Shown piece after piece: positions 1-51,497 of a DNA stretch of 51,497 bases. This stretch comes from a bacterium. GTDB taxonomy: Bacteria > Blakebacterota > Blakebacteria > Blakebacterales > Blakebacteraceae. The notes under the pieces were generated by a model. The model was given only the letters and a program-made list of their open reading frames with translations, was not told the origin of the DNA and searched no databases. The stretch is from NCBI GenBank assembly GCA_025774615.1, contig JALGVQ010000004.1, positions 1 through 51,497 of the forward strand, in the 5' to 3' direction. The position numbers and the translations under genes were made by a program. The first letter of the stretch is position 1; every line of letters starts with the position of its first letter.

Positions 1-348
1 TCAGGCCGTTACCATACCGTGATCACCGGTGTGGCGGTCGTCGGACCGGGGGAAGAGGAGATCTCAGTTGATGCGGAACAGACTCAGGTAGTGATGATCC
101 CGTTCAGCAGGCAGGAAGCGGAACGCTACGTCGCCTCTGGAGAGCCGATGGACAAGGCGGGTGCCTATGGCATCCAGGTTCGCGGAGCACTGCTGGTGGA
201 ACGCATCGAGGGGTGTTACTTTAACGTCGTCGGGCTTCCCCTCAATCTGCTCAGAATGATGCTGGAGAAGCACGGTGTAGTGACGGGAGAGTGGTTGGGG
301 CCCGAACCGGGGCAGGGACCTTCTGACAACGGCAGGAACGATGAGTAA
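1..348 (+). CDS. maf: Maf family nucleotide pyrophosphatase, C-terminal part (5' end outside window)
   Basis: The frame is open from base 1 and reads SGRYHTVITGVAVV. This resembles the SG..H.V.TGVAL segment of Maf/YhdE house-cleaning nucleoside triphosphate pyrophosphatases, which hydrolyse non-canonical or modified nucleotides such as dTTP/UTP analogues. About 115 residues are visible. Downstream blocks fit the family: a Y(V/A)xSGEPxDKAGAYGIQ segment with the conserved DKAG (ending near base 175), then a GCYFNVVGLPL block that normally closes the domain. The true start lies upstream of the window; the GTG at 19 is internal. The stop overlaps the start of the rodZ-like gene by 8 nt, suggesting co-transcription. 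Family call is confident; the substrate is not determined. Confidence 0.88.
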   Translation, partial: SGRYHTVITGVAVVGPGEEEISVDAEQTQVVMIPFSRQEAERYVASGEPMDKAGAYGIQVRGALLVERIEGCYFNVVGLPLNLLRMMLEKHGVVTGEWLGPEPGQGPSDNGRNDE

Positions 349-1255
349 CGGCTCGGACGGACATTACGGTGCGTGGATCCGAAGCAGGCGCCAGGACCGG
401 GGGCAGTCGATAGAGGAGGCATCAACTGCCACCAATATCGACGGTCACTATCTGCGCGCTCTCGAGGCGGGCAATATCGCACTCCTTCCAGAGCCGTACA
501 TGCGGGCATTCCTGAAAACCTACTCCACCTGGCTCGGCCTCGACCCGTCAGAGGTCCTCATACGTTTTGAGGCCTTCCTCCATGAAGAATCTGAGAGTCT
601 CGACGTTCTGCGTACCACCATCCGGGAGCGGGAAGGGCGCAAGCCTCAACCGGTGAAGGAACGGGGAAGACGGAAACCTGAGCCGGCGACTCCTCTGCCG
701 TGGCGGTCATTCATGGTGCCCGTCGCGATCATCGCGTTCACTATTATTCTCATCGTCGTCATCAAGCCTGGCCGGGAGACATCCGATCCGGTCGGGACCG
801 GGCAGATTGAAGAGGTCGCCGAGTCAACAGGCGGGATGACGGCCGAAGGCCGCGCTGCTCCGGAGGAGGAGAGAAGAGAGCCGGAACGTCCCGCACCCGC
901 GCAGCAGGCACAGACACAGTCCGAGCCGGGACCGGGTGAGGGGGATCTCCAGGAGTTCATCGCCGATGCGCTCGAAGATACCTGGATGCAGGTGATCGCC
1001 GATGGCGATACGGTCGTCACACGGGTAGTCAACGAGGGGAGGCAGGTGAGTGTGACCTTTCAGGATACCCTCCGGGTGAGAGTCGGAAAGAACCGGGGTA
1101 TGCGTCTCTATTTCAATCAGGAGGAGCTCACCGACCTCGGACCGGACGGGATGATACTCTCATTCATACTGACACCTGCAGGGATGCAGCAGCGGCGGCT
1201 GACGTACCCGCCCGACCAGATACCCGATTACCTGAATATACCGCCGGGATCGTGA
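341..1255 (+). CDS. rodZ: RodZ-like helix-turn-helix, single-pass membrane protein
   Basis: 304 residues. An N-terminal Xre-like helix-turn-helix of the HTH_25 type spans roughly residues 8-75 (GAWIRSRRQDRGQSIEEAS, then LEAGNIALLPEPYMRAFLKTY). A charged linker follows, then one membrane helix at about residues 123-143 (FMVPVAIIAFTIILIVVI). An acidic, Pro/Gln-rich stretch leads to a C-terminal beta domain of the DUF4115 type at about 205-290 (DTWMQVIADGDTVV). This is the RodZ architecture; RodZ links MreB filaments to the inner membrane and elongation machinery. mreBCD-mrdA-rodA lie 23 kb downstream, so the partners are present. The ATG at 341 overlaps the maf stop, and the gene overlaps priA by 4 nt. 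Function is inferred from architecture. Confidence 0.85.
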   Translation: MSNGSDGHYGAWIRSRRQDRGQSIEEASTATNIDGHYLRALEAGNIALLPEPYMRAFLKTYSTWLGLDPSEVLIRFEAFLHEESESLDVLRTTIREREGRKPQPVKERGRRKPEPATPLPWRSFMVPVAIIAFTIILIVVIKPGRETSDPVGTGQIEEVAESTGGMTAEGRAAPEEERREPERPAPAQQAQTQSEPGPGEGDLQEFIADALEDTWMQVIADGDTVVTRVVNEGRQVSVTFQDTLRVRVGKNRGMRLYFNQEELTDLGPDGMILSFILTPAGMQQRRLTYPPDQIPDYLNIPPGS

Positions 1256-3282
1256 CCGGAATCTCCGTTCAGGTCGCTCTCCCTCTCCCTCTGCAACAGA
1301 CCTTCACCTACTCCATACCGGACCTGCTCAGAGATGAGATCGAGCCGGGGTCCTCACTGCTTGTTCCGTTCAGGGGCAGGGAGATGACCGGGTTCGCCGT
1401 CGAGGTGAACACCGGCAAGGTTGATGGAGCTCCCGGGAAGCTGCGCGACGTGATCGAAGTGGTGGATCGGGGACCGCTCTTTCCCGGCGACCTCTTTGCG
1501 GTGACCCGCTGGATGGCGGAGTACTACCAGTGCGGTTGGGGAGAGGTGCTGGCCGCCGCGGTGCCGGAAAAGGGTGCCCGCAGGCGGAAGCGTGACCTGG
1601 ATGTGGAGGGTGTTCCGATACCCGATGAACTCCAGGCTGCTGAAGAATATCCATCTGTTACTCTGACAGGCCAGCAGGAGGAGATACTGGCACCTCTTCT
1701 CTCAGCTCTAGATGAGCAAACCTGGCTGACAGCGGTTCTGCATGGCGTCACGGCCAGCGGCAAGACTGCCGTTTATGAACAACTGGTCGCCAGGGCTCTC
1801 GAACACGACCGGAGCGCGATCGTGCTGGTACCGGAGATCTCGATCACTCCGCAGATTGTATCTCTGTTCCGCTCACGTTTCGGGGATCAGGTGGCGCTCT
1901 TTCACAGCCGGTTGAAGCCGAGAGATCGGTATGTCCAGTGGCGGCGGGTGTTGTCCGGAGAAGCGAGGGTGGTGATCGGGCCGCGCTCAGCGGTCCTGGC
2001 TCCTGTAAGGGATCTCGGTGTCATCGTGGTGGATGAGGAGCATGAGCCATCGTACAAACAGGCAGAACCCGCTCCCCGGTACCATGCCCGGGATGTCGCG
2101 GTGATGCGTGCCCGCGAGGCCGGTGCTCTCTGTGTGCTCGGTTCGGCCACGCCGAGCGCGGAGTCATACCATAACGCGCTGGAGGGGAAATACCTGCTCC
2201 TTGAAATGCCGGACCGGGTTGGATCGAGACCGCAGCCCACGATTGAACTCATCGACATGGCCTCTGAGCAGCATGAGCGGAGGTACGAGGGGACCGTGAT
2301 ATTCAGCCGCAGACTCGAGGCGGCAATCGAAGAACGGCTCGGCAGGGGGGAGCAGACGATACTCTTTCTCAACCGAAGAGGGTTCAGCCCCGCGATCACC
2401 TGCAAGGATTGTGGGGAGGCAGAGGAATGCCTGAACTGCAGTGTGGCGATGACCTACCACAGCCGGGAGGGAGCGCTGATCTGCCACTACTGCGGTGAGA
2501 GAAAGCCTCCACCACTGATCTGCCCCTCATGCGGCAGTGAGCACCTCAGCCACCAGGGGCTGGGCACCCAGCGGGTGGAATCGGCACTGCTGAAGAGGTT
2601 TCCTGATGCCCGCGTTCTGAGGATGGATTCCGATACAACGCGGAAGCGCGGCAGTCATGGCGATCTTTACCGTCAGTTCGCTTCCGGGGAAGGCAATATC
2701 CTGCTCGGCACCCAGATGGTTGCAAAGGGCTTTCACTTCCCGGGAGTCACGCTCGTCGGTGTCATCTCGGCCGACGCAGAACTCCATTTTCCCGATTTCC
2801 GGGCCAATGAGAGGACCTTCCAGCTGATCATGCAGGTCGCCGGACGTGCCGGACGGGGGGATGAGCCCGGTGAAGTGGTCGTGCAGTCGTATGCATGTGA
2901 CAATCCGGGTATCCGCCATGCGGCAACCGATGATTATCGCGGGTTCATGACTTCAGAGATCTCCTCCCGCAGGACACTGGGATATCCGCCATACGGCCGC
3001 ATGATCAGGATCCTTCTGAAAGGGCGTGAGGAGGCTGCGGTTCTGAAGACCGGCAGGGACGTAGTGCGAAGGTTGAGCGCAGTGGTCCCGGAGAGTGTGT
3101 CCGTGCTCGGACCCGCGCCTGCTCCTCTCTACCGGTTGAACCGGTGGTACCGGGTACATTTCTTCCTCCGGGGACCCTCAGCCCTGACCTTGCGCAAGTG
3201 CGTGGAGAGCTCCGGGATCGATGCGTTGAGCAGGAAAAATGTTCATATTGCGGTTGATGTCGATCCGGTAGACATGCTTTGA
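1252..3282 (+). CDS. priA: Primosomal protein N' (PriA), replication restart helicase
   Basis: 676 residues, slightly shorter than E. coli PriA (732). PriA is a 3'-5' superfamily 2 helicase that recognises abandoned forks and reloads the replicative helicase; dnaB is also in this window. Visible: an N-terminal DNA-binding domain (VALPLPLQQTFTYSIP), Walker A GVTASGKT with Lys171, the DEEH box at 261-264, and a GSATPS motif. The zinc region has all eight cysteines (384, 387, 393, 396, 411, 414, 424, 427). The motif V/VI region reads LLGTQMVAKGFHFPGVTLVG and QVAGRAGRG. Start is the GTG at 1252, overlapping the rodZ stop (GTGA). No anomalies seen. Confidence 0.97.
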   Translation: MTGISVQVALPLPLQQTFTYSIPDLLRDEIEPGSSLLVPFRGREMTGFAVEVNTGKVDGAPGKLRDVIEVVDRGPLFPGDLFAVTRWMAEYYQCGWGEVLAAAVPEKGARRRKRDLDVEGVPIPDELQAAEEYPSVTLTGQQEEILAPLLSALDEQTWLTAVLHGVTASGKTAVYEQLVARALEHDRSAIVLVPEISITPQIVSLFRSRFGDQVALFHSRLKPRDRYVQWRRVLSGEARVVIGPRSAVLAPVRDLGVIVVDEEHEPSYKQAEPAPRYHARDVAVMRAREAGALCVLGSATPSAESYHNALEGKYLLLEMPDRVGSRPQPTIELIDMASEQHERRYEGTVIFSRRLEAAIEERLGRGEQTILFLNRRGFSPAITCKDCGEAEECLNCSVAMTYHSREGALICHYCGERKPPPLICPSCGSEHLSHQGLGTQRVESALLKRFPDARVLRMDSDTTRKRGSHGDLYRQFASGEGNILLGTQMVAKGFHFPGVTLVGVISADAELHFPDFRANERTFQLIMQVAGRAGRGDEPGEVVVQSYACDNPGIRHAATDDYRGFMTSEISSRRTLGYPPYGRMIRILLKGREEAAVLKTGRDVVRRLSAVVPESVSVLGPAPAPLYRLNRWYRVHFFLRGPSALTLRKCVESSGIDALSRKNVHIAVDVDPVDML

Positions 3283-3566
3283 AGAAGCGGGAGGAAATCG
3301 CTGGTGTATGAAACATCTTGACAGCGACAGGTTGATTTCCATTCTTTTTTCATTCTGATGGGAAGCAATGGGTGATGGATCACCTGGTAGCTCTCCCACG
3401 CCGAAAAGAAATCCCAGGCACTCTTTCCAAGGTTCGATAATCGGCACCCTTTACACGCGCGCCTTCGCACGTCCCCGGGCAAACTTCTATTGAAGGACCC
3501 AGCGACTGTGCGCAACACCCCTCCGGAAGGCAGAGCCTTCACAGGACAGGTTAAGAGGTTCACAGA
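3283..3566 (+). other. 284-nt region upstream of rho with two hairpins (candidate leader)
   Basis: No gene is supported here; minus-strand ORFs are shadows. It holds a weak sigma70-like promoter at the priA end, a perfect hairpin at 3371-3384 (GGTGA-TGGA-TCACC), a GATAAT box at 3436-3441 without a matching -35, and a perfect hairpin at 3526-3540 (GAAGGC-AGA-GCCTTC). A purine-rich ribosome-binding site (AAGAGG) lies about ten bases before the rho ATG at 3567. The hairpins carry no T-run, so they are not intrinsic terminators. Rho is known to autoregulate through its leader in E. coli, so a long leader is plausible, but control here is inference. Confidence 0.4.
3318..3346 (+). promoter_or_regulatory. 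Weak candidate promoter for rho
   Basis: A perfect TTGACA at 3318-3323 is followed after 17 nt by ATTCTT (3341-3346), a poor -10. Read as an FCB-type promoter, TTG is followed after 19 nt by CATTCTTT, a partial match to TAnnTTT. It lies just after the priA stop in the only sizeable gap before rho. Support is weak. Confidence 0.28.
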
Positions 3567-4814
3567 ATGGACATAGCAGATCTCAAAGCGATGAGCATCG
3601 CTGACTTGACTGAACTGGCCTCCTCACTCGATATGGAGAGTTTCTCAGGATTGAGAAAGCAGGATCTGATATTCAGGATCCTCGAGACCCAGACAGAGAA
3701 GAACGGCAACATTTTCGGAGTCGGCGTATTGGAGATCCTCCCCGACGGGTACGGATTTCTTCGTTCCTCCGCATACAACTACCTCCCCGGACCCGACGAT
3801 ATATATGTCTCTCCCAGTCAGATCAAGCGGTTCAGCCTGCTGACCGGTGACACCGTCTCCGGGCAGGTCCGCCCCCCGAAGGAGAGTGAACGCTTTTTCG
3901 CACTTCTCCGGGTTGAGATGGTCAACGACTCTCCACCTGAAGATCTGAAGCACCGGACGCTCTTCGACAACCTGACGCCTCTGTATCCTGAAGAGAGATT
4001 CGGCCTGGAGAACGAGGCGGGCACACTCTCCATGCGGATCATGGATCTGTTGACGCCCATCGGTAAGGGGCAGAGGGGGCTGATCACCTCTCCGCCACGG
4101 GCGGGGAAGACGGTACTACTCCAGTTGATAGCGAACTCCATCGTGGAGAATCATCCTGACGCCGTCATGATCATCCTGCTCATCGATGAGCGCCCCGAGG
4201 AAGTCACAGACATGGAGCGTTCGGTGAAGGCAGAAGTGATCAGCAGTACCTTCGACGAGCCTGCCGAGCGACACGTGGTGATCGCCGATATGGTGCTTGA
4301 GAAGGCGAAGCGGATGGTTGAACACGGCAAGGATGTCGTGATCCTGCTCGATTCGATCACCAGGCTGGCTCGCGCTCACAATACCGTGGTCCCTCACTCC
4401 GGCAAGATCCTGAGTGGTGGTGTCGACGCGAACGCTCTCCAGCGGCCGAAGCGGTTCTTCGGAGCTGCCAGGAACATCGAGTTCGGAGGGAGTCTCACGA
4501 TCATCGGAACTGCCCTGATCGAGACCGGATCACGCATGGATGAAGTGATCTTCGAGGAGTTCAAGGGCACCGGCAACATGGAGCTGGTTCTCGACCGGCG
4601 CCTTTCCGATCGACGCATCTGGCCCGCCATCGATATAAACCGTTCCGGAACGCGGAAAGAAGAATTATTGTTGTCGGAGAAGGAGTTGAGCCGCATATGG
4701 ATACTGCGGAAGTTCCTGAACGAGATGAATCCGGTGGAGGGGATGGATTTCCTCTGTGAGAAGATGTCACACACCAAAACGAACGATGATTTCCTCGACA
4801 CGATGAATCAGTAG
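3567..4814 (+). CDS. rho: Transcription termination factor Rho
   Basis: 415 residues, matching the usual ~420. Rho is a hexameric RNA-dependent ATPase/translocase that ends untranslated transcripts. In order: N-terminal SAP-like helical segment (residues 1-48, including [18 protein letters not shown]), the cold-shock-like RNA-binding domain ([15 protein letters not shown], then [12 protein letters not shown]), and the ATPase core with Walker [12 protein letters not shown] (Lys181, Thr182), [13 protein letters not shown], the Walker B strand [14 protein letters not shown] and the Q-loop-like [21 protein letters not shown]. No Asn/Arg-rich insertion is seen. The start has an AAGAGG ribosome-binding site. 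Few intrinsic terminators are visible in this window, so Rho may carry much of the termination load; that is inference. Confidence 0.98.
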
Positions 4815-4858
4815 GAACCTTCTACCGAATACGGCGTCGAGACCATACATTGAGCAGC

Positions 4859-4864
4859 AAGAGG
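4859..4864 (+). promoter_or_regulatory. Ribosome-binding site fixing the rpmE start
   Basis: AAGAGG lies nine bases before the ATG at 4874. It favours that ATG over the in-frame TTG at 4850, which has no comparable site. The resulting MKSDIHPKY start matches the normal L31 N-terminus. Confidence 0.55.
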
Positions 4865-4873
4865 CATGATCAG

Positions 4874-5122
4874 ATGAAATCAGACATACACCCGAAATAT
4901 CACGAGATAACCGTAACATGCGTTTGCGGTCATTCTTTCAAGACCCGGTCGACTTCCGAGAAGATTGATCTGGAGATCTGTTCGGAATGTCATCCGTTCT
5001 ATACCGGTAAGCAGAAGCTTGTCGACACAGCAGGTCGTGTCGAGCGGTTCCGCAAACGGTATGCCCTGTCTGAGGAGATGAGCGGGAAGGCTGCGAAAAA
5101 GGAAACCAAATCTGACGATTGA
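4874..5122 (+). CDS. rpmE: 50S ribosomal protein L31, zinc-binding type
   Basis: 82 residues from the ATG at 4874. The sequence [19 protein letters not shown] is the characteristic L31 start, which is why the TTG at 4850 was not used. The CxC pair (TCVCGHSF) and the CxxC pair ([11 protein letters not shown]) form the zinc site of the C+ form, which sits on the large subunit at the subunit interface. The conserved end [19 protein letters not shown] is present. A 13-15 residue charged tail (Lys/Glu/Asp-rich) extends beyond the usual end. It follows rho by 59 nt, a common rho-rpmE pairing, and is followed by the strongest intrinsic terminator in the window. Confidence 0.96.
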
Positions 5123-5146
5123 AGCCCGCCGCCGGGCTGGAATTCC

Positions 5147-5188
5147 GGGTGATGGGTTGCTGGCTACGGCGGCCCATCACCCTTTTTT
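5147..5188 (+). terminator. Strong intrinsic terminator after rpmE
   Basis: A perfect 10-bp stem pairs 5147-5156 (GGGTGATGGG) with 5173-5182 (CCCATCACCC), followed by six T at 5183-5188. The 16-nt interior can add further pairs, including G-U, leaving a small loop near 5163-5166. It sits between rpmE and prfA and should end a rho-rpmE transcript. prfA starts 16 nt later. Confidence 0.93.
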
Positions 5189-5204
5189 ATGGGAGTTGTG
5201 AGCG

Positions 5205-6281
5205 ATGGCATTCGAAAAACTGGCAGATGCGGAGGCGAGGCTGGAGGAACTGTATATCCTGCTTGCCGATCCCGCTGTCATCGCCGATACCGACCGGATC
5301 AGGGAACTGGGACGGGAACATCGGACCCTGGAGGAGATTGTCAGGGTCTGGAGGGACCTTGACGCGGTTCGGAGCGGGGTGGATGAAGCCCGGGAGATCA
5401 TCAGGGAGAACGTCGATGAAGATCTGCTTGAGCTGGCCCGCAGCGAGTCCGCAGAAGGTGAGATCAGGCTTGATGAGCTCGAGAAGGAGCTTCGGACACT
5501 TCTGATCCCCCGTGATCCTGACGATTCGAGGAATACGATCGTCGAGATACGCGCAGGCACCGGTGGAGAAGAAGCCGGACTTTTCGGGGCCGATCTGTTC
5601 CGCATGTACTCCCACTACGCGGAGAAGCAGGGCTGGAAGGTCGAGATCATGAGCGGTACGCCCTCGGAACTGGGCGGATACAAGGAGATCATCTTCCTGG
5701 TCTCTGGTGAGGACGTATACGGGAAGCTGCGGTATGAGAGTGGCGTACACCGGGTACAGAGGGTTCCGACCACCGAGACCCAGGGCAGGATCCATACCTC
5801 TGCCGCTTCGGTCGTCATTCTGCTTGAGGCGAAGGAAGTGGAGGTGGCTCTTGACCCTGAGGATCTTCGTATCGATGTGTACCGGTCATCGGGACCGGGG
5901 GGGCAGAGCGTGAACACGACCGATTCCGCTGTCCGCGTGACACACGTGCCGACCGGCCTGGTGGTGAGCTGCCAGGATGAGAAGAGTCAGCACAAGAACA
6001 AGGCGAAAGCGCTGAAGATACTGAGGTCGCGTCTCCTCGAACTCCGCCGGAAGGAACAGGCGGACAGTGAAGCGGTCAAGAGGCGGAACATGGTGGCCGG
6101 AGGGGACCGGTCGGCCAAGATACGGACGTACAATTTTCCGCAAAATCGCGTGACCGACCACCGGATAAAACTGACATTGCATTCCCTGCACGAGATACTC
6201 GATGGCGATCTCGATGAGATGATCGAGGCTGTGAGACTGGCTGCGGGCACCGTCAATCCGGCTGTGCCGGGGAAGGGGTGA
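5205..6281 (+). CDS. prfA: Peptide chain release factor 1
   Basis: 358 residues, normal for RF1, which reads UAA/UAG stop codons and triggers peptide hydrolysis. The N-terminal helical domain runs from [27 protein letters not shown] and [20 protein letters not shown] carry the RF1-type PxT recognition tripeptide (here PTT), not the RF2 SPF. The catalytic GGQ is at residues 232-234 in [17 protein letters not shown]. No RF2-type programmed frameshift is seen. The ATG at 5205 has a GGAG-like site 8-10 nt upstream. The gene overlaps prmC by 4 nt; PrmC methylates the GGQ glutamine of this product, so the coupling makes functional sense. Confidence 0.97.
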
Positions 6282-7168
6282 GGAGCGTGTCAGCCGTTGT
6301 ATCGACTGGACTGAGATCTCTTCTCGAAAAGATATCGGAACGGCTGGCAGAAGCCGGGATCGAGGCGCCTGGCATCGAGGCCGAAGGGCTCCTCTCCGCG
6401 GTACTCGGAGAGGTTCCGCGCCACATGCTCTATCTGGAGGAGCGGGAGATAACAGCTGATGAGGTCGAACTCCTTGAGAGCAACATATCCCGCAGGCTCG
6501 AGGGAGAACCACTGCAGTACATCACTGGTGAAGCCGCGTTCAGACTCCTTACCCTCAAGATCGACCGCAGAGCGTTGATTCCCCGGCCTGAGACTGAGGG
6601 ACTTGTCGAGGTTGCGCTCAGGCTCATGGGATCGAACAGGCAGGCGCTGGCACTCGATGCCGGAACAGGGAGCGGCGCCATAGCGCTCTCGCTGGCGGTG
6701 GAGTGCCCTCAGTGGGGTATTCTGGCCGCGGATATCAGCCCGGCGGCACTGGAACTTGCCCGCGAGAATGCAGACAAGTACGACCTGGGACAGATCCAGT
6801 GGCTGGAAGCGGATATCACCAGGCTCGACTTCTGGCACCATCTGCCTCCACTCGATCTTGTCGTAAGCAACCCCCCCTATGTAACAGAAGAAGAGTGGGA
6901 TGAACTGCCGCGCGAGATTTGCGGTTATGAGCCGAAAGGGGCGCTTGTCGCTGGCCCCCGGGGTCTCGATGTGATTTCAGCGCTGCTTGAAGGGGCCTCG
7001 ATGCGTGTCAAGCCGGGTGGGCTCATCGTTGTCGAGATCGGCGAGACACAGGGCGAGGCAGTGACAGAACTGGCACGGATGAACGGACTGTTCGACGCGC
7101 GGATTGCACCCGACCTCTCTGCCCGTCCCCGGTATCTGATAGCGCTACAGAAGAGGAGTGACAGCTGA
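6278..7168 (+). CDS. prmC: Release factor glutamine N5-methyltransferase
   Basis: 296 residues. A class I SAM-dependent methyltransferase that methylates the glutamine of the GGQ motif in RF1/RF2. The N-terminal helical RF-binding part includes [20 protein letters not shown] and [11 protein letters not shown]. The SAM-binding strand is [14 protein letters not shown], and the catalytic motif NPPYV is at 198-202 ([15 protein letters not shown]). [12 protein letters not shown] and [13 protein letters not shown] follow, as in HemK/PrmC. Start is the GTG at 6278, overlapping the prfA stop; a GTG at 6287 is an alternative. Its stop shares one base with the murA ATG. Confidence 0.96.
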
Positions 7169-8427
7169 TGGATGAGTTCCACATCCGGGGTGGAATCAGG
7201 CTCGAAGGCGAGGTTCAGGTCGGGGGGGCGAAGAACGCCGCTCTGCCGATCCTGATCGCGGCTCTCCTGGTCGAGGATGGGGAGAGTGTCATCAGGAACG
7301 TGCCCGACCTCAGGGACATCCATACCTGTCTCAAGGTACTGGGACATCTGGGTGTGGAGAGTGAGTTCGATCGTGAGCAGTCGACCATTCGTCTCGATGC
7401 GTCGGGTCTGACAGGTGTTGAAGCGCCGTATGAACTGATGCAGCAGATGAGAGCGTCTTTCCTCGTCATGGGGCCGTTGCTGGCCCGCATGGGTAAGGCC
7501 AGGATAAGCCTTCCCGGGGGATGCGCCATCGGTCCACGGCCCGTGGATCAGCATCGGAAGGCCTTCAAGGCGATGGGCGCCAGCTTCGAGGATGAGGGCG
7601 GTTACATGGCTGGTACGGCTGATCCGCTCCACGGGGCGACCATCTTCTTCGACCGGCCCAGCCACACCGGTACCGAGAACGTGATCATGGGCGCGGTGCT
7701 CGCCGAGGGGACGACCACCATCGTCAACGCCGCCTGCGATCCGGAGGTGACTGATCTGGCACAGATGCTGAGAGCCGCCGGCGCGATCATCGAAGGGGAG
7801 GGGAGCACGAACATAACGATCGAAGGGGTGGAGTCACTGCGACCGTTCGATCACGCGGTGATGGCCGACCGGCTGGAGGCGGCCACGTTTCTGATCGCGG
7901 GTGCCATCACAGGCGGACAGGTCACGGTCAGGGGCGTCCGGGCTGAGGATCTTCGCATCGTGCTGGCAAAACTCGAAGAGATGGGTGTTGAGATCACGAC
8001 CACCGAAGAGAGCATCACGGCGAGCCTGGACGGCAGACCGAAGCCCACCCTCATCACGACGTATCCATTCCCCGGTTTCCCGACCGATCTGCAGGCCGCG
8101 ATCATGGCCCTGACGAGTGTCGCGGATGGCACGAGTGTGATACGGGAGACGGTCTTCGAGGACCGGTTCCTCCATGTCGCCGAACTGGCCCGTCTTGGCG
8201 CCGAGATACGCACCGTGGGTGATGAAGCCACGATCATCGGTGTGGAGAACCTGTCGGGCGCATCGGTGATGGCAAGCGATATCCGGGCCGGCGCCGGTCT
8301 GGTACTGGCCTGTCTCGCGGCAGAAGGAGATGCGGTCATCACGAGGGTCTACCACATCGACAGGGGGTATGAGCACATCGAGGACCGCCTGAGTTCTCTC
8401 GGAGCCAGGATAGAGCGGAAGGTATAA
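7168..8427 (+). CDS. murA: UDP-N-acetylglucosamine 1-carboxyvinyltransferase
   Basis: 419 residues, the standard MurA length. It performs the first committed step of peptidoglycan synthesis, adding enolpyruvate from PEP to UDP-GlcNAc in the cytoplasm. Visible: VGGAKNAALPIL near the N-terminus (Lys/Asn substrate contacts), the active-site loop LPGGCAIGPRPVDQH with Cys119 (so a fosfomycin-sensitive Cys form rather than the Asp variant), and the second-domain blocks PFPGFPTDLQA and TVFEDRFLHVAEL. The EPSP-synthase-like inside-out barrel repeats are evident. The ATG at 7168 overlaps the prmC stop by one base. The prfA-prmC-murA order is frequent near rho in other bacteria. Confidence 0.98.
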   Translation: MDEFHIRGGIRLEGEVQVGGAKNAALPILIAALLVEDGESVIRNVPDLRDIHTCLKVLGHLGVESEFDREQSTIRLDASGLTGVEAPYELMQQMRASFLVMGPLLARMGKARISLPGGCAIGPRPVDQHRKAFKAMGASFEDEGGYMAGTADPLHGATIFFDRPSHTGTENVIMGAVLAEGTTTIVNAACDPEVTDLAQMLRAAGAIIEGEGSTNITIEGVESLRPFDHAVMADRLEAATFLIAGAITGGQVTVRGVRAEDLRIVLAKLEEMGVEITTTEESITASLDGRPKPTLITTYPFPGFPTDLQAAIMALTSVADGTSVIRETVFEDRFLHVAELARLGAEIRTVGDEATIIGVENLSGASVMASDIRAGAGLVLACLAAEGDAVITRVYHIDRGYEHIEDRLSSLGARIERKV

Positions 8428-8434
8428 CAGTCAG

Positions 8435-11400
8435 GTGAGCACACCCCCCTTCGTCCATCTGCATGTCCACAGCCAGTATTCCCTGCTCGATGGCGCATGC
8501 AGGACAGAGGAGATGATCGCCGAGGCCGACAGGCTGGGGATGGAAGCGCTGGCACTGACCGATCATGGCGTACTCTTCGGTGCGATAGAATTCTACAAGA
8601 ACGCGATGAAGACGGATGTCAAACCGATCATCGGTTGTGAAGTATACGTAGCGCCTGGTGATCGGCGGGACAAGCGAGTCCAGCAGGGAGAAAAGTCATC
8701 CCACCTCATCCTTCTGGCCCGGGACCAGGTCGGGTACCAGAACCTGATGTACCTCTCCAGCATGGGATTTCTCGAAGGATTCTACTATCGCCCCCGCGTC
8801 GACAAGGCGCTGCTGCGGGAACGGAGTGAGGGCCTGATCGCCTGCTCCTCCTGTCTGCAGGGGGAAGTGTCGATGCTCAACGTGCAGGGCAGGCCGAAGG
8901 ATGCGAAGAGGGCGGCACTGGAGTATCAGGAGATATTCGGTGAGGGGAATTTCTTCCTCGAGATACAGAACCACGACATCGAGGATGAGAAGCGGAACAT
9001 CGACGCCATGATCTCCCTTTCGAGGGAGCTGGATATCCCCCTCGTGGCGACGAACGATGTCCATTTCATGAAGCCTGAGCACGCGGAGAGCCATGAGGTG
9101 CTCCTCTGTGTGCAGACGGGAAAGACTCTGCTCGATCCCGACCGGATGCACTCGAATCCCCAACTCTTCTTCAGGACACAGGAGGAGATGGCGAATCTCT
9201 TCGCGGGGCTGCCTGAGTCGCTGGAAAACACCTCCGCGATCGCGAAGAAGTGCAATCTCCTGCTCGAATTCGGAGAGATGCATCTTCCCCGCTACCCGCT
9301 GCCGCACGGCTTCAAGACCCTCCCCGAGTTCCTGCGCCATTCCACCTATGAGGGCGCGCGAAAGCGTTACTCCGAGATAGACGAGACGGTCGAGGAGCGC
9401 CTGGAGTATGAACTGAAGACCATCGAGCAGATGGGCTTTCCCGGATATTTCCTTGTGGTGGCTGATTTCACCCGGCAGGCAAGAACCATGGGGATTCCGG
9501 TCGGACCGGGACGCGGCTCCGCGGCGGGAAGCCTGGTCTCCTACTGCCTCGGTATCACGGATATCGATCCGCTGGCCTACGACCTGCTCTTTGAACGGTT
9601 CCTCAACCCCGAGCGGGTCAGCATGCCTGATATCGACATCGACTTCTGCTATGAGCGGCGGAGCGAGATCATCCGCTATGTGGTGGAGAAGTACGGGGAA
9701 GAAAGTGTAGCCCAGATCATCACATTCGGAACCATGGCCGCGCGCGCAGCTGTCCGGGACGTCGGGCGCGTGATGGGCCTGCCCTACAGTGAAGTCGACC
9801 GACTGGCCAAGCTGGTCCCGGAGGAGATCGGCATAAAACTCCAGGACGCGATATCCCGTGAATCGGCTCTGCAGGACGCCATCGCTTCGGACGATCAATG
9901 CAAGAGGCTGTTCGAACACGCCCGGGTGCTGGAAGGTCTGGCCAGGCATGCTTCCACACATGCCGCCGGAGTTGTCATTGCTCCGGGTGCTCTGACCGAC
10001 TATGTGCCGCTCTACAAGGGTTCGAAGGGGGAGATTACCACCCAGTACAACATGAACCGCGTCGAGGATGTCGGACTGCTGAAGGTGGATTTCCTCGGAT
10101 TGCGAACGCTGACGGTCCTCCATGACGCCACAGAGCTGATCAAACAGCACCACGATGTCACGATAATTCTGAGTGACATCGATCTCGAGGACACGACGAC
10201 CTTCGATCTCTTCAGCCGCGGTGAGACGATCGGCATCTTTCAGTTCGAATCAAGCGGTATGCGTGATTACCTGAGGAAACTCAGGCCTGGTTGTCTTGAG
10301 GACCTGATCGCCATGAACGCTCTCTACCGCCCGGGTCCTCTCGGGGCGAACATGGTGGATGACTTCATCGACCGGAAGAATGGTAAAAAGCGTATCCAGT
10401 ATGACCACCCGCTTCTCGAACCGATCCTGAAGTCCACCTATGGGATCATCGTCTACCAGGAACAGGTCATGCGGATCGCCTCCGAACTTGCCGGATTCAC
10501 TCTCGGCGAGGCTGATCTTCTCCGGCGGGCGATGGGGAAGAAGAAGGCCGAAGTCATGGAGGAGCAGAGGGAGCTTTTCCTGAGCGGAGCCCAGAAGCGG
10601 GGAGTCGAGAGAAAGATCGCTGAAGATGTCTTTGAGCAGATCGCCTATTTCGCCGGGTATGGCTTCAACCGCAGCCATTCGGCCGGATATGCCATCATCG
10701 CCTGGCAGACGGGATATCTGAAGGCACACTACCCGGCCCATTTCATGGCAGCTTCTCTGTCGAGTGAAATGAGCAACTCCGACCGCATCGTGATCCTGAT
10801 CGAAGAATGCAGGCGACTCGGGATCACGGTAGCCCCACCTGATCTTAATGAATCAAATGAGAAATTCACAGTAACTGGCGTCCAAACAATAAGATTCGGA
10901 CTTGGCGCGGTGAAGAATGTCGGGCATTCGGCCATCGAGGCGATCTTGCTGGCGCGCAGTGAACATGGTGAGTTCAGGACGTTCAGGGATTTCCTGGAGC
11001 ACACCGACCTGAAGAGCGTCAACCGCAGAGTCGTGGAGAGCCTTATCTCAGCAGGAGCGTGTGATGGACTGGGTGGCCATCGGGCACAGCTCCTGGTGGC
11101 AGCAGGCAGGGAGCTGGAAGGCGCCCAGAAACGGCAGGCCGACAGGGATCGCGGACAGGTGAGTCTCTTTGAACAGGGGCCTGATGATCACGACTTCATT
11201 TCGCTGAACGCAGCACTGCCCGATGTGACGGAATGGGCCGTGCATGAGCAGCTCTCCCGGGAGAAAGACGCGCTCGGTTTCTATGTCTCCGGTCACCCCA
11301 TGGAACGATTCCGCGACGAGGTGAACTCCTTTACCAGCGGTGGGCTCGGGGAACTGGCAGAGAGAGTGGATGGCAAACCGATTATCGTGGCCGGTGTCAT

Positions 11401-11875
11401 CACCACCATCAGCCGCAAGACCGACCGGAAGGGCAAAGCGATGGCCTTTGTCGGCATCGAGGACTTCACCGGTTCAGGTGAAGCGATCATATTCAGCGAT
11501 CCATATGAAAAACACGCTGAACTGATCCGTGAGGAGAACATGATCCTCATCAAGGGAAAACTGTCGATCAGGGAGGGTGAGGCGCCGAAAGTACTGGCAG
11601 ATGAGATCATTCCGCTGGAAGATGCACGGATTCGATTGACAGAACGGCTGCACCTCCTGATTGTCACTGATGAGGGTCCGGATATGGCGGGCAGGGCCAT
11701 GGAGGTGCTGAGAAAGCATCCGGGCACTGTTCCGGTGTATCTGCATATCGAACATGGTGAGGAAGGCCCGCTCCTGAAGATGAAAGCGCATGAGATCAGA
11801 GTGAGCCCCACTATCGAGGTGCTCGAACAGCTGAAATCCATACTGGGTGAAGAGAATGTGTGGGTCAGTACCTGA
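8435..11875 (+). CDS. dnaE: DNA polymerase III subunit alpha
   Basis: 1146 residues, typical of DnaE1. The replicative polymerase begins with a PHP domain (FVHLHVHSQYSLLDGA). The catalytic palm has PDIDIDF with Asp399 and Asp401, preceded by GPGRGSAAGSLVSYCLGI. Fingers and thumb segments include HASTHAAGVVIAP, YRPGPLGANMVDDF and YGIIVYQEQVM, with AGYGFNRSHSAGYAIIAW near the tandem HhH region. A C-terminal OB-fold follows (IIVAGVITTISRKTDRKGKAMAFV). Start is a GTG at 8435, seven bases after murA. No intein or split was seen. The 3' end overlaps the LptE-like gene by 20 nt when that gene is started at 11856. Confidence 0.98.
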   Translation: MSTPPFVHLHVHSQYSLLDGACRTEEMIAEADRLGMEALALTDHGVLFGAIEFYKNAMKTDVKPIIGCEVYVAPGDRRDKRVQQGEKSSHLILLARDQVGYQNLMYLSSMGFLEGFYYRPRVDKALLRERSEGLIACSSCLQGEVSMLNVQGRPKDAKRAALEYQEIFGEGNFFLEIQNHDIEDEKRNIDAMISLSRELDIPLVATNDVHFMKPEHAESHEVLLCVQTGKTLLDPDRMHSNPQLFFRTQEEMANLFAGLPESLENTSAIAKKCNLLLEFGEMHLPRYPLPHGFKTLPEFLRHSTYEGARKRYSEIDETVEERLEYELKTIEQMGFPGYFLVVADFTRQARTMGIPVGPGRGSAAGSLVSYCLGITDIDPLAYDLLFERFLNPERVSMPDIDIDFCYERRSEIIRYVVEKYGEESVAQIITFGTMAARAAVRDVGRVMGLPYSEVDRLAKLVPEEIGIKLQDAISRESALQDAIASDDQCKRLFEHARVLEGLARHASTHAAGVVIAPGALTDYVPLYKGSKGEITTQYNMNRVEDVGLLKVDFLGLRTLTVLHDATELIKQHHDVTIILSDIDLEDTTTFDLFSRGETIGIFQFESSGMRDYLRKLRPGCLEDLIAMNALYRPGPLGANMVDDFIDRKNGKKRIQYDHPLLEPILKSTYGIIVYQEQVMRIASELAGFTLGEADLLRRAMGKKKAEVMEEQRELFLSGAQKRGVERKIAEDVFEQIAYFAGYGFNRSHSAGYAIIAWQTGYLKAHYPAHFMAASLSSEMSNSDRIVILIEECRRLGITVAPPDLNESNEKFTVTGVQTIRFGLGAVKNVGHSAIEAILLARSEHGEFRTFRDFLEHTDLKSVNRRVVESLISAGACDGLGGHRAQLLVAAGRELEGAQKRQADRDRGQVSLFEQGPDDHDFISLNAALPDVTEWAVHEQLSREKDALGFYVSGHPMERFRDEVNSFTSGGLGELAERVDGKPIIVAGVITTISRKTDRKGKAMAFVGIEDFTGSGEAIIFSDPYEKHAELIREENMILIKGKLSIREGEAPKVLADEIIPLEDARIRLTERLHLLIVTDEGPDMAGRAMEVLRKHPGTVPVYLHIEHGEEGPLLKMKAHEIRVSPTIEVLEQLKSILGEENVWVST

Positions 11876-12371
11876 CAGAAAAACAGCCGCGCGGTTCGTG
11901 ACCATCCTCTTGCTGGCGATGCTCTCGTCGTGCGCGTATTCCTTCAGTTCCGGTCTCCCTTCACATATCAAGAGTGTTGCTGTTCCTCTTTTCACCAATG
12001 AGACGAATGAATTCGGTATCGCCGAGGAGGTGAGCGACCGGCTGGTATCAGCGCTCGTGCGTGATGGCACCCTGCGTGTCGTTGCCGATGAGAGCGAGGC
12101 GTCTTCAGTCATACTGGGCACCATCCGGGTGTATACGGAAGAACCCTTTTCGTACAATTCGAATGAAGAAGTAGACCAGTACATCATCCGCATCACGACA
12201 GAAGTACGATTCCACGATCGGGTCAAGGATGAGGTGCTCTGGGAATCCTCTCGGGTATTCGCGTCCGCGACGTATCCGAACGAAGGGCCGGCCGAACGGA
12301 CCACCGGGCTTGGTGAGGTGATCGATCTGGTCGTCGAGGAGATTCTGAACGGTATCGTCGCCGGTTGGTGA
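11856..12371 (+). CDS. lptE: LptE-like outer-membrane lipoprotein (LPS assembly)
   Basis: 171 residues from the ATG at 11856; the in-frame GTG at 11847 is an alternative. The N-terminus is a lipoprotein signal peptide (FVTILLLAMLSSC) with a lipobox ending at Cys26. The mature part starts SGLPSHIKSVAVPLFTNET, then EEVSDRLVSALVRDGTLRV and SSVILGTIRVYTEEPFSY, as in PF04390-type LptE proteins. These plug the LptD barrel and help deliver LPS to the outer leaflet. lptD is not in the window, so the role rests on similarity alone. It overlaps dnaE upstream and the next lipoprotein gene downstream. Confidence 0.8.
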   Translation: MCGSVPDRKTAARFVTILLLAMLSSCAYSFSSGLPSHIKSVAVPLFTNETNEFGIAEEVSDRLVSALVRDGTLRVVADESEASSVILGTIRVYTEEPFSYNSNEEVDQYIIRITTEVRFHDRVKDEVLWESSRVFASATYPNEGPAERTTGLGEVIDLVVEEILNGIVAGW

Positions 12372-13753
12372 AACAGAGCCGCATGCATCTGGTGAAAACG
12401 ACAACATATTTGCTGCGTGACTTGACACCGCTACGCGGCTGCCTGCTCTCTGCAGCGTGTGCTCTCCTGTTCACTGCAGGGTGCGCTCTCAACAGTCCGA
12501 ATCATCCTGAACTGCCCGGTCCCATGACCGACTGGATTGAGACCGATGTCTCACTTGCTCTCTTTCGACCGTCTGAAGGCTCTGATTACCTGCTCCATGT
12601 CCACGTATCCTTTCCCCGAGCACGTCTCTTCTTCCTTCGCCGGCAGTCGGGATCGGCTGAGATCTGGCGGGCCCAGTATGAATGGCGGGTCGTCATCCGT
12701 GAACGGAATGCCCTCGGGCGGGGGGGTGGTGTGTATGTCGACACGATCGAACTGTATGAGGAACTGCAGGTATCCGATCCGAACGAGAGGGTCAGGCTCT
12801 TTCAGCAGGTTACGCTTCCACCGGGCCATTACCGGGTCGAAGTGATCGTATCCGACCGGCACTCCGTACGAAGTGGCAGAGAACAGCAGGAAGTGATAGC
12901 CGCCCCCTGGCGGGCGGGAGAACCGGGACTCAGTCAGATCGAGATGCTCGATCCGGGGATCGGGCGTCATGAAAGATCCTTTCGGGAGGTGCATGAGGCC
13001 CACGCCGGGGAAGTGTTGTCAACACTGCGAAATCCTGAAGACGCATCTGTCGTGGCGTTCCTCTTCGAGACCTATGACATACCGGCTGGTTCATCGATCG
13101 TATATCGACTCATCTCAGATGACGGCAACGAGGCGCTGAGTCGCCAGGGATTGACACCTCTGGGATCGATGACGATTCGGGATACCCTTTCAACCTTCGG
13201 TCTTGAGGAGGGAAGGTACAGTCTTCAGCTGCAGCTCGAAGGCCCTGGTGACCTTTCGCTGACTGAGAACCGGACGATCCGTATCCACCGTCCACTGTTT
13301 GCCTGGGGAGATGATCTGGAGACCACGAAGGCCCAGCTTTCACTCTTTGCCGGGCAGGATGCGGTTGATGTTCTAGAAGCCCTCCCGAGCGCCGGGCGGC
13401 GTGCTTTTCTTGACAGCATCTGGAACTCGCTCGATCCGACACCCGATACCGGGAAGAACGAAGTCCGGGATGAGTTCATCCGTCGTCTGCGATATGCAGA
13501 CGATGAGTGGAGAAGCGGATCGCGTCGGGGCTGGGATGTAGATATTGGCAGGATCTACATCGCATTCGGTGAACCTGACGAGATTCTCGATGAACGCCAG
13601 ACTCCGATGCAGGCCAGACCGCTCGAGGAGCCACGCCAGATCATTGTCAGGAAATGGATCTATCGTGAATCTGCCGTCACGTTCGTATTCATGTATGAAC
13701 CTGAACGCGGCTGGATACTCGACCGGGAGAGATCGAACACCATTCCACCATGA
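12368..13753 (+). CDS. GWxTD-domain lipoprotein of unknown function
   Basis: 461 residues from the GTG at 12368, which overlaps the lptE stop as GTGA; TTG 12365 and ATG 12383 are alternatives. A signal peptide ends at the lipobox FTAGC (Cys39 in this numbering). The middle is beta-rich with no recognised fold. The C-terminal domain carries [19 protein letters not shown], then [21 protein letters not shown] at about 386-406, recognisably the GWxTD signature with GxPDEI. Here the motif reads GWDVD, so the usual Thr is Val. GWxTD proteins occur in Gemmatimonadetes-, Acidobacteria- and Eisenbacteria-like genomes; no biochemical role is known to me. Pairing with LptE suggests envelope location. 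Confidence 0.78.
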
Positions 13754-13762
13754 GCACCATCG

Positions 13763-13769
13763 AAAGGGG
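13763..13769 (+). promoter_or_regulatory. Ribosome-binding site favouring the internal glnA start
   Basis: AAAGGGG lies about ten bases before the ATG at 13780. The upstream in-frame ATG at 13750 is preceded by a C/A-rich stretch without a Shine-Dalgarno match. The start at 13780 also aligns with the normal GlnA N-terminus. Confidence 0.5.
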
Positions 13770-13779
13770 CAGCCCACCC

Positions 13780-15198
13780 ATGGGATTCACTCCGCAAGAC
13801 GTCCTCAATATCGTCAGTGAGAACGATGTACAGCTGATCGACCTGAAGTTCCAGGATTTTCCCGGCCTGTGGCAGCATTTCACGGTGCCGGCACCCAATC
13901 TCGATGAAGGTTCCTTCGAAGAGGGGTTCGGCATCGATGGATCGAGTCTCCGTGGATGGCAGAAGATCTTCGAGAGCGACATGCTCGTCATCCCCGACCC
14001 CGACACCGCAATGCTCGATCCCTTTTATGACGCAACGACGCTGAGCCTGATCTGTGACATCTACGATCCGGTGACGAAGGAACGGTACAGTCGATGCCCG
14101 CGCTATATCGCCAGCAAGGCTGAAGCGTATCTGCAGAGCACCGGGATCGCCGATACCGCCTATATCGGCCCGGAAGCGGAATTTTTCCTGCTCGATAATG
14201 TTCAATACGAATCGCGGATGCACCGAGCCTCCTATGCGGTTGACAGCAAAGAGGGTATCTGGAACAGCGGTCAGGAAGAGGACCCGAACCTGGGAAACAA
14301 GCCGCGACGGGGAGAGGGGTACTTTCCGGTCCCGCCCCATGACAGCATGGCGAATATCCGGAATGAGATGGTGCAGGTGATGCTCGCGATGGGACTCGAA
14401 GTCGAAGCCGCCCATCATGAGGTAGCGACGGGAGGACAGATGGAGATCGATCTCCGCTTCGGCTCCCTGCTGGCTACTGCCGACAACATGATGATCTACA
14501 AATACGTGGTGAAGAATGTGGCCAGGCGGCACAACAAGACGGTCACCTTCATGCCGAAACCGCTCTACGGGGACAACGGTTCGGGCATGCACGTTCACGT
14601 CAGCCTCTGGAACGGGGATACGCCACTCTTCTATGGGGAGAATTACGCGAACCTGAGCGAGATGGGGCTCCATTTCATGGGGGGTGTGCTGAACCACGCG
14701 CGCGCGCTTATAGCGCTCACCAATCCGACGACGAACTCATTCCGGCGTCTTGTTCCCGGCTTCGAAGCCCCGGTGAATCTTGCCTACAGTCAGCGCAACC
14801 GTTCGGCGGCGATCCGTATTCCGGTCTACAGCAGGAAGCCGGAAACAAAGCGGATCGAATTCCGCTGTCCTGATCCATCGAGCAATCCCTATCTGGCGTT
14901 CACCGCTATCCTGATGGCGGGTCTCGACGGGATCCAGAACAAGACCGACCCGGGTGAGCCGCTCGACAAGAACATCTACGACCTGCCGCCTGAGGAACTG
15001 GCCAGCGTACCGTCTACGCCCGCCAGTCTGGAGGAAGCTCTGGAGTGCCTCAGAGACGATCATGAATTTCTGCTCAAGGGGGATGTCTTCACGCAGGATA
15101 TCGTGAATACATGGATCGAATACAAGATGACCAATGAGGTCCGTGAGATGCGTCTGCGTCCTCATCCATACGAATTCTCTCTCTACTACGACGTGTGA
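13780..15198 (+). CDS. glnA: Glutamine synthetase type I, adenylylatable (beta) form
   Basis: 472 residues from ATG 13780; starting at ATG 13750 would add ten. It condenses ammonia, glutamate and ATP to glutamine as a dodecamer. Visible: [11 protein letters not shown], the metal and substrate blocks [10 protein letters not shown] and [11 protein letters not shown], the flexible-loop region [17 protein letters not shown], and RSAAIRIP. The adenylylation site [10 protein letters not shown] has Tyr400 in this numbering, next to the E. coli Tyr397/398. That agreement supports both the shorter start and regulation by GlnE. glnD, glnE and glnB follow directly, so modification enzymes and signals are encoded together. 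Its stop overlaps glnD by 4 nt. Confidence 0.97.
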
Positions 15199-17840
15199 GC
15201 GACGCATCCTCCACATCAGTGCGGGATATCAGGGCCCGGTTCGAGGAGGACCGGGCCCATCTTGTTGCGCGTCATCACCGCGGTGATGGGGGTGGTGTGA
15301 TCATACGGGCATTCTGTCGGCTTGTGGATGCCACTCTCAGTACCATCTGCCCGCTCTTCTTCGATGAATCGGATGAGATCGCGGTGATAGCCACGGGCGG
15401 ATACGGCAGAGGTGAACTGGCTTTCGGATCAGATGTAGATCTTTCACTGGTCCACCTCTCCTCCACGCCTCCAGAGGGGATCAAGCGGTTCATCCAGTCA
15501 CTCTGGGACCTCGGCTGGGAGATCGGACACCAGGTCGTGACACCGGACCAGGCAGTGACGCTCGCGACCGGAGACCGGGAGACCCTGACAGCGCATCTCG
15601 AGATGCGCACCATCTGGGGGAGGGATGGGATCGTTGAGGGACTTGACGAGACCATACGTCGAGATGTGCTTCGACCGCGGCTCGACGATTATCTCTCGGG
15701 AAAGGTGAACGAACTGCGCAGCCGGCACGCACTGGCCGGAGACACCGTCTACCTCTCCGAACCCGATGTGAAACGGGGGCCTGGTGGCCTGCGGGATATG
15801 CATACCCTTCTCTGGTTGAGCAATGCCTCCGGTGGACCGAAGGACTGGCGATCCTACCTGGCCGATCAGCAGCTGGAAGCTGTTGAGTACAGCCGTATCC
15901 AGGGGGGGTACGACCTGACCTGGCGCGTGCGTAACTCGCTCCATCTCCAGAAGGGCAGGGCCTGGGATCGCCTCGATCATCAGAGCCAATCCGATATCGC
16001 GCTCAGGGAGGGATATACGGCAGGAGATGGGCGTCTGCCGGTAGAACTGTTCATGCGCGATTATTATCGGGCAAGCTGGGAGATCTACGCTTTCACCGCT
16101 CTTCAGCTGGCACGCGCAGGCTGGGAACCACGCTCAGGCAGTGCCACGTCCCTGACAGTATTGAAACCGGGTAACGGTGACGCGACAGAATGGCCGACCG
16201 ATGAATTGATGACCCGGCCCCTCTCGCTCATTGATCGATTCATCACGCTGACGCGCACTGGTTCCGGGCTCGGTCCCGCGACGGCCGCCTTCCTCTACCG
16301 ACAGGGAGAACGACTCGGTGGAGCCATCAGGCAGGCCGAAGAACATGGCCGGCTGTTCATGGCGCTTCTCGAAGAACCGGGGGTCGCATGGGCGCTGCAC
16401 GCCATGCATCAGCTGGGGATCCTGGGGGGCATCCTGCCCGAGTTCAACAGGCTCACCGCCCTGGTCCAGTTCGATCCATACCACCAGTACACCGTGGATG
16501 AGCACTCCCTGAGGATGCTCGATGCCCTCGAGATGCTGCTCGAGGTGCCGGACAAGATGGCGGACGGGATAGCGAATAAAGAGAGCGGCACCGCCCTCAT
16601 CGGCGGGATGGCAGGGCGGGTCGCGGCGGTGGTGCCCGAGATACCCATCGGGCAGTGGTATCCCACCCGGCGTGAAGCAGCGATTCTCCGGCTGGTCTTC
16701 CTCTATCACGACATCGGAAAGGGGACCGGAACGGGGAATCACTCGGAGCGGGGGGCGCGGACACTGCGCAATGCGGGCAGGCGACTCGGGCTGGAGGAAG
16801 CCGAGCTCGAACTGGCCGTATTCCTGGTGCGGCATCACCTGCTGCTCAATACCGCGGCCCAGCGGCGGGATATCCGCGATGAGGCGCTGCTGAAAAGGAT
16901 GTGCCGCCTGATCCGTTCGCCCGAGCGGCTGCACCTTCTCGCGATCGTGACGATCGCTGATCTGGCTGCTCTCAATCCCACCGTACTCACGCCGTGGAAG
17001 TGCCGCCTGCTGGCTGATCTGGTGGAGAATATCCAGCGGATGATGGCCGGAGAGGATCTGAGGCTGATTGCAGTGCGTGACGGACTGGAACAAGCGGATA
17101 TCGGACCTGATGAGAGAGAGCAGGCGCTCAGGTTCCTGGAATCGATGCCGCCGGAATACCGGCGGGATGTCGAGGTGAAGACAGTTTCCTCTGATGGCAG
17201 ACTCCTCGACAGGTTCATCGAATCTGCCGATGCTCAAGGTGCCTGTGTGATCGATATCCGGCACGGCAGGGAGAACTCCGGGGTGACCATCGTCGCGAAT
17301 GACCAGGAACGGCTGGTGAGTCATATCTGCGGTCTGCTGGCGGCTCACGACGTCACGATCCTTCACGCGCGGATAATCACCCGCCTCGATGGACTGATAT
17401 TCGACAGGTTCACGGTCGCTGACGCGGCCTCAGGCCTCAGGATGACCGACGAACAGGAACGATCGATAGTGGAGAAGCTCCCCGGGGTGCTGGATGGAAG
17501 TATCGATGTGGAGAGACTCCTTGAGGATCATCGGGTGCGCTGGAGTCTGCGTGACAGGCAGATCATGGATCACCCGGTCCAGGTCCACCTCGATCCAACT
17601 GCTTCAGATCAGTATACCGTGATCGACATCAGAGCCCGTGATCAGGTGGGCCTGCTGCACGATGTGGCCGCCATCATGGCTGACTTCGGGGTTTCGATCC
17701 ATCAGGCGTTCATCACTACCGAAGGAGAGCGCGCGGTCGATGCCTTCTATGTGACCGATCCCCTCGGCGCGCCGCTCGATGCCGGTTCGAGTACGATCGT
17801 GATCAGTGCGCTCCGCGACGCGCTCATGTCTGATCGGTAA
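15195..17840 (+). CDS. glnD: PII uridylyltransferase / uridylyl-removing enzyme
   Basis: 881 residues, the expected length. It senses glutamine and adds UMP to, or removes it from, PII. In order: nucleotidyltransferase motif [16 protein letters not shown] (from residue 68), a helical linker with [16 protein letters not shown], the HD phosphohydrolase site FLYHDIGKG (His505-Asp506) with RHHLLLNT, and two C-terminal ACT domains starting near 697 ([19 protein letters not shown]) and 807 ([18 protein letters not shown]). All elements of a bifunctional enzyme are intact. The GTG start overlaps the glnA stop. The 3' end overlaps the convergent glnE stop by 17 bp. Confidence 0.97.
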
Positions 17841-20790
17841 GCGGAAACTCCCTGTCAAAAAGGGCCCGGACCTTTCCGGTCATCTCCGGAAGTGTTCTCA
17901 TGGTCTCTTCGGCTATCACCACTGTCGGGGCGTCTTCATACCACGATGCCGGGACGCGGGTGATATCCCTGCCGAAATGGAGCTGGAGGGCGATCTGGAT
18001 GCTTCGCAGCTGCTGATAGGTGTTCTGCAGGAGGTCGCCCTCCGATGCGGTGAAGGTGCCGGAAGCTGTCAGTGGTCCGATGAGGTCGGGGATATGGGCG
18101 CTCACCGGTCCCGGGCCTTCCCGGCGTCCGGTGGTCAGACCGAGAGCAAGATATTCGATGTCAGCCATCGCACCCGGTGATCGCTTGACGTCGAACAGCT
18201 CATCGCGTGAAACAGTCTGACTCTCCTTCCTGACTTCCTCCTCCTGCAACTGCCTGACCGACCGGAGGGAGGATCGCGTCTCCCGGTCGAGGTGGAAACC
18301 GGCGAGCCAGTCGTCGATGACATCGATAGATTCACTGAGCAGGCTTCTCCTGCCGTAGAACGGTTGAACACGCCGGAGGGCAAGGTATTCCCACAAAGAC
18401 GCGCGTTCATTGAGATATCTCTCCAGGTAGGCGGGGTCGACGCTCGTCGGAGCCGACCGTCCCTCGGGACGGAGCCTCATATCAACGGGGTAGGGGCCGC
18501 CGGGAGGGGAGAGGAGACCGCCTGCGCGAGCGGCAAGTTCCTGTACTGCGGCGCCGGCTCCTTCGCGATGCAGGAAGAGCAGGTCGGCGTCGGAAGCAAA
18601 GGTCATCGATCGAGCCGACAGCGTACCGAGGCTGAGCACAGCCGCCTGCGGCGGGTTGAGGAATTCCCGGAAGTGAACCCCCATGAAACAGCGGATCAGG
18701 TCACGGGCAAGAAGCCCCAGGGTGCTCATCGTCAGGGAAAGATCCCGTTCTCCCGTGATATATGAGAGCCCGGCAGCGAGGAATTCACGGGTGCGGATCG
18801 CTTCCAGGTCACGGACCATCTCACGGCTCGATCCGGCCCGGGCGCGGATCCTTCGCAGTTGACTGACCCGGCTGGTTCTCTCGGCGGCAACCCCGGCTGC
18901 TCCGATGCTGAAGAGACGCTCGAAATGCTCCGGGTGACGGAGAAGGAGATCGGTGAGCAGGTCCCCCGAGGCACAGAGCAGGAGCATTGCCTTGCGTATC
19001 GAGTCCTCTCTGGCGAGGAGTCGTACGTACGCTCCCGGACTCCCGAGCCGACGAAGGATCCGTTCGAGGTTGTTGATGGCCCGGTCGGGGTTGCCTGTCT
19101 CAACCGCGTCTTTAAGAAGTGGTGGAAGGAGGCCGACGAATGCCGCCCACGAATTGGAACCGCCGGCCCTGATGAGGGAGCCGGTCGCGACAAGGACGCG
19201 GTGGCTCTGGGCCGGTTCCCTGAAGCCTCTCTGTTCAAGACGAAGAGCCGCTTCATCGCCGCCCGCCGGCAGGTTCAGAATGCTCTCGACCGGTTCGCCG
19301 GTCACTTCCTCACCGGCACCGGGAAGGAGGGAGTTCAGTACCTCCATGACCGATCCACGCAGGCTGTGGTAACGGGCAAGAAAGCTGTCCGGCTCGGTGA
19401 ATCCCATCAGGCGGGCAACCGCCCTGCGACGATGGGTCCCCTCCGGCAGGGTGAATGTCTGCCGATCTTCCTGCATCTGGAGAACGGTCTCGAGCCTGCG
19501 GAAGAAGCAGTAGGCCTCATCAAGGTGGTCTGCCTCGGACCCGGGGAGCAGGCCCTCCTGCCTGAGGAGATGGATCGATTCCCGGGTCGAGGGATGACGG
19601 ATCACGTCATGTCGGCCTCCGTAGAGGAGTTGGAAGACCTGCACGATAAATTCAACGTCCCGTATCGCCCCCGGAGCGAGTTTCACATGCTCGGTCGAGA
19701 GAGAGGTGCCTTCACGTGCCCGGCGCTCCCTGCGGAGACGGTGGGCCTCCTCTCCCGGATCTCGGGTCGCATGGGTCGGATAGATGAAGGGGACGAGCAG
19801 TTCAAGGAAACGTGAGCCGCTGTTGAGATCACCGGCACAGGGACGGGCCTTGACGAGCATCTGACGCTCCCAGGGAGCGCCCTGGCCCGCGTAATACGAC
19901 TCCATCCACTGCAGACTGCGGACAAGCGGGGCGCGATCACCTCCCGGTCTCAGTCTGAGGTCGACGCGGTAGAGACTCCCTTCGGGAGTATAACGGGTGA
20001 GAGCCTCCACCAGGGCCTCGATGGCCCGCGTCAGGGGGGGCATGATGCGGGCAAGCTCGTTACCGCTGCCGGGTGAGAGGGTGAAGATGAGATCGATATC
20101 ACTGGAGAAGTTGAGTTCACGCCCCCCCAGTTTTCCGAACGCGATAACAGACGGCATCGGCAGATCATCCGGCCAGATCAGGTTCAGCAGGTTCTGGAGG
20201 ATGAGGTCAGCTATATCTGAGAGCGCCCGCCACTCTTCATCAACCTCTGAAAGCCCCAGTGCCGCTCGCGATCCGATCCGGAGCAGTTGCCGTCGCTTCA
20301 ACTGGTTCAGCGCAATAAGGGTCTCTTCGTTGAACTCCTCGCCAGATAATGCGGCGTCGAGGTCGGCGATCGCTTCGACGGCATGCCGGCCACAGCCGCC
20401 CGGAGCGAGGAGCCATGAGAGTGAATCGGGTGAGCGCAGCAGCAGTTCACCGAGGAAGGGGCTCGAGCCGAGAACCCTCAGCGTGGTCAGCACTCTCTCC
20501 CGGTCGGTGAGCAGTTCGCGCAATCCGATGTGCTCATCCAACCGCTGCAGCGCGGTAAGAGCGAGATCGGGATCGGGGGCGACGTTCAGGCCCTCCCTGA
20601 GCGGTTCTGTGTGTTCGAACCAGAATTCAGCGGCGCGACCACTGCCCAGCCGGCTGAGGTTCCGGGCGGCGTTCGGCAGATCGGCAAAGCCCATCTCCTC
20701 GAGAGACGCGAGATTGCTTTGATCCGCTGCGTCATGCCGCAAATAGGGAAGGAGCAGGAGATCGGTCTGCCGGTTCGGAGCTGAATCCAT
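17824..20790 (-). CDS. glnE: Glutamine synthetase adenylyltransferase / adenylyl-removing enzyme
   Basis: 988 residues from the minus-strand ATG at 20788-20790 (E. coli GlnE is 946). It attaches or removes AMP on GlnA under PII control. The N-terminal removase domain has FGKLGGRELNFSSDIDLIF with Asp231/Asp233. A GlnD-type helical linker follows (KLAPGAIRDVEFIVQVFQLL and later DVKRSPGAMADIEYLALGL). The C-terminal transferase domain has GTLSARSMTFASDADLLFLH with Asp734/Asp736: the DxD pair is kept, but the usual GK(L/Y)GG is lost. The frame stays open upstream to 21096, but that would run across glnB, so it was rejected. It is the only minus-strand gene here. Confidence 0.94.
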   Translation of the reverse strand: MDSAPNRQTDLLLLPYLRHDAADQSNLASLEEMGFADLPNAARNLSRLGSGRAAEFWFEHTEPLREGLNVAPDPDLALTALQRLDEHIGLRELLTDRERVLTTLRVLGSSPFLGELLLRSPDSLSWLLAPGGCGRHAVEAIADLDAALSGEEFNEETLIALNQLKRRQLLRIGSRAALGLSEVDEEWRALSDIADLILQNLLNLIWPDDLPMPSVIAFGKLGGRELNFSSDIDLIFTLSPGSGNELARIMPPLTRAIEALVEALTRYTPEGSLYRVDLRLRPGGDRAPLVRSLQWMESYYAGQGAPWERQMLVKARPCAGDLNSGSRFLELLVPFIYPTHATRDPGEEAHRLRRERRAREGTSLSTEHVKLAPGAIRDVEFIVQVFQLLYGGRHDVIRHPSTRESIHLLRQEGLLPGSEADHLDEAYCFFRRLETVLQMQEDRQTFTLPEGTHRRRAVARLMGFTEPDSFLARYHSLRGSVMEVLNSLLPGAGEEVTGEPVESILNLPAGGDEAALRLEQRGFREPAQSHRVLVATGSLIRAGGSNSWAAFVGLLPPLLKDAVETGNPDRAINNLERILRRLGSPGAYVRLLAREDSIRKAMLLLCASGDLLTDLLLRHPEHFERLFSIGAAGVAAERTSRVSQLRRIRARAGSSREMVRDLEAIRTREFLAAGLSYITGERDLSLTMSTLGLLARDLIRCFMGVHFREFLNPPQAAVLSLGTLSARSMTFASDADLLFLHREGAGAAVQELAARAGGLLSPPGGPYPVDMRLRPEGRSAPTSVDPAYLERYLNERASLWEYLALRRVQPFYGRRSLLSESIDVIDDWLAGFHLDRETRSSLRSVRQLQEEEVRKESQTVSRDELFDVKRSPGAMADIEYLALGLTTGRREGPGPVSAHIPDLIGPLTASGTFTASEGDLLQNTYQQLRSIQIALQLHFGRDITRVPASWYEDAPTVVIAEETMRTLPEMTGKVRALFDREFPLTDQT

Positions 20791-20970
20791 GATGGAACAC
20801 AGTACATGCCTGCGGGGTATGCCTGCCACCGGAGTGTCATGCGACGGTTGTTGCGTGACAGGGCACCAGTATGCATGCAACGCTTGTGGCCGGAGAGCTA
20901 TGGAGGTAGACTCCTTTCCCGTCCGGAAACGGCCCTTTTCCGCCGGCCATCTACCCGGAGTACCGGCTGA
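20791..20970. promoter_or_regulatory. Divergent glnE/glnB intergenic region
   Basis: 180 bp that must hold the start signals for both divergent genes. It contains the 31-nt repeat copy (20840-20870). A possible weak promoter toward glnB is TTGTTG (20849-20854), 16 nt, then TATGCA (20871-20876); it overlaps the repeat. An inverted repeat of CGGAAA and TTTCCG lies near 20930-20950. No sigma54 -24/-12 match (TGGC...TTGC) was seen. Promoter positions remain uncertain. Confidence 0.35.
20840..20870 (+). repeat. 31-nt copy of the repeat right end, upstream of glnB
   Basis: These 31 bases match 21554-21584 at 30 positions, the only difference being T/C within TTGTTGCG versus TTGTCGCG. It includes GCGTGACAGGGCACCAG. 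The GTGTCATG just upstream (20835-20842) resembles the left end of the larger element, so this may be a decayed or internally deleted copy. It has the same orientation as the downstream copy, so glnB lies between direct repeats about 0.7 kb apart. Confidence 0.8.
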
Positions 20971-21309
<339 letters not shown>

Positions 21310-21665
21310 GTACGTCCTCCCGCAGTCTGAAAACAGTGTACTGGCCCGTATCTATCCTCAATCAGTCGAAGATTCCTCTTAACGAGAACACCCCGGTTGT
21401 GTTAATTTCGCACGGGCATGGGTGTCATGTCAGGTGACAAACGTCAGCACCGAGAGTGATGCCGGGCCCGGCCTGCAAGGCGCGGCGACGAGGCATAGCG
21501 GTGGCTATGGCGAGAAGACGAAACGCAGCCGGTCGGGATGCGGCACCGCTCGAATGCGACGGTTGTCGCGTGACAGGGCACCAGCTGTTGACGGGTATGG
21601 CCGACCGTGGATTCCCGAACCCCTCTCACGCTACGTTCATTTCCGACGTAGACAGACCGAAACGG
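21310..21665 (+). other. 356-bp gene-free region between glnB and purN
   Basis: No protein or known RNA gene is supported. The first 110 bases (21310-21420) show no clear promoter or terminator. Bases 21421-21582 are an inverted-repeat-bounded element. Bases 21631-21651 form a perfect 6-bp hairpin (CTACGT / ACGTAG, 9-nt loop) ending 14 nt before the purN ATG. An ORF from 21456 reads in frame into purN but lacks purN-family similarity before 21666. The purN-purH promoter was not located. Confidence 0.6.
21421..21582 (+). repeat. 162-bp inverted-repeat element (MITE/REP-like)
   Basis: The 25-base ends (21421-21445 and 21558-21582) are inverted repeats matching at 20 of 25 positions. Each arm is itself near-palindromic: TGTCAGGTGACA on the left and TGTCGCGTGACA on the right. 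Internal structure includes the perfect palindrome GCCGGGCCCGGC (21461-21472) and a perfect hairpin CATAGC-GGTG-GCTATG (21494-21509). It encodes no transposase. The flanks CATG and AGCT show no target-site duplication. Related sequence occurs at 20840-20870 and 29373-29398, so this is a repeat family and not a single hairpin. It could be a non-autonomous mobile element or a structured RNA. Confidence 0.7.
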
Positions 21666-22310
21666 ATGGAAATGGCTCTTAATCTCGCTGTTCTCGCCTC
21701 TGGTGGAGGGACGAACTTTCAGGCGATACTTGATGCCATCAGCGGAGGAACACTCGACGCGGAAGTCGTACTGGTCGCGAGTAACAGAGAGAACGCGCGT
21801 GCCCTCGAACGGGGAGGGAACGCCGGTGTCAGGGCAGAGCACATCCTGCCGGGAGACGATTACGACGATAGACTGCACGATCTCCTCGAAGAAGCGGCGC
21901 CCGACCTGATCGTGCTGGCCGGCTATATGAAGCTGATCGCGGCGCGCACCGTCCGGCGGTGGAATGGCAGGATGCTGAACATCCACCCGGCACTCCTGCC
22001 CGCATTCGGGGGGAAGGGGATGTACGGGATGCATGTGCATGAAGCTGTGCTGGAGAGCGGTACACGGGTGACCGGTGTGACGGTCCATATCGTCGACGAG
22101 GAATACGATCGGGGGCCGATCATCGCCCAGCTCGCCGTCCCGGTCCTTGATGGCGACACCCCGGAGATGATTCAGCAGAGAGTGCTGAAGAGGGAATATG
22201 ATATCTACCCGAGGGTCATCCAGTGGTTCTCGGAAGGCAGGATCCGCATCGAGGAGGGTCGGGTATTCGGCAGCGAGCCGGACCCGCTCCTGATACAGGA
22301 ACGGAGCTGA
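21666..22310 (+). CDS. purN: Phosphoribosylglycinamide formyltransferase
   Basis: 214 residues from ATG 21666 (ATG 21672 is equally possible), close to E. coli PurN (212). It transfers a formyl group from 10-formyl-THF to GAR in purine synthesis. Visible: LAVLASGGGTNFQAILDAI, LVASNRENARAL, VLAGYMKLI, and the catalytic block NIHPALLPAFGGKGMYG with the His after Asn. TGVTVHIVDEEYDRGPII supplies the Asp. The frame remains open upstream into the repeat element to 21456, but that part resembles no PurN. It is followed eight bases later by purH, the later formyl-transfer step of the same pathway. Confidence 0.96.
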   Translation: MEMALNLAVLASGGGTNFQAILDAISGGTLDAEVVLVASNRENARALERGGNAGVRAEHILPGDDYDDRLHDLLEEAAPDLIVLAGYMKLIAARTVRRWNGRMLNIHPALLPAFGGKGMYGMHVHEAVLESGTRVTGVTVHIVDEEYDRGPIIAQLAVPVLDGDTPEMIQQRVLKREYDIYPRVIQWFSEGRIRIEEGRVFGSEPDPLLIQERS

Positions 22311-22318
22311 CAACGATA

Positions 22319-23932
22319 ATGGAGTCACAGGGAAACATACCGGTTCGTCGCGCGCTTCTCAGTGTCAGTGACAAGTCAGGGTTGGTGGAGTTCGCCCGGG
22401 GATTGTCGGAGCTGGGGATCTCGCTCATTTCCACCGGTGGTACGCGCACCGTGCTGGAGGACGCGGGGATCGAGGTCGAGGACGTGGCGCAGTTCACCGG
22501 TTCCGAGGAGATGATGGATGGGCGGGTCAAGACACTTCACTCGAAACTCCACGCAGCCCTGCTGGCCCGACGCGACCATGAGGGTGACATGGAGGCTCTG
22601 CAGGAACGGGGATGGGAGACCATCGATCTCGTTGCGGTGAATCTCTATCCATTCGAGGAGAAGGCAATAGGAGAGAGTCTCGACCTGGATGGAGCGACCT
22701 CCTTCATCGATATCGGCGGACCGACGATGCTGAGGGCGGCAGCCAAGAACCAGCGGGGTGTTGTGGTTGTTCCCGATCCAGCCTGGTACGGAACCGTGCT
22801 CGAGGCACTACGGGGTGATGACGGGGTGTCGGTACCTCTCTCCCTCGGCAGGGAGCTGGCTGCCGATGTATTCCGCCGGACCGCACTCTATGACAGCGCG
22901 ATCGCCACGTACCTGCAGGAACTGAATACCTCCGATGACGCCGAAGATGATGAAGAGATGGAACCGACTCCCTTCACAACCGTCCTCATGCCAAGATTCG
23001 AACGGGTGATGATCCTCCGGTACGGAGAGAATCCACATCAGAAGGCGGCCTTCTACCAGGATCCCCTGCGGTCGGGTCCGAATGTGGCCGATGCCGAACA
23101 GCTGGGCGGCAAACAGCTCTCATTCAACAACATAATAGACCTTGAGTCAGCCCTCGGGATCCCCCTCGAGTTCGAGGAGCCGGCATGTGCCCTGATCAAG
23201 CATACCAATCCATGCGGAGCCGGAACCGGATCTGATCTGATCGCCGCGTACGAGAACGCGCTGGCTACCGACCCGGTGTCGGCGTTCGGCGGTCTTGCCG
23301 GGTTCAACCGGACGGTCGACGAGGCTCTTGCCGAAAAGATGATCGATCGTTTCTGGGAAGCGATCATCGCTCCCGGCTTCACGCCGGAAGCGCTCGACAT
23401 CCTGGTGACCAAGAAGAACCTGCGGGTGATGCGATACGATCCTGACGGTAAAAGAGAACTCAGTGGGTCGTACGATTACAAGCGTGTCTACGGCGGGCTC
23501 CTCGTCCAGGAACTCGATGGCGGCTGGGTACCGATGTCGGAGGCCGAGGTCGTCACCGAACGTGAGCCGACCGGGGAGGAACTGATAGCCCTCGAATTCG
23601 GCTGGAAGGTCATCAAGTGGGTCAAGTCGAATGCCATAGTGTATGCCGGCGCGGACCGGACGCTCGGGGTCGGTGCCGGGCAGATGAGCCGTGTCGATAG
23701 CGCTGAGCTGGCGGTGAAGAAGGCACAGAGTGGCGGACTCTCCATCGAGGGATGCGCGATGGCCTCAGATGCTTTCTTCCCGTTCAGGGATGCCGTGGAC
23801 GCCGCGGCCGATGCGGGGGTCAAGGCGATCGTGCAGCCGGGCGGATCGATACGGGATGCAGAAACAATAGAAGCAGCAAACGAACATGGTATTGCCATGC
23901 TCTTCACTCGAATGCGCCATTTCCGCCACTAG
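22319..23932 (+). CDS. purH: Bifunctional AICAR formyltransferase / IMP cyclohydrolase
   Basis: 537 residues, as expected (E. coli 529). It catalyses the last two steps to IMP. The N-terminal cyclohydrolase domain begins RRALLSVSDKSGLVEFARGL, with STGGTRTVLEDAGI and GRVKTLHSKLHAALLARRD. The C-terminal transferase has LRYGENPHQKAAFYQ, KQLSFNNIIDLESAL and the catalytic IKHTNPCGAG. GAGQMSRVDSAELAVKKA and SDAFFPFRDAVDAAADAGV complete it. The ATG at 22319 was chosen because translation above it overlaps purN and has no family similarity. The end AMLFTRMRHFRH is typical. mreB follows in 15 nt. Confidence 0.97.
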   Translation: MESQGNIPVRRALLSVSDKSGLVEFARGLSELGISLISTGGTRTVLEDAGIEVEDVAQFTGSEEMMDGRVKTLHSKLHAALLARRDHEGDMEALQERGWETIDLVAVNLYPFEEKAIGESLDLDGATSFIDIGGPTMLRAAAKNQRGVVVVPDPAWYGTVLEALRGDDGVSVPLSLGRELAADVFRRTALYDSAIATYLQELNTSDDAEDDEEMEPTPFTTVLMPRFERVMILRYGENPHQKAAFYQDPLRSGPNVADAEQLGGKQLSFNNIIDLESALGIPLEFEEPACALIKHTNPCGAGTGSDLIAAYENALATDPVSAFGGLAGFNRTVDEALAEKMIDRFWEAIIAPGFTPEALDILVTKKNLRVMRYDPDGKRELSGSYDYKRVYGGLLVQELDGGWVPMSEAEVVTEREPTGEELIALEFGWKVIKWVKSNAIVYAGADRTLGVGAGQMSRVDSAELAVKKAQSGGLSIEGCAMASDAFFPFRDAVDAAADAGVKAIVQPGGSIRDAETIEAANEHGIAMLFTRMRHFRH

Positions 23933-23947
23933 CAGAGGACCGGAACA

Positions 23948-24982
23948 GTGGGTTTCATGTTCAGAGAATTCTTCGCCAATGACGTCGGTATCGACCTTGG
24001 GACCGCGAACACCCTCGTCTATGTGCGCGGGAAGGGCATAGTGGTGAATGAGCCTTCCATCGTCGCTGTGGACAGGCAGACACAGCGGGTTCTGGCGATC
24101 GGGTATGAGGCCAAGGAGATGCTTGGAAGGACTCCTGAGGATGTCATGACGATCCGTCCCCTCAAGGATGGTGTGATCGCTGATTTCGAGAAGACCGAAG
24201 AGATGCTCCGCGCGTTCATCCGGAAAGTGCAGAACAGCCGCATCTTCGGCCGTCCCCGCATCGTCATCTGTGTGCCTTCAGGGATCACCGAAGTGGAGAA
24301 GCGTGCGGTTCGGGATTCTGCCGAGTCAGCGGGGGCCAGGGAGGTATTCCTGATCGCCGAGCCGATGGCTGCAGCAATCGGGATCGGTCTTCCGGTCGAA
24401 ATGCCGGTCGGCAACATGGTCATCGATGTTGGTGGAGGAACCAGTGAGATCGCGGTGATCGCCCTTTCCGGCATCGTGACATCGACGAGTATCCGGGTCG
24501 GGGGTGATGCGATGGACCGGGCGATCGTGCAGTTCCTGAAGAAGAAGTACAACCTCCTGATCGGGGAGCGGACCGCCGAGCAGATAAAGATCGAGATCGC
24601 GTCAGCGGTCAAACTCGATCCACCCCTCGAGACGCGGGTCAAGGGTCGCGATCTGGTAGGGGGCATACCGAAAACCATCATCCTCTCCAGTGATGAAGTG
24701 AGAGAGGCGCTGGCCGAGCCGATCTCACAGATCATCGATGGCGTCAGGATCAGTCTCGAGCGTACCCCGCCGGAGCTGGCGGCGGACATCCTCGATCGGG
24801 GCATCATCCTCAGTGGAGGCGGCGGGCTTCTCCGAGGTCTCGATCAGAGACTCCGTGATGAGACGAATCTGCCGATCAATGTTGTCGAGGATCCACTCAC
24901 GTGTGTGGTTCGCGGAACCGGGAAGGTGCTTGAGAATCTCCCCGATTATATGAAAATGCTCATGAAGGGGAATCGCAGGTGA
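23948..24982 (+). CDS. mreB: Rod shape-determining protein MreB
   Basis: 344 residues, actin-like. It polymerises under the inner membrane and guides elongation-phase wall synthesis. Nucleotide-binding blocks: NDVGIDLGTANTLVYVRGKG (phosphate 1), VIDVGGGTSEIAVIALSG (phosphate 2) and IILSGGGGLLRGLDQRL (adenosine). The N-terminal amphipathic start MFREFFANDVG supports the ATG at 23957 or the GTG at 23948; an AGAGGA lies about eight bases before the GTG. First gene of mreBCD-mrdA-rodA. No unusual insertions. Confidence 0.98.
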   Translation: MGFMFREFFANDVGIDLGTANTLVYVRGKGIVVNEPSIVAVDRQTQRVLAIGYEAKEMLGRTPEDVMTIRPLKDGVIADFEKTEEMLRAFIRKVQNSRIFGRPRIVICVPSGITEVEKRAVRDSAESAGAREVFLIAEPMAAAIGIGLPVEMPVGNMVIDVGGGTSEIAVIALSGIVTSTSIRVGGDAMDRAIVQFLKKKYNLLIGERTAEQIKIEIASAVKLDPPLETRVKGRDLVGGIPKTIILSSDEVREALAEPISQIIDGVRISLERTPPELAADILDRGIILSGGGGLLRGLDQRLRDETNLPINVVEDPLTCVVRGTGKVLENLPDYMKMLMKGNRR

Positions 24983-25012
24983 TCTGTTCTCCGCAGTGGA
25001 GAGGGGCTTGAA

Positions 25013-25810
25013 GTGCCCCGCCTTGGAGGGCGACTCCACGGCCGCCGGGATGAACTGACGCTCGCGATCCTGCTTCTTGTCGGTGCGGTCCTGGCCGCGG
25101 CGCCACAGACCTCTACAGCACCGGTCATCCACAGCATCCTTTCAAGAGGCAACGCGTTATTCGACAGCATGTTCGGCTGGACTTTCGAACTGTCCAATAC
25201 GTACCGGGATAATGTCGACCTGCGGCATCAGGTGGCCGAGCTCTCCCTCGCCAATACCCAGATGGAAGAAGTGCGTCTGCAGAATGAACGGTTCCGGGCA
25301 CTCCTGGACTGGGAGGGTGAGCGTCGTTCAGAGATCCTGACCGGTGCCGAAGTGATAGCTCACGGTGATGGCAGACAATCGTTCGCGGTCACCATCTCGG
25401 TCGGGTCTAGAGATGGCGTGAGACGGAACCAGGCTGTGGTAACCGCCGATGGACTGGTGGGAAGGATCGACCGGGAACCGGGCAGCAGCACATCGCTCGT
25501 GAGTCTCCTGAACGACCCTGCCAACGCGGTCGCGGCGGTCGTTCAGCGGAGTCGCGTGCAGGGGGTCTTCCAGTTCGCCGGAGATGAAGGACGGCTTTTT
25601 CACGTCCTGCAGGCAGCTGATGTGCTCAGTGGTGATGTCATCATCTCGAGCGGGTTGGGTGGTGTGTATCCTGAAGGGTTGATGATCGGCACGGTCATGT
25701 CGGTCTCCGATGATCGTGACGGGGTGTCGTTGAAGATCGTCGTGGCAACCTCTGCAGCGCTGGACAGGCTGGAGGAGGTCTTCATCCTGCGCTCCGGTAA
25801 TGGAGGATGA
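25013..25810 (+). CDS. mreC: Rod shape-determining protein MreC
   Basis: 265 residues. A bitopic inner-membrane protein whose periplasmic beta domain contacts PBP2 in the elongasome. One membrane helix lies at about residues 15-30 (LTLAILLLVGAVLAAA), followed by a coiled coil (QVAELSLANTQMEEVRLQNE) and the paired beta-barrel domain: AEVIAHGDGRQSFAVTISVG, RNQAVVTADGLVGRIDREPG, VQGVFQFAGDEGRL and VIISSGLGGVYPEGLMIG. The GTG at 25013 has a GGAGAGGGG ribosome-binding site. The stop overlaps mreD as ATGA. Confidence 0.95.
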   Translation: MPRLGGRLHGRRDELTLAILLLVGAVLAAAPQTSTAPVIHSILSRGNALFDSMFGWTFELSNTYRDNVDLRHQVAELSLANTQMEEVRLQNERFRALLDWEGERRSEILTGAEVIAHGDGRQSFAVTISVGSRDGVRRNQAVVTADGLVGRIDREPGSSTSLVSLLNDPANAVAAVVQRSRVQGVFQFAGDEGRLFHVLQAADVLSGDVIISSGLGGVYPEGLMIGTVMSVSDDRDGVSLKIVVATSAALDRLEEVFILRSGNGG

Positions 25811-26304
25811 ACCGGATCTTCCGATATCTCTTCTTCGGGCTGGCCGCCGTTGTTCTCCAGACCTACCTCGTGCCCTCAGTCGGGATCGGCGGGCAGCGGC
25901 CCGACCTGATCGTCGTTTTCGCGCTGACCGTCGGAGTATTCGAGGGCTCTTCCGGGGGGAGCCTTGCCGGCTTTCTGGCCGGGCTCGCGGCAGATCTCTA
26001 TCATCCGCCGACCTTCGGGGCAGGCGCGATGGCCGGAACCGTTGCCGGATATCTGGGTGGCTGGGCACAGACCTTTTTCGATCTCGATCACGCCCTCAAC
26101 CAGCTGATGGCATATGCCGGCGCCCATGCCGCGCATACAGCGCTCTTTGCGATCGTTGCCTCACTGCAGGGAACAGGACCGGTATTGAAGCTCTTCTTCG
26201 CCAACGGTATCGGTGGGGCAGTTTACACCTCGCTGGCGGGAGCGACCCTGCTGATGGTTGTCGGGCTGATCCGCGGGAAGAAGCACATCGTTGACAGGCG
26301 ATGA
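25807..26304 (+). CDS. mreD: Rod shape-determining protein MreD
   Basis: 165 residues, strongly hydrophobic with about five membrane segments, as expected for MreD. The N-terminal segment is YLFFGLAAVVLQTYLVP, then GGQRPDLIVVFALTVGVFEG, FLAGLAADLYHPPTFGAGAM (the conserved G..AGL..D). It is an inner-membrane part of the elongasome. Its ATG overlaps the mreC stop, and it overlaps mrdA by 14 nt. Weakly conserved family; context makes the call. Confidence 0.93.
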   Translation: MNRIFRYLFFGLAAVVLQTYLVPSVGIGGQRPDLIVVFALTVGVFEGSSGGSLAGFLAGLAADLYHPPTFGAGAMAGTVAGYLGGWAQTFFDLDHALNQLMAYAGAHAAHTALFAIVASLQGTGPVLKLFFANGIGGAVYTSLAGATLLMVVGLIRGKKHIVDRR

Positions 26305-28129
26305 CGCGCAGGAAAAGCGCTGGAGAGCCTCGCTGCTCTTCGGGGGATACGGGCTGGTTCTTCTCTTCCTCTTCCTCAGGGTAGGACACCTCCAGATCGC
26401 CCGGCACGATGTGCTGGCTGCGCTCAGCGACCAGAACCGCCTCAGACCAACGGTGGAACAACCGGTACGGGGGAGGATATACGACCGGGAGGGGCGCCTG
26501 ATCGTGGATAATCGCATCTCCTGGACCGTGAGCGTGAGCCCCCAGGATTTCAGGGATAACGATTCGGTCATCACGGAGGTGGCCGGCATCCTCGGCATTC
26601 CCGTTTCCAGGATCGAAGAACGGCTTCAGCAGCGGAAGGGGCATCTCTATACACCGGTGCCTATCGCCCGGGACGTCTCCTTCGATGTGGTGGCTCGACT
26701 GAGCGAGCGGAGACCGGACCTTCCGGGAGTCGCCATACAGATGGAGCCGAGACGCCGGTATCCCTTCGGCATGAGCGCGGCGCACATCCTCGGATATCTC
26801 CGGGAGATCGATGACACCGAACTCGCCGTCAGGCAGAGCAATGGTGAGGATTACATATTCGGCGACCTGGTCGGCAAGGAGGGTCTTGAGCGGTCGCATG
26901 AATCCGAGCTTAGAGGATCGAAGGGTGTCCATTATCTGGAGGTCGATGCCAGGGGTCGGACCATCGGCCGGGCGGCGGATCGATCGGGTCCGTCGGCGAT
27001 ACAGGGCAGTGACCTGATCACCACGATCGATATCGGGCTGCAACAGACAGCTGAAGCGGCGTTCCACGACACGGCTCGCGGAGCGGTCATTGCGATGGAC
27101 CCGCGCGATGGAGCGCTCCTGGTACTGGCGAGCGTGCCCTCATTCGACCCCCGTGATTTCAGTGGTGTACTCGAAGCCGCCATGTGGGACAGCCTGAACA
27201 ACGACGAGAGGAAGCCCCTGATAAATCGGCCGATCGCCGGACTGTATCCGCCTGCTTCTGCCTTCAAGGCCGTCACCACTCTGGCTGGCTTCGACCAGGG
27301 AGTGATCGATCTGACAACGACCTTCGACCCGTGTGTACCGGGAGGATGGAGACTGGGGAACAGGTACTTCCATTGCTGGAACGAGACACATGGAAGCCTG
27401 AGTGTCGTGGGCGCGATCGAGCAGTCATGTGATGTCTTTTTCTATCAGGTCGGTGTGGAAGTGGGGCTCAGGCCCCTGAGCCGCATGGCCGGGGCGTTCG
27501 GCCTCGGTGAAGTGACCGGGTTGCGCCTCCACGGGGAGGTGGCAGGTTTGTTCCCGGATGCAGCCTATTACGACCGGACGATCGGGCAGGGTCAGTGGGT
27601 GGAGGAGGGGCAGGTCATCAACCTCGCGATCGGACAGGGCGAGATACTGGTCACCCCCCTGCAGATGGCGCGCCTCACCGCAGCCATAGCCAACGGCGGA
27701 GCTCTCGTCACCCCCTACCTGGCAGCATTCACGCAGAGACCTGGTACCGAAGATCGCACGGCCATCAGTCAGTCACCTCCGCGTACCATCAGTGCGCTCG
27801 ATCCCGCCGTGCTCGATATCGTTCGTGAGGGGATGGTGCGGGTCGTTCACGGAGAGAATGGAACCGCAAAGAACGTGGCATGGCGGGCGCCGGGAATCAC
27901 TGTCGCAGGCAAGACCGGAACGGGGCAGAATCCGCACGGTGAAAATCACGCATGGTTCACCTGCTTCGCGCCGGCGGATGATCCGCAGATCGTGGTGACC
28001 GTTCTTGTTGAGAACGGAGGGGGCGGGAGCGCGGTGGCTGCGCCTATCGCCGCAGCGATCCTGAAGGCCTGGTTCGACGCGCATCCGCTGAGTGGTCAGG
28101 ATGTGAGTGGTTCAGGGCGGTTGCCATGA
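26291..28129 (+). CDS. mrdA: Penicillin-binding protein 2 (elongation transpeptidase)
   Basis: 612 residues, class B PBP. An N-terminal signal anchor (FGGYGLVLLFLFLRVGHLQI) precedes the pedestal domain (PVRGRIYDREGRLIVDN) and the transpeptidase. Catalytic SxxK is SAFK with Ser323/Lys326 (YPPASAFKAV; usually YPPGSxxK). The second motif is SCD at 379-381, the form usual for PBP2, and the third is KTGTGQ at 541-546. It cross-links new peptidoglycan with RodA. No ATG or GTG is in frame near the start; translation most likely begins at TTG 26291, inside mreD. That suggests coupled, possibly low-level, synthesis. The stop overlaps rodA as ATGA. Confidence 0.96.
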   Translation: MTGDDAQEKRWRASLLFGGYGLVLLFLFLRVGHLQIARHDVLAALSDQNRLRPTVEQPVRGRIYDREGRLIVDNRISWTVSVSPQDFRDNDSVITEVAGILGIPVSRIEERLQQRKGHLYTPVPIARDVSFDVVARLSERRPDLPGVAIQMEPRRRYPFGMSAAHILGYLREIDDTELAVRQSNGEDYIFGDLVGKEGLERSHESELRGSKGVHYLEVDARGRTIGRAADRSGPSAIQGSDLITTIDIGLQQTAEAAFHDTARGAVIAMDPRDGALLVLASVPSFDPRDFSGVLEAAMWDSLNNDERKPLINRPIAGLYPPASAFKAVTTLAGFDQGVIDLTTTFDPCVPGGWRLGNRYFHCWNETHGSLSVVGAIEQSCDVFFYQVGVEVGLRPLSRMAGAFGLGEVTGLRLHGEVAGLFPDAAYYDRTIGQGQWVEEGQVINLAIGQGEILVTPLQMARLTAAIANGGALVTPYLAAFTQRPGTEDRTAISQSPPRTISALDPAVLDIVREGMVRVVHGENGTAKNVAWRAPGITVAGKTGTGQNPHGENHAWFTCFAPADDPQIVVTVLVENGGGGSAVAAPIAAAILKAWFDAHPLSGQDVSGSGRLP

Positions 28130-29373
28130 CGGGCCGGCGGGGCGGATCGCTCATGCTCCAGCGTGATTTCGATCACATCCTCTTCCTCAGCGTGATGGGA
28201 CTCGTGCTGATCGGCATCGCCTTCGTCTATTCAGCGACCGTGGAGAACACGCAGGTGGCTGCGCCCCTGCATACACGACAGGCGCTCTGGGCCCTGGCAG
28301 GAGTGATCGCGATCGTGGTCTCGATCAGACTCCCCATACAGTTCTATTTCGGAGCGTCGTACATTCTCTTCATCGCAGTCATACTCGTCCTCATGGCACT
28401 GCTCGTAGTCGGGGGGGGGGAGGGGGGGCGGTGGTTCGCGTTATCGAGCGGTGTGCGCATCCAGCCGAGCATCCAGCCGAGCGAGCCGGCTAAGATCGTG
28501 CTGGTGCTCGCGGTCGCGCGGTACCTCTCAGGCAGGCTCGTGAATTTCAAACGGGCCCGCGATTTTCTGATACCGCTGGGGTTGGCATTCATTCCGTTCG
28601 TACTCGTGATGCGTCAGCCCGACCTCGGGACCGGCATGATATTCCCGATGATAATCATTCCCATGCTCTACTGGAAGGGCCTGCCGATCTGGATCATCTT
28701 CCTGCTCTGTACGCCGATATTGAGCGTGGTCACCGCCTTCTCTCCGGAAACGTGGGGAGTGGCCATGTTCATCATCGGCCTGGTGGTGTGGCGGAAAAAA
28801 GTCAAACCGGGGCTGGCCATACTGGTGATCCTCGTCAATATCGTGCTCGGTATCCTGACGCCGGTTGTATGGGACAACCTCCATGAATACCAGCAGAACA
28901 GGATATCGACCTTCGTCAATCCCCAGAACGATCCTCTCGGTGCGGGGTACCAGATCATCCAGTCGACGGTGGCCGTGGGCTCCGGCGGTCTGACGGGGAA
29001 GGGATATCTGCAGGGGACGCAGACAAAACTGAATTTCCTGCCCGAACAGCATACCGACTTCATCTACAGCGTGATCGCGGAGGAGACGGGTATGCTGGGC
29101 GCCCTCATAGTCCTGCTCCTGTTCGCGGTGGTTCTCCAGCGGACGCTCAAGGCCGCGACTGAAGTCAGGAACACCTTCGCGGGGCTTGTTATCGCCGGGG
29201 CTTCCGGGATCTTGTTCGCGCATATCGTGATCAATATCGGCATGTCCCTCGGATTGTTGCCCATTACCGGGTTGCCGCTTCCCTTCATCAGTTACGGAGG
29301 TTCACACCTTCTCAGCATGATGCTCCTGGTCGGCATCGTGCTTGGTCTGCGCCTGCGCTGGATGGAATACTAG
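28126..29373 (+). CDS. rodA: Peptidoglycan glycosyltransferase RodA (SEDS family)
   Basis: 415 residues with about ten membrane helices. It polymerises lipid II with PBP2. SEDS hallmarks are present: QPSEPAKIVLVLAVARYL, RQPDLGTGMIFPMIIIPML, QQNRISTFVNPQNDPLGAGY, QSTVAVGSGGLTGKGYLQGT, FLPEQHTDFIYSVIAEETG and LPLPFISYGGSHLLSMM. The extracytoplasmic loop near residue 98 (VVGGGEGGRWFAL) is encoded by ten G, one A and seven G (28411-28428). The frame is intact as given. The stop codon lies within the palindromic repeat before lgt. Confidence 0.97.
   Translation: MTGRRGGSLMLQRDFDHILFLSVMGLVLIGIAFVYSATVENTQVAAPLHTRQALWALAGVIAIVVSIRLPIQFYFGASYILFIAVILVLMALLVVGGGEGGRWFALSSGVRIQPSIQPSEPAKIVLVLAVARYLSGRLVNFKRARDFLIPLGLAFIPFVLVMRQPDLGTGMIFPMIIIPMLYWKGLPIWIIFLLCTPILSVVTAFSPETWGVAMFIIGLVVWRKKVKPGLAILVILVNIVLGILTPVVWDNLHEYQQNRISTFVNPQNDPLGAGYQIIQSTVAVGSGGLTGKGYLQGTQTKLNFLPEQHTDFIYSVIAEETGMLGALIVLLLFAVVLQRTLKAATEVRNTFAGLVIAGASGILFAHIVINIGMSLGLLPITGLPLPFISYGGSHLLSMMLLVGIVLGLRLRWMEY
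28411..28428 (+). repeat. Homopolymeric G tract within rodA
   Basis: Ten consecutive G (28411-28420), one A, then seven G (28422-28428) code for the GGGEGG loop of RodA. A one-base slip would shift the frame in an essential elongation gene. It could be a phase-variable tract or a spot prone to sequencing error. The present length keeps the frame. Confidence 0.9.
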
Positions 29374-29398
29374 GTGCGCTGCCACGTGACAGGACACT
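29373..29398 (+). repeat. Solo palindromic repeat between rodA and lgt
   Basis: An imperfect palindrome centred on CACGTG (29383-29388), with GGTG at the left and CACT at the right; outer bases add CTAG at each side. Its right half, CACGTGACAGGACACTAG, matches the right end of the glnB-purN element at 15 of 18 positions. It includes the last base of the rodA stop and ends two bases before the lgt ATG, so it fills the whole gap. It might fold in the mRNA and shape lgt translation. Confidence 0.65.
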
Positions 29399-29400
29399 AG

Positions 29401-30216
29401 ATGTTTCCCGAACTCCTGCGGCTGGGCCCGATAGTCCTGCGCAGTTACGGGTTCATGATGGCCCTCGGTTTCGCTGTCGGCGGGTGGTGGCTCGTGCGTC
29501 GCGGGATGAAGAAGGGATTCCCCGCACACCGGATGCTCGATCTCCTTATCGCGATTGTGATCTCAGGCCTGGTGGGCTCGCGCATCCTCTATGTGCTGAC
29601 CCATCTCCCGGCATTCTCTGGTGCCTGGTGGCACGCGTTCTGGCCGATCCAGGCCGATGGCACTATCGGTATGCAGGGTTTCGTCTTTTACGGCGGACTC
29701 CTTGCGGGCCTGCCGGTAGCGGCCTGGCTCACGAGGCGCTGGAAGATGGCTCCGCTCCGTGTGCTCGACGCAGCGGCACCACCTCTGGCCCTGGGAACCG
29801 CTCTGGGTCGGATGGGGTGTTTCCTGAACGGATGCTGTTTCGGGAAGCCGACCGAATCCCCGCTCGGGGTGGTGTTTCCCGACGAATGTCTGGCGGGTTC
29901 GATGTTCACGGGAATTCCGATACATCCGACACAACTCTATATCACCTTCGACTCTCTGCTTATCATGGTGGCGCTCGTGTGGATGGAGCGAAAGAGGCGG
30001 ATGTTTGACGGTGCCGTGATCGGGACGTATCTTATCATGATTGGACTGCTGAGGAGCGTGGAAGACTTTTTCCGTTATTATGAATCCGGGATGCAGGCGT
30101 TTTCCCTGTTTGGTGTGACGGTGTCGGTAAATCACCTGATCAGTCTGGGATGCATCGCCGGCGGGATACTGATCATCCGACAGTACCGTTCCCATGTTCC
30201 TGATCCACTGGATTGA
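29401..30216 (+). CDS. lgt: Prolipoprotein diacylglyceryl transferase
   Basis: 271 residues with about seven membrane helices. It adds diacylglycerol to the lipobox Cys of prolipoproteins, the first step of lipoprotein maturation; the window encodes several such substrates. Family blocks: VLRSYGFMMALGFAVGGWWL, ISGLVGSRILYVLTHLP, GMQGFVFYGGLLAGLPVAAW and GTALGRMGCFLNGCCFGKP, the Cys-rich version of the Lgt signature. PIHPTQLYITFDSLL follows. The ATG at 29401 directly follows the palindromic repeat and has no clear Shine-Dalgarno sequence. Confidence 0.97.
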   Translation: MFPELLRLGPIVLRSYGFMMALGFAVGGWWLVRRGMKKGFPAHRMLDLLIAIVISGLVGSRILYVLTHLPAFSGAWWHAFWPIQADGTIGMQGFVFYGGLLAGLPVAAWLTRRWKMAPLRVLDAAAPPLALGTALGRMGCFLNGCCFGKPTESPLGVVFPDECLAGSMFTGIPIHPTQLYITFDSLLIMVALVWMERKRRMFDGAVIGTYLIMIGLLRSVEDFFRYYESGMQAFSLFGVTVSVNHLISLGCIAGGILIIRQYRSHVPDPLD

Positions 30217-30230
30217 AAAGGAATAATTGT

Positions 30231-31103
30231 ATGGTTCGCAGCATGACAGGCTTTGGGCGGGGCACATCGTCGGGTAACGGCGTGGAGACGGTTGTTGAGA
30301 TCCAGACGGTCAACAACCGCTTTCTCGATGTCACCTTACGGGGTGGCAGGGAAGTGGCCGCGCTGGAGTCGAAAGTGAGAGATCTGATACGTAAGCGCCT
30401 TGAACGCGGAAAGGTGACCGTATCGATCACGTGGCATGGAGAGAGTGAAGGGGAACCACAGGCGGATCTCCAGAAGGCGAAGGCATACCATGAGGCGCTT
30501 CTCAGCCTCAAAGATGAACTCAGCCTGACAGGAGATGTCGATCTTGCCATCGTTGCCGGTTTCAGGGATGTGATCAGTTCCACCACCATGGAACACGATG
30601 ATGATGTGGCCTGGGAATACACGGGGCCTGGTGTGAAAGCCGCGCTCGAGGCACTCGTCGGGATGCGTGAGCGGGAGGGAGAGGCGCTGGCGGCTGATCT
30701 TTCACAGCGATTCGAGCAGCTGCAGGCATCACTGCAGCAGATCGAAGAGTTGGCTCCCGGACGGACCACGGCCTATGCCGAGCGTCTGAAGGCGCGGGTC
30801 GAAGAGATGTTCGAAGGCATATCTCTCGATGAGGACCGGATTCATCATGAGATCGCGATCTTCGCAGATCGCATTGATATCAGTGAAGAGGGAACACGTC
30901 TGAAGAGTCACCTCGACCAGGCGCGGACACTGATGGAGGGCGTTGCACCGGCAGGAAGGCAACTGAATTTTCTGCTGCAGGAGATGCATCGTGAAGTCAA
31001 TACCCTCGGCAGTAAAGCGAACGATCAGGAGATCAGTCATCTGGTGGTCGGGATGAAGGAAGAGCTGGAAAAAATAAGAGAGCAGGTCCAGAACATTGAA
31101 TGA
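30231..31103 (+). CDS. yicC: YicC/YloC family endoribonuclease-like protein
   Basis: 290 residues from ATG 30231, which has AAGGA about ten bases upstream; the longer ORF from 30213 adds six residues not found in the family. The N-terminus MVRSMTGFGRG is the hallmark of YicC_N, with VEIQTVNNRFLDVTLR. The C-terminal DUF1732 domain includes EDRIHHEIAIFADRIDISEE and the conserved end NFLLQEMHREVNTLGSKAND. E. coli YicC has been described as a metal-dependent endoribonuclease acting on small RNAs. The yicC-gmk-rpoZ order is common in many phyla and supports the call. Confidence 0.96.
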   Translation: MVRSMTGFGRGTSSGNGVETVVEIQTVNNRFLDVTLRGGREVAALESKVRDLIRKRLERGKVTVSITWHGESEGEPQADLQKAKAYHEALLSLKDELSLTGDVDLAIVAGFRDVISSTTMEHDDDVAWEYTGPGVKAALEALVGMREREGEALAADLSQRFEQLQASLQQIEELAPGRTTAYAERLKARVEEMFEGISLDEDRIHHEIAIFADRIDISEEGTRLKSHLDQARTLMEGVAPAGRQLNFLLQEMHREVNTLGSKANDQEISHLVVGMKEELEKIREQVQNIE

Positions 31104-31734
31104 CAAAGGATTCCCGGTGATCATCAGCGCTCCCTCAGGCGCTGGTAAGACAAGCATCTGTTATGAGGTCCTCCGTCGGATCGATGACGCCGAGTACTCG
31201 GTCTCCCTCACTACCAGGGAGCGACGGGAGAAGGAGCGTGATGGGGTCGATTACCACTTCGTGGCGCCTGAAGAATTCGAGGCGATGGTCGATCGGGGTG
31301 AGCTCGCCGAATGGGCGGAGGTGCATGACGCCCACTACGGTACCCTCAAGGCAAAATTGAGCGGTGCGGTGGAGCGGGGCAAGGTTGTCATTCTCGACAT
31401 CGACGGGCAGGGAGCCCGGAGCCTGAAGAAGAGCTATCCCGACTCGGTCCTGATATTCATCTTCCCACCCTCTCCGGCCGAACTCGCAGACCGTCTTGCG
31501 GGCAGGGGGACCGAGGGGCAGGAGAGCATGAAAGCCCGGCTTGAGGCGGCGCCGCAGGAGGTCGAGAACGTCGAGCTGTACGATTACGTCGTCGTGAACG
31601 AGAACTTTGAAGATTCAGTTCAGAAGATTGTGCATATCATCGAGGCAGAGAGGTCCGCTCTGGAGCGTATGCGTACCTTCATCGACAGATATTCAGCAGA
31701 ATTCTCAGGCAGAGAAGAAGGAGCAGAGAAGTGA
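31096..31734 (+). CDS. gmk: Guanylate kinase
   Basis: 212 residues. It phosphorylates GMP to GDP. The P-loop SAPSGAGKTSI has Lys18; the GMP-binding part has SVSLTTRERREKERDGVDYHF and AEWAEVHDAHYGTLK; VVILDIDGQGARSLKK is the Walker B region. The start appears to be the TTG at 31096, which overlaps yicC; the ATG at 31100 is out of frame and a GTG at 31117 would clip the first strand. It is followed by rpoZ with a 4-nt overlap. Confidence 0.97.
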   Translation: MNDKGFPVIISAPSGAGKTSICYEVLRRIDDAEYSVSLTTRERREKERDGVDYHFVAPEEFEAMVDRGELAEWAEVHDAHYGTLKAKLSGAVERGKVVILDIDGQGARSLKKSYPDSVLIFIFPPSPAELADRLAGRGTEGQESMKARLEAAPQEVENVELYDYVVVNENFEDSVQKIVHIIEAERSALERMRTFIDRYSAEFSGREEGAEK

Positions 31735-31961
31735 TCGAGGAACGGTTGAACGTTGAGGATTTCCGCAACACTACCCAGAACATATATCGGGCTGTCGTCA
31801 TTGCGGCCCGGGAAGCACGGAAGATAAACAATCTCCGCCGGATGCAGGCGATCCATGATCCGGAATATATCGAACCGGATGCCAAGGTGACCACCGAGGC
31901 CATGACCCGACTCATCGAGGGACGGGTGGAGGCCGAGGAGACCGATTCAGACAAAGAATGA
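31731..31961 (+). CDS. rpoZ: RNA polymerase omega subunit
   Basis: 76 residues. Omega helps fold and assemble the beta' subunit. The sequence has NIYRAVVIAAREARKINNLR, the divergent counterpart of the family's conserved A..RARQ.N core, and an acidic C-terminus. Length and place between gmk and coaBC are the classical rpoZ setting. Similarity is modest, so context carries weight. Start is the GTG at 31731 overlapping the gmk stop. Confidence 0.88.
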   Translation: MIEERLNVEDFRNTTQNIYRAVVIAAREARKINNLRRMQAIHDPEYIEPDAKVTTEAMTRLIEGRVEAEETDSDKE

Positions 31962-31978
31962 GGCTGTGATCCCTGACC

Positions 31979-33178
31979 ATGGCACGAATCCTTCTCGGCA
32001 TCAGCGGCTCGGTAACTGCCTATAAGGGAGCCGAGCTGGCGCGTGAATTCATCCGCAGGGGCCACCAGGTGCGGGCGATCATCACCTCCGGTGGCCAACG
32101 CTTCGTAACACCACTCCAGCTGCAGGCGCTGACCGGACACCCCGTACAGAGCGACCAGTGGGAGACCGACAGACCGGACGGCATCGATCATATCTTTCTC
32201 GCCCGGTGGGCCGATATTGTGGTCGTGGCGCCGGGATCGGCGAACACTCTTGCCCGGCTCGCCGGCGGAATAGCAGATGATCTCCTGACCACGACCCTCC
32301 TCGCGTTCGACGGGCCGCTCATGATTGCGCCCTCCATGAATACGAAGATGCTCCTCCATCACGCCACACAGGCCAACATCGACACGCTCACCGGCAGAGG
32401 AGTAGAGGTGCTGGAGAGCGAGGAGGGCGAACTGGCATGCGGTGAGACCGGTCCGGGCAGGATGATGGAGCCGGTCCGGATCGCCGACCACGTCGAGGCG
32501 CGGCTTGCCGAACGACTCGATTACAGTGGCATCCGCGCGCTGGTATCAGCCGGGCCGACCTTCGAACCGATCGATCCGGTCCGCGTCGTCACCAACCGGT
32601 CATCCGGCCGGATGGGATTCGCGCTCGCCGAGGCGCTTGCCGAGCGCGGCGCTACCGTTCGACTCGTGACCGGCCCGACAGCTCTCGATGCGCCCCGGGG
32701 TGTCACTGAAACGGTCCGGGTGATGACAACCGCAGAGATGGCAGAGGCACTCGGTGAGCGGTTCGGAGAATGCGACCTTCTGATCATGGCAGCGGCAGTC
32801 GCCGACTGGCGTCCCGCCACGGTATCGGAGGATAAACTGCCGCGCGGTGAGGGTGGGATCGACCTGCGCCTGGAACCGACCGCAGATATCATATCAGATC
32901 TTGCCGGCCGCAAGGGTGATCGGACCGTGATCGGATTTGCGCTCGAGTCGGGGGATCTCGTGGCTGGTGGCCGGGCGAAGCTTGAAAGAAAGGGACTGGA
33001 CGCGATAGCGGTCAACGACCCGACCGAGACCGGGGCCGGACCGGAATCGGGAACAAACCGCATCACACTCATCCATGAGGATGGTCGCGTCGAGGATCTG
33101 CCGATGCAGGCGAAGGAGACCATTGCCCACCGACTGCTCGACGCGGTCCACACATACGTCACGCGCAGCCGTGGATAG
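31979..33178 (+). CDS. coaBC: Bifunctional phosphopantothenoylcysteine decarboxylase / phosphopantothenate-cysteine ligase
   Basis: 399 residues. It catalyses two successive steps of coenzyme A synthesis. The FMN-binding CoaC half starts RILLGISGSVTAYKGAEL and has the PSMNTKM motif (usually PAMNxxM) and the flap LACGETGPGRM with its catalytic Cys. The CoaB half begins near residue 182: ALVSAGPTFEPIDPVRVVTN, SSGRMGFALAEALAERGA and the DK motif region SEDKLPRG. Both halves are complete. It overlaps the glycosylase gene by 8 nt. Confidence 0.97.
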   Translation: MARILLGISGSVTAYKGAELAREFIRRGHQVRAIITSGGQRFVTPLQLQALTGHPVQSDQWETDRPDGIDHIFLARWADIVVVAPGSANTLARLAGGIADDLLTTTLLAFDGPLMIAPSMNTKMLLHHATQANIDTLTGRGVEVLESEEGELACGETGPGRMMEPVRIADHVEARLAERLDYSGIRALVSAGPTFEPIDPVRVVTNRSSGRMGFALAEALAERGATVRLVTGPTALDAPRGVTETVRVMTTAEMAEALGERFGECDLLIMAAAVADWRPATVSEDKLPRGEGGIDLRLEPTADIISDLAGRKGDRTVIGFALESGDLVAGGRAKLERKGLDAIAVNDPTETGAGPESGTNRITLIHEDGRVEDLPMQAKETIAHRLLDAVHTYVTRSRG

Positions 33179-34070
33179 GATCGGTCAGCGCGAATGGCTG
33201 TCTGACGCCGGTCGATTCCTCCGGCAATTCTCTCGTTCTGAAGGTGATATCCTCCTTGCCGCTTCGGCGGTTTCCCATGAAGATGAACCGGTTGCGGGAG
33301 ATCGGTCCCATCCGGAGAAGCCGGTGATGAGCGTTGAAGATGAAAGAGAACAGTTGGACCTGCTCCCGGTGGATGAGTCGGTTCCTGAGCCCGAGTCTGA
33401 GTCCGAGGTCGCTGTGCTCCCCTGGTACGGGCGGCCGCCGCGACCGGAAGTGGATCAGGTCGGGATTCCCGATTCGATGACCTGCCCTGTGCCTGATGAT
33501 GAGGGCAGGACCGATCTGCTTGCTCGACTGGGTGAGGATCTCTCTCCCTGTCTGAAGTGTTCCCTTGGTGAGACAAGGACCACGTTCGTGTTCGGGACAG
33601 GCAATCCTGACGCGAACGTGATGTTCATCGGAGAAGCTCCCGGGAGGGATGAAGATCTTCAGGGTGAACCGTTCGTGGGCAGGGCGGGGAAACTCCTCAA
33701 CAAGATAATCGAAAGTATCGGATTCACCCGGGAAGAGGTCTATATCGGGAACATCCTGAAATGTCGCCCTCCTGATAATCGCGATCCGCGTCCCGAGGAA
33801 GTGGACGCCTGTGAGCCGCACCTGCACCGGCAGATCAAGCTGATCAGGCCCGCGGTCATCTGTGCCCTGGGCAGGATCGCCGCTCAGACCCTCCTGAAAT
33901 CGACCGCACCCCTCGGCAAGATGAGAGAGAGGGTCCACCAATATCAGGGACTTCCCCTGGTGGTCACCTACCACCCGGCAGCCCTGCTCAGGAATCCGAA
34001 CTGGAAGAGACCGACGTGGGAGGATGTGCAGCTTCTGAAGAGTATCCATGATGAGGCAGTAGCCGGATGA
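33171..34070 (+). CDS. Family 4 uracil-DNA glycosylase with N-terminal extension
   Basis: 299 residues from the GTG at 33171; the longer ORF start (33075) lies inside coaBC and looks like shadow sequence. The C-terminal ~190 residues are a thermostable-type iron-sulfur UDG. Cluster cysteines are 127, 130 (CLKC), 198 and 214. The active-site motif is GEAPGRDEDLQGEPFVGRAG and the second motif is TYHPAALLRN. It removes uracil from DNA. The first ~110 residues form an extension: a short helical piece (REWLSDAGRFLRQF) and an acidic Pro/Glu/Ser-rich linker. Such extensions occur in this family; their role is unclear. It is followed by dnaB with an ATGA overlap. Confidence 0.93.
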   Translation: MDRIGQREWLSDAGRFLRQFSRSEGDILLAASAVSHEDEPVAGDRSHPEKPVMSVEDEREQLDLLPVDESVPEPESESEVAVLPWYGRPPRPEVDQVGIPDSMTCPVPDDEGRTDLLARLGEDLSPCLKCSLGETRTTFVFGTGNPDANVMFIGEAPGRDEDLQGEPFVGRAGKLLNKIIESIGFTREEVYIGNILKCRPPDNRDPRPEEVDACEPHLHRQIKLIRPAVICALGRIAAQTLLKSTAPLGKMRERVHQYQGLPLVVTYHPAALLRNPNWKRPTWEDVQLLKSIHDEAVAG

Positions 34071-35452
34071 GCGCGCCGGGAAGCAGCGAGCGAAGCCAGG
34101 GCCGCGGGGAGCAGCGACTGCCGCCACAGTCGGTCGAGGCTGAACGCGCGGTACTGGGGGCCATGCTGCTGGGTATCGAGGCGATCGGAAAGGTCGTCGA
34201 AGTCCTGGATGAGACCTGTTTCTATCGGGACGCGAACCGGCGGATATACGAAGCGGTGATCTCTCTCTACCAGAAGAGTGAACCCGCTGACCTGGTCACC
34301 GTCCGTGAGGCACTCAAGAGCGCCGGGAATCTTGAAGCGGTTGGAGGTGAGGTCTACCTGGCGGAATTGCTCGACGAGGTGGCCTCTTCAGCGAACGTCA
34401 CCCACTACGCGCGCATCGTCCTCGAATCAGCGATAAAACGTAAACTGATCGGCGCTCTCACCGGTGTGATCGCGGATGCGTACGATACGACCGAGGAAGC
34501 GACCGACCTGCTTGACAGGGCGGAGCAGACAGTCTTCAGCCTGTCGGAGAGACGGCTCAGGAAAGGCGCTCTGCCGCTGGAGACGATTCTTGAGAAGACC
34601 TTCGAACTCATCGAGAAGGCACACGAGCGGAAGGGCGGACTCTCCGGGATACCCACCGGCTTCAAGAAGCTCGACGACATGTTGGCCGGTATGCAGCAGG
34701 CTGACCTGATCATACTCGCGGGGCGACCGAGTATGGGGAAAACGGCGTTCGCTCTCAACGTGGCCCGGAACATGGCGATCGACGAAGGGATCCCGACAGC
34801 GTTCTTCAGCCTGGAGATGTCGGCACACCAGCTGGCACAGCGGATGCTCTGTGCCGAAGCGAGGGTGAACATACATTCAGTCAGGACGGGCCGCCTTCCA
34901 GCGACCGACTGGCAGAAGCTCTCGATGAGTGTCGGCCGTCTCGCTGACGCGAATATACTGATCGATGATTCGGCCTCGCTCAGTGTGCTCGAGTTCAGGG
35001 CCAAGGCCCGTCGACTGAAGGCCGAATATGATATCGGGCTGATAGCGGTCGATTATCTGCAGCTGATGATGGGACCCCGGTCGGAAAGCAGGCAGATCGA
35101 GATCACCATGATAAGCCGGGCGTTGAAGGCACTGGCCAAGGAACTGAACATCCCGGTGCTGGCACTCAGCCAGCTGAGCAGGGCGGTCGAGACGAGAACA
35201 GGTGATCACCGTCCCCAGCTTTCCGATCTGCGTGAATCGGGAGCGTTGGAACAGGACGCCGATGTGGTCCTCTTCATGTATCGGCCGGAGTACTACAACC
35301 GCGACAAGCCGGAGTTCCAGGGTCTGGCGGAGGTGATCGTCGGAAAGCAGCGGAACGGACCGACCGGCATCGTTCCCCTTGTGTTCCATTCCGAGTACGC
35401 CCGATTCGACAACCCGGCTCCTGATGCCGCGACCAAGGAAGCACCGCAGTGA
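34067..35452 (+). CDS. dnaB: Replicative DNA helicase DnaB
   Basis: 461 residues. The N-terminal domain starts PPQSVEAERAVLGAMLLG, the standard DnaB opening. The RecA-like domain has Walker A GRPSMGKTAFAL (Lys225, Thr226), TAFFSLEMSAHQLAQRMLC, LIAVDYLQLMMG and VLALSQLSRAVETR with SDLRESGALEQDADVVLFMYRP near the end (motif H4). It unwinds DNA ahead of the DnaE polymerase. No intein is present, although DnaB is a common host. Overlaps neighbours by 4 nt at both ends. Confidence 0.98.
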   Translation: MSAPGSSERSQGRGEQRLPPQSVEAERAVLGAMLLGIEAIGKVVEVLDETCFYRDANRRIYEAVISLYQKSEPADLVTVREALKSAGNLEAVGGEVYLAELLDEVASSANVTHYARIVLESAIKRKLIGALTGVIADAYDTTEEATDLLDRAEQTVFSLSERRLRKGALPLETILEKTFELIEKAHERKGGLSGIPTGFKKLDDMLAGMQQADLIILAGRPSMGKTAFALNVARNMAIDEGIPTAFFSLEMSAHQLAQRMLCAEARVNIHSVRTGRLPATDWQKLSMSVGRLADANILIDDSASLSVLEFRAKARRLKAEYDIGLIAVDYLQLMMGPRSESRQIEITMISRALKALAKELNIPVLALSQLSRAVETRTGDHRPQLSDLRESGALEQDADVVLFMYRPEYYNRDKPEFQGLAEVIVGKQRNGPTGIVPLVFHSEYARFDNPAPDAATKEAPQ

Positions 35453-36243
35453 AGATCCGACAGGAACCATTCCTTATCCGCGTGATCGAGCGGTTCGGCG
35501 AGAGCTTCATTACTTTATCGACGACCATCGGAGAGGTCGTGATACTCTTCTTCGATATGCTGGGAAGGCTCCCGAAACTCCTCAGGCATCCCAATCTCCT
35601 GCTGACGCAGATGGAGGTCATCGGCCTCCGGAGTATACCACTGGTCATCTTCGCGAGTATGTTCACCGGGGCGGTATCAGCGATGCAGGCGGGGTACCAG
35701 ATGGAGGGGTATGCGCCGCCATCACTGGTCGGCGCGGTTGTCGGGAAGGCAGTGATCCTTGAACTCGGACCGGTACTCACGGCTCTGGTGGTCGCCGGAC
35801 GGGTGAGCACCAGCATCGCGGCCGAACTTGGAACCATGAAGGTGACCGAGCAGATCGATGCGCTTGAGACGATGGCGATCGATCCGGTGTGGTATCTGGC
35901 CGCGCCCCGTTTCTTCGCCGGTTTTCTGATGATGCCGATCCTGGTGATCGTGGGCAGCACGGTTGCGATCCTCGGCGGTTATCTGGTTTCAAATATCACG
36001 CTCGATGTGTCATCACCGACATTCTTCAACGGCGTCAAAATGCTCTTCTCCTCCTACGATGTATTGATAAACCAGGTCAAAGCGGTCTTCTTCGGCGGTA
36101 TTGTCGCCCTCTCCGGTGTCTTCTTCGGGTATCGCACGACCGGAGGAGCGGAGGGTGTTGGAAAAGCGACGATAAACGCGGTCGTTACCGCTCTGGTCCT
36201 GATCCTGGTCTTCGATTATGTGATAGCCTCGGTGATGCTCTGA
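35449..36243 (+). CDS. mlaE: MlaE-family ABC transporter permease
   Basis: 264 residues with several membrane helices. MlaE permeases carry phospholipids between inner and outer membranes. Family blocks: GLRSIPLVIFASMFTGAVSA, LGPVLTALVVAGRVSTSIAAE (the EQIDALETM coupling region follows) and PRFFAGFLMMPILVIVG. Start is GTG 35449, overlapping dnaB. mlaF follows with a one-base overlap. No mlaD, mlaC or mlaB is adjacent, so the substrate-binding parts must be elsewhere or use other partners. Confidence 0.94.
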   Translation: MKIRQEPFLIRVIERFGESFITLSTTIGEVVILFFDMLGRLPKLLRHPNLLLTQMEVIGLRSIPLVIFASMFTGAVSAMQAGYQMEGYAPPSLVGAVVGKAVILELGPVLTALVVAGRVSTSIAAELGTMKVTEQIDALETMAIDPVWYLAAPRFFAGFLMMPILVIVGSTVAILGGYLVSNITLDVSSPTFFNGVKMLFSSYDVLINQVKAVFFGGIVALSGVFFGYRTTGGAEGVGKATINAVVTALVLILVFDYVIASVML

Positions 36244-37037
36244 TGAGAAAACGGAACAGAAGCATTCTACCGGAGGAGAACGGGTGCGAGATCGTCATCG
36301 AGCACCTCGCGAAGTCACTGGGGGGCCAGCCGGTTCTGCGGGATGTGAACCTCACGATCCCGCCCCGCGGTACCCTTGGTGTCGTCGGACGATCGGGGTG
36401 CGGGAAGAGTGTTCTGCTCAAACACATCATCGGCCTGATGTGGCCCGATTCCGGAAGAGTCATGATTAACGGTCGCGAGCTGGGTAAAATGGATCGGGAT
36501 GAGCTTTACCAGACCAGGCACCGCTTCGGGATGCTCTTTCAGTCTGCCGCTCTGCTCGACAGCATGACGGTCGGTGAGAATGTCGCGCTCGGCATGATCC
36601 ACAACCGTTCGATGAGCAGACCGGAGATCGCTGATCGCGTGTCTGAATGTCTCACCATGGTCGGGCTGCACGGTCTTGAGGACAAGTTGCCGAGCGAGCT
36701 GAGCGGTGGGATGAAGAAGCGCGCCGGACTCGCCAGGGCGGTAGCGATGGATCCCGAGGTGATGCTTTTCGATGAGCCGACGACCGGGCTGGACCCGATC
36801 ATGTCGGCGGTGATCGACGAGGTCATCAAGGATCTTGTCGAGCGACTTTCAACAACCGCCGTGGTGGTCACTCACGATATGCGATCTGTAAGCACCATCT
36901 GTCATCAGGTGGCATTTCTTCATCGTGGAATTATCTTTGCACAGGGTACTCCCGAAGAGATCATGGCCAGTGAGGATGAGGTCGTGGCTCAGTTCATCGC
37001 GGGTAGAGCTGACGGCCCTATCAAGCCGCGGCTCTGA
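36243..37037 (+). CDS. mlaF: MlaF-family ABC transporter ATP-binding protein
   Basis: 264 residues from ATG 36243; the long upstream ORF overlaps mlaE and is not real. Walker A is GRSGCGKSVLLK, the signature is LSGGMKKRAGLARAVAMDP (the LSGGMxKR form typical of MlaF/TTG2A), Walker B is VMLFDEPTTGLDP and the switch His is in VVVTHDM. It powers the adjacent MlaE permease for lipid transport and outer-membrane asymmetry. The end (VVAQFIAGRADGPI) matches the family's FIxGxxxGP tail. Confidence 0.95.
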   Translation: MRKRNRSILPEENGCEIVIEHLAKSLGGQPVLRDVNLTIPPRGTLGVVGRSGCGKSVLLKHIIGLMWPDSGRVMINGRELGKMDRDELYQTRHRFGMLFQSAALLDSMTVGENVALGMIHNRSMSRPEIADRVSECLTMVGLHGLEDKLPSELSGGMKKRAGLARAVAMDPEVMLFDEPTTGLDPIMSAVIDEVIKDLVERLSTTAVVVTHDMRSVSTICHQVAFLHRGIIFAQGTPEEIMASEDEVVAQFIAGRADGPIKPRL

Positions 37038-37079
37038 TTCAAGAAAACCCGCTTCACAACGTTCTGCCCAGGAGTTGGT

Positions 37080-37409
37080 ATGACAGTTCTGATCCATGCG
37101 CTGACAGCGTATCAGCAGGCACAACCCGGTCAGGCCCCGGGGAATCCTATCGGATATTTCCTCCCCTTCGCTCTCATCATCGGGATCTTCTATTTCCTGA
37201 TCATCAGGCCTCAGAGCAAGAGACAGAAAGAGCACAAGGCGTTGATAACTGCTCTGCAGAAGGGCAACAATGTCGTCACCGCCGGAGGATTCCACGGCAA
37301 AGTACACGCGATCAATGAAGAGAAGGACATTGTCGTCCTTGAGATCGCGGACAAGGTTCGCGTGGAGGTCAACCGTTCCAGCATTTCGAAAGTCCAGAAG
37401 ACAGACTGA
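37080..37409 (+). CDS. yajC: Preprotein translocase subunit YajC
   Basis: 109 residues. One membrane helix (PIGYFLPFALIIGIFYFLII) followed by RPQSKRQKEHKALITALQKG and NVVTAGGFHGKVHAI, the YajC signature. It is an accessory part of the SecDF-YajC complex. Unusually, secD and secF do not follow; def comes next after 5 nt. ATG 37080 follows a 42-nt gap with AGGAG just upstream. Confidence 0.96.
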   Translation: MTVLIHALTAYQQAQPGQAPGNPIGYFLPFALIIGIFYFLIIRPQSKRQKEHKALITALQKGNNVVTAGGFHGKVHAINEEKDIVVLEIADKVRVEVNRSSISKVQKTD

Positions 37410-37414
37410 ATCCG

Positions 37415-37933
37415 ATGGCCCGGATACCGATACGGATTTACGGCGATCCCGTCCTCAGGAAGAAGGCCACCCCGGTCGACGGGGTCGATGAGGAGATACG
37501 GACTCTTGCCGCTGACATGGTGGAGGCAATGCAGGTTGCGGACGGCATCGGTCTTGCCGCCAACCAGGTAGGGGAGCTCTGCCGTCTGCTCACGGTCAAT
37601 TTCGACATCGATGGCGGTGGGGAGGGGGCGACAGCTCTCATCAATCCCCGCATCGTGGAGCAGGAGGGGGAGCAGGTATCGATGGAGGGCTGTCTTTCCA
37701 TCCCTGATATCTGGGAAGAGGTGGACCGGCACGACAGGATAGTGGTCGAATACCTCGATCTCGAGGGAGTGGAACAGACCAGGGAACTGACCGGATTGCA
37801 CAGCGCGGTGGTTCAGCACGAGATAGATCATCTCGAGGGGATACTCTTCATCGACCATCTGCCGTCGGTGCGCCGCATGATGCTGAGAGGGTCGCTCAAG
37901 CAGATGACGCGGAGCAGAAAACAGACAGCGTGA
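37415..37933 (+). CDS. def: Peptide deformylase
   Basis: 172 residues. It removes the formyl group from nascent N-terminal methionine. All three motifs are present: GIGLAANQVG, EGCLSIP with metal ligand Cys93, and QHEIDHLEG with His135, Glu136, His139. A type I enzyme by length. It overlaps fmt by 4 nt; Fmt adds the formyl group that Def removes, the usual gene pair. Confidence 0.98.
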   Translation: MARIPIRIYGDPVLRKKATPVDGVDEEIRTLAADMVEAMQVADGIGLAANQVGELCRLLTVNFDIDGGGEGATALINPRIVEQEGEQVSMEGCLSIPDIWEEVDRHDRIVVEYLDLEGVEQTRELTGLHSAVVQHEIDHLEGILFIDHLPSVRRMMLRGSLKQMTRSRKQTA

Positions 37934-38892
37934 GGATCGCCTTCCTTGGTAACGGCGCCTTCGGGATCCCGACATTCCGGGCGCTCGCTGACTCACCACA
38001 TGATCTCATCTCTCTCGTCACCAGACCAGACACAGCCGCGGGCCGAGGCAGAAAACAGGCCGCCACCCCTCTGAAGCCGGTCGCTGAAGAATGCGATGTT
38101 CCGATCGTGGAGATCGGGGACCTCCACGGCTACGACACCCTCGAGCGGCTGACCGGGATCGAAGCGGAACTGTGGGTAGTCGTGGCTTTCCCGATCATTC
38201 CATCAGAACTGCTCATCATCCCGCCGGCCGGAGCGGTCAACCTGCATGCGTCGCTGCTGCCGAAGTACCGGGGCGCTGCCCCCATTCAGTGGGCGATCAT
38301 CAACGGTGAACGAACGACCGGTGTGACGACGTTCTTCATCGATACCGGTATCGACACCGGCGGAATATGCCTTCAGAGGGAAGTCGGGATCGAACCGGAT
38401 GAGAACGCTGAAGCACTCTCCCTGCGACTGGCCGACACAGGGGCCCGGCTGATGCTCGAAACGGTCGACCTGGTCGCTTCCGGTACAGCCCCCCGTGTGT
38501 CACAGGATATTGCGCTTGCCACAGCGGCGCCCGGCCTGACAAAGGATGACGGCAGGATCGACTGGGAGATGGCGGCCGAAGATATCAGAAACCGGATCAG
38601 GGGACTCCATCCCTGGCCTGGCAGTTACTCCTCGATCCGCGGTGAGCGAATACTGGTTCTGAAGGCGCGTATCACCACTGACCGTGAACAGCCGTGGGAT
38701 GAGGAGATGAAACCCGCTCCGGGCACACTTGCCGGATTCCTCTCCGATGGAGCGCCGGTCGTTTCGACCGGTGACGGGCAGGGGGTCGTACTGCTGGAGA
38801 TCCAGCGGGAAGGACGTCGACCCGGTGATGGCGCCGCGGTCATGAGGGGCCTGCGTTGTGAAGCCGGAGAGCGCTTCGGTGATGACGGATGA
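37930..38892 (+). CDS. fmt: Methionyl-tRNA formyltransferase
   Basis: 320 residues, standard. It formylates initiator Met-tRNA. N-terminal formyltransferase fold: RIAFLGNGAFGIPTFRALAD, VTRPDTAAGRGRK, the catalytic NLHASLLPKYRGAAPIQWAI and TTFFIDTGIDTG. The C-terminal OB domain contains RIRGLHPWPGSYS. Start is GTG 37930, overlapping def. The 3' end overlaps rsmB. Confidence 0.97.
   Translation: MRIAFLGNGAFGIPTFRALADSPHDLISLVTRPDTAAGRGRKQAATPLKPVAEECDVPIVEIGDLHGYDTLERLTGIEAELWVVVAFPIIPSELLIIPPAGAVNLHASLLPKYRGAAPIQWAIINGERTTGVTTFFIDTGIDTGGICLQREVGIEPDENAEALSLRLADTGARLMLETVDLVASGTAPRVSQDIALATAAPGLTKDDGRIDWEMAAEDIRNRIRGLHPWPGSYSSIRGERILVLKARITTDREQPWDEEMKPAPGTLAGFLSDGAPVVSTGDGQGVVLLEIQREGRRPGDGAAVMRGLRCEAGERFGDDG
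38844..38849 (+). promoter_or_regulatory. Ribosome-binding site for the rsmB GTG start
   Basis: GAGGGG lies eight bases before the GTG at 38858. It favours this start over the in-frame ATG at 38882, whose upstream GGAGA is farther away. Both starts lie inside fmt. Confidence 0.45.
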
Positions 38893-40186
38893 GATCAGGG
38901 AGATCGCCGTTGCTGTCCTTGTCGATGTGGAGCGAGGCTCCTTTCTCGACCAGGCTCTCCAGGGGCGAAGGGAGAACCTTACACCTGGAGATCCCGGAGA
39001 ACCGCGCCTCCACTTCCTGACGACCGGTACGGTCAAATGGAAAGGCCGGCTCGACCGCGAGCTGGAACATCGGCTTCCACGCGGTATCGACAGTCTCCCG
39101 GCCGTCTGCAGGGCCATCCTCCGACTTGCGCTCTTCGAACTCCGACACGGTAATTCACCCGATTACGCCGTTGTCGATACAGCCGTCGGAATCACCAGAA
39201 AGAACGGCCTGCATGGTCTGGCACCGGTTGTGAACGGAGTGCTCAGGAACGCGGTGCGGGAAGGGGAACCCCCACTGCCTGATGATGCCGCCGAAAGGCT
39301 TGCCGCAGAACAATCCCATCCTGGCTGGCTCCTCGCCATGATCGATGACGTGTACGGTTTCGGTGCGGCTGCCGGTTTCGCGGCCTGGAACAATATGCCG
39401 GCACCTCTCTGGGTACGAGTGAACAGAGGAGTAATGGAGGTGGAGAAAGCGGTAGAGCGACTCCTGGCCGACGGTATCGAAATCCGGCCGGGGACCCTCC
39501 TGCCCGACTATCTTCTCCTCGGAGAGGGGACCGTTCCGGCCCGCCTCGACGGGATCAGGGAGGGCTGGCTCACCGTGCAGGATCCTTCTGCGGGACTGGC
39601 TTCTCTCGCGGCGATGCCGGTCGACGGATCGCGTTCAGCCGATATCTGTGCCGCTCCCGGTGGGAAGGCCACCCATCTTGCGGAGCTGGGAGCTGTGGTT
39701 GAGGCATCGGATAGTTCATCTGAACGAATGATCAGGCTCAGGGAGTCGATCGAGCGGCATGCCGGGGGGAGTATACTGGCGGTGGAGTACAGCAAACTCC
39801 TCTCACGCCGAAGGGAATTCGACCGGGTTCTCGTTGACGCTCCGTGCAGTAATACGGGAGTGCTCAGACGCAGAGCGGACGCGCGCTGGCGCCTGGTGGC
39901 TGATGAACCTTCACGACTCGCGAAGGTACAGTACGGACTGCTCGAGAATGGGGGGGAACTGGTTCGTCCGGGAGGCGTACTGGTCTACAGTACCTGTACA
40001 CTTCTCCCGGTAGAGAATGAATTGGTGGTAGATCGGTTTCTGTCGCACCATACTGCCTTCATTCCTGACCCACTCCCCGATACCGTTCCGGAGTTGTTCA
40101 GGACAGGTGAGGGCAGGGCGATCTCACTCCCCTGGATGCACGGCCTGGATGGCTCGTTTGTCGCAAGGATGAAACGACTGCAATGA
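38858..40186 (+). CDS. rsmB: 16S rRNA (cytosine-967-C5)-methyltransferase
   Basis: 442 residues from GTG 38858 (or 434 from ATG 38882). The N-terminal NusB-like RNA-binding domain runs from IREIAVAVLVDVERGSFLDQ through NSPDYAVVDTAVGITRKNG. The C-terminal Rossmann methyltransferase has the SAM motif DICAAPGGKATHLAELG, VLVDAPCSNTGVLRRRADAR with the PC catalytic motif, and YSTCTLLPVENELVV with the TC nucleophile. It follows fmt as in many bacteria. Confidence 0.96.
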   Translation: MKPESASVMTDEIREIAVAVLVDVERGSFLDQALQGRRENLTPGDPGEPRLHFLTTGTVKWKGRLDRELEHRLPRGIDSLPAVCRAILRLALFELRHGNSPDYAVVDTAVGITRKNGLHGLAPVVNGVLRNAVREGEPPLPDDAAERLAAEQSHPGWLLAMIDDVYGFGAAAGFAAWNNMPAPLWVRVNRGVMEVEKAVERLLADGIEIRPGTLLPDYLLLGEGTVPARLDGIREGWLTVQDPSAGLASLAAMPVDGSRSADICAAPGGKATHLAELGAVVEASDSSSERMIRLRESIERHAGGSILAVEYSKLLSRRREFDRVLVDAPCSNTGVLRRRADARWRLVADEPSRLAKVQYGLLENGGELVRPGGVLVYSTCTLLPVENELVVDRFLSHHTAFIPDPLPDTVPELFRTGEGRAISLPWMHGLDGSFVARMKRLQ

Positions 40187-41100
40187 CATCGATGAGGACA
40201 CTCCGGAATAACAGCAATGGCGGTACCGACCTCGGAATGATCATGAAAACAGCGGGTCTCCTCGTCCTGCTGCTCTTCATCATCACTGCCTTCTTCCTTG
40301 GCGGTATGGTGCTTGTCGATCAGGTGATCATGCCCGCATGGACCGATCTCGGATCTGAAGTCGAGCTTCCCGATGTTGTCGACCTGGATTTCTACAAAGC
40401 CAAGGGTGACCTGGCCGAGATCGGCCTTGATCTGGAGAGGATAGAGGAAAGTTTCCACGCGGTTATCGATGAGGGACGGATCATCGAGCAGGTTCCTCCG
40501 CCATATACCCAGGTCAAGAAAGGCCGAACGGTCGGTGTCGTCGTAAGCCGGGGTCCGGAGGAAGTCATTATCCCCGACCTCACGCGGTTGACGACAGACC
40601 AGGCCCGCACGAAACTCCAGGAATTCGGACTCACCCTGGGAATAATCACCAGCAGACCCGATGACGCACCTGAGGGCACCGTTATAGACCAGCGACCGAC
40701 AGCTACCCTGAAGGCGCTCCGCAACACCCGTATTAATCTGGTGATCAGTTCCGGGCCGATCCATACAACCATTCCGATACCCAGGCTGGTGAACATGGGG
40801 CTGAACGGCGCCCTGGCGAGGATCCGGGACCTCGACGGCAAGGTCTGGATCGAGTGGGTCGAGGATGACAGCCAGGTCATGATGACTATCGTGAGTCAGC
40901 AGCCTGAGCCTGGCATTGAGATGGATGGTCAGCCGATATTCGATCTGACGGTAGCGGTCCGGACCGGCTTCAGGCCGACTGCGGCGATGGTCGATACCAT
41001 CGGTATCGGCGCGGCACCCCCCTGGATGCGCGGCCGTGGTGTACCACCTCCCCCGGATGAGGGAAGAGATGAACGCATTCCTCCCGGGTTGCGGCGGTGA
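40183..41100 (+). CDS. Membrane-anchored triple-PASTA protein without a kinase domain
   Basis: 305 residues. A short cytoplasmic N-terminus, one membrane helix at about 24-46 (AGLLVLLLFIITAFFLGGMV), then three PASTA domains: about 62-125 (LPDVVDLDFYKAKGDLAEIG), 127-193 (IPDLTRLTTDQARTKLQEFG, with GTVIDQRPT) and 196-260 (IPRLVNMGLNGALARIRD, with IVSQQPEPG). PASTA domains bind peptidoglycan fragments or PBPs. No Ser/Thr kinase or transpeptidase part is present. It sits between rsmB and rpe, the place often held by prpC-prkC in other bacteria, so it may correspond to the sensor half of a PrkC-like protein. The C-terminus is Pro/Arg-rich. Confidence 0.88.
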   Translation: MTSMRTLRNNSNGGTDLGMIMKTAGLLVLLLFIITAFFLGGMVLVDQVIMPAWTDLGSEVELPDVVDLDFYKAKGDLAEIGLDLERIEESFHAVIDEGRIIEQVPPPYTQVKKGRTVGVVVSRGPEEVIIPDLTRLTTDQARTKLQEFGLTLGIITSRPDDAPEGTVIDQRPTATLKALRNTRINLVISSGPIHTTIPIPRLVNMGLNGALARIRDLDGKVWIEWVEDDSQVMMTIVSQQPEPGIEMDGQPIFDLTVAVRTGFRPTAAMVDTIGIGAAPPWMRGRGVPPPPDEGRDERIPPGLRR

Positions 41101-41768
41101 GCGTTCAGGTTGCGCCCAGTCTGCTTTCGGCCGATTTCTCCCGGCTGGGGGAGGAAATAGCCCTCGTTGAGTCAGCTGGTGCCGGGCTCCTTCATCTCGA
41201 TGTGATGGATGCTCACTTCGTGCCGAACCTGACGTTCGGCCCGATAATCATCGAGGCCGTGACGCAGATCACATCTCTGCCTCGGGATACGCACCTCATG
41301 ATCACCGATCCCGACACATATCTCGATTCATTCATCAAAGCAGGCGCCACAACGATCTCGTTCCATCTGGAGGCATTCGAACCACCGGAGCGACAGGAAC
41401 GAGCCGACAGGATCCTTGAACGGCTCGGGGACGCCGGTGTGGGTAGAGGGGTAGCCTTGAATCCCGATACACCCCTCGACTGGGTGCTGCCCTGGCTTGA
41501 TCGTCTTGACCACGTACTCATCATGACGGTCTATCCCGGATTCGGCGGTCAGAAACTGATTCCAGAGAGCCTTGCCAGGGTCCCGCTCCTCAGGCAGGAG
41601 ATAGTCCAGAGGGGCCTTGAGGTGACGATCGGAGTGGATGGCGGCGTCACGACCGGGAATGCGGCTGAAGTTGCGGGAGCGGGTGCTGACATCCTGGTAG
41701 CGGGATCTGCCGTTTTCGGTGCGGATGATCCGGCTGCGGCGATAGCCGTGATCCGCGGCGAGCGGTAA
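41097..41768 (+). CDS. rpe: Ribulose-phosphate 3-epimerase
   Basis: 223 residues, a TIM barrel of the pentose phosphate pathway. Motifs: VAPSLLSADFSRLGEEI, LHLDVMDAHFVPNLTFGP (metal-binding His and Asp), DTHLMITDPD, HLEA, LIMTVYPGFGGQKLIPESL and the phosphate-binding VDGGVTTGNA and LVAGSAVF. Start is GTG 41097, overlapping the PASTA gene. A weak GC hairpin spans the stop (near 41754-41775) without a close T-run. Confidence 0.97.
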   Translation: MSVQVAPSLLSADFSRLGEEIALVESAGAGLLHLDVMDAHFVPNLTFGPIIIEAVTQITSLPRDTHLMITDPDTYLDSFIKAGATTISFHLEAFEPPERQERADRILERLGDAGVGRGVALNPDTPLDWVLPWLDRLDHVLIMTVYPGFGGQKLIPESLARVPLLRQEIVQRGLEVTIGVDGGVTTGNAAEVAGAGADILVAGSAVFGADDPAAAIAVIRGER

Positions 41769-41802
41769 GAAGCCGCCAACAGGCATCGTATGGTTTTTCA
41801 TG

Positions 41803-41831
41803 TTGGAAATAGCGATTTTCTCCCTACCTTT
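41803..41831 (+). promoter_or_regulatory. Candidate FCB-type promoter before ffh
   Basis: TTG at 41803-41805, a 19-nt spacer, then TACCTTT at 41825-41831. This fits the TTG-N19-TAnnTTTG pattern known from Bacteroidetes primary sigma promoters. The 91-bp AT-richer gap (41769-41859) breaks an otherwise tightly packed gene run, so a promoter is expected here. A match to the E. coli -10 is poor. Confidence 0.5.
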
Positions 41832-41859
41832 ACAAGTCTACTGATTTTTCAGGTTTTGT

Positions 41860-43200
41860 ATGTTTGATGCTCTCACTGCCAGATTAAGCACGGTTCTCGA
41901 CCGTCTGCGCGGTCGGGGGGTTCTGAGTGAGGAGAACGTCACGGAGGCCCTGCGAGATGTTCGGCGGGCACTCCTCGAAGCTGATGTGAACGTGGGTGTT
42001 GCCCGTTCTTTCATAGAGAGTGTCAAAGAACAGGCTCTGGGAAGTGAGGTCGGGAAGGGAGTCAGGCCGGGACAGCAGATGATCGGGATCATTCATTCCG
42101 AGATGATCCGGCTCCTGGGTGGTGAAGGGAATTCAGCTGAGGTCGACCTGTCGGGAAGTCCACCGGTCATCCTCATGCTGCTCGGACTCCAGGGTTCAGG
42201 AAAAACGACAACGGCGGCGAAACTGGCGGTCCATTTCCGTTCGGGCGGCAGAAAGATCGGCCTTATGGGGCTCGATCCCTACCGACCGGCCGCAGGTGAG
42301 CAGCTCAGACGGCTCGCCGAACGAATAGATGTGCCTGTGGAAGTCGCTCGCGAGAGTGAGGACCCGGTCGATGCCGGTGTCAGGATCCTCTCGGAACTCA
42401 AGGCAGCGGGCTCTGAAGTCATCCTGGCAGATACGGCAGGACGACAGACGGTTGACGAGGCGCTCATGAATGAGCTTGCCTCGCTCCGGCAGAAGCTCAA
42501 TCCGCAGGAAACCCTGCTCGTTCTGGATGCCATGACGGGGCAGGACGCGGTCACGACCGCAAGCGCTTTCAGCGGTCGTCTCGATTGTACCGGGGCAATA
42601 CTCACCAAGCTCGATGGTGATGCCCGGGGTGGCGCGGCACTCTCCCTGAGGGGGGTGACCGGGTTGCCGATACGCTATGTGGGGATCGGAGAGGATCTGG
42701 GCGCCCTTGAAGTTTTCCATCCTGACCGGATGGCCGGCAGGATCCTCGGGATGGGTGATGTGGTTTCGCTGGTGGAACGCGCTGCTGAAGACGCCGGAGG
42801 CGCGGAGGTCCTGGCCGCTGAAGGAAAGAGATTCATCGAGGGTGAGTTCACCCTTGAGGACTTCCGGGAGCAGATGCGCCGGCTTCGAGGAATGGGATCT
42901 TTACAGGATCTGGTTGGCATGCTGCCCGGCCAATTTGACAGAGCACTGACCGGACAGGAAATTGATGAGTCATCGATCGTGGCGCTGGAAGCCATGATCG
43001 ACAGCATGACACCGGAAGAACGTCGCCGACCTTCCATCCTTGATGGCAGCAGACGACGGCGGATCGCACGAGGCAGCGGACGGAGTGTGCAGGAAGTCAA
43101 CGCTCTCCTGAAGCAGTACTCGATGATGCAGAAAATGGCGAAAGCCCTGAAGGGTAAGGGCAGGAAAGGGCAGATGCCCTTTCCACCCATGTTCAGGTAA
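41860..43200 (+). CDS. ffh: Signal recognition particle protein Ffh
   Basis: 446 residues. The GTPase that binds 4.5S RNA and signal peptides and targets ribosomes to FtsY. The N domain includes [20 protein letters not shown], the G domain has [14 protein letters not shown] (Lys115), [29 protein letters not shown] and [15 protein letters not shown]. The M domain follows, with [20 protein letters not shown] and [20 protein letters not shown], and a short Met/Lys-rich end. ffh-rpsP-rimM-trmD-rplS is a classical cluster. Confidence 0.98.
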
Positions 43201-43211
43201 GGAGAAGAAGA

Positions 43212-43862
43212 GTGGCGACACGCATCCGGCTCCGACGCACCGGGAAAAAGAAGCAGGCCTACTACCGCTTCGTGGTGGCAGATTCCCGGAGCCCGCGCGA
43301 TGGACGATTCATAGAGATATTGGGTAATTACAATCCACACGCGGACCCCCCGGAGATAACGATCGATGAGGAGAGGACTCTCTACTGGCTCAAGACGGGA
43401 GCCCAGCCATCGAATACGGTAAAGAGTCTACTCTCCAAGAAAGGTATCCTCGCCAAGCTCGCTGAGGAACGACCTGACCACCCGATTCTGAAGCGGCCGG
43501 TACGGCGGGGAGCCAGGGTTGAGAAGGCCCCCGAGGAGCCGGAAGTGGCAGAGGTGGTGGAGACAGAAGAGACTCCCTCTGAGCCTGAGGTTCCCGCTGA
43601 GGCAGAAGAGACTCCCTCTGAGCCTGAGGTTGCCGCCGAGGCAGAAGAGACTCCCTCTGAGCCTGAGGTTGCCGCTGAGGCAGATGAGACGCCTTCCGAA
43701 CCTGAGGTTGCCGCTGAGGCAGAAGAGACTCCCTCTGAGCCTGAGGTTGCCGCTGAGGCAGATGAGACGCCTTCCGAACCTGAGGTTCCCGCAGATGATG
43801 CCGTAGAGGCAGTTGATGGCGGGGATGACACCGAAGAGACGGAAGAGCAGTCGAAAGAATAG
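43212..43862 (+). CDS. rpsP: 30S ribosomal protein S16 with long acidic repeat tail
   Basis: 216 residues, well over twice the usual ~80-90. Residues 1-85 are ordinary S16: [40 protein letters not shown] and [20 protein letters not shown]. After a basic stretch, the tail holds six 13-residue units of the type [13 protein letters not shown], ending in an acidic Asp/Glu run. The tail is predicted disordered and strongly negative, opposite to the basic core. S16 tails of this kind vary among lineages; the repeat number suggests recent expansion. GTG start at 43212 after a GGAGAAGAAG site. Confidence 0.96.
43566..43799 (+). repeat. Six in-frame 39-bp tandem repeats in rpsP
   Basis: Units start at 43566, 43605, 43644, 43683, 43722 and 43761. 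Units 3 and 5 are identical over 39 bp. Units 4 and 6 share a variant beginning GATGAGACGCCTTCCGAACC. This alternation suggests that a two-unit, 78-bp block (units 3-4) was duplicated to give units 5-6. The 39-bp period preserves the frame. Confidence 0.97.
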
Positions 43863-43863
43863 C

Positions 43864-44433
43864 GTGAGCCAGGCCTCCACGCGTGCCGGTGAAATGCAGA
43901 TGAATGCGGATGATCTCATTGAGATCGGCATAGTAGCCAAGCCCTGGGGAATCAAGGGTGAGGTCAAGGTCAGATTGATCACCGATGTTCCCGGCAGGTT
44001 CGATGAACTGGAAGGTGTCTGGGTCCACGACGGTGAGGAGAAGATCGTATACTTCAGGATCGAGCACGTGAAGCACCTGAAGGAAGCGGTCGCGCTGAAA
44101 CTTGAGGGTGTGGATTCCCCCGATTCGGCAGAGCTGCTTCGCGGCTTTGAAGTTTCGGTGCCGGAATCGGAACGGGCAGTGCTGGGAGAGGGTGAGTACT
44201 TCATCTACGATCTTATCGGACTCGATGTGGTGGATCGTGATGGAGAACGACTGGGTGAGCTCACGAAAGTGTACCAGGGTTCAGCCCAGGATATTTTCGA
44301 GGTCGCGACGCCGGAAGGGGCACGACTGGTGCCTGCGGTTCCGGCTTACGTGACCGAGATCGACCTGGAGCACGGCCGGGTGGTGTTGACACTGCCGGTT
44401 ATCGAAGAAGAGCAGGACACACCGAAGGGGTAA
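43864..44433 (+). CDS. rimM: 16S rRNA processing protein RimM
   Basis: 189 residues from GTG 43864; ATG 43894 or 43900 would give about 178. It aids 30S maturation and binds S19. N-terminal barrel: IEIGIVAKPWGIKGEVKVRL, then LLRGFEVSVPES. C-terminal PRC-barrel: YFIYDLIGLDVVDRDGERLG, DIFEVATPEGARLVPAV and a final block around DLEHGRVVLTLP. The ORF start at 43813 lies within rpsP and was not used. It sits between rpsP and trmD as usual. Confidence 0.95.
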   Translation: MSQASTRAGEMQMNADDLIEIGIVAKPWGIKGEVKVRLITDVPGRFDELEGVWVHDGEEKIVYFRIEHVKHLKEAVALKLEGVDSPDSAELLRGFEVSVPESERAVLGEGEYFIYDLIGLDVVDRDGERLGELTKVYQGSAQDIFEVATPEGARLVPAVPAYVTEIDLEHGRVVLTLPVIEEEQDTPKG

Positions 44434-44436
44434 GTC

Positions 44437-45219
44437 ATGGTGGTCCATGTCCTGACGCTCTTTCCAGATTACTTCCGCAGTCCCCTTGAAGCCGGGTTGC
44501 TTGGCAAGGGGGTGGCCGGGGGTATGCTTTCGGTAATGGTCCATGATCTGAGGTCGTGGACCCATGATCGACACGGCACCGCCGACGACTACGCCTTCGG
44601 AGGCGGACCGGGCATGGTGCTGAAGCCGGAACCGTTCTTCGAAGCGTATGATGAACTGAGGAACGACGGACTCTCCGTTGATGCGGAAGTCGTGCTGACG
44701 ACACCGCAGGGAGCGCTGTTCGATCAGGCTGCCGCGCGAGAGTTGTCCGGAATGGAAGAATTCGTCATCGTGTGCGGGCGGTATCGGGGAATAGATGAAC
44801 GGGTCAGGACCGCCCTGGTGACGCGTGAATACAGTGTCGGGGATGTGATCCTCAATGGTGGTGAAGGAGCCGCGCTCCTTATCATCGAGGCGGTGGCGAG
44901 ACTGCTTCCGGGTGCCCTGGGAGATCCAGCCTCGGCAGCGGCCGACTCATTCGAAACGGGGATACTCGATCACCCGCATTACACACGTCCTCCCGAGTAC
45001 CGGGGGATGGAGGTACCCGGGACACTTCTCTCGGGTGACCATGGAGCCATAGCGCAGTGGCGGCGAAGAGAGGCGTTGAAAATGACGCTTGAAAGGCGTC
45101 CCGACCTGTTGCGGTCGGCTCCTCTTTCGGATGAAGACAGGGAGTATCTGAAGGAACTGGCAGAGTATGACTGGCCGGGGGCGCAAAGCCCTGAGGCTGA
45201 TGAAGGAGAAAAAAGATGA
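44437..45219 (+). CDS. trmD: tRNA (guanine-37-N1)-methyltransferase
   Basis: 260 residues. It methylates G37 of tRNAs and prevents +1 frameshifting. The trefoil-knot SAM site is present: [52 protein letters not shown] and [40 protein letters not shown] and [13 protein letters not shown] complete the C-terminal domain. The stop overlaps the rplS ATG. Confidence 0.98.
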
Positions 45220-45650
45220 AGCGCCTGGAGGCCCTGGCTGCAGTTGAGAAGCGAACAGATCTCCCCGATTTCAAAACGGGTGATATGGTCAAGGTGCACG
45301 TTCGTGTTGTTGAGGGTGAGAAAGAACGGATCCAGATCTTCGAGGGTGTCGTGATCGGCATCAAGGGGTCGGGGAACGGTCGCACATTCACCGTTCGGAA
45401 GATCTCTGGAGGTATCGGTGTCGAGAGGATATTCCCGCTCAACAGCCCGATGATCAGCAGGATCGAGCTCGGTCGCAGAGGGAAAGTGCGCCGGGCGAAA
45501 CTGAACTATCTGCGGGACCGGGTCGGCAAGCGCGCCCGCGTGAAGGAACGGCGCGTAACCAGTACGAAGACGGCGGCATCGGATACCACAGAGAAAGCCC
45601 CTGCGGAAGCGTCAGATGCCGGGGTCGGGGAAAACCCGGAAACGACCTGA
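45216..45650 (+). CDS. rplS: 50S ribosomal protein L19 with C-terminal extension
   Basis: 144 residues; the usual L19 is about 115. The core is intact: [54 protein letters not shown] and [20 protein letters not shown]. The last ~30 residues are a Thr/Ala/Glu-rich tail. L31 and S16 here also carry extra charged tails, so this may be a lineage trait. It overlaps the following gene by 35 nt. Confidence 0.97.
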
Positions 45651-46824
45651 GTCAGGCGTGGACCTGGGGGGGAGAAATCTCCGGGATCTTGAACGTCTGC
45701 TCGAAGCAGCGGATAATTCCGCTGAGCGGATGCAATTGCTAATCGCTCTCGAGAGTGACGCGCGAGCAGGCGCGAGAAGGCTCGCCGAGCGCGCTCGGAA
45801 GCAGGATGATAAAGCCCGTCGGCGTGAGGCACGCTGGCGGGCTTTTTGCGATCCGGAGCGGCGCATCCTGGAGAAAGGATTCAGTCGGGTAGCCGGAGTA
45901 GATGAAGCGGGGCGGGGGCCTCTTGCTGGCCCGGTCTACGCAGCGGCAGTGATACTGCCCGATGAGTTCGTGCATCATAAGCTCGATGACTCCAAACGGA
46001 TGTCACCACAGGCACGTCAGATTGCATACGGGGAGATCACTGCTGCAGCGATTTCCTGCGGGACGGGAATCGCCTCGGTCGATGAGATAGATCGGCACAA
46101 TATTCTGGGCGCTGTACACCTTGCGGTGGAGAGAGCCCTGAAGGCACTCGACCCGCCCGCGGAATTCGCGCTTGTGGATGGTCTTCCTCTGGCATCGTGT
46201 CCGGTGCCGCATCTGGCGATCGTGAAGGGGGACAGCAGATCGCGCGCGATCGCGGCCGCGAGCGTGATCGCCAAGGTGGAGCGCGACGCCCGGATGGTGG
46301 AACTCGACGCGGAATATCCGGGATATGGATTCGCCTCGAACAAGGGGTACGGGACCGCGCAGCACATGGAGGCGATCGAACACCTCGGGCAGTCACCGGT
46401 TCACCGGAGATCATTCATCCACACCGGTAACCAGATCGAACTGATGCCCCGGGATGAAAAGGAGAGCTCCTGGGATTGGGGAAAGCGGGCAGAGGAGATG
46501 GTTGCCCGGGAGTATGCCGAGAACGGTTATCTGATCGAGTTCCGGCGCTGGCGTGGCGGCGGAGGTGAGATCGATCTTGTCTGCAGGAGAGGAGACGAAC
46601 TGATCATCGTCGAGATCAAGGCATCACGCAGTTCGCTTGCCGGCTCTCCTCTCGGCTGGCTCGATAGAGGCCAGAGGAGACGTCTGCGCAGTGCCGCTAC
46701 AGCACTGCTCCGACAGATGGATGGCGATGCGAGGCCGGTGGACATCAGGTTCGATCTCGCGGCGGTGGTGGATGACGGTACCGGACCTCCACGGATCACA
46801 CGGGTGGAGGGTATTGAGCCATGA
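45616..46824 (+). CDS. rnhB: Fusion of ribonuclease HII and YraN (UPF0102) nuclease-like domain
   Basis: 402 residues in one open frame. Residues ~1-88 are a charged helical N-terminus similar in kind to that of B. subtilis RnhB. RNase HII follows: [19 protein letters not shown] with Asp96/Glu97, [18 protein letters not shown] with Asp188, [20 protein letters not shown] and [11 protein letters not shown]. It excises ribonucleotides from DNA. After a short linker, residues 287-402 are a YraN domain: [26 protein letters not shown] (Glu318, Asp320) and IVEIKAS (Glu333, Lys335), the PD-(D/E)xK-like core. rnhB and yraN are often neighbours; here they are joined. GTG 45658 is an alternative start. 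Confidence 0.93.
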
Positions 46825-48101
46825 ACCGGGTAGAGAAGAAGGAACGATGGGGCTGGTACCTCTTCGATTTCGCGAACACCAGCTTCACGGTCGTAGTGGT
46901 CACCGTGGCATATGCAGTCTATTTCAGATCGTTCGTGGTCGGGGATGCTGCGGCGGGGGATCTCTACTGGGGTCTCGGCAATTCCGTCTCCATGTTTATT
47001 GTCGGCATCACCAGCCCCTGGCTGGGAGCGATCTCCGATTCGAGCGCGAAGAAGAAACTCTTCATCGGCATCTACGCGCTTCTCTGTATCGTCGCCACCG
47101 CATTGATGGTCACCGTCGGGGCGGGCGATATCTGGTGGGGCCTCACACTCTTTGTGCTCGGCAACATCGGTTTCCAGGGCGGCCTTGTTTTCTACAACGC
47201 GTTCCTGCCCCAGATCAGTCCTCCCGGACAGATCGGCACGATCTCCGGTATCGGATTCGCCTGGGGATACGTCGGAGCGTTATGTTCGCTTCTCATCGCG
47301 ATGCCGTTCGCCAGTCGCGCGGACCAGATGGAGAACCTGAGGCTCCTGGCTCCAGTTTTCCCCATTTCCGCACTCTTTTTCCTGATCTTCGCGATCCCGT
47401 TCTTCATCTGGGTACGGGAACGCAAACCGACCATCACATCCCGGGAGAAACCGTGGAGGGAAGGATGGCGTCGGGTCAGAAGCACGGTAGGACATCTGCA
47501 CCATTACCGGCAGACCGCACGGTTCCTGCTGGCGTACTTCATCTACAGCGATGGGCTCAACACGGTTATCGCGTTCGGGGGGATATATGCCGTCGTCACA
47601 CTCGGATTCTCCGCTGTTCAGGTGCTCATGTTCTTCGCCATCCTCCAGCTGGCGGCCATCGCCGGGGCGTGGGGATTCGGGATACTGACCGATCGGTGGG
47701 GAGCGAAACCGGTGGTGGAGATGACCCTTGCGATATGGCTCATCATGACCGTATGGGCGTTCTTTGTTCAGAGCCAGTCGACCTTCTACGGTGTGGGTGC
47801 CCTGGCCGGTATCGCGATGGGGTCGAGCCAGGCCTCCTCACGGACGTTGATGGCTGCGCTCACCCCTCCGAGCCGAGAAGCGGAGTTCTACGGGTTCTAC
47901 GGATTGTGCGGCAGGTTTTCGGCGATACTGGGAACAGCCCTGTTCGGGATCGTCAGCAGTGTGACACACAGCCAGCGGTTGGCGGTCCTCTCGATCGCGC
48001 CATTCTTCGCCGTCGGATGGCTTCTGCTGCGTACCGTCGACGTTGATGCAGGACGTGCCGCTGCCGCTGGTGGTGGTGAGCACGGATTGACTCACCAGTG
48101 A
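46821..48101 (+). CDS. MFS transporter, UMF1/Atg22-like family
   Basis: 426 residues with about twelve membrane helices. The N-terminus WGWYLFDFANTSFTVVVVTV is the hallmark of the UMF1 family (Atg22-like). Other blocks: GITSPWLGAISDSSAKKK, FYNAFLPQISPPGQIGTISG and GMAFAWGYVG-like GIGFAWGYVG, a cytoplasmic loop (RERKPTITSREKPWREGWRR), DGLNTVIAFGGIYA and GIAMGSSQASSRTLMAALTP. It is an inner-membrane carrier, substrate unknown; fungal Atg22 exports vacuolar amino acids, which does not fix the role here. It overlaps the fusion gene by 4 nt. Confidence 0.9.
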   Translation: MNRVEKKERWGWYLFDFANTSFTVVVVTVAYAVYFRSFVVGDAAAGDLYWGLGNSVSMFIVGITSPWLGAISDSSAKKKLFIGIYALLCIVATALMVTVGAGDIWWGLTLFVLGNIGFQGGLVFYNAFLPQISPPGQIGTISGIGFAWGYVGALCSLLIAMPFASRADQMENLRLLAPVFPISALFFLIFAIPFFIWVRERKPTITSREKPWREGWRRVRSTVGHLHHYRQTARFLLAYFIYSDGLNTVIAFGGIYAVVTLGFSAVQVLMFFAILQLAAIAGAWGFGILTDRWGAKPVVEMTLAIWLIMTVWAFFVQSQSTFYGVGALAGIAMGSSQASSRTLMAALTPPSREAEFYGFYGLCGRFSAILGTALFGIVSSVTHSQRLAVLSIAPFFAVGWLLLRTVDVDAGRAAAAGGGEHGLTHQ

Positions 48102-48141
48102 GGCCGGATTACTCGCTGGATCTGCCAGGTTCGCGATCCTC

Positions 48142-48155
48142 GGCTCTGTGGAGCC
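48142..48155 (+). other. Perfect hairpin after the MFS gene
   Basis: GGCTC-TGTG-GAGCC forms a 5-bp stem with a 4-nt loop, without a T-run. It lies 40 bases after the MFS stop and just before the candidate promoter at 48161. It may be a processing or weak pausing site. Confidence 0.3.
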
Positions 48156-48160
48156 TCGGA

Positions 48161-48190
48161 TTGACTCAAAACGGAGAGGGGACTACGTTT
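48161..48190 (+). promoter_or_regulatory. Candidate FCB-type promoter before the DUF4837 lipoprotein gene
   Basis: TTG at 48161-48163 (TTGACT), a 20-nt spacer, then TACGTTT at 48184-48190. It resembles the ffh candidate and the Bacteroidetes TTG-N19-TAnnTTTG form. It lies 30 bases before the chosen ATG at 48220 and would be inside the gene if the longer ORF start were used. Confidence 0.5.
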
Positions 48191-48219
48191 CCGGCTCCAG
48201 AAACAACCGGGGGTTGACC

Positions 48220-49401
48220 ATGGGCAGCACCTCATTTCTCCAGCAGAGGACTCAGCGGGCATGTCTGATCGCGCTGGGATTGCTTGTCAGTATTGTCGTA
48301 ACGGGTTGTGAGCGTCCCCTCGATCGCGCTTTCGGTGACAGAAACCAGATCGTGATCTTCGCTGACGAGGCAAACTGGAACCTTTTCGGTGATCAACTCA
48401 AGAGCATCTTCGAGCGGGAGGTGAAGACACCCCGTTCCGAACTCATCTTCCGTGTGCGGAACGAGACCCTCGATAAATGGAAGTTCTTCTCCCGCTACTA
48501 CCACCTGCTCCTGTGCGGCGCCATCACAGAGGATACTCCCACGGCGCTCAGGATCAGGGAACATCTCTCAGATGAAGTGGAACAGCAGATTATAGAGGAA
48601 CAGCGCGGACGCACGATCGTGATACGCGATCCGTACGCTGCCGGACAGGTCCTGATGATCATCACGGCCGATACGGTCGATCGGCTGCAGGAATACCTGC
48701 GAAACGCCCGGGAACATATCTTCAGCTTGATGGACGAGCATCTCGATGAACTGATCTCGACCCTGATCTATCGGGAGGATGAGCAGTTCGCTATTGAAGA
48801 ATCACTGCTGACCGATCACGAATTCACCCTGCGTGTCCCGTGGGGTTTCCGGATGAACACGGATTTTGAGGATGAGAACTTCATCCGAATGATCAAGTAC
48901 GCGCTCGAAAGGTGGTTCTACGCCTACTGGATACCAGATGAAGAGATCGATGACCGGGGATTCGCATGGGTGCGGGCGCTCGAGGGGCTGGGTGGTCAGA
49001 TCGAGCGGAATGAGGAGCTGGATCTCAGTGTGATCGATTTCATGGGACAGCAGGCGATGGGACTCAGGGATCATATCTGCAGGCTCTACTACGACGGGGA
49101 TATGGTAACCCGTGATCAGACGGCCGCCACACTGGTGGAATTCCAGGGACGATGGGCCATGAGGCTCTACGGACTGTGGGGGAATACCGAGAAACTGGCG
49201 GGAGGGCCGTTCGTTTCCTACTGTTTCTACGATCAGGATACCAGGCGTCTCTGGTGGCTCGATGGCGCGGTGTTCGCGCCGAACCAGCCGAAAGAGACAC
49301 AGCTCCGCCAGATGGACGTCATGTTGCATACCTTCGTGACCGGTGATGACGCGGTTGCATACATCGAATCGATAAAGGAACTGATCGGTGCCAGACGCTG
49401 A
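48220..49401 (+). CDS. DUF4837-type lipoprotein
   Basis: 393 residues from ATG 48220, which begins a lipoprotein signal peptide (ACLIALGLLVSIVVTGC, lipobox Cys about residue 29). Starting at 48148 would put 24 charged residues before the signal, so it was rejected. The mature protein starts with GDRNQIVIFADEANWNLFGD, followed by EREVKTPRSELIFRVRNE, as in DUF4837 proteins known mainly from Bacteroidetes. Later blocks include LRVPWGFRMNTDFEDENFI and GRWAMRLYGLWGNTEKLAGG. Function is unknown; it is probably anchored in the envelope. It overlaps the next gene by 14 nt. Confidence 0.82.
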   Translation: MGSTSFLQQRTQRACLIALGLLVSIVVTGCERPLDRAFGDRNQIVIFADEANWNLFGDQLKSIFEREVKTPRSELIFRVRNETLDKWKFFSRYYHLLLCGAITEDTPTALRIREHLSDEVEQQIIEEQRGRTIVIRDPYAAGQVLMIITADTVDRLQEYLRNAREHIFSLMDEHLDELISTLIYREDEQFAIEESLLTDHEFTLRVPWGFRMNTDFEDENFIRMIKYALERWFYAYWIPDEEIDDRGFAWVRALEGLGGQIERNEELDLSVIDFMGQQAMGLRDHICRLYYDGDMVTRDQTAATLVEFQGRWAMRLYGLWGNTEKLAGGPFVSYCFYDQDTRRLWWLDGAVFAPNQPKETQLRQMDVMLHTFVTGDDAVAYIESIKELIGARR

Positions 49402-50374
49402 GGGGAAAAGACGGATACTGATAACCGGAGGTGCGGGATTCATCGGGTCCCATGTCGCCGATGCCTTCCTGGAATCGGGACACGAGGTGGGTATTATCGA
49501 CAACCTGAGTACCGGGGAGAGGGCGCTCCTGCCGCCCGAAGCTGCCTTTTTCGAAGGTGACATACGGGATGAGGATTTCGTTCGGGGTGTGTTTGCGGAA
49601 TTCAGACCAGAGTTGCTCAATCACCTCGCTGCCCAGATGGACGTGCGCAAGTCGGTCGAGGACCCGCGACACGACGCTGAGGTGAACATCACCGGATCGC
49701 TTACGCTTCTCAACGCCTGCGTGGAACAGGGTGTGGAGCGGGTCCTCTTTTCCTCGACCGGGGGTGCGATCTACGGTGAGCAGTCCGTTTTCCCCGCAGA
49801 TGAATCCCATCCAGCCGATCCAATCTCACCCTACGGGGTCTCAAAGCTGGCGTTGGAAAAATACCTGCTGGCATATCGTACCATCCACGGCATCTCCTTT
49901 GCCGTTCTGAGGTATGCAAATGTCTACGGTCCCCGCCAGAACCCGTTCGGCGAGGCAGGTGTCGTGGCGATATTCACCCACAAGCTCCTTGGCCATGAGG
50001 AACCGGTGATCAATGGAGATGGTTTGCAGACGAGGGATTATGTCTACATCCGGGACGTCGTGTCGGCCAATATCGCGGCGCTGGCCGGACCAGAGACGAT
50101 CATAGCCAATATAGGCACCGGTGAGGAACATACTGTTGTCGATATCTATCACGGTGTGGTCCGGGCTGTGGGATGGGGGGGGGCTGAGTCGCATGGTCCG
50201 GCCAAGGCAGGTGAGCAGGAACGATCGGTCATCGATCCGATACTGGCCTGGAATACCTGGGGGTGGCGCCCACAGACTCCTCTTGAAGAGGGGCTGAACC
50301 GCACCGTTCGCTATTTCCGAAATGCAGCCGGGGAAACCGGCGGCGGGGGGCGTATCCGGGGTGACAGGCCGTAG
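49388..50374 (+). CDS. NAD-dependent epimerase/dehydratase, UDP-glucose 4-epimerase-like
   Basis: 328 residues, extended SDR family. The NAD motif is RILITGGAGFIGSHVADAFL. HLAAQMDVRKSVEDP and VLFSSTGGAIYGE follow, with the catalytic YGVSK at 149-153. LRYANVYGPRQNPFGEAGVV and RDYVYIRDVVSANIAAL are typical of GalE/WbpP-like epimerases. Substrate cannot be fixed; a UDP-hexose is likely. A run of nine G (50175-50183) codes the GWGG stretch. Start is GTG 49388, overlapping the lipoprotein gene. Confidence 0.9.
   Translation: MPDAEGKRRILITGGAGFIGSHVADAFLESGHEVGIIDNLSTGERALLPPEAAFFEGDIRDEDFVRGVFAEFRPELLNHLAAQMDVRKSVEDPRHDAEVNITGSLTLLNACVEQGVERVLFSSTGGAIYGEQSVFPADESHPADPISPYGVSKLALEKYLLAYRTIHGISFAVLRYANVYGPRQNPFGEAGVVAIFTHKLLGHEEPVINGDGLQTRDYVYIRDVVSANIAALAGPETIIANIGTGEEHTVVDIYHGVVRAVGWGGAESHGPAKAGEQERSVIDPILAWNTWGWRPQTPLEEGLNRTVRYFRNAAGETGGGGRIRGDRP
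50175..50183 (+). repeat. G9 tract in the epimerase gene
   Basis: Nine consecutive G within codons for GWGGAESHGP near residue 263-272 of the epimerase. The frame is intact as given. A one-base slip would remove the last fifth of the protein. Confidence 0.85.
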
Positions 50375-51497
50375 CCGCAGCTTCCATTTCAGGTATTTTC
50401 TGGCCTCTGCGCTCCTGCTGACGCTCGCCCAACCCCCATTCCCGATGGGGTGGCTGGCCTATATAGCGCTGGTGCCTCTCCTGATCGGCATCGACGGGCT
50501 GAAGGGGAAGAGGGCGTTCCTCTGGGGGATCATATGGTCTCTCATGGTCAACGGTCTGGGACTCTACTGGATCGCCTGGGGGAATACGGGAGCGTTCTTC
50601 GGAGCACTGCTCTATCTCGGCCTGGTGGACGCGGTGTTCGTCTGGCTCCTGACCAGGGTACGCAGGGACGCCCGCGCGCTGATGCTTCCCTTTCTCTGGA
50701 CCGGATTCATGTTCATCAAGAGCCTCGGCGAGATGGGGTTCCCCTGGCTCACGCTCGCTCTCACCCAGACGTACAATCCAGCGGCGATCCAGCTGGCTGC
50801 CCTGGCCGGGTCGTGGTCAATCGACCTATGGGTTGCCAGTGTTAACAGTCTGATGTACAAGGGGATGTCACAATTAGCTCTTGTGACACATGACAAAAGA
50901 TTGCCGGTCATACTCAAAGCATTCGCGCCGGCGCTCATCGTGGCGCTCGCCGTGCTCTTCTATGGCAGGATCACCCTCTGGGCAGGTGGAGCCGGGGAAC
51001 GGGGACACTGGAGCGATTATCAGTCGGGTCAGCGAGTGGGGCCAGGGCCGGCATGGGTGGAGGAGGGTACTGAACCGCTCGATGTCGTGATTATACAGGG
51101 GAGTGTCCGGCCGGAGGTGAAACTGGCCAGACAGATGCTTCCGTACAATTTCTATCTTTACGAACGGCTCACCAGAGCGGCTGTTGCCCGGGCCGGCGAG
51201 GGGCTGGAACTCGTTGTGTGGCCTGAAACGGCGATACCGCAGTACCTGAACTCCTCTCTTCGGGCACACCGGTTTGCAACCGGCCTGCAGAAGGACCTGG
51301 GACTGCCGATCTTGACGGGAGCCTTCTCCGCCACTCGTGGGGAGCAGCCCTCCAGGTACTTCAACTCGGCGATGATGGTTACCGCTGATGGTATTTCGCA
51401 GAGTGAAGAGATCTACAACAAGCGACTGCTCGTTCCCTTCGGTGAGAGGGTCCCCTATCAGCAGATATTCAGCTTCATGCGCGACTGGAGCATGGGG
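50361..51497 (+). CDS. lnt: Apolipoprotein N-acyltransferase, N-terminal part (3' end outside window)
   Basis: 379 residues to the window edge with no stop. The GTG at 50361 overlaps the epimerase by 14 nt and gives a natural start before the first membrane helix (FRYFLASALLLTLAQPPFP). Further helices include WLAYIALVPLLIGIDG and RAFLWGIIWSLMVNGLGLYWIAWG. The nitrilase domain starts near VVIIQGSVRPEVKL and has the catalytic VVWPETAIPQYL (Glu289) and YNKRLLVPFGERVP (Lys354). The nucleophilic Cys lies beyond the window. It performs the last step of lipoprotein maturation in diderms, after Lgt. Confidence 0.95.
   Translation, partial: MTGRSRSFHFRYFLASALLLTLAQPPFPMGWLAYIALVPLLIGIDGLKGKRAFLWGIIWSLMVNGLGLYWIAWGNTGAFFGALLYLGLVDAVFVWLLTRVRRDARALMLPFLWTGFMFIKSLGEMGFPWLTLALTQTYNPAAIQLAALAGSWSIDLWVASVNSLMYKGMSQLALVTHDKRLPVILKAFAPALIVALAVLFYGRITLWAGGAGERGHWSDYQSGQRVGPGPAWVEEGTEPLDVVIIQGSVRPEVKLARQMLPYNFYLYERLTRAAVARAGEGLELVVWPETAIPQYLNSSLRAHRFATGLQKDLGLPILTGAFSATRGEQPSRYFNSAMMVTADGISQSEEIYNKRLLVPFGERVPYQQIFSFMRDWSMG

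What the first reader, a model, noticed from the sequence alone, without database searches (positions are those of the whole stretch)
21421..21582. 162-bp inverted-repeat element with nested palindromes between glnB and purN
The ends match as inverted repeats at 20 of 25 positions, and each arm contains its own palindrome (TGTCA..TGACA). Inside are a perfect 12-bp palindrome and a perfect 6-bp hairpin. It has no coding capacity of its own and shares sequence with two other intergenic sites in this window. It looks like a non-autonomous mobile or REP-type repeat, or a structured RNA. I do not recognise it as a named family.
Basis: partly seen in the sequence, partly recalled or inferred. Interest (0 to 1): 0.66.

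Follow-up and report, generated by a model that had tools for sequence, protein, structure and literature searches.

The report
Mobile hairpin element with shared core
The 160-base palindromic sequence between glnB and purN is one of about ten full and dozens of shortened copies of a non-coding mobile element in this genome, and its inner hairpin, kept by matched mutations, also sits inside other mini-transposons with unrelated ends in distant bacteria, so the hairpin itself probably does something.

Summary
The element proper is 160 bp (21422-21581). The genome holds 10 long copies (84-95% identity) and about 34 hits to parts, mostly the ends; the next genome in the genus has a similar set. 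The same site is empty in that congener and in two family members, so this is a non-autonomous mobile element (MITE). Ends GTGTC.../...GGGCAC, TA-like target duplications and a preference for CTAG (often at TAG stop codons) fit an IS630/Tc1-mariner-type transposase, which was not found. The REP/RAYT reading is not supported: no Y1 transposase in these genomes or in Solimonas aquatica, which carries eight near-identical copies of a relative.

The surprise is inside. An 84-nt central hairpin with conserved GA/GA internal loops recurs in 58 of 369 Gammaproteobacteria and 13 of 382 other bacteria sampled. It lies inside MITEs with unrelated ends, including an IS1380-type MITE beside a matching IS in Polaromonas. 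Covariation is very strong (25 of 26 pairs), and G.T outnumbers A.C mismatches 61:16, so one strand is selected to fold. No Rfam family matches. Coxiella QMITE2 may be related; I could not compare it. The role of the core is inferred, not shown.

The parts
21422..21581 (+). full-length element (160 bp), in the orientation of the conserved core
   Evidence: alignment with other copies; empty sites in G001, G002, G003
21422..21439 (+). left terminal inverted repeat GTGTCATGTCAGGTGACA with its own palindrome
21564..21581 (-). right terminal inverted repeat (GTGCCCTGTCACGCGACA on the - strand)
21461..21544 (+). conserved structured core: covarying stem, AAGGCGC/AACGC collar, GA/GA internal loops, apical hairpin
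   Evidence: model R1 match, 92.9 bits; covariation
21494..21509 (+). apical hairpin CATAGCGGTGGCTATG
   Evidence: conserved in A1 and A2
20834..20866 (+). 33-bp deletion derivative with both ends
29374..29397 (-). 24-bp minimal derivative; the TAG at 29371-29373 just before it is the stop codon of the rodA-family gene
20971..21309 (+). glnB (P-II protein), upstream neighbour
   Evidence: Pfam PF00543, 1.4e-33
21672..22310 (+). purN (formyltransferase), downstream neighbour
   Evidence: Pfam PF00551, 2.5e-48

Best explanation
This is a MITE: a non-coding DNA element with short ends (GTGTC...GGGCAC) moved in trans by a cut-and-paste DDE transposase, most likely of the IS630/Tc1-mariner kind. 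It inserts at TA-like sites, by preference inside CTAG and often at a TAG stop codon, which its own border rebuilds so that the upstream gene is not broken. Between the ends lies a structured core (stem, AAGGCGC/AACGC collar, GA/GA internal loops, apical hairpin) selected to fold on one strand. The core is a passenger module also carried by MITEs with unrelated ends. I think it acts as folded RNA in read-through transcripts, or as strand-specific single-stranded DNA, and helps these elements persist or be tolerated. Internal deletion yields 64-, 33- and 24-bp derivatives that keep the ends and lose the core. Shown: dispersed copies, insertion polymorphism, ends, core structure, its recurrence in other MITEs. 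Inferred: transposase family, passenger status, any function of the core.
For: Copies in own genome and relatives. Empty site in G001, G002 and G003 for the window copy and further occupied/empty pairs. TA-like duplications; CTAG flanks of eight Solimonas copies; TAG stops at borders. Covariation in 25 of 26 pairs, score 0.70 against 0.19 in shuffles. GA/GA loops kept while the flanking pairs switch. G.T 61 against A.C 16 on an alignment not fitted to the model. Same core in MITEs with IS1380-type ends, one beside a matching IS.
Against: No transposase with matching ends found for this end type, not even in Solimonas. Target duplications have drifted, and the window site itself gives no clean one. 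No expression data, and no orientation bias to neighbour genes (18 to 13). Alignment A2 is fitted to the model, so its counts lean towards it.
Confidence: 0.6

Rival explanations
1. REP/BIME-type repeat mobilised by a RAYT (Y1 HUH transposase).
For: Short palindromes in each arm; single-ended mini forms resemble REPs; Y1 genes exist in some other carriers of the core.
Against: No Y1 gene in G000-G003 or in Solimonas with eight near-identical copies; no GTAG tag; TA-like duplications and intact paired ends.
Confidence: 0.06
2. An ordinary MITE family whose core is only ancestral baggage: one old MITE lineage changed its ends over time, and the core is kept by the long hairpin, not by any function of its own.
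For: Ends evolve fast with arms changing together, for example TCGTGAGTC against TCCTGTCTC within Solimonas; many MITEs form long hairpins (PMC2229807).
Against: The most conserved columns are unpaired ones (GC/AA, GA/GA loops), which hairpin maintenance alone would not keep; IS1380-type ends with 5-bp duplications imply a different transposase.
Confidence: 0.25
3. A structured non-coding RNA gene or cis-regulator of purN.
For: Strong covariation and single-strand selection.
Against: The insertion is absent at the same site in three relatives; copies lie beside many different genes with no fixed orientation; no sigma-70-like promoter or intrinsic terminator seen.
Confidence: 0.05
4. A relative of QMITE2, described in Coxiella and some Alphaproteobacteria.
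For: Same general picture: palindromic stem conserved between bacterial classes, divergent tip, full and small forms (PMC5896051).
Against: QMITE2 has 7-9 bp direct repeats, and its small forms lack TIRs, whereas here the small forms keep the ends and lose the core.
Confidence: 0.2

Closest known systems
RUP of Streptococcus pneumoniae (IS630-Spn1-type MITE; PMC2229807)
   Same: Non-coding, about 100-160 bp, intergenic, TA at the ends, thought to be moved by an IS630-family transposase
   Different: RUP has a known partner IS and no conserved core shared with other MITEs; here the partner is missing and the core is cross-family
Correia/NEMIS of Neisseria (PMC2229807)
   Same: TA-flanked hairpin MITE with a full and an internally deleted form; transcripts fold
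   Different: Different sequence; NEMIS RNA is processed by RNase III, which is untested here
QMITE2 of Coxiella burnetii (PMC5896051)
   Same: Conserved palindromic stem shared between bacterial classes; full and small forms
   Different: 7-9 bp direct repeats; small forms lack TIRs; sequence not compared
IS1380-family IS (DDE_Tnp_1_4) in Polaromonas sp. P1-6, CP087967
   Same: Shares its 16-bp TIR and AT-rich flanks with a neighbouring MITE that holds the same core
   Different: Its ends are unrelated to those of the window element
GTAG/CGTC-tagged REPs (PMC3733652)
   Same: Short palindromes, often at gene 3' ends, in several phyla
   Different: 20-40 bp, single-ended tag, RAYT-linked for GTAG; no TA duplication

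Membership tests
MITE (general) | short non-coding element with terminal inverted repeats in many dispersed copies | tested here: met
MITE (general) | insertion polymorphism (occupied and empty orthologous sites) | tested here: met
IS630/Tc1-mariner-derived MITE | TA target duplication | tested here: inconclusive
   TA-like in the best pairs but drifted; Solimonas C-TA...TA-G in nearly all copies; window site unclear
IS630/Tc1-mariner-derived MITE | autonomous IS with matching ends in the same or a related genome | tested here: not met
   no DDE_3 in G000-G003; no paired ends in Solimonas
REP/RAYT | Y1 HUH transposase in the genome, flanked by the repeats | tested here: not met
Rfam RNA family | match at or above a curated gathering score | tested here: not met
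   nothing up to E = 1 for the element
QMITE2 | sequence similarity to CbsR16 | not tested
   no sequence in the main text of PMC5896051; Coxiella DNA not fetched
QMITE2 | 7-9 bp direct repeats at the insertion site | tested here: not met
   flanks are CTAG/TA-like

The most novel reading that the evidence does not exclude
A strand-specific folded module with repeated GA/GA internal loops is an independent passenger of mini-transposons: it has been picked up by, or kept in, MITEs of several transposase families across distant bacteria, and helps them spread or be tolerated whatever the transposase.
Probability: 0.4. Interest if true: 0.8.

Novelty: new variant of a known kind. Interest (0 to 1): 0.62.

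Why it matters
MITEs are usually seen as dead IS remnants defined by their ends. A structured core conserved across bacteria and across unrelated end types would mean these parasites carry a shared functional part, possibly an RNA, that can be tested directly. A covariance model of it would also annotate a large and, as far as I could find, unnamed set of intergenic repeats (58 of 369 Gammaproteobacteria sampled). The deletion series down to 24 bp shows how REP-like palindromes can arise from full MITEs.

Tried and rejected
RAYT/REP origin: Pfam PF01797 absent in G000-G003 and Solimonas. IS630 partner in the family: PF13358 absent; the Solimonas DDE_3 gene lies beside a different apparent end. 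Full IS by paired ends: the inward-facing pair about 1.2 kb apart that I checked in G001 flanks exbB/exbD-like genes, not a transposase; none in Solimonas. Viral contigs: no match to the core or end patterns. E. coli: none with one relative as query. Plasmids: only Burkholderia stagnalis and Polaromonas. Rfam: none. Sigma-70 promoter or intrinsic terminator in the element: none by consensus scan. Fixed orientation to neighbour genes: not seen. A 2024 NAR paper on conserved MITEs, cited in a paper I read, is not held.

Full report
WHAT IS THERE. The inverted ends match at 20 of 25 positions, a figure none of about 21,900 sampled positions in shuffled windows reached at the same spacing, and the named palindromes and hairpin exist. 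Alignment with other copies moves the boundaries by one base to 21422-21581, 160 bp. The + strand folds at -91.2 kcal/mol (z -5.9); the - strand at -70.9 (z -3.0).

IT IS A REPEAT FAMILY AND IT MOVES. The window's genome (82% complete, 324 contigs) holds 10 long copies at 84-95% identity and about 34 partial hits, mostly ends. G001 (same genus) has a comparable set; G002 and G003 (same family) share fewer. At the glnB-purN site G001 reads TTAATTTCGCACAGCGCCTGCTGTTGACGGG straight through, and G002 and G003 are empty too, so the window copy is an insertion. G001 instead has an inverted copy abutting glnB, where the border CTTTAG supplies the glnB stop codon. Further occupied/empty pairs between G000 and G001 involve 160-, 70-, 51- and about 45-bp forms.

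ENDS AND TARGET. Two empty-site pairs are best read as TA-like 2-bp duplications with drift: C-TG-[51 bp]-CA-A against C-TA-A, and C-TA-[70 bp]-TT-G against C-TG-A. Solimonas aquatica carries eight near-identical 166-bp relatives flanked by CTAG on both sides, with one end drifted to CTGG. Twenty-eight open frames of at least 100 codons end in a TAG 30-45 nt outside the core, nearly all reading cTAGtg at the element border (not all of these need be genes). One is the rodA-family gene whose stop is at 29371-29373 in this window, next to the 24-bp copy (seen directly, not part of the count). TA in CTAG is the reported preference of IS630 (Tenzen and Ohtsubo 1991, cited in PMC2170065). No transposase with matching ends was found, so the IS630 assignment is inference.

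DELETION SERIES. Copies fall in discrete classes: 160 bp (8 and 8 in the sequence held of G000 and G001), 64 bp, 33/38 bp and 24 bp (4 and 6). The 24-bp form, GTGTCATGTCACGTGACAGGGCAC, is what remains after deletion between the TGTCACGTGACA palindromes of the two ends. Recurrent slippage and separate mobility of the mini forms are not told apart.

THE CORE. G003 shares only the central part with the window element, and its ends differ. A pattern for the centre found it in Solimonas and Thiocapsa. A covariance model (R1) then hit, at E <= 0.001 per genome, 17 of 386 sampled bacterial genomes, 13 of them outside this family, and 58 of 369 Gammaproteobacteria, often in several copies; the weakest of these hits may be chance. 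On 66 aligned copies, 92% of cells pair, 25 of 26 pairs show changes on both sides, and the covariation score is 0.70 against 0.19 for shuffles and 0.11 or less for slid structures. That alignment is fitted to the model. Between the pairs lie conserved mismatches: left GC 63/66 opposite right AA 64/66, then GA (55/66) opposite GA (55/66), then GA opposite GA, which in about ten sequences becomes GC opposite AA together. The single pairs between the loops switch among C-G, G-C and T-A. This is the behaviour of a folded nucleic acid with tandem G.A pairs, not of a simple inverted repeat.

WHICH STRAND. In 16 full copies of G000 and G001, aligned without the model and using pairs from both strands' folds, G.T mismatches outnumber A.C by 61 to 16 (inner part 37 to 6, outer 24 to 10). 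In the superfamily it is 117 to 24 (this one leans to the model). The strand that reads AAGGCGC...GCAACGC is therefore the one kept foldable. RNA, or single-stranded DNA of one polarity, fits; a purely double-stranded inverted repeat does not. Orientation to neighbouring genes is close to even (18 to 13, by a simple longest-ORF rule), so a fixed role in the host transcript is unlikely.

THE SAME CORE IN OTHER MITES. In several Gammaproteobacteria the core lies in elements of about 235-285 bp with ends like CCTGGAATYCGCAGTTGA...TCAACTGCGGAATCCAGG, one with an exact 5-bp duplication ATTAT (L155). In Polaromonas sp. P1-6 such an element (TIR CCTAGAAACGGCAGTT, L264 7345-7578) lies beside an IS with an IS1380-type transposase (DDE_Tnp_1_4, 1.5e-24), the same TIR and a TTAAA flank on both sides. 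Other copies have yet other ends, for example TTAGGACTCGGGCGG (L150), TATACCCGTAGCG (L158) and GGGGGTGTTAACAATTACC (L159). A Burkholderia stagnalis element holds two hairpins between CTAGTGGCCTG ends. The centre is thus more conserved than the ends, the reverse of an ordinary MITE family.

INTERPRETATION. The safest statement is a MITE, probably of IS630 type, with a conserved structured core. The core being a functional passenger is my inference. It rests on the conservation of unpaired loops, the strand asymmetry, and recurrence in MITEs with unrelated ends. Against it stand the lack of any expression data and the possibility that part of this is already known as QMITE2 of Coxiella, which also shows a conserved stem across bacterial classes (PMC5896051) but has 7-9 bp direct repeats; I could not compare the sequences.

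LIMITS. The MAGs are incomplete, so absence of a transposase there is weak; Solimonas is better but was tested only for Y1, DDE_3 and paired ends. The genomes were drawn from the class of Solimonas, which in GTDB, by my knowledge, includes betaproteobacterial orders. The literature searched is only open-licence text.

Noticed in passing
window 29374-29397 and L254: At the rodA-lgt junction the window has the 24-bp mini copy, while G001 has a different element of about 163 bp that also carries the core (GCAAGGCGCAGCGACGAA...GAGGAGTTGCAACGC) at the same place: the same gene end was hit by two element types, or one replaced the other.
   Followed up: partly
window 21396-21413: TGTTAATTTCGCAC in the glnB-purN gap is kept in all four genomes while the rest of the gap diverges; it may be a promoter or operator of purN, and the element lies just downstream of it.
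   Followed up: no
L079 2287-3474: In G001 two ends of this family face inward around exbB/exbD-like genes, about 1.2 kb apart; chance, or a composite cassette.
   Followed up: no
L107 1399-1414: The Solimonas IS630-family (DDE_3) gene lies just after CTAG at the TAG stop of an aldehyde-dehydrogenase-like gene: the same kind of target as the MITEs.
   Followed up: no
L083 5319-7076: A group II intron lies between two of the Solimonas copies.
   Followed up: no
L154 1394-1584, L147 1396-1586, L122 1395-1585, L165 1379-1584: Two core-like hairpins side by side in opposite orientation, a bipartite form also seen in Burkholderia stagnalis (L262).
   Followed up: partly
L117, L120, L134 around 1501-1587: In other genomes core hairpins sit in larger repeats with GGAGGCTCAGATTT/GAGCCTCC ends and a further adjoining hairpin-like tract.
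   Followed up: no
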